20,303 nucleotides of DNA, from IMG/VR virus record IMGVR_UViG_3300009120_000017, positions 1 through 20,303 of that record; one strand, 5' to 3'. A program made the position numbers and the translations under genes. Below the pieces are notes generated by a model, which did not search any database, had not been told where the DNA came from, and saw only the letters and a program-made list of their open reading frames with translations. This DNA is from a virus. This document shows positions 1 through 20,303 of this stretch, one piece after another (within the stretch, counting starts at the first letter, position 1; each line of letters begins with the position of its first letter).

Positions 1-56
1 TCGTGGGCCAACCCACGCTTCCACCACAGCAAGAGTCTCTATTTATTCTTTGGATC

Positions 57-79
57 ACCGGTCTTTCCCGGTTGTCATG
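57..79. repeat. Duplicated hairpin, left copy
   Basis: The stem ACCGG/CCGGT closes the loop TCTTTC (57-72) and is followed by TGTCATG (73-79). The block from 58 recurs at 621-642 with one difference, and that difference changes the basal stem pair from A-T to G-C together with its partner, so pairing is kept. Confidence 0.6.
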
Positions 80-123
80 CCATTGCTCCCAGAGTTAGCC
101 CATAAAATAATGGACCCTAATCA

Positions 124-140
124 TTGGGAATCGAACCCAA
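124..140 (-). repeat. tRNA T-arm-like hairpin (copy 3)
   Basis: Read on the minus strand this is a 5-bp stem TTGGG/CCCAA closing the 7-base loop TTCGATT, the exact form of a tRNA T-arm. The seven bases that follow (TGATTAG) find no matching 5' acceptor strand at tRNA distance, and no anticodon arm is seen, so I do not call a tRNA. It is a T-loop module or a tRNA remnant. Confidence 0.6.
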
Positions 141-169
141 CTCCCGTCCTACCAAGCCTCGGCAAGCGA

Positions 170-186
170 GCTAGAATCGAACTAGC
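170..186 (-). repeat. tRNA T-arm-like hairpin (copy 2)
   Basis: Minus-strand stem GCTAG/CTAGC closes the loop TTCGATT. It lies 46 bases from the copy at 124, far too close for two full tRNAs of about 75 bases. The stem sequence differs from the other two copies while the loop is identical, as expected for a conserved structural module rather than a simple DNA repeat. Confidence 0.6.
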
Positions 187-205
187 ACTTCTCTTAAATC
201 ACCGG

Positions 206-222
206 CAGGGAATCGAACCCTG
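206..222 (-). repeat. tRNA T-arm-like hairpin (copy 1)
   Basis: Minus-strand stem CAGGG/CCCTG closes the loop TTCGATT; one further G-C pair on each side can extend it. It is 36 bases from the next copy at 170. A weaker relative with loop bases ATCGATT lies at about 253-259. No cloverleaf can be folded around it by eye. Confidence 0.6.
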
Positions 223-520
223 CACGAACTTGGACACCGAGTATCTAAGAATGGAATCGATTGAGATCCTATGTCTCTACGTCACGCCTTAATCAAGCAG
301 GTATCGATAGTGCTGCCTACTCAATGGTATCACCTGTTATTCCAGGCCACCGATCATCCATTCCCACCTTGTCAATTCAAGGCACGTCCTTTTCCAACTA
401 CCGTTGTTATTCGGGGTCTGCGTTCCCCTTATTCAGTTCAAGCAGTCACGTTTCTTTTGTTCTGCTCGCGTCTACCCTTCCGCCACGGTGATTTGTTTAT
501 TTTGTTTCTTGGATCAAGTA

Positions 521-597
521 ATGGGCAGGACAACCTGGACCACCCAGGAGGGTGAGAAGATAGACGAGAGAAAAGCGTTTAAACCCTGCCTGCCCAT
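521..597 (+). other. Predicted three-way-junction RNA element
   Basis: A 9-bp closing stem (521-529 ATGGGCAGG with 589-597) holds two side hairpins. The first is 534-548, CCTGG-ACCAC-CCAGG. The second has stem AGGGT 549-553 with ACCCT 583-587 and an inner stem TAGACG 561-566 with CGTTTA 576-581. The inner stem needs one G-T wobble when the plus strand is read, which becomes an A-C mismatch on the minus strand. The internal loops are purine-rich. No known class is recognised. Confidence 0.45.
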
Positions 598-619
598 TGT
601 TCTTGAATATGATATGCGG

Positions 620-642
620 GCCGGTCTTTCCCGGCTGTCATG
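620..642. repeat. Duplicated hairpin, right copy
   Basis: The stem GCCGG/CCGGC closes the loop TCTTTC (620-635), followed by TGTCATG. It matches 57-79 except for the compensatory basal pair. The two copies lie near opposite ends of the structured non-coding region, about 560 bases apart, and each is preceded at some distance by a TTGGATCA element (50-57 and 509-516). Confidence 0.6.
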
Positions 643-657
643 TAACTGGTATGAAAA

Positions 658-733
658 TTGGGTGCCTACTCTGGCTTAATAAGGAGTAGTAAACAAACGC
701 TGTCTGACTATATAAAAAATAGCAGGCACCCAA
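658..733 (+). other. 76-base three-way-junction element with 10-bp closing stem
   Basis: Bases 658-667 (TTGGGTGCCT) pair perfectly with 724-733 (AGGCACCCAA). Inside are a hairpin built on ACTC 668-671 with GAGT 684-687 and CTT 675-677 with AAG 681-683, and a second on GCTGT 699-703 with ATAGC 719-723. It ends 14 bases from the stop codon of the leftward gene at 747, so it could cap or process the 3' end of that message or begin the structured RNA. It lacks the downstream T-run of a classical terminator on either strand. Confidence 0.45.
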
Positions 734-746
734 AGTGAAAAGGAGA

Positions 747-1112
747 TTATTCAGCAAACACTGCTTCCGGATCAGCTACAGGTGCAGCAGGGGCCGGAGT
801 CGGTGCATCGTTGAACTCGATGACTTCCTGTGTATCGAAATTGTACATCTTGGCATTGGCGGTACCGAGGCCGGTAGCGATGCAGAACACGTTGTAGCCG
901 GTAGGTACTTCATCAAGCATGAACTTCTTGCCAAGTTTCTTTCCGGCCTTGGACATGATGGTAGACATATAACGTGCAGTCTTGCCTTCGTTCTTTCCCT
1001 GGACAAAGAAGGAATGAGTGACCTCCATATCCTTGAACGGATACTTGGACTGGAAGTTACGGGTGATCACTTTCTTTGCTGGCATGGGAAGGTTGGTTTG
1101 AATGGTAAGCAT
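747..1112 (-). CDS. Small basic phage protein with YPF..MEV..SFFV motif
   Basis: A 121-residue protein beginning MLTIQTNLPMPAKK, with a central motif YPFKDMEVTHSFFV near residues 29-42, a basic stretch of the form SKAGKKLGKKF, then a short predicted beta region and an Ala/Pro-rich acidic tail. Small phage proteins with PAKK followed by a YPF..MEVG.SFFV-type block are common (DUF7303-like, from memory); their function is unknown to me. The start is supported by AGGAG seven bases upstream of ATG. It is transcribed leftward, probably from the sigma70-type promoter at 1289-1317 through a leader of about 170 bases, and the message would continue into the structured region at 1-733. Family assignment is tentative; that it is a real gene is likely. 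Confidence 0.7.
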   Translation of the reverse strand: MLTIQTNLPMPAKKVITRNFQSKYPFKDMEVTHSFFVQGKNEGKTARYMSTIMSKAGKKLGKKFMLDEVPTGYNVFCIATGLGTANAKMYNFDTQEVIEFNDAPTPAPAAPVADPEAVFAE

Positions 1113-1195
1113 TGTGAAACTCCTGTGTTTGGTTGAGGTGCTGCGTGATGCAGTGTTTGTTGATGTTTGGTTTGTTGTTTGGATCAGTTGTTAAA

Positions 1196-1224
1196 CCCCC
1201 CTTCTCCACCCGAAGTAAGGGGGG
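1196..1224 (-). terminator. GC-rich hairpin in leader, terminator or attenuator candidate
   Basis: A perfect 8-bp stem, CCCCCCTT (1196-1203) with AAGGGGGG (1217-1224), and a 13-base loop. On the minus strand it is followed by only TTT. It lies between the start predicted for the promoter at 1289-1317 and the ATG at 1112, so it may be a leader structure rather than the end of the upstream message. GTTAAAC-type sequences flank it on both sides (1190-1196, 1233-1239). Confidence 0.45.
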
Positions 1225-1288
1225 AAACCCATGTTAAACCGATCATTGTCTTCCAGGGTTTTTGTTTAACTGTGTTTCATTGATGCCG

Positions 1289-1317
1289 ATAATAATGGGC
1301 TGTGTAGTTAAAGTCAA
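1289..1317 (-). promoter_or_regulatory. Sigma70-type promoter, leftward
   Basis: On the minus strand TTGACT (plus 1312-1317) is separated by exactly 17 bases from TATTAT (plus 1289-1294); each hexamer matches the sigma70 consensus at five of six positions. Transcription would begin near 1282 and run left through the hairpin at 1196-1224 into the gene at 747-1112 and probably the structured region beyond. This is the clearest host-type promoter in the window. Confidence 0.6.
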
Positions 1318-1352
1318 GCACATTAATTATACTTTTTTTCAGATTAACAAAA

Positions 1353-1646
1353 TTAATTGGTAGAGATTTGTAATTGCTGTGACATCTCAGTGATAAAAGC
1401 GGAAATGGTATCTTCCTGAGCGTCATTCCCTAAAGCCGCATAAGCGTGTTCAGTGCAGATATCTTGTTCTGCTTCCCCTCTACCCTGTTCAGCGTAAGCC
1501 TCGAACAAGGTATCAAATTCCTCATCCCAGTCTTCATCAACGTAGTTCAACTTCTGGTCTTCAATCTCAGCCAAGATAGTAGCTTCACCTACTTCTTCTA
1601 TCCGTTTAGCCACAAGCTGTTTGATCGATAGGGTTGTTGTTTCCAT
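1353..1646 (-). CDS. Small acidic hypothetical protein
   Basis: I do not recognise this protein. From the ATG at 1646 it has 97 residues, beginning METTTLSIKQL, and is strongly acidic in the middle (YVDEDWDEEFDTLFEAY), with mostly helical character. An upstream TTG at 1703 would lengthen it by 19 residues, but no ribosome site supports that start, whereas AGGAG lies about 12 bases before the ATG at 1646. It overlaps the end of the upstream leftward gene by about 40 bases in another frame, which fits translational coupling. A long AT-rich stretch with the next promoter follows its stop. It probably belongs to a small accessory operon with the gene at 1606-1884. Confidence 0.5.
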   Translation of the reverse strand: METTTLSIKQLVAKRIEEVGEATILAEIEDQKLNYVDEDWDEEFDTLFEAYAEQGRGEAEQDICTEHAYAALGNDAQEDTISAFITEMSQQLQISTN

Positions 1647-1884
1647 GAATGGAACTGTCTCCTGTGTCAGCGGTGTTTGATTTTTCAAGAGCTGCTTCCG
1701 CAACTTCTGTGTGCATACGGCGCAGCTTGATCACAATGAAAGCACTCGCTTCATCACGGGTATCCTGATCCGCCATCTCAGGAAGATCCGCTAGTTTATC
1801 GATGTGCGAATACAACTCATTGTAGTTTTGAACAATATCGGCGCAACATTTCCCCAACCCATTCTTCCATTCGGCGTAATTCAT
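1606..1884 (-). CDS. Small hypothetical protein, possibly truncated MazG-like
   Basis: A 92-residue protein starting MNYAEWKNGLGK, with GGAG five bases before ATG. Residues around 52-65 (IKLRRMHTEVAEAA) recall the helix with paired glutamates of MazG-type nucleotide pyrophosphohydrolases (pattern E..EA), preceded by a predicted helical N-terminus. The usual second acidic motif (an E..D-type helix) is absent; instead the protein ends in a low-complexity tail rich in Ser, Asn and Gly inside the coding region of the next gene. It could be a MazG-like gene that lost its 3' half, or an unrelated small protein; one motif is weak evidence. Confidence 0.5.
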   Translation of the reverse strand: MNYAEWKNGLGKCCADIVQNYNELYSHIDKLADLPEMADQDTRDEASAFIVIKLRRMHTEVAEAALEKSNTADTGDSSIHGNNNPIDQTACG

Positions 1885-1941
1885 GGTTTCTCCAAATAAT
1901 AGTTTAATTTTGCATTAACAAATACGATATTAAGCTGTAAA

Positions 1942-1958
1942 GTTAATGTCTGATTAAC
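1942..1958. promoter_or_regulatory. Inverted repeat, operator candidate
   Basis: GTTAAT and ATTAAC form a perfect 6-bp inverted repeat around a 5-base spacer. It lies in the divergent region between the leftward operon and the terminase genes, next to the larger repeat at 1962-1984, and shares the half-site GTTAATG with it. A repressor site is plausible but inferred. Confidence 0.35.
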
Positions 1959-1961
1959 CGG

Positions 1962-1984
1962 TGAACATTAAAAGTTAATGTTCA
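1962..1984. promoter_or_regulatory. 10-bp inverted repeat, operator or hairpin
   Basis: TGAACATTAA (1962-1971) and TTAATGTTCA (1975-1984) are perfectly complementary around AAG. On the plus strand a T-run follows, so it could also stop rightward transcription coming from the left. Its place in a divergent intergenic region, beside a related smaller repeat, favours a protein-binding site. On the minus strand a weak promoter (TTGATT, 18 bases, TATAGT) would start just upstream, placing this repeat at the transcript start. Confidence 0.4.
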
Positions 1985-2050
1985 TTTTTCAAGATTGGGT
2001 TACTATATACGCCCGATAGGTTAAAAATCAATTACTATTTATGTACGTGT

Positions 2051-2079
2051 TCACCTCCTATAATTTAACTATATGATAA
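2051..2079 (+). promoter_or_regulatory. Divergent-region motif, candidate promoter of terminase operon
   Basis: TCACCTCCT (2051-2059) is followed by TATAAT (2059-2064) and TATGATAA (2072-2079). The next gene starts at 2084 with no ribosome site, so a start from TATGAT would give a leaderless message. CCTCCTAT and TATGATAA recur together before the portal gene at 10426-10447. There is no good -35 box, so a phage-specific promoter or activator is possible. Confidence 0.35.
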
Positions 2080-2083
2080 TACT

Positions 2084-2833
2084 ATGTTAACTCTCGATCA
2101 ATTCAGACAGGCATTGCCTGAGCAAATGGCTCCATCTGCATCACAAGAATTAGTAGACATTATTAATTCCGCGTTAAAAGATCAGGAAGCTATGGAAATT
2201 TTTAAGGAAAACTTATTGAGTTATACCCATGTGCTGCAACAAGGGAAGTTCACATTAACTAACTACATAAATGCAGTTAAATATGTAGGCTTTAAAGTTA
2301 TGGGCTTGACCAACAAAGAAGCGTACATGAGAACTTTTCCTGATAAGTATCCTCAGTTTATCGCTAATGGTGTATCTGAAAAAGATATAGCTAGTTATGT
2401 CACCGCATATAACAAGAGTAAGTTAGTCAACCTAATTTATGCTCAGACGCAGATACCTACTCATATACTCAATGCACCCTTATTTCAGAAAGCAATCAAT
2501 GTGCAAGCTGATCTTATGATGAATGCTAAATCTGAAATGGTAAAATTCAATGCTGCAAATAGTCTTCTAACTCACCTGAAGCCGCCGGAGGCGGCAAAGA
2601 TAGAACTAGATATCTCTGTCAGTCGTAGCAATATCATCGATGATTATGAGAAGGTTATGCGTCAAATGGTGGAGAAGCAGAAGGAACTTATTGCAGCAGG
2701 AGGTGACGTTAAGCAGATTGCCAATGCCAGTATCAAGCCCTTTGCTGAAGAGATCATTGATATCACCCCTGAGCCTGTGGCTACGGCTACAATGGCTACA
2801 GCGGCTACAAAAGAAAAATCGATATTCGCATGA
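2084..2833 (+). CDS. Putative terminase small subunit
   Basis: A 249-residue, largely helical protein starting MLTLDQFRQALPEQM. It directly precedes the large terminase with a 4-base ATGA overlap at 2830-2833, the usual place and coupling of the small subunit, which recognises phage DNA and regulates the packaging motor. A region like a small helical DNA-binding fold is plausible around residues 60-120 (YINAVKYVGFKVMGLTNKEAYMRTF), and the C-terminus is rich in Ala and Thr. I cannot name a family from the sequence alone; the role is inferred mainly from position. The ATG at 2084 has no Shine-Dalgarno sequence, unlike most genes here. Confidence 0.6.
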   Translation: MLTLDQFRQALPEQMAPSASQELVDIINSALKDQEAMEIFKENLLSYTHVLQQGKFTLTNYINAVKYVGFKVMGLTNKEAYMRTFPDKYPQFIANGVSEKDIASYVTAYNKSKLVNLIYAQTQIPTHILNAPLFQKAINVQADLMMNAKSEMVKFNAANSLLTHLKPPEAAKIELDISVSRSNIIDDYEKVMRQMVEKQKELIAAGGDVKQIANASIKPFAEEIIDITPEPVATATMATAATKEKSIFA

Positions 2834-2955
2834 GCACTCGTTATATCAAAAAGCCGGTAGAAGACTGGCTTAATACATGCGACTACCAGTTCATGGGGTA
2901 CATGCCTACAGACATGGCCCTGATGTTTGGACTGATTCCATCGAGAATGGTGTGA
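2830..2955 (+). pseudogene. N-terminal fragment of the large terminase
   Basis: Starting at the ATG that overlaps the previous stop, this frame encodes 41 residues: MSTRYIKKPVEDWLN, then CDYQFMGYMPTDMALMF, then an unrelated GLIPSRMV and a stop. The first 33 or so look like the true N-terminus of the large terminase, which in its relatives precedes the ATPase core. The rest of the terminase continues in a different frame from about 2930 (at TDSIENG). The sequence between these two blocks, which should contain the Walker A loop, is not present. Confidence 0.6.
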
Positions 2956-4277
2956 AGAACCTTCGTCGGAATGTTGAGTTCCGTTACAACGAAAGTGAGT
3001 TTCTGCAGCGCCTCATACCGAACCAAAAGCTATCTGTTGGTGAGAATGGTGCCGGATATGTATCAACCGATCAGTTTGAAGAACAGACCGCTGGTGGCAG
3101 GAAATTCACTGATATCCGCCTGGAGTTCAAGAACAACCGGGGCCATACCTTTATCGTCAAAGGCTACGGTGCGAAGACTGGTGTGCGTGGTGCCAAGGAA
3201 CTTGGTCAGAGGCCCAAATTGGCCATCCTCGACGATCTGATAAGTGACCAGGATGCTGAGTCTGAAACCGTCATCAATACCATTGAGAACACCGTCTACA
3301 AGGCTGTCTCGAAAGCACTCCATCCTACTGTCCAGAAGATCATCTGGTTGGGTACTCCATTCAATGCCCGAGATCCGCTCTATAAGGCTGTGGAGTCCGG
3401 TGCATGGCAAGTGAGTGTCTACCCTATCTGCGAGAAGTTCCCGGTCCCTAGAGAGCAATTCCGGGGATCCTGGGAAGATCGCTTTCCCTATGAATACGTC
3501 AAGGAAGAATACGATGAGGCCCAAGCCCTCGGTAAACCAGAGAACTTTGATCAGGAGCTTATGCTACGAATTATGTCTGAGGAAGATCGTATAATACAAG
3601 ACAGTGAAATCCAATGGTACAAGCGAGCCAATGTACTGAACTTCAAGAGTAGATTCAATTTTTACATTACTACAGACTTTGCTACATCAGGTGATGAAGG
3701 TAATGACTACTCCGTTATCATAGTATGGGCGCTTAACAACATAGGTAATTGGTTACTGGTTGACGGTATCTGTCGTAAGCAGCTGATGAATACCAATATT
3801 GATGATCTTTTTCGTTTGGCTCAAAAGTACAATCCGCAATCAGTAGGTATTGAGGTCAGTGGGCAACAAGGTGGATTTATTCCTTGGATCCAAGACCAAA
3901 TGATGAATCGTAATATCTACTTCAACATCGCCTCAGAGAACAACTCAAATAAACTCGGTATCAAACCCAACACCAACAAAATGCAACGATTTAATGTTGT
4001 TCTTCCTTGGTTCAAGTCGAAGCAGATGTTTTTCCCGTATGAGTTAAAAGAAACACCTCTCATGCTGGAAGTTGTTAATGAATTGACCCTGGCTTGTAAG
4101 AAAGGCTTCAAGAGCAAGAACGATGACTGTGTGGATGCCATTTCTCAGCTTGGTTCAATGCAGGTATGGCGACCAAGTGAAGAGGTTACAATGCATCAAG
4201 ATGATTCGGGTGTCTGGCAATTTGAAGAGGATGCGGAAGATATTCTTTCGGTCTTGGATCATTCCTATATTGTTTAA
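2877..4277 (+). CDS. Terminase large subunit, Walker A region missing
   Basis: The motor and nuclease that packages DNA through the portal. In this 466-residue frame the first 18 residues are an out-of-frame reading of the true N-terminus; authentic sequence begins near TDSIENG. Walker B is clear (LAILDDL, residues 115-121), followed by the coupling motif IIWLGTPFN (155-163). The RNase H-like nuclease shows Asp267 in TTDFAT, Glu326 in VGIEVSG, and Asp416, Asp417 and Asp420 in KNDDCVD. No G..GKT/S loop exists in this frame or in the N-terminal fragment at 2830-2955, so part of the ATPase domain appears deleted with a frame change. As written, the ATPase would be inactive. Base composition becomes visibly more AT-rich after about 3570, within the gene. 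Confidence 0.85.
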   Translation: MRLPVHGVHAYRHGPDVWTDSIENGVKNLRRNVEFRYNESEFLQRLIPNQKLSVGENGAGYVSTDQFEEQTAGGRKFTDIRLEFKNNRGHTFIVKGYGAKTGVRGAKELGQRPKLAILDDLISDQDAESETVINTIENTVYKAVSKALHPTVQKIIWLGTPFNARDPLYKAVESGAWQVSVYPICEKFPVPREQFRGSWEDRFPYEYVKEEYDEAQALGKPENFDQELMLRIMSEEDRIIQDSEIQWYKRANVLNFKSRFNFYITTDFATSGDEGNDYSVIIVWALNNIGNWLLVDGICRKQLMNTNIDDLFRLAQKYNPQSVGIEVSGQQGGFIPWIQDQMMNRNIYFNIASENNSNKLGIKPNTNKMQRFNVVLPWFKSKQMFFPYELKETPLMLEVVNELTLACKKGFKSKNDDCVDAISQLGSMQVWRPSEEVTMHQDDSGVWQFEEDAEDILSVLDHSYIV

Positions 4278-4330
4278 TTCGATTATTTTTATTAATCTTG
4301 ATGAAATTAATTTTAAAGAGGTGATCCACC

Positions 4331-5044
4331 ATGATAACGCTTCAGGATATTTTTGATAATTTGACCTATGGAGATTTAAGTCATGTATCCATAGGGGGTA
4401 GTGTTGTTGGGTTTGTCGCTGATAAGGATTACCCTAAGTTAGTGTACTGTATCAATAGTGCTTTAACTGCATTACATAAACGCTTTCTTTTACGTACTGG
4501 TGAGTTAAACCTACAGCAGCATACCGATATAAGTCAGTATTACCTCCGTACTGGTTATGCACTTAGCAATACTGAAAGTGCATTAACACCTAAATATATC
4601 ATCGATTCAGTAGATAATCCCTTTACAGGGAATCTTTTTAAAATCGAACGGATCATATCCCCTAGTAGTGGAGTCATAACCTTAAATGACTCTGCTCAGT
4701 CTGCACCGGTATATACCCCAAATTTTGATACCATATTCTTCTCAGAAGTAACCGGTGAGTTGTTAAAGGTAGAGTTCAGAGCAGATCATCCTAAAATTGT
4801 TGTAACAGATGATTTTAATCCTGCGACAGTTGAGCTTCATATTTCACCGGGTATTCTCGATGCATTGTCACTTAATGTAGCAGCTAGAATTTATAGCCCT
4901 CTTGTAACAGGTGAAGCTCAAAATAGTGCAGCAAGTGCATTTATGTATCAATATGAAATGGAATGTAAACGTCTTGAAGACGAAGGTATTCCTATGATTG
5001 ATGATACATTTGATAATAGATTTGACGCGAAAGGTTTCGTATAA
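4331..5044 (+). CDS. Putative head-tail connector or virion structural protein
   Basis: A 237-residue protein beginning MITLQDIFDNLTYGDL, with an early helix containing INSALTALHKRFLLRTGEL (about residues 42-60), a beta-rich middle and a C-terminal helix ending with DDTFDNRFDAKGFV. The early segment is of the type seen in phage neck/adaptor proteins, in which small helical subunits bind the portal, but I cannot name a family with certainty. AGAGGTGAT lies six bases upstream of ATG. It sits between the terminase and the tail tip gene, in an operon spaced by 10 to 50 bases, which supports a neck or tail-completion role. Confidence 0.5.
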   Translation: MITLQDIFDNLTYGDLSHVSIGGSVVGFVADKDYPKLVYCINSALTALHKRFLLRTGELNLQQHTDISQYYLRTGYALSNTESALTPKYIIDSVDNPFTGNLFKIERIISPSSGVITLNDSAQSAPVYTPNFDTIFFSEVTGELLKVEFRADHPKIVVTDDFNPATVELHISPGILDALSLNVAARIYSPLVTGEAQNSAASAFMYQYEMECKRLEDEGIPMIDDTFDNRFDAKGFV

Positions 5045-5054
5045 GGAGATACCC

Positions 5055-5429
5055 ATGGTACCAGGTGTATATAATATTACCATCCAAAGAGGTGGCACAT
5101 TCCATATCGAACTAACAGGTACGGATAATGTAGGAGCACTCATACCGTTCGGTAGTCTGTATGACTCGGCTCTGATGTACATACAGCGAGCATGGTTGAA
5201 TGCTGCTGATGCTATGCCTGAAGAACCGTTGTTTACCTTATCTACGGCTGACGGATCTATCACCATGGAAGATACGGTTATTACTTTGCATCTGGCTGCT
5301 TCAGTGACCCGAACACTACCTTTTGTAAGTGGTGTCTACAGCCTCAAGCTCATCGCTGATGGAACTGAAACTATCGAGGATGTACTGGTAAAAGGCACTG
5401 TAACCGTTGAAAATGGGCCTACGCCATGA
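5055..5429 (+). CDS. Small beta-rich virion protein
   Basis: A 124-residue protein starting MVPGVYNITIQRGGTF. The ATG at 5055 is chosen because AAGGAGAT precedes it; the frame is open to an earlier ATG at 4998 lying inside the previous gene without a ribosome site. The pattern of an opening strand (NITIQRGGTFHIEL), a loop, and paired strands ending in DVLVKGTVTVE is typical of small immunoglobulin-like or beta-sandwich proteins encoded just before phage tail fibre genes. The stop overlaps the next start as ATGA. Its function is inferred to be tail-tip accessory; no catalytic feature is seen. Confidence 0.5.
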   Translation: MVPGVYNITIQRGGTFHIELTGTDNVGALIPFGSLYDSALMYIQRAWLNAADAMPEEPLFTLSTADGSITMEDTVITLHLAASVTRTLPFVSGVYSLKLIADGTETIEDVLVKGTVTVENGPTP

Positions 5430-8182
5430 GCAAGATGACTTCTGTGAATGTTGCCCTCGATCCGATAATTCTCCGGATTGACGACTATTCATCCCCAACG
5501 ACAACTATCGTTAATGAACCGACGCGGGTAATCGTCAAGGGTGGCACCAAACCGATAGTTAACGTCTATTTAGGGGGTATCCGAGGTATTGAGTATCTAC
5601 CCGGTGTACCTGGGCCTAAAGGCGATAAGGGTGATTCTGGGGATGGTTCTGGGATCGGCACTACTGCCGAAGTGCTTTCATTATTGGATCACGCTATTGA
5701 TTTCCAACATTTGGATTCTGATGTCAATGCAATGCTGTCCCGGCTTGATGTCAATCTTGATAGGACAATGGTTGAGCTAAACATTGCAGAATTACACATA
5801 GATACTCTATACAGCTACATTACAGGAGTTAATGGTGATATTAATGCTATTCAGCTTGATTTATCGCTGCATAATCAAAGAATAAATAATGCTGAAAATA
5901 CTATTACTAATAACTATATAACTTTATCTGATGCGATACTTTTACAATCAGAAACGCTAAATGAGTTAACTGGCGAACTGTACACTACAAAAATTAAACT
6001 TGATCAAGAAATTTTATTACAAGCACAACACTATGATGCTTTAACAGGTAATATCAACACTACAAGTATTACCCTAAATGATGCTATAACTCTGCAAGCT
6101 GAACGTATTGACAATGTTGAAGGTACGATTGATGCAGCTGTACTCCTTATTGATGCTAATGAAATACGCTTATCTGTAACTGAAACATCGTTAAATACTT
6201 ATGGTAATTATATTACAGCTCAGCAAACTATGCTGGCTAATCAGTGGAATGTAAAAATTGAAGAATATGCTGCTGGTCAGTATTGTGTAGCTGGTGTTGG
6301 ACTCATCGTTAACAGATATTGGGCAGAAGACGAACTATATGATGAAGATGAAAATGTATACCATTTAGGTGAAGTATACAAAGCCCTGTTACCGCATACT
6401 GCTAGTACAGCTAATGCTCCACCTAATGTTACATATTGGGAATTAATTCCTAATGGAGCAAAGTCTGAATTTGGTGTTTACGCTGATAAATTTTTTATTC
6501 AAACCAGTACCGGTAATCGTTTAATGCCATTTGTGGTTACTGAAGATGAAGTAACCATTAACACAACTTTGGTCATTAGAGGTTTAGATGATGCAGGTGT
6601 TAGTGAAGCGATAGATAATTTTAATGCCAGCAATGATAGAAATGCATCTGCTATAACTAACCCTACAATTGTCACTAATGGTAATGCTGTTGACCATAGT
6701 ATAAATACTGATGGTTCATGTGACATAAGTTTTGAATGGTTGTGGGGTGGTAATGAAGCAGATATCGATGGATTCATTATTTACATTTATGCATCCACTT
6801 CTTCCTCTACTTATAGCTTTGGTTCATCTCCTGCAAATGAGCAGGGTTTTTATATTCCTGCAAGTAAAAGAGCATTCATATATTATGGTGCTGCCGCTAA
6901 TCAATACTATACTTTTGGTGTACAGGCTTATCGCAGAGTTGACACTGATATTAATGCCAACGGTATTATCAAGTCAACTTTGGTTAAGCCTTCTCTAGCT
7001 GCAGAGAACCCGTATAGGCCAAGTAGTTCTGTAGCCTTTGCTGGTAATGTTACTGGTACCATAGATGGTGTATCTGCTGCCACAGTACAGAGTAATGCTG
7101 CAGATGCTATGGCTGCCGTTACTGCTATTGAAGCTGATGGTGTATTCTCAATAGCAGAAAAACGGGCATGGCAAACGGATTGGCCTGGTATGGAAGCATA
7201 CTATAATAGCATACGCTTAGCCGCAGTAGCAGAAGGTGTAAGTACAACTGATTTAGTTGCTGCTAGATCCACTATTTCCGGTGATAAAATCTATACCGGT
7301 ACTATTCAAGCTACTTCCATAAAAACAGCTGCATCTGGAAAACGTATTGAAATATCTGCTTCAGAGAACACTCTTAAAGCCTATAACTCAAGCGGTTCAT
7401 TGATTGCTGGATTTGGTGATAGTAACGGTGCAGGATCAGGGTGTATAGCTGCAATAGGTACGACCGTCAATGCTATTTGGGGTCAGTGTTCAGGGGTACA
7501 TGCTATATATGGTAGGAGCACTGCTACAGCAGGTAATGGTAATGGAGTTGTTGGGTCATGTTCAGCAGCAGGTAATGCTGGTACTGGTGGTATTAATGAA
7601 GCCACAGGGTCAGCTGGTTTGCTTGGGTATAATACCTGGGATGTTTATGCCTATGGTTCAGGTACCGATTATGGTCCATTTACCGGAGGACATGATGCAT
7701 TAATACTCAGAGGTATACAACCTATTCTTGGTTCAATTGTATGTGATGTTCAGTGCATCTATACCAGAGGTATTAGCAATACCATCTTTGAGGTAGAAGT
7801 AAGCCAAGGTTTAAATGCTCGTCCTATTGGAGTCATAGCCAATTCGCCTCAACGATTGACCATACTTAATGCACCTGCTGCTTTATCTAATGGTTTGAAC
7901 AATGAAGGATATCTTGAACCTATTGATGAGCTGTGGGATATAGCTCAGATTTACGATCTTTGTCAGATCAATGCTCTCGGTGAAGGTCAAGTCTTAGTAT
8001 GTGGTGAAAACGGTAATATGATTAATGGTGATTTAATTTGCTGTAGTTCATTACCAGGTATAGGTATGAAACAACAGGATGATATTGTCAGGAATATCAC
8101 TGTAGCTAAGATAAGAGGCAATGTTACCTTCAGTGAATCTACCGAAGTCAAATTAGTTCCCTGTATTTATTTATGTGGATAA
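5426..8182 (+). CDS. Tail tip / fibre protein (918 residues)
   Basis: The receptor-side tail protein. Residues about 60-72 carry collagen-like Gly-X-Y triplets (GVPGPKGDKGDSG). A long, AT-rich region with repeated ITLSDAI/LQAE-type heptads (about 110-290) should form trimeric coiled coil. Near residue 347, SEFGVYADKFFIQ resembles the segment common in lambda J-like host-specificity proteins. A fibronectin-like stretch follows at about 430-540, then a Gly/Ala-rich segment (about 680-750) of repeated GV.G turns. The last 165 residues, from FTGGHDALI to CIYLCG, form a conserved terminal domain with NALGEGQVLVCGENG and GDLICCSSLPGIGMKQ, which I recall from other phage tail proteins; it probably folds or caps the trimer. 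It is not an S74-type chaperone, since no such catalytic motif is visible. Confidence 0.8.
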   Translation: MSKMTSVNVALDPIILRIDDYSSPTTTIVNEPTRVIVKGGTKPIVNVYLGGIRGIEYLPGVPGPKGDKGDSGDGSGIGTTAEVLSLLDHAIDFQHLDSDVNAMLSRLDVNLDRTMVELNIAELHIDTLYSYITGVNGDINAIQLDLSLHNQRINNAENTITNNYITLSDAILLQSETLNELTGELYTTKIKLDQEILLQAQHYDALTGNINTTSITLNDAITLQAERIDNVEGTIDAAVLLIDANEIRLSVTETSLNTYGNYITAQQTMLANQWNVKIEEYAAGQYCVAGVGLIVNRYWAEDELYDEDENVYHLGEVYKALLPHTASTANAPPNVTYWELIPNGAKSEFGVYADKFFIQTSTGNRLMPFVVTEDEVTINTTLVIRGLDDAGVSEAIDNFNASNDRNASAITNPTIVTNGNAVDHSINTDGSCDISFEWLWGGNEADIDGFIIYIYASTSSSTYSFGSSPANEQGFYIPASKRAFIYYGAAANQYYTFGVQAYRRVDTDINANGIIKSTLVKPSLAAENPYRPSSSVAFAGNVTGTIDGVSAATVQSNAADAMAAVTAIEADGVFSIAEKRAWQTDWPGMEAYYNSIRLAAVAEGVSTTDLVAARSTISGDKIYTGTIQATSIKTAASGKRIEISASENTLKAYNSSGSLIAGFGDSNGAGSGCIAAIGTTVNAIWGQCSGVHAIYGRSTATAGNGNGVVGSCSAAGNAGTGGINEATGSAGLLGYNTWDVYAYGSGTDYGPFTGGHDALILRGIQPILGSIVCDVQCIYTRGISNTIFEVEVSQGLNARPIGVIANSPQRLTILNAPAALSNGLNNEGYLEPIDELWDIAQIYDLCQINALGEGQVLVCGENGNMINGDLICCSSLPGIGMKQQDDIVRNITVAKIRGNVTFSESTEVKLVPCIYLCG

Positions 8183-8186
8183 ATTT

Positions 8187-8351
8187 ATGATCGATCCAAA
8201 AGATGAAGATGCTAACTACTGCGGTGAAACCAATAAGTATGGGCCAATGGAAAAGGACACTAAATGTTTTAAGATAGATATCTTTGCATTATTTCGTTGG
8301 TTCAAAAACAAGAAAAATAAGGAGATTAAAACACATGACAACAATAGGTAA
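8187..8351 (+). CDS. Small hypothetical protein before the holin
   Basis: A 54-residue frame starting MIDPKDEDANYCGET, four bases after the tail protein stop, and overlapping the next gene's start by 17 bases in another frame. It has an acidic start, a short amphipathic patch (IDIFALFRWFKNKK, residues 30-43) and a basic end. The ribosome site is weak (GTGG, GGAT). The tight spacing and overlap are typical of a coupled phage gene, and a patch of this kind could bind membrane, but the function is unknown and it may be spurious. Confidence 0.4.
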   Translation: MIDPKDEDANYCGETNKYGPMEKDTKCFKIDIFALFRWFKNKKNKEIKTHDNNR

Positions 8352-8613
8352 TATATGGGTTGCACTTCAAAAAGGTAAAGAAATTGCTGATCCGGTTACG
8401 TGGAAAAACCGACAGAATACCATCAATATTCTGACAGCATTGCTTGGTGTAGTATTGTTTATTTTACGCTTTTCTGGTGTTGATATTAAAGTAACTGATG
8501 AAGAGTTGCTTATTATTGCCACTGGAATTGCAACGGTTCTAGGTGCTGTTAATAGCATCCTTACAACCGCAACAACTAAAAAAGTAGGTGTAAAACCAGG
8601 AGTAGAAGAATGA
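8335..8613 (+). CDS. Holin-like membrane protein
   Basis: A 92-residue protein starting MTTIGNIWVALQKG, with AAGGAGAT before the ATG at 8335; the frame is open further upstream but without a start signal. Two hydrophobic segments are seen: NILTALLGVVLFILRF (about residues 28-45) and LLIIATGIATVLGAVNSIL (about 57-77), with a charged C-terminal tail. Size, two membrane spans and position ahead of the endolysin fit a class II-type holin, which forms lesions in the inner membrane to release endolysin. The stop overlaps the next start as ATGA. Unlike most lysis cassettes, the endolysin lies on the opposite strand. Confidence 0.65.
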   Translation: MTTIGNIWVALQKGKEIADPVTWKNRQNTINILTALLGVVLFILRFSGVDIKVTDEELLIIATGIATVLGAVNSILTTATTKKVGVKPGVEE

Positions 8614-8846
8614 AACATGTACTGTTGCTGCTACAAATCATCCCCGCTGTAATCTCGATCATTACCAGTTTGGAAGCAGCCATTCCCATGAGCGGGCAAG
8701 GTAAAATCAAACTGGAATTGCTGAAGTCATTCTTGAATGTATCTTCGGATGCATTAAATGAGATCTGGCCATCGATAGAGAAGATTGTCAGTATCTTTGT
8801 GACTACAGCCAATAACATCGGGCTGTTTAAAGCAAAGGTTGAATAA
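8610..8846 (+). CDS. Small hydrophobic phage protein beside the holin
   Basis: A 78-residue protein starting MKHVLLLLQIIPAVISII. The N-terminus is hydrophobic and could be a membrane helix or signal anchor; the middle has AAIPMSGQGKIKLELLKSFL and then an amphipathic helix with IWPSIEKIVSIFVTTANNIGLFK. Small proteins with a PGSGQG..K type block followed by a WP..E helix are common in phage lysis or tail regions, with unknown function. AGGAG lies seven bases upstream. It overlaps the holin stop as ATGA, which suggests coupled expression and perhaps a second holin or holin regulator. Confidence 0.55.
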   Translation: MKHVLLLLQIIPAVISIITSLEAAIPMSGQGKIKLELLKSFLNVSSDALNEIWPSIEKIVSIFVTTANNIGLFKAKVE

Positions 8847-8860
8847 CCTATTTTTGGGAA

Positions 8861-8888
8861 ATAATGGGGGTATTTCTACCCCCATTAT
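8861..8888. terminator. Bidirectional terminator between convergent genes
   Basis: A perfect 12-bp stem, ATAATGGGGGTA with TACCCCCATTAT, and the loop TTTC. It lies between the rightward lysis gene ending at 8846 and the leftward endolysin ending at 8890. T-runs are weak on both sides, but the stem is strong and its position is right for ending both transcripts. Confidence 0.7.
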
Positions 8889-8889
8889 C

Positions 8890-9300
8890 TTATGCATTTA
8901 TCTGTACAATTCGGATTAGTTCCTTGGCTCGATTCCCTACCTGGCTATACCACCGAGAGTTTCGCATCTCAGCTACAACGCGGTCATAATTACCTTGTTC
9001 CCATGCTGCCAGCATGTTCTTGAATTTACCCAGTCCAGCCAGACCAAGGTTATATGCCATGTTGACAAGTACACCTTGATGCTCACCACATAGCTTACCA
9101 AACCAAGGATACTTTTTATACAACGCATCCTCTAGTTCAATTACGCGCATGTGTAACAATACTGCTGCTTCTTTCTCGGATATACCTTCTTCCAGGTTGA
9201 TACCATACCCTATGGTTAGCTTACCAGCAGGGCATACATACGGCTTAGCGCGGAATCCTTCATGCTGCTTAAGGATACTTTCTACATTTGTATAATCCAT
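8890..9300 (-). CDS. Endolysin, T4-lysozyme-like (GH24) muramidase
   Basis: Cleaves the glycan of peptidoglycan at the end of infection. From the ATG at 9300 it has 136 residues; a start three codons earlier (9309) overlaps the previous stop and has AAGGA directly against it, while the ATG at 9300 has AAGGA at good spacing. The active-site block is HEGFRAKPYVCPAGKLTIGYG: Glu14 and Thr29 match the Glu and Thr of the GH24 triad, but the Asp position is Cys23. That Cys is found in other phage endolysins, and the D20C form of T4 lysozyme is known to be active. No signal peptide is seen, so export should depend on the holin. It is the last gene of a leftward operon with PhoH. Confidence 0.85.
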   Translation of the reverse strand: MDYTNVESILKQHEGFRAKPYVCPAGKLTIGYGINLEEGISEKEAAVLLHMRVIELEDALYKKYPWFGKLCGEHQGVLVNMAYNLGLAGLGKFKNMLAAWEQGNYDRVVAEMRNSRWYSQVGNRAKELIRIVQINA

Positions 9301-9305
9301 GATGT

Positions 9306-9584
9306 TCATTCCTTCATATCATAATTGATGCCAAGATAACCAGCAGCGTCTACCAGATTATCTTTCTTGTGCTGGTTACACTCCCTGGCCATCTTGAAAT
9401 CAGCCATCATGAATGTGGCATCTTCAGCAGTAAGGTCAAAAGTAATACCATAGCGCCCTTTAAGGAGTTGGGTCCATCGCTGAGCAATCCAAGTAAATGA
9501 ATCTTCTGGATCACCGTATGACGTTTGACGCTCACCGTTGATAATCGTACTTGCTGCATTAAATAAAGCTTCTCCTCGTTTCAT
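9306..9584 (-). CDS. DUF6378-like phage protein
   Basis: A 92-residue protein, MKRGEALFNAASTIING, followed by GERQTSYGDPEDSF, an aromatic block (IAQRWTQLL), and a terminal helix pair with TAEDATFMMADFKMARECNQHKKDNLVDAAGYLG. This order, GERQ.SYGDP, then EDA..MM..K.AR, then HK.DN..DAAGY, is that of the DUF6378 family, common in phages; its function is not established as far as I know. Its stop lies within a few bases of the endolysin start and its start overlaps the PhoH stop, so the three are cotranscribed. Confidence 0.8.
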   Translation of the reverse strand: MKRGEALFNAASTIINGERQTSYGDPEDSFTWIAQRWTQLLKGRYGITFDLTAEDATFMMADFKMARECNQHKKDNLVDAAGYLGINYDMKE

Positions 9585-10270
9585 AAACCTGCCCTCTCAA
9601 ATCCCAGGATAACTTCCTTGCATGCAAGTGAACGTACAATCCCGTCTTTATCGTTGAAGTTGACATAACCGATAATATCCTTCAAACGCTGATCTTGCTC
9701 CCGGAGTTGAAGCAAAGCTTCTAATCCTGAGTAATGCAGATCTGTCTGCTGAATATCACCACACAGTACAATTTTTGATCCATGACCAATACGGGTCAAG
9801 ATTGCCTTGATTTCCTTGATTGTCAGATCTTCAGCCTCATCCACTATCAGGAATGAATCGTTGAGGCTGATACCTTTAATGAGTTCCAGCGGACACATGG
9901 ACACCCGATTGATCTCGGGATGAATCATGTAATTCAGTTCGGTATGGGTGAACTCTTCTTTGAGTGCTCCAAGAACAGGAGCCAGCCATTGAGTCATCTT
10001 TTCATTCTTGGTTCCAGGATAATAACCAACGCTTTTCGATGATGTGACATTGGGTCTAGTCAATGTGATGTTGTTGATGGTTCCTCTTTTTAGCAGTCCC
10101 GCTGCTATACGTGTAGGAATGTACGTTTTTCCGGTACCGGGATATCCGGTGGCAATAGTGATTGGTAATTCCCTAATGCAATCCAAGTATTCCTGCTGCA
10201 ACCGATTCTGCGGCAGTAATGGTTTGGTTTTGTCAATTAGGCGATCCATGCATCTATCTCGTTTTCCCAT
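9581..10270 (-). CDS. phoH: PhoH-like P-loop ATPase
   Basis: A 229-residue protein with a complete PhoH core: Walker A GYPGTGKT at residues 42-49, a TRPNV block (about 71-75), Walker B FLIVDEAE at 140-147 and the sensor-like CGDIQQTD at 170-177. PhoH proteins are cytoplasmic ATPases, related to helicase cores, found widely in phages; the role in infection is not settled. It starts with ATG and AGGA about nine bases before it. It heads the leftward operon with the DUF6378-like gene and the endolysin, transcribed from the divergent region at 10271-10486. Length is normal for the short phage form lacking extra domains. Confidence 0.9.
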   Translation of the reverse strand: MGKRDRCMDRLIDKTKPLLPQNRLQQEYLDCIRELPITIATGYPGTGKTYIPTRIAAGLLKRGTINNITLTRPNVTSSKSVGYYPGTKNEKMTQWLAPVLGALKEEFTHTELNYMIHPEINRVSMCPLELIKGISLNDSFLIVDEAEDLTIKEIKAILTRIGHGSKIVLCGDIQQTDLHYSGLEALLQLREQDQRLKDIIGYVNFNDKDGIVRSLACKEVILGFERAGL

Positions 10271-10373
10271 AAATTTAATTCCTCGATTGAAGTTCTTAAA
10301 GGCATCCTGGTTAAAGGATAGCGAATCGCCCCTAGAATAGCATATCGAGATTAATTTGTACCAGTGTTTTAGA

Positions 10374-10386
10374 TTAACATTGTTAA
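10374..10386. promoter_or_regulatory. Small palindrome, operator candidate
   Basis: TTAACA and TGTTAA are perfect inverted repeats around a single T. The TTAAC/GTTAA element also dominates the inverted repeats of the other divergent region (1942-1984), so the same regulator might act at both; the AT-rich setting makes chance occurrence possible. Confidence 0.25.
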
Positions 10387-10407
10387 AATCAAATTAAACG
10401 AATATCT

Positions 10408-10485
10408 TTCTTGCACTTTAATTGTCCTCCTATTAAGCTTATGATAAGTTTAATTCGAGTTTAACTATTATGCTTGGTGCAAGAA
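10408..10485. promoter_or_regulatory. Divergent control region bounded by inverted repeats
   Basis: TTCTTGCAC (10408-10416) is complementary to GTGCAAGAA (10477-10485), just before the portal ATG at 10487. Between them are CCTCCTAT (10426-10433) and TATGATAA (10440-10447), both shared with the terminase promoter region, inside a near-perfect 21-base palindrome centred on 10442. The portal gene has no good ribosome site (only GGTG). The arrangement suggests regulation of the portal operon, but no -35 box is clear. The rest of 10271-10486 holds only short AT-rich palindromes. Confidence 0.35.
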
Positions 10486-10486
10486 G

Positions 10487-12673
10487 ATGCCTACGGAAAC
10501 ACCTACACAAGACATAACGATAGAAACCGGTTGGAAATCTCCACCTAAGCTCATCGATTTAAAGCAGAACTATGACGATGGAAAAATCGAACATAGTGCT
10601 CAGATGGCCAAGATTAACAACTGGCTGGACCATCTTCATGTCAAGGGTAAGGCTCGTAAACCGAAGATAGCAGGTAGATCGAATGTGCATTCTCGCTTGA
10701 TACGAAAGCAAGCTGAATGGCGTTATCCTGCATTGAGTGAACCCTTCTTGAGTACAGAAGATATCTTCAAGGTTAAACCCGTTACTGCACAAGATGTACA
10801 CAGCGCACGTCAAAACGAATTAGTCATCAATCACCAATTCAATACCAAGATCAACAAAGTAAAATTTATTGATGACTTTGTTCGTGCCGGTGTTGATGAA
10901 GGTACTATCATTGTCAGGGTAGGATGGCATACTGAAAAGAAGAAAGTTAAAACAGAAAAACCGACGTATGAATTTGTTCCTGATACTACCGGTCAGTCAT
11001 ACAAACGATATGGTATGCTTGTACAGCTTCAGAAAGTTAATCCTGAGAAGTATGCTGAAGTTATTGATGAAGGTACCGAGCAAGCTATCGACATTCTTTT
11101 ACGTACAGGTGAAGCAGTCCTACCAGTCGTTACAGGTAAGGAAGAGGTTGTAGAAGATGTCATTATAAAGAATCATCCGACTGTTGATGTCTGCGATTCA
11201 GAAAACATTGTTGTTGATCCTTCATGCAATGGTGACATCGATAAAGCTGGTTTTATTATATACACCTTTGAAACAAACAAGAGTGAATTAACCAAAGCAG
11301 GTCTATACCATAATCTTGATAGAATCGTTGTTCCTAACGCTGAAAGCCCAACAACCAATCCTGACTACAAAGCTGGCGATGATCAAAGCACCTTTACGTT
11401 CAAGGATTCAGCCAGGGCAAAGTTTGTAGCGCATGAGTATTGGGGATACTGGGATATCAATGATACAGGCATTGTTGAGCCTATTGTTGCTACATGGGTA
11501 GGTGATGTCCTTATACGTCTAGAAGCCAGTCCTTTCCCTGATAAGAAACTCCCCTTCATCTTCATCCCTCACATGCCGGTCAGACGTTCGCTGTATGGCG
11601 AACCTGATGGTGAATTGCTGATTGATAATCAGAACATCATTGGTGCCATTACCCGAGGCATGATCGATCTCATGGGTCGATCTGCTGCAGGTCAAACAGG
11701 TGTGCGGAAAGACTTCCTTGATGCCTCCAACAAGCGCCGATTCCGCGATGGTAGAGATTACGAGTTCAATGGCAATGTCGATCCGCGTATAGGCGTGTTT
11801 CAGCATAGCTATCCTGAGATACCTCAGTCTGCCTACAACATGCTCACCATCCAGAATGCAGAAGCCGAGAGCTTCTCTGGGGTCAAGGCATACAACAACG
11901 GGATCAATAGCAGTGCATTAGGTGAGGTAGCTGCAGGTATCCGTGGAGCACTCGATGCTGCCAGCAGACGTGAGATAAGCATCCTCCGCAGGCTGGCCTA
12001 TGGCATGGTCATGATCGGTAGAAAGATCCTCAGTCTGAATGCCCTTCTGCTTTCTGAGGAAGAGGTTATTCGAGTCACTGATGAGGAATTTGTGACCGTT
12101 AAACGCGATGATTTGGCCGGTGAGCACGATCTGCGACTGACCATATCCACTGCTGAAGAAGACAATGCCAAGGCCCAGGAATTGGCCTTCATGCTCCAAA
12201 CTGGTGCTGCCAGTGCGGATCCTGGTGAAGTCCGGATGATCAGGGCCGAAATTGCTCGTTTACGCAAAATGCCCGCCTTGGCCAAACGGATCGAAGAATA
12301 CCAACCACAGCCTGATCCGATAGCTCAGCAAAAGGCTCAGTTGGAACTGTTGTTATTGAGAGCGCAAATCCAACGTGAAACTGCTGCAGCTGCCGTTGAT
12401 CAATCTGAAGCAAATTTGAATGCTATCAAGAGTATGACTGAACAAGCAGATAGTATTTTGACTATGGCAAAGGTAGGCACTGAAAAAGCAAAAGCACGCT
12501 CTGTTATGAGTGAAGCTGATAAAGCAGACCTTGACTACATAGAGCAAGAATCTGGTGTGAAACAGACTCGTGATCTACAGAAGATACATGGTCAAGCTGA
12601 ATCCCAAACCCGTATGAAGGTAGTTGAGGCTTTACTTGATAAATCTCTCAACAAAAACACTATTAATAAATGA
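10487..12673 (+). CDS. Portal protein
   Basis: The dodecameric ring at the capsid vertex, through which terminase packs DNA and the tail is joined. The 728-residue length and order fit podoviral portals: an N-terminal clip/wing region with GRSNVHSRLIRKQAEWRYPALSEPF (split here, about residues 62-86, a conserved opening in this group), DEGTIIVRVGW (137-147), a central wing with PHMPVRRSLYGEPDGEL (about 360-376) and RGMIDLMGR, an IRGALDAASRREISILRR helix (about 486-503), and a long Gln/Ala/Glu-rich C-terminal coiled coil (about 610-728) that would form the barrel. The gene opens the rightward head operon. The stretch at about 11540-12330 is visibly richer in GC than the two ends. Confidence 0.85.
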   Translation: MPTETPTQDITIETGWKSPPKLIDLKQNYDDGKIEHSAQMAKINNWLDHLHVKGKARKPKIAGRSNVHSRLIRKQAEWRYPALSEPFLSTEDIFKVKPVTAQDVHSARQNELVINHQFNTKINKVKFIDDFVRAGVDEGTIIVRVGWHTEKKKVKTEKPTYEFVPDTTGQSYKRYGMLVQLQKVNPEKYAEVIDEGTEQAIDILLRTGEAVLPVVTGKEEVVEDVIIKNHPTVDVCDSENIVVDPSCNGDIDKAGFIIYTFETNKSELTKAGLYHNLDRIVVPNAESPTTNPDYKAGDDQSTFTFKDSARAKFVAHEYWGYWDINDTGIVEPIVATWVGDVLIRLEASPFPDKKLPFIFIPHMPVRRSLYGEPDGELLIDNQNIIGAITRGMIDLMGRSAAGQTGVRKDFLDASNKRRFRDGRDYEFNGNVDPRIGVFQHSYPEIPQSAYNMLTIQNAEAESFSGVKAYNNGINSSALGEVAAGIRGALDAASRREISILRRLAYGMVMIGRKILSLNALLLSEEEVIRVTDEEFVTVKRDDLAGEHDLRLTISTAEEDNAKAQELAFMLQTGAASADPGEVRMIRAEIARLRKMPALAKRIEEYQPQPDPIAQQKAQLELLLLRAQIQRETAAAAVDQSEANLNAIKSMTEQADSILTMAKVGTEKAKARSVMSEADKADLDYIEQESGVKQTRDLQKIHGQAESQTRMKVVEALLDKSLNKNTINK

Positions 12674-12722
12674 TTAGATACTATATCTGATCGCAACCTA
12701 TCTCTCTAAGAGGACACACGTT

Positions 12723-13091
12723 ATGCAAGCAAGACCCACCCTGGAACAAGAACTTGAGCTAATTGAAGACTCTATCAAAGCTCACAAATACAACGCTGAT
12801 CTTGGTGAAGCACTTACTCGGTTACTCAAGAACCGGGATTTCAAGAAAGTGATTCTTGAGCATTACATGCGCGATGAAGCGGTTCGTACCGTTAAGCTCA
12901 TGGCTGCACCTGAATGTCAAAGCCCAGGTCAGCAAGAGGCATTACAGAAGATCCTGATTGCCATTGGTCAGTTGGATCAATTTATGCGCGTTACCCTGCA
13001 GATTGCAGATCGTGCTGAAATAGGTATCAAGGATGATGAAGCTACTCAAGCGGAAATCTTGGCTGAACTCAATTCCAATGAGAGTGCATAA
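12723..13091 (+). CDS. Small helical protein between portal and scaffold
   Basis: A 122-residue, almost wholly helical and acidic protein starting MQARPTLEQELELIEDS, with AGAGGA ten bases upstream. Its middle has LTRLLKNRDFKKVILEHYMRDEAVRTVKL and CQSPGQQEALQKILIAIGQLDQFMR, resembling small uncharacterised proteins that often sit at this place in podovirus head operons. It ends two bases before the scaffold start. A chaperone or head-assembly role is inferred from position only. Confidence 0.6.
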   Translation: MQARPTLEQELELIEDSIKAHKYNADLGEALTRLLKNRDFKKVILEHYMRDEAVRTVKLMAAPECQSPGQQEALQKILIAIGQLDQFMRVTLQIADRAEIGIKDDEATQAEILAELNSNESA

Positions 13092-13093
13092 TC

Positions 13094-14275
13094 ATGACTA
13101 CCGAAAATACCAATAATACCGCTGTTAACACGGATGATGAGTTGGAAAAAGAATATCCGCAGATGTTGGATATTTCTGATGAAGACTTTGAAAAACTTCC
13201 AGTATCCGCTGGCATAACCGAACCCGTTACCCCACAGCAGAATGATACCGATGGTGCTTCTGCTGATGATACACATACCGATGACAATGCTGCTGATGAC
13301 AGTGCTGGTACCAATACTGGTGAAGGTGAAAATACTTCTCCTGCAGATGGTGCTACACCCAAAAGCAAAGAACAAGATGATTCAGGTAATACTGATCAAG
13401 GTCAAGCTGATACGTCAAACAATCAGCAAACCATTGATTATGAGACTGAATACAAAAAATTAACTGCACCTTTTCGCGCTAATGGTGCTGACATCAAAAT
13501 CAATACAGTTGATGAAGCGATTACGCTCATGCAGATGGGAGCCAATTACCATCAGAAGATGGCAAAGCTCAAACCGGCAATGAAAGTAGTCAAACTGCTT
13601 GAACGGCATGATTTGTTGGATGAAAGCAAGCTCAGCTTTTTGATTGATGTCACCAAGAAGGATCCTGCTGCAATCCAGAAGTTGATTAAGGAAAGCGGTA
13701 TTGATCCTCATGAAATCGATGTCGAAGAGGATGTCAATTATACACCAAAAACTGCTCCGGTCACCGACAGTGAAATGGACCTTGATGAAGTGCTCAATCG
13801 TATTGAGACTACTCCTACCTATGGTCGTACTCTTACTGTCATCACCAAAGAGTGGGATACTCAAAGTCGTGCTACTTTAGCAAGTAATCCTCATATCATT
13901 GAAGTGATCAATGGGCATATTGCAACTGGTATCTACGACAAAGTGATGGGTGAAGTAAATCGAGGGCGTACCCTTGGTAAACTTCCTGTTGGTCTGTCTG
14001 ATCTTGAAGCATACAAACAAGTTGGCGATATGATGCACAACCAAGGTTTGTTGGCTCAGGCTCCAACACAGGCAAAAGCAGGTAACGAGAACGCTACCAG
14101 TATTACACCACCATCAAAAAAGGCTGACCTGGACCGGGATGCACTGCGTAAAGCTGCAGGTGCTCCTCCGGCGAAAAAAGGTCCGTCTGCTCCGGTAGTT
14201 AAAAAGAACCTTCTTGAGATTTCTGATGAAGAGTTCGAGAAACTTCCGGCGAACGCTTACACCAAAATCCAATGA
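13094..14275 (+). CDS. Putative capsid scaffolding protein
   Basis: A 393-residue protein directly before the major capsid gene, the standard scaffold position. The first 120 residues are acidic and low in complexity (Asp, Thr, Asn, Gly), the middle is helical (YETEYKKLTAPFRANG onward) with charged heptads, and the end is basic (KKGPSAPVVKKN) followed by a short acidic tail. A basic helical end is common in scaffolds that bind capsid protein. Unusually, the motif LDISDEDFEKLP at residues 25-36 recurs as LEISDEEFEKLP at residues 374-385, near both ends of the protein. The ribosome site is weak, so translation may be coupled to the previous gene. Confidence 0.65.
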   Translation: MTTENTNNTAVNTDDELEKEYPQMLDISDEDFEKLPVSAGITEPVTPQQNDTDGASADDTHTDDNAADDSAGTNTGEGENTSPADGATPKSKEQDDSGNTDQGQADTSNNQQTIDYETEYKKLTAPFRANGADIKINTVDEAITLMQMGANYHQKMAKLKPAMKVVKLLERHDLLDESKLSFLIDVTKKDPAAIQKLIKESGIDPHEIDVEEDVNYTPKTAPVTDSEMDLDEVLNRIETTPTYGRTLTVITKEWDTQSRATLASNPHIIEVINGHIATGIYDKVMGEVNRGRTLGKLPVGLSDLEAYKQVGDMMHNQGLLAQAPTQAKAGNENATSITPPSKKADLDRDALRKAAGAPPAKKGPSAPVVKKNLLEISDEEFEKLPANAYTKIQ

Positions 14276-14310
14276 TTCAATAATCCAATTTTATTTTAAG
14301 GAGATATACC

Positions 14311-15750
14311 ATGCCCCAGATTTATAACGATCCTGCCGGTGGAAACGCTTCGAGCGTTGGGCCGCAGATCAATACTCAATACTACGAGCGGAAAGCTCTG
14401 ATCGAGCTGAAGAAAGAACAATACTTTTCCCAGTTGGCCAATACCCGGAATATGCCCAAAAACTTCGGCAAGAAGATCAAGATGTATCATTACATGCCGA
14501 TGCTTGATGACCGCAATCTGAACGACCAGGGTATCGATGCTGCTGGCGTAGCTATCACCGGTACGCAGTATTATGTGCAGTATCCTGCAGGCGTATTGGC
14601 TATTGCCAATGCCAGCAAAACTGCTGCTGCTGCTGCAATTAATGACAACATCAACAATAATGGTTCCGCTGAAACTGTTTGTACTGCCGGTGCTGATGAT
14701 TCTGGCGGTTCTGGTTTGGCTACGCTTACGCTGACCAAAACTAACGTCAAGTATGCTACCAAGGCCAAGGCTGATGTAGTTGTAGCCTTGAATCTCGGTG
14801 TGAGCCTGCAGCAGGGTTCTGGTAACCTGTACGGTTCCAGCAAGGATATCGGTACCATTACCTCCAAGCTCCCGGCCCTGTCCGAGACTGGTGGCCGCGT
14901 GAATCGTGTCGGTTTCAAACGTATCGAGTTGGAAGGTACCTTTGAGAAATTCGGTTTCTTTGAAGAGTACACCGAGGAATCCCTGAACTTCGATACCGAT
15001 GCCGAGCTTGAAGAGCACATCCATCGTGAGATGATCATGGGTGCCGGTGAAATCACCGAGGATGCACTCCAGATCGATCTGCTCAATGCAGCTGCCACCA
15101 TTCGTTATGCCGGTGCCGCTACTTCCAATGCAACCGTTTCTGGTGAAACTGGTGGTATCTGTGAGATGGATTACGATGACATTCAGCGTTTGTCTACCCT
15201 GTTGGATGACAACCGTACCCCGAAACATACCAAGGTCATTACCGGCACTCGGATGGTGGATACCAAGACCATTCCCGCATCCCGGTTCATGTTCATTGGT
15301 TCGGAACTGAAGCCCACTGTTGAGCGGATTACCGATTACTTCAGCAACAAGGCGTTTATCCCGGTCCAGCATTATGCCACCGCTGGTGACATCTACAATG
15401 GTGAGATTGGTTCGGTTGGTGACTTCCGAGTTGTCGTTGTTCCCGAGATGACTCACTGGGCTGGTGCCGGTGCTGCTGTAAGCAACAATGCCGGTTATCG
15501 TGCCACCAATGGCCGTTACAACGTCTATCCGGCCCTGGTTGTAGGGGATAGCTCCTTTACCACCATCGGCTTCCAAACTGACGGCAAGACCGTGAAGTTC
15601 AAGATCTACCACAAGAAGCCTGGTCAGGATACCGTTGATCGTAACGATCCTTACGGTGAGACTGGTCTTATGTCCATCAAGTGGTACTACGGCTTCATGG
15701 GTGAGCGTACCGAGCGTATTGGTCTGATCAAGACCGTTGCTCGCATCTAA
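14311..15750 (+). CDS. Major capsid protein, N4-gp56 family
   Basis: The main shell protein, 479 residues, with the best ribosome site of the window (AAGGAGATATACC). Features of the N4-gp56 family: an early QYYERKALIELKKEQYF helix, a KFGFFEEYTEESLNFDTDAELEEHI block (split, about residues 210-236) and LQIDLLN, a FIGSELKPTVERITDYF segment (about 326-342), DFRVVVVPEM and the closing block YGETGLMSIKWYYGFM followed by RTERIGLIKTVARI. Codon use is biased towards GC-ending codons compared with the fibre gene, as expected for the most highly expressed gene. A hairpin terminator follows at 15774-15797. Similarity to N4 concerns the capsid fold and does not imply an N4 virion polymerase. Confidence 0.85.
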   Translation: MPQIYNDPAGGNASSVGPQINTQYYERKALIELKKEQYFSQLANTRNMPKNFGKKIKMYHYMPMLDDRNLNDQGIDAAGVAITGTQYYVQYPAGVLAIANASKTAAAAAINDNINNNGSAETVCTAGADDSGGSGLATLTLTKTNVKYATKAKADVVVALNLGVSLQQGSGNLYGSSKDIGTITSKLPALSETGGRVNRVGFKRIELEGTFEKFGFFEEYTEESLNFDTDAELEEHIHREMIMGAGEITEDALQIDLLNAAATIRYAGAATSNATVSGETGGICEMDYDDIQRLSTLLDDNRTPKHTKVITGTRMVDTKTIPASRFMFIGSELKPTVERITDYFSNKAFIPVQHYATAGDIYNGEIGSVGDFRVVVVPEMTHWAGAGAAVSNNAGYRATNGRYNVYPALVVGDSSFTTIGFQTDGKTVKFKIYHKKPGQDTVDRNDPYGETGLMSIKWYYGFMGERTERIGLIKTVARI

Positions 15751-15773
15751 TCAACAATCAACCAGTATGAATC

Positions 15774-15797
15774 ACCCCTCCCTCTCGGGGGAGGGGT
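15774..15797 (+). terminator. Terminator after the major capsid gene
   Basis: ACCCCTCCC (15774-15782) pairs with GGGAGGGGT (15789-15797) over a six-base loop, followed by a short T-containing run (TTACTTT). It lies in the 73-base gap after the capsid stop and would reduce read-through to the genes downstream, setting a high capsid-to-minor-protein ratio. Confidence 0.65.
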
Positions 15798-15823
15798 TAC
15801 TTTCACTATAAAGGAAAAACACA

Positions 15824-16459
15824 ATGTCTGATCAAAATACAAATCCCGATGCTACGGTTACTCCTAATACTCCTATGGTCGATGTTCCTGGTGTACCTGA
15901 TGCACCTAGTCCAGTTGATGAACTGGCTCTTCTGAAACAACGCGCCGATCTGATGGGTATTACCTACCATCCCAGTATCGGGGTCGCCAAGCTCAAGGAA
16001 AAAATCGAAGCTGCCCTGGCCGGTGAAACGCTTGAAGAGGATGCGCCTGCCGCTACCACTGTTGAGCCAACCAAAAAAGAATTGACTCCTGCCGAACGTA
16101 GTCAGCTGCTTCGGGAAGACGCTATGCGTTTGGTTCGAGTTATTGTGAACTGTATGAACCCGGCCAAGTCCTTATGGGAAGGTGAGGTGTTCTCCGTTTC
16201 CAACCGGTACATCGGCGATGTCAAAAAGTTCGTTCCCTTTAACAACGAAGCTGGCTGGCACATTCCCTACTGTATCTATCAGCAGCTCATCGATAAGCAG
16301 TGCCAGGTATTCTATACCGTGGTGGATAAACGCACCGGTATGAAGACACGCAAAGGCAAACTCATCAAAGAGTTCAATGTGGTTGTCTTGCCGGATCTGA
16401 CCCAGGAAGAGTTGGAAGAACTGGCACGTCAGCAGGCCACCAACAACAGCATTGATTAA
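15824..16459 (+). CDS. HeH/LEM-domain-like virion protein
   Basis: A 211-residue protein beginning MSDQNTNPDATVTPNTP. After a Pro/Thr-rich leader, residues about 34-64 (LLKQRADLMGITYHPSIGVAKLKEKIEAAL, given here in parts as LLKQRADLMG and KLKEKIEAAL) have the length and Leu/Gly spacing of a HeH/LEM or SAP-like helix-hairpin domain, often used to bind nucleic acid. A second domain from about 85 (LTPAERSQLLREDAMRLVRV) has beta strands around VFSVSNRYIGDVKKFVPF and a VVDKRTGMKTRKGKL loop, and recurs in podovirus head operons. It may be a head decoration or DNA-associated protein. AAGGA precedes ATG. Confidence 0.6.
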   Translation: MSDQNTNPDATVTPNTPMVDVPGVPDAPSPVDELALLKQRADLMGITYHPSIGVAKLKEKIEAALAGETLEEDAPAATTVEPTKKELTPAERSQLLREDAMRLVRVIVNCMNPAKSLWEGEVFSVSNRYIGDVKKFVPFNNEAGWHIPYCIYQQLIDKQCQVFYTVVDKRTGMKTRKGKLIKEFNVVVLPDLTQEELEELARQQATNNSID

Positions 16460-16470
16460 GGAGTCCGGTC

Positions 16471-16605
16471 ATGCCCGTACCATTAGTACCCCTAACCATT
16501 GGTGAAGGTACTGTTGATAACCTGAATATGGACGATCTTACCACCGGTACCTTAGATGGTGCCGGTGCGTTTGATGTCATCATGAAGGCAGTCTTGAAGG
16601 TATGA
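16471..16605 (+). pseudogene. N-terminal fragment of a broken coiled-coil virion gene
   Basis: The ATG at 16471 has AAGGAGT nine bases before it, and this frame encodes 44 residues, starting MPVPLVPLTIGEGTVDNLNM and with GAGAFDVIMKAV near its end. The opening (short Pro/Leu leader, then a G..FD..MK helix) is the style of a family of podovirus virion proteins that continue into long Ala/Gln coiled coils. Here the frame stops at 16603, and the coiled-coil part follows in another frame (from the block EGSLEGMMLKQKEF, about 16584 onward). I infer a deletion of some tens of bases that shifted the frame. Confidence 0.5.
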
Positions 16606-19238
16606 TGCTTAAGCAGAAAGAATTTACCACTGCTCAAATAGCAGAGATGAACTCTCGGGATGATTTGATCAGTGCTCAGGTATTGCATACCAATGCCCAG
16701 ACAGCATTAGCCGAAGCTCAGGCTGATTTGACTGCTGCTGAGCAAAGTAAGATTGTTCCATTGAATTTGTTGGTAGCAGCACAGACAGCGAATGAAGAAG
16801 CTAAGACAGCTTTAACTGAAGCTGAAATAGATGCAATGCCTACCAAACTGATACTGCTACAAGCTCAGGCTGACGCTGAAACAGCTAAGGCTGTTTTGTA
16901 CCCTGCTCAGGTTACTTTGACCGAAGCACAGGCAGCAGCAGAAACGGCAAAAACGAATACCCTCATACCAAAGCAAGCTACGTTATTGGATAAACAAGCT
17001 GCTAATACTGATGCTCAAACAGATCATACAGCTGCACAAACTGCAGTCGTACCGATCCTTTTTTGTAGGTGCATCATGGGACTATTTGATAGTGAGACAA
17101 AAATTACGGTATCTGCAGTTACTTTTAATCTTATCGATAAGGCTCCTAATCGTATGAGAGAGGCAGCAGCATACGCACTCATATCAGGGAATAATCTTGT
17201 TGAAACAGTAATGTCATCTATGGTTAACGGTTTTGCATATCAAGCTAAACAAGCTTATGATTATGCAAATGAACACTATACCCTTGGTTTACCTAATGGT
17301 GAAATACAAGGTTTACCTATTGCAGATCATGCAGCAGTTAAAGCAGCAATAGATGCTGATTACCCTGGTGCTGATTCAGCTGTCATTTATGCATTCATTG
17401 GTCACTTATCGGGAGAAGCTGCATTAGTAGAATGGTTACGTAATAACAGAGGTTATAAACTTGGATCATCTACTATAACAGTACATCCTTTTACCTTATA
17501 TAGTCCTCAGCATGGTAAACTACGTATAGATAGAACAGAATACCTTAGTGAAACGCATGAGATAAAAATAATATATAAAGAATACTATAATCTTGTCTCT
17601 CATTATGCAGAACATTATGACATAGTTCCTGCTCCTGTAGGTTTAGTATTAGGTGATCTTTATTGTTGTGCAGCATTCAAATTATTCAATTCAAGTTTAG
17701 GTACATATTCAGAGGAAGAATACTACTGGTTCTATCGCTTAGCAGATAAAACACATGAAGGTATAACCTATGATCCGGTTGGATTTGGTGCTTACGCTTA
17801 TATGCCTATTGTACCATTGCGGAGAGATAACATTGATTTGACTGATGCAAGTAGATCTAGTACGGAATTATTTACCACAAGTAAAAAGCTACTTAAAAAA
17901 ATGTCATTAGATTTTGAAAATCTTGGTGATAAGATAAATGAAAATCCTAGTGTTGCTCAAATAGACCATGCGTATGTAATGTTTGGTATTGATATAATGA
18001 CAGATAAACCAGCAAGCTTACGCTACTTGTGTGAGTATTTTGATTATTTAAGTGATGTAGATATTTTCGATAAAAATGACACGGCTAATTTTTGGCAGGA
18101 ATATACCAAAGTAAAAAGAAACACCAATACATTTATATTTAAGAGACTTGATGCAGAAATACCTAGAATCGTCATTCAAGACTATGGTTTAGATATTAGT
18201 ATTACTTACGGTCATATTACTTCAGTTATTTACCAAGGATCTATTGGACCTGTAGGTACATGCACTAGACAGGTAATTTTAGACAAGGTTAAATTAAGCA
18301 CTTTTATGTTTGCAGACAGATCACAATTAATACTTAGACAGCAGATAAATGAACATCAATATAGATGTATAACTGTATACATACCAAGACATGTTAATAG
18401 TATATATCAAGGTCATGGTATAATGAGTACATTATACGCAAGCAGCACTGATCCTGAAAATGAAAGTTTTATCATACCTCTTCATTATGGTATTGCTAAA
18501 GCATTACCTCTAAAAGAAAGAAATGAACTGTACTATGATTCATGTCGATTAGTATTAAACTCTTATGAGGTACAGAAAATAAGATGGTATCAAAAGAATT
18601 TTTTCAAAGGAATATTTGTATTTATTGCAGCAGTTATAGCAGCTTGGTCAGGACAAGGTTGGCTTGTTAAACTTGGCATGGCTATAGGTGCAGGTGCCAT
18701 GGCAGTTGCAATGTTTTTACTGGAATCTATTATTATTTCTGTAGTCATAAGTATAGCAGCTAAGCTTTTTGTTAGAATGGTAGGTGGTGAGCTTGCTATA
18801 ATCATTGGTATAGTTGTTACTATTTACGCTATATCCCGAGGTAATATGGGTTCATTTCAATTTTTAGGACAAACCATACCTACAGCACAAAGCTTAATAC
18901 AAATGAGTTCAGCACTCATATCAGGTAGTCAAGATTGGATAAACTCTGAACTACAAACAGTACAGGAAGAATCGCAACAATTCGCCAAAGAAGCTGAAGA
19001 GAAAATAGACATGCTTGAAGAGGCTCAAGCTCTCTTAGAAATGGACATAAAATTGAGTCCTATGGCGATGTTAGCTACCACTCAGCCATCTACTCAATTG
19101 GATCGTACCCTCATTGAGACACCTGACGAGTTTTTTAATCGAACCATCCATGCAGGAAATATCGGAGTATTAACCTTAGATGTTGTTGAGAATTATGCTA
19201 AGATAATGTTAAATTTACCTGAAGTACGTTATGTTTAA
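16602..19238 (+). CDS. Fused ORF: coiled-coil part plus large membrane-segment virion protein
   Basis: An 878-residue frame that appears to join two proteins. Residues 1-158 are a long Ala/Gln/Thr-rich coiled coil (repeated AQA.LT.AQ-type units). Residue 159 is Met of a second likely start, at 17076 (MGLFDSETKITVS), preceded by TAGGTG at ribosome-site spacing; many podoviruses have a separate gene starting MGLFGS-like at this place. From there the 720-residue protein has a mostly beta/alpha body, a tract of three or four hydrophobic segments (about 508-590 of the second part, GIFVFIAAVIAAW through IIIGIVVTIYAI), then a coiled C-terminus. Such segments suggest a protein injected into, or crossing, the host membrane. 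It is visibly richer in AT than the genes around it. Whether one or two proteins are made is unknown. Confidence 0.65.
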   Translation: MMLKQKEFTTAQIAEMNSRDDLISAQVLHTNAQTALAEAQADLTAAEQSKIVPLNLLVAAQTANEEAKTALTEAEIDAMPTKLILLQAQADAETAKAVLYPAQVTLTEAQAAAETAKTNTLIPKQATLLDKQAANTDAQTDHTAAQTAVVPILFCRCIMGLFDSETKITVSAVTFNLIDKAPNRMREAAAYALISGNNLVETVMSSMVNGFAYQAKQAYDYANEHYTLGLPNGEIQGLPIADHAAVKAAIDADYPGADSAVIYAFIGHLSGEAALVEWLRNNRGYKLGSSTITVHPFTLYSPQHGKLRIDRTEYLSETHEIKIIYKEYYNLVSHYAEHYDIVPAPVGLVLGDLYCCAAFKLFNSSLGTYSEEEYYWFYRLADKTHEGITYDPVGFGAYAYMPIVPLRRDNIDLTDASRSSTELFTTSKKLLKKMSLDFENLGDKINENPSVAQIDHAYVMFGIDIMTDKPASLRYLCEYFDYLSDVDIFDKNDTANFWQEYTKVKRNTNTFIFKRLDAEIPRIVIQDYGLDISITYGHITSVIYQGSIGPVGTCTRQVILDKVKLSTFMFADRSQLILRQQINEHQYRCITVYIPRHVNSIYQGHGIMSTLYASSTDPENESFIIPLHYGIAKALPLKERNELYYDSCRLVLNSYEVQKIRWYQKNFFKGIFVFIAAVIAAWSGQGWLVKLGMAIGAGAMAVAMFLLESIIISVVISIAAKLFVRMVGGELAIIIGIVVTIYAISRGNMGSFQFLGQTIPTAQSLIQMSSALISGSQDWINSELQTVQEESQQFAKEAEEKIDMLEEAQALLEMDIKLSPMAMLATTQPSTQLDRTLIETPDEFFNRTIHAGNIGVLTLDVVENYAKIMLNLPEVRYV
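17065..17078 (+). promoter_or_regulatory. Internal ribosome site for the MGLF start
   Basis: TAGGTG (17066-17071) lies four bases before ATG at 17076. It follows a run of six T at 17059-17064. One additional T in this run would bring a TAG stop into frame for the upstream coiled-coil part, separating the two proteins. The site therefore argues that 17076 is a true start. Confidence 0.5.
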
Positions 19239-19259
19239 TTTAATTTAAGAGGTGAAACA

Positions 19260-19754
19260 ATGAGCGGTTATCTTGATCTAGATGGAATGGATGCTTGGGG
19301 AATGGGATCCCCTGGCCGCAGTGCCTATAAACCCGATGATTTTTGGGGCAGTGTAATGCCCGGTTTAAACAACAATGCCTACTCCGGTGATGGGGGAGGG
19401 ATGCTCGATTTTGGCGTAGGTAAACTCGCAACTGCCGGAGGTGCTCTCAAACCTGATTTCTTCAGTTGGGACTCTTTTTTAGGTGGTAAAGGTACAGACG
19501 GTTTCCAAACCATGGGTTGGGGTCCAGCCCTATTCAATGTCGGAAAATCAATCTTCGACGGATGGATGGGTATGCAGAAACTCGACCTGGCTAAAGACAG
19601 TCTGAATTTCCAGAAGGATGCATTCAGCAAGCAATTCGAGAATCAACGTAGCTTGACCAACTCTCAGCTGCAGGATCGTCAAGCTGCCCGGGTAGCTGCA
19701 GATCCTAGAGGGTACCAGGCCGTTGACGAATACATGCGGCAAAACCGCGTATAA
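19260..19754 (+). CDS. Internal-type virion protein
   Basis: A 164-residue protein starting MSGYLDLDGMDAWGM, with AGAGGTGAAAC before ATG. The first 90 residues are rich in Gly, Trp, Asp and Phe, without clear repeats; the last 60 form a helix of the type LDLAKDSLNFQKDAFSKQFENQ, followed by SLTNSQLQDRQAARV. A helix with N(F/I)QKD and LQDRQ-type spacing is found in small podovirus virion proteins encoded between larger internal proteins. It ends 11 bases before the next gene. The function is probably structural, inside the head or ejected. Confidence 0.6.
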   Translation: MSGYLDLDGMDAWGMGSPGRSAYKPDDFWGSVMPGLNNNAYSGDGGGMLDFGVGKLATAGGALKPDFFSWDSFLGGKGTDGFQTMGWGPALFNVGKSIFDGWMGMQKLDLAKDSLNFQKDAFSKQFENQRSLTNSQLQDRQAARVAADPRGYQAVDEYMRQNRV

Positions 19755-19765
19755 GGAGATTTACC

Positions 19766-20303
19766 ATGGCCCCGATAACCTGGAAGAATATCAATGCCCC
19801 TGATTTCAGGGACTCTATTTTAGCCCTTGGTTCAGCAGGTACTTCCTTCGATAACGCTGCTGAAGGTATCAATAAACTCTTCGCAGAGAACCAGCGTATC
19901 GGGAATACCAACTGGGACAATCAAGCTCGTATCAACACTGAGGATGCTATTGCTCAACTGCGTTCTTTAGCGACATTGCCTGAGTATTACCAGCAGAAAG
20001 ACAACTTTGATATGGCTGGCCTCAGACCGCAATACGGTGCTCAGATCAACGCTGAAGCCATTCAAGCGGCCCTCGGTAAGCGACTGGCTGAATTGAATGA
20101 AGGTGCTTCTCTGCAAGCCGCTCAGCTTGGCCGGGATGTCACTGCTCAAACTGGCTCATTGGCTCAAGGTACGCAAGCAGCTACAGAAGCCATTCAAGAC
20201 CTTGGTATGCGTGATCCTAAAGCTGTACAGGCTGCTTTAGCTCTGCATGGCCAGATGGCCAAGGGACAAGAGCAAGGTATCACTGAAGCCCAGGATCAGC
20301 AAC
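19766..20303 (+). CDS. Internal virion protein, partial (3' end beyond window)
   Basis: Starts with ATG at 19766 after AAGGAGATTTACC and is open to the end of the window, 179 codons without a stop. It begins MAPITWKNINAPDFRDS and has a long helical, Gln/Ala-rich run (INAEAIQAALGKRLAEL and onward), as do large ejection proteins of podoviruses, which form coiled tubes in the cell envelope. Only the first part is seen, so size and any enzymatic domain (such as a lytic transglycosylase) cannot be judged. Confidence 0.65.
   Translation, partial: MAPITWKNINAPDFRDSILALGSAGTSFDNAAEGINKLFAENQRIGNTNWDNQARINTEDAIAQLRSLATLPEYYQQKDNFDMAGLRPQYGAQINAEAIQAALGKRLAELNEGASLQAAQLGRDVTAQTGSLAQGTQAATEAIQDLGMRDPKAVQAALALHGQMAKGQEQGITEAQDQQ

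What the first reader, a model, noticed from the sequence alone, without database searches (positions are those of the whole stretch)
2830..4277. Large terminase without a Walker A loop, split between two frames
The N-terminus (MSTRYIKKPVEDWLN, 2830 onward) and the Walker B/nuclease part (TDSIENG, from about 2930) are in different frames and directly joined, with no room for a P-loop. The rest of the protein is intact, with Walker B LAILDDL and the nuclease Asp and Glu residues. Either the phage is defective, or the missing part is supplied elsewhere (a split terminase), or the join is an assembly fault. A split packaging motor would be new.
Basis: partly seen in the sequence, partly recalled or inferred. 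Interest (0 to 1): 0.75.

Follow-up and report, generated by a model that had tools for sequence, protein, structure and literature searches.

The report
Misassembled terminase gene in N4-like phage
The phage DNA-packaging motor gene here lacks its ATP-binding loop because about 220 bases are missing from this assembled fragment, which has three more gaps of nearly the same size, so it looks like an assembly error in a mix of related phages and not a new kind of split motor.

Summary
TerL is broken at window 2929/2930: an N-terminal piece (2830-2928) and the Walker B/nuclease piece (from about 2930) lie in different frames with no P-loop between. The phage is N4-like (Schitoviridae). All 75 related TerL frames collected carry a P-loop (xRG-x-[AG]-KT[TS]), and the closest relative (L001/L016, 94% identical over the shared part) is intact. 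Against it the window lacks exactly 220 nt, which explains both the missing loop and the frame change. The window lacks three more blocks of near-identical size, at 7268 (225 nt), 16592 (238 nt) and 17056 (245 nt); every other gap is at most 42 nt. Two of these wreck a conserved virion protein gene and half a terminator. L016 shows reciprocal losses (61 and 142 nt) in the same gene, each bounded by a stretch 100% identical between the two contigs. Both contigs end at the same homologous base inside a 91-nt identical run. The rest of TerL is under strong purifying selection (dN/dS 0.034). Best reading: short-read misassembly of two co-occurring strains. A split motor has no support. The real curiosity is elsewhere: several relatives carry inteins inside the P-loop of this gene.

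The parts
2084..2833 (+). N4 gp69-like / small-terminase-like gene, intact
   Evidence: phrog_2109 5.9e-89, weak phrog_2538 terminase small subunit
2830..2928 (+). TerL N-terminal piece (33 aa homologous to relatives); frame then runs to a stop at 2955
   Evidence: 82% identical to residues 1-33 of L001 TerL
2929..2930 (+). Join: 220 nt present in L001 (P-loop CHRGIGKTT included) are absent; frame changes
   Evidence: alignments
2931..4277 (+). TerL remainder with Walker B and nuclease domain, intact and conserved
   Evidence: phrog_38 2.5e-82; 94% identical to L001, dN/dS 0.034
7267..7269 (+). Second join of the same kind: 225 nt absent (in frame) in a large tail-region protein (ORF 5426-8182)
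16592..16593 (+). Third join: about 238 nt absent, frameshifts the N4 gp54-like virion protein that starts at 16471
17056..17058 (+). Fourth join: 245 nt absent; fuses the end of the gp54-like gene to the next gene and removes most of a terminator hairpin present in L016
16532..16592 (+). 61-nt stretch identical to L016, bounded on the left by a loss in L016 and on the right by a loss in the window
16975..17058 (+). 84-nt stretch identical to L016, bounded in the same reciprocal way
20213..20303 (+). Last 91 nt identical to L016; both contigs end at the same homologous base

Best explanation
The window is an uncultivated N4-like (Schitoviridae) phage contig whose terminase large-subunit gene was normal in the living phage. 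A short-read assembler handling at least two co-occurring related strains joined pieces on either side of an unresolved stretch and dropped about 220-245 nt at four places, one of which holds the TerL P-loop. Shown: the 220-nt gap, the intact relatives, the three sibling gaps, the reciprocal losses in L016 and the coincident contig ends. Inferred: that both contigs come from the same or a sibling assembly, and that the loss arose in assembly and not in a real genome.
For: Closest relative intact; the gap of 220 nt = 3n+1 explains both the missing P-loop and the frame change. Gaps of 220, 225, 238 and 245 nt in one 20-kb contig, all others at most 42 nt. The gp54-like virion gene is broken in both contigs in complementary ways: the window keeps the start (phrog_2050 positions 53-80) and loses the middle; L016 lacks the start and keeps positions 60-117; 420 phage records match the L016 protein. 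Each loss abuts a 61- or 84-nt identical segment inside DNA otherwise 79-90% identical. The contigs end at the same base in a 91-nt identical run, the longest exact match between them. The fourth gap leaves only the tail of a terminator hairpin. TerL dN/dS is 0.034 at dS about 1, with no decay. Strain mixtures are a known source of branched graphs and indel or chimera errors in viral assembly (PMC11443906).
Against: No reads were available. The terminase join itself is not flanked by a long identical segment shared with L016, unlike joins 3 and 4. The window's own sample name is hidden, so shared origin with L016 is inferred. The 225-nt tail-protein gap is in frame and could by itself be natural variation.
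Confidence: 0.87

Rival explanations
1. A real, very recent deletion in a defective phage genome (or an amplification chimera in the library) that removed the P-loop and shifted the frame; the genome is packaged, if at all, with a helper's TerL.
For: Reads are not available to exclude it; a deletion by itself is an ordinary event. The remainder of TerL is intact, as a very recent event would leave it.
Against: It needs four independent losses of almost the same size in one contig, plus reciprocal losses in a second contig at the edges of identical segments.
Confidence: 0.1
2. A split packaging motor: the ATPase P-loop is supplied in trans by another gene, and the two pieces associate or are trans-spliced.
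For: Only that the missing segment is absent from this fragment, and that roughly 50 kb of an N4-like genome is not in the record.
Against: No P-loop fragment in the window. All 75 related TerL frames carry the P-loop in the same polypeptide, as intein-bearing precursors where interrupted. No intein half borders the join; the reading frame simply ends out of frame about 27 nt later. The sibling gaps elsewhere have no such rationale.
Confidence: 0.01
3. The true gene carries an intein at the P-loop (as several relatives do), and assembly failed there because strains with and without the intein coexist. This is a sub-case of the assembly explanation.
For: P-loop inteins occur in relatives L042, L073/L074 and L082 at the K|T site.
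Against: The gap ends do not coincide with the intein site, the closest relative has none, and the other three gaps are not in intein sites.
Confidence: 0.05

Closest known systems
Schitoviridae (N4-like) terminase large subunit, N4 gp68 / phrog_38
   Same: Gene order (gp69-like, TerL, gp67-like), Walker B, nuclease domain; the best cultured-phage matches are 55-59% identical to the remainder
   Different: The window copy lacks the P-loop segment (220 nt) and changes frame there
IMG/VR contig 3300009120_000007 (L001/L016)
   Same: 94% amino-acid identity over the remaining TerL, collinear over the shared length, same contig end
   Different: TerL intact (555 aa); it has its own losses elsewhere, in the gp54-like gene
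Strain-mixture misassembly of viral metagenomes
   Same: Near equal-sized joins, identical segments at breakpoints, coincident contig ends
   Different: The assembler and reads could not be inspected

Membership tests
Schitoviridae TerL (phrog_38) | Nuclease (RNase H-like) domain and Walker B | tested here: met
   phrog_38 2.5e-82; Terminase_6C 22.4 bits, just below the 22.6 cut-off; LAILDDL present
Schitoviridae TerL (phrog_38) | P-loop xRG-x-[AG]-KT[TS] between the N-terminal piece and the DS[IVM][ED]NG motif | tested here: not met
   75 of 75 related frames have it; absent in the window
Schitoviridae TerL (phrog_38) | One continuous reading frame (intein-bearing precursors included) | tested here: not met
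   Frame changes at 2929/2930
Split (two-gene) packaging motor | Separate gene encoding the P-loop with the expected flanks | tested here: not met
   None in the window; none among related loci; the rest of the genome is not held
Split-intein fractured gene | Intein N- or C-part at the break | tested here: not met
   The frame ends about 27 nt after the join with no room for an intein part
Assembly artefact | Discordant or absent read support at the join | not testable with these tools
   No reads; indirect evidence only

The most novel reading that the evidence does not exclude
A real phage genome with a TerL lacking its ATP-binding loop, complemented in trans by a separately encoded P-loop domain on the unseen part of the genome or by a co-infecting relative.
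Probability: 0.01. Interest if true: 0.8.

Novelty: not a real feature. Interest (0 to 1): 0.07.

Why it matters
A trans-complemented packaging ATPase would be new, so it matters to show that this example does not support it. The practical lesson is that metagenome contigs from strain mixtures can carry silent losses of 60-250 nt inside essential genes, visible only by comparison with a near relative. The intein-bearing P-loops of related phages are the more promising thing at this site.

Tried and rejected
Looked for the missing P-loop elsewhere in the window (six-frame tblastn and motif scan): only PhoH and spurious motifs. Looked for other viral contigs with the DNA left of the join or with a degenerate pattern for the right side: none. 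Looked for continuation contigs through the shared 3' end and the shared 61-nt segment: only the L016 contig. Considered programmed frameshifting: the two frames overlap between 2877 and 2955, but a shift could not supply the missing P-loop, and no slippery heptamer was seen by eye near the join (no systematic scan). Considered pseudogene decay: dN/dS argues against it. A structure prediction was not run, because the translated product is not believed to exist. One literature search failed on a short term; another for Schitoviridae terminase inteins found no paper.

Full report
What is there. The window is a 20,303-nt virus record with N4-like gene content: a gp69-like gene, terminase large subunit (phrog_38), gp67-like protein, portal (phrog_1216), a protein of the tape-measure family (phrog_2120), major head protein (phrog_1357) and a PhoH gene. 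Cultured relatives are Schitoviridae.

What is missing. The closest relative, IMG/VR 3300009120_000007 (L001, full contig L016), encodes an intact 555-aa TerL with the P-loop CHRGIGKTT. Aligned to it, the window is collinear on both sides and lacks 220 nt exactly at 2929/2930. 220 is 3n+1, so one loss explains both the missing P-loop and the frame change. All 75 TerL frames over 400 aa collected from IMG/VR and GenBank phages carry a P-loop of the form xRG-x-[AG]-KT[TS] at this place, and the N-terminal 112 aa including the P-loop match 469 phage records, against 481 for the remainder. The family therefore has a Walker A here.

The gap has siblings. In the whole alignment with L016 the window lacks four blocks of 220, 225, 238 and 245 nt; no other gap on either side exceeds 42 nt, except the two in L016 described next (the 238-nt value is the net difference at 16592, which one search shows as 246 because the alignment there is ambiguous). 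The block at 16592 frameshifts a conserved N4 gp54-like virion protein (phrog_2050). The block at 17056 removes the end of that gene and most of a terminator hairpin (AAGGAGGGCTTTTGCCCTCCTT followed by T's in L016), leaving only the final CCTTTTTT in the window (one search finds no terminator) and fusing the gene to its neighbour. L016 in turn lacks 61 nt (the start of the same gene) and 142 nt (a frameshift) in the same region. Two stretches of 61 and 84 nt are 100% identical between the contigs, inside DNA that is otherwise about 79-90% identical, and each is bounded on its left by a loss in L016 and on its right by a loss in the window. Phages have no obvious reason to lose complementary parts of the same virion gene at the edges of shared segments; an assembler working on two mixed strains can do so.

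The contig ends. The window's last base aligns to the last base of L016, and the final 91 nt are identical, the longest exact match between the two. Contigs of two strains ending at the same base in their longest shared run is what a de Bruijn graph gives at a branch. That both records come from one assembly is an inference, since the window's source is not told. A scan for the shared end and for the 61-nt segment found only the L016 contig in IMG/VR.

Selection. Over the remaining TerL, dN/dS between window and L016 is 0.034 at dS about 1, similar to PhoH and the gp69-like gene. The gene was functional throughout the divergence of the two strains. A real loss would have to be very recent.

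Mechanism. Most likely the phage has a normal single-chain TerL, and the join was made during assembly or scaffolding across an unresolved stretch. Shown: the gap, its size class, the intact relatives, the reciprocal losses and the coincident ends. Inferred: the assembler as cause. A recent real deletion (defective genome or amplification chimera) is the main rival, at about 0.1. A split motor has no positive evidence: no P-loop fragment in the window, none in relatives, no intein half at the join.

Side finding. In relatives L042, L073/L074 and L082 the TerL P-loop is interrupted between Lys and Thr by 333-338-residue inteins with LAGLIDADG endonuclease domains. They start with Gln, Leu or Trp, not Cys or Ser, and by eye show W (HIVW/HVVW), C (GYCI/GHCI) and T (VTHN) at places matching the class 3 WCT triplet. 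A second insertion site (GAK|TGxRG) is occupied in L032-L034, L036, L050, L051 and L059. P-loop inteins in TerL and class 3 inteins are known from mycobacteriophages (PMC5050341); my one search for Schitoviridae terminase inteins returned no paper, which covers only the held library.

Noticed in passing
L042:2115-4772, L073:4905-7577, L074, L082:2218-4884: N4-like TerL genes with LAGLIDADG inteins inserted in the P-loop between Lys and Thr; no N-terminal Cys/Ser and a W-C-T pattern like class 3 inteins.
   Followed up: partly
L032, L033, L034, L036, L050, L051, L059: A second intein site in the same TerL, at GAK|TGxRG, starting with Ala (ALSLDT... or ALALDT...) and ending RTHN.
   Followed up: partly
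window 16471-17069 and L016 3230-4114: N4 gp54-like virion protein gene broken in complementary ways in two related contigs; useful as a marker of misassembly.
   Followed up: yes
L037 about 2768-4460: TerL split over three frames in another metagenome contig, probably sequencing error.
   Followed up: no
L016 12407-15397 (counterpart of window 5426-8182): Large tail-region protein with about 150 aa (residues 394-548 of the L016 copy) 43-44% identical to YomG of Bacillus phage SPbeta; only Bacillus and Colwellia phages matched it in the GenBank phage collection, no N4-like phage.
   Followed up: no
window 19766-20303 versus upstream genes: Synonymous divergence from L016 falls from about 1 over much of the left part to 0.40 (17077-19238) and 0.17 at the right end, suggesting recombination between the two strains or mixing of reads.
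   Followed up: no
window 1-2080: Left end holds no recognised structural gene and no tRNA; one small minus-strand ORF (747-1112) weakly matches phrog_7597; two others (1353-1703, 1606-1884) have no PHROG match.
   Followed up: no
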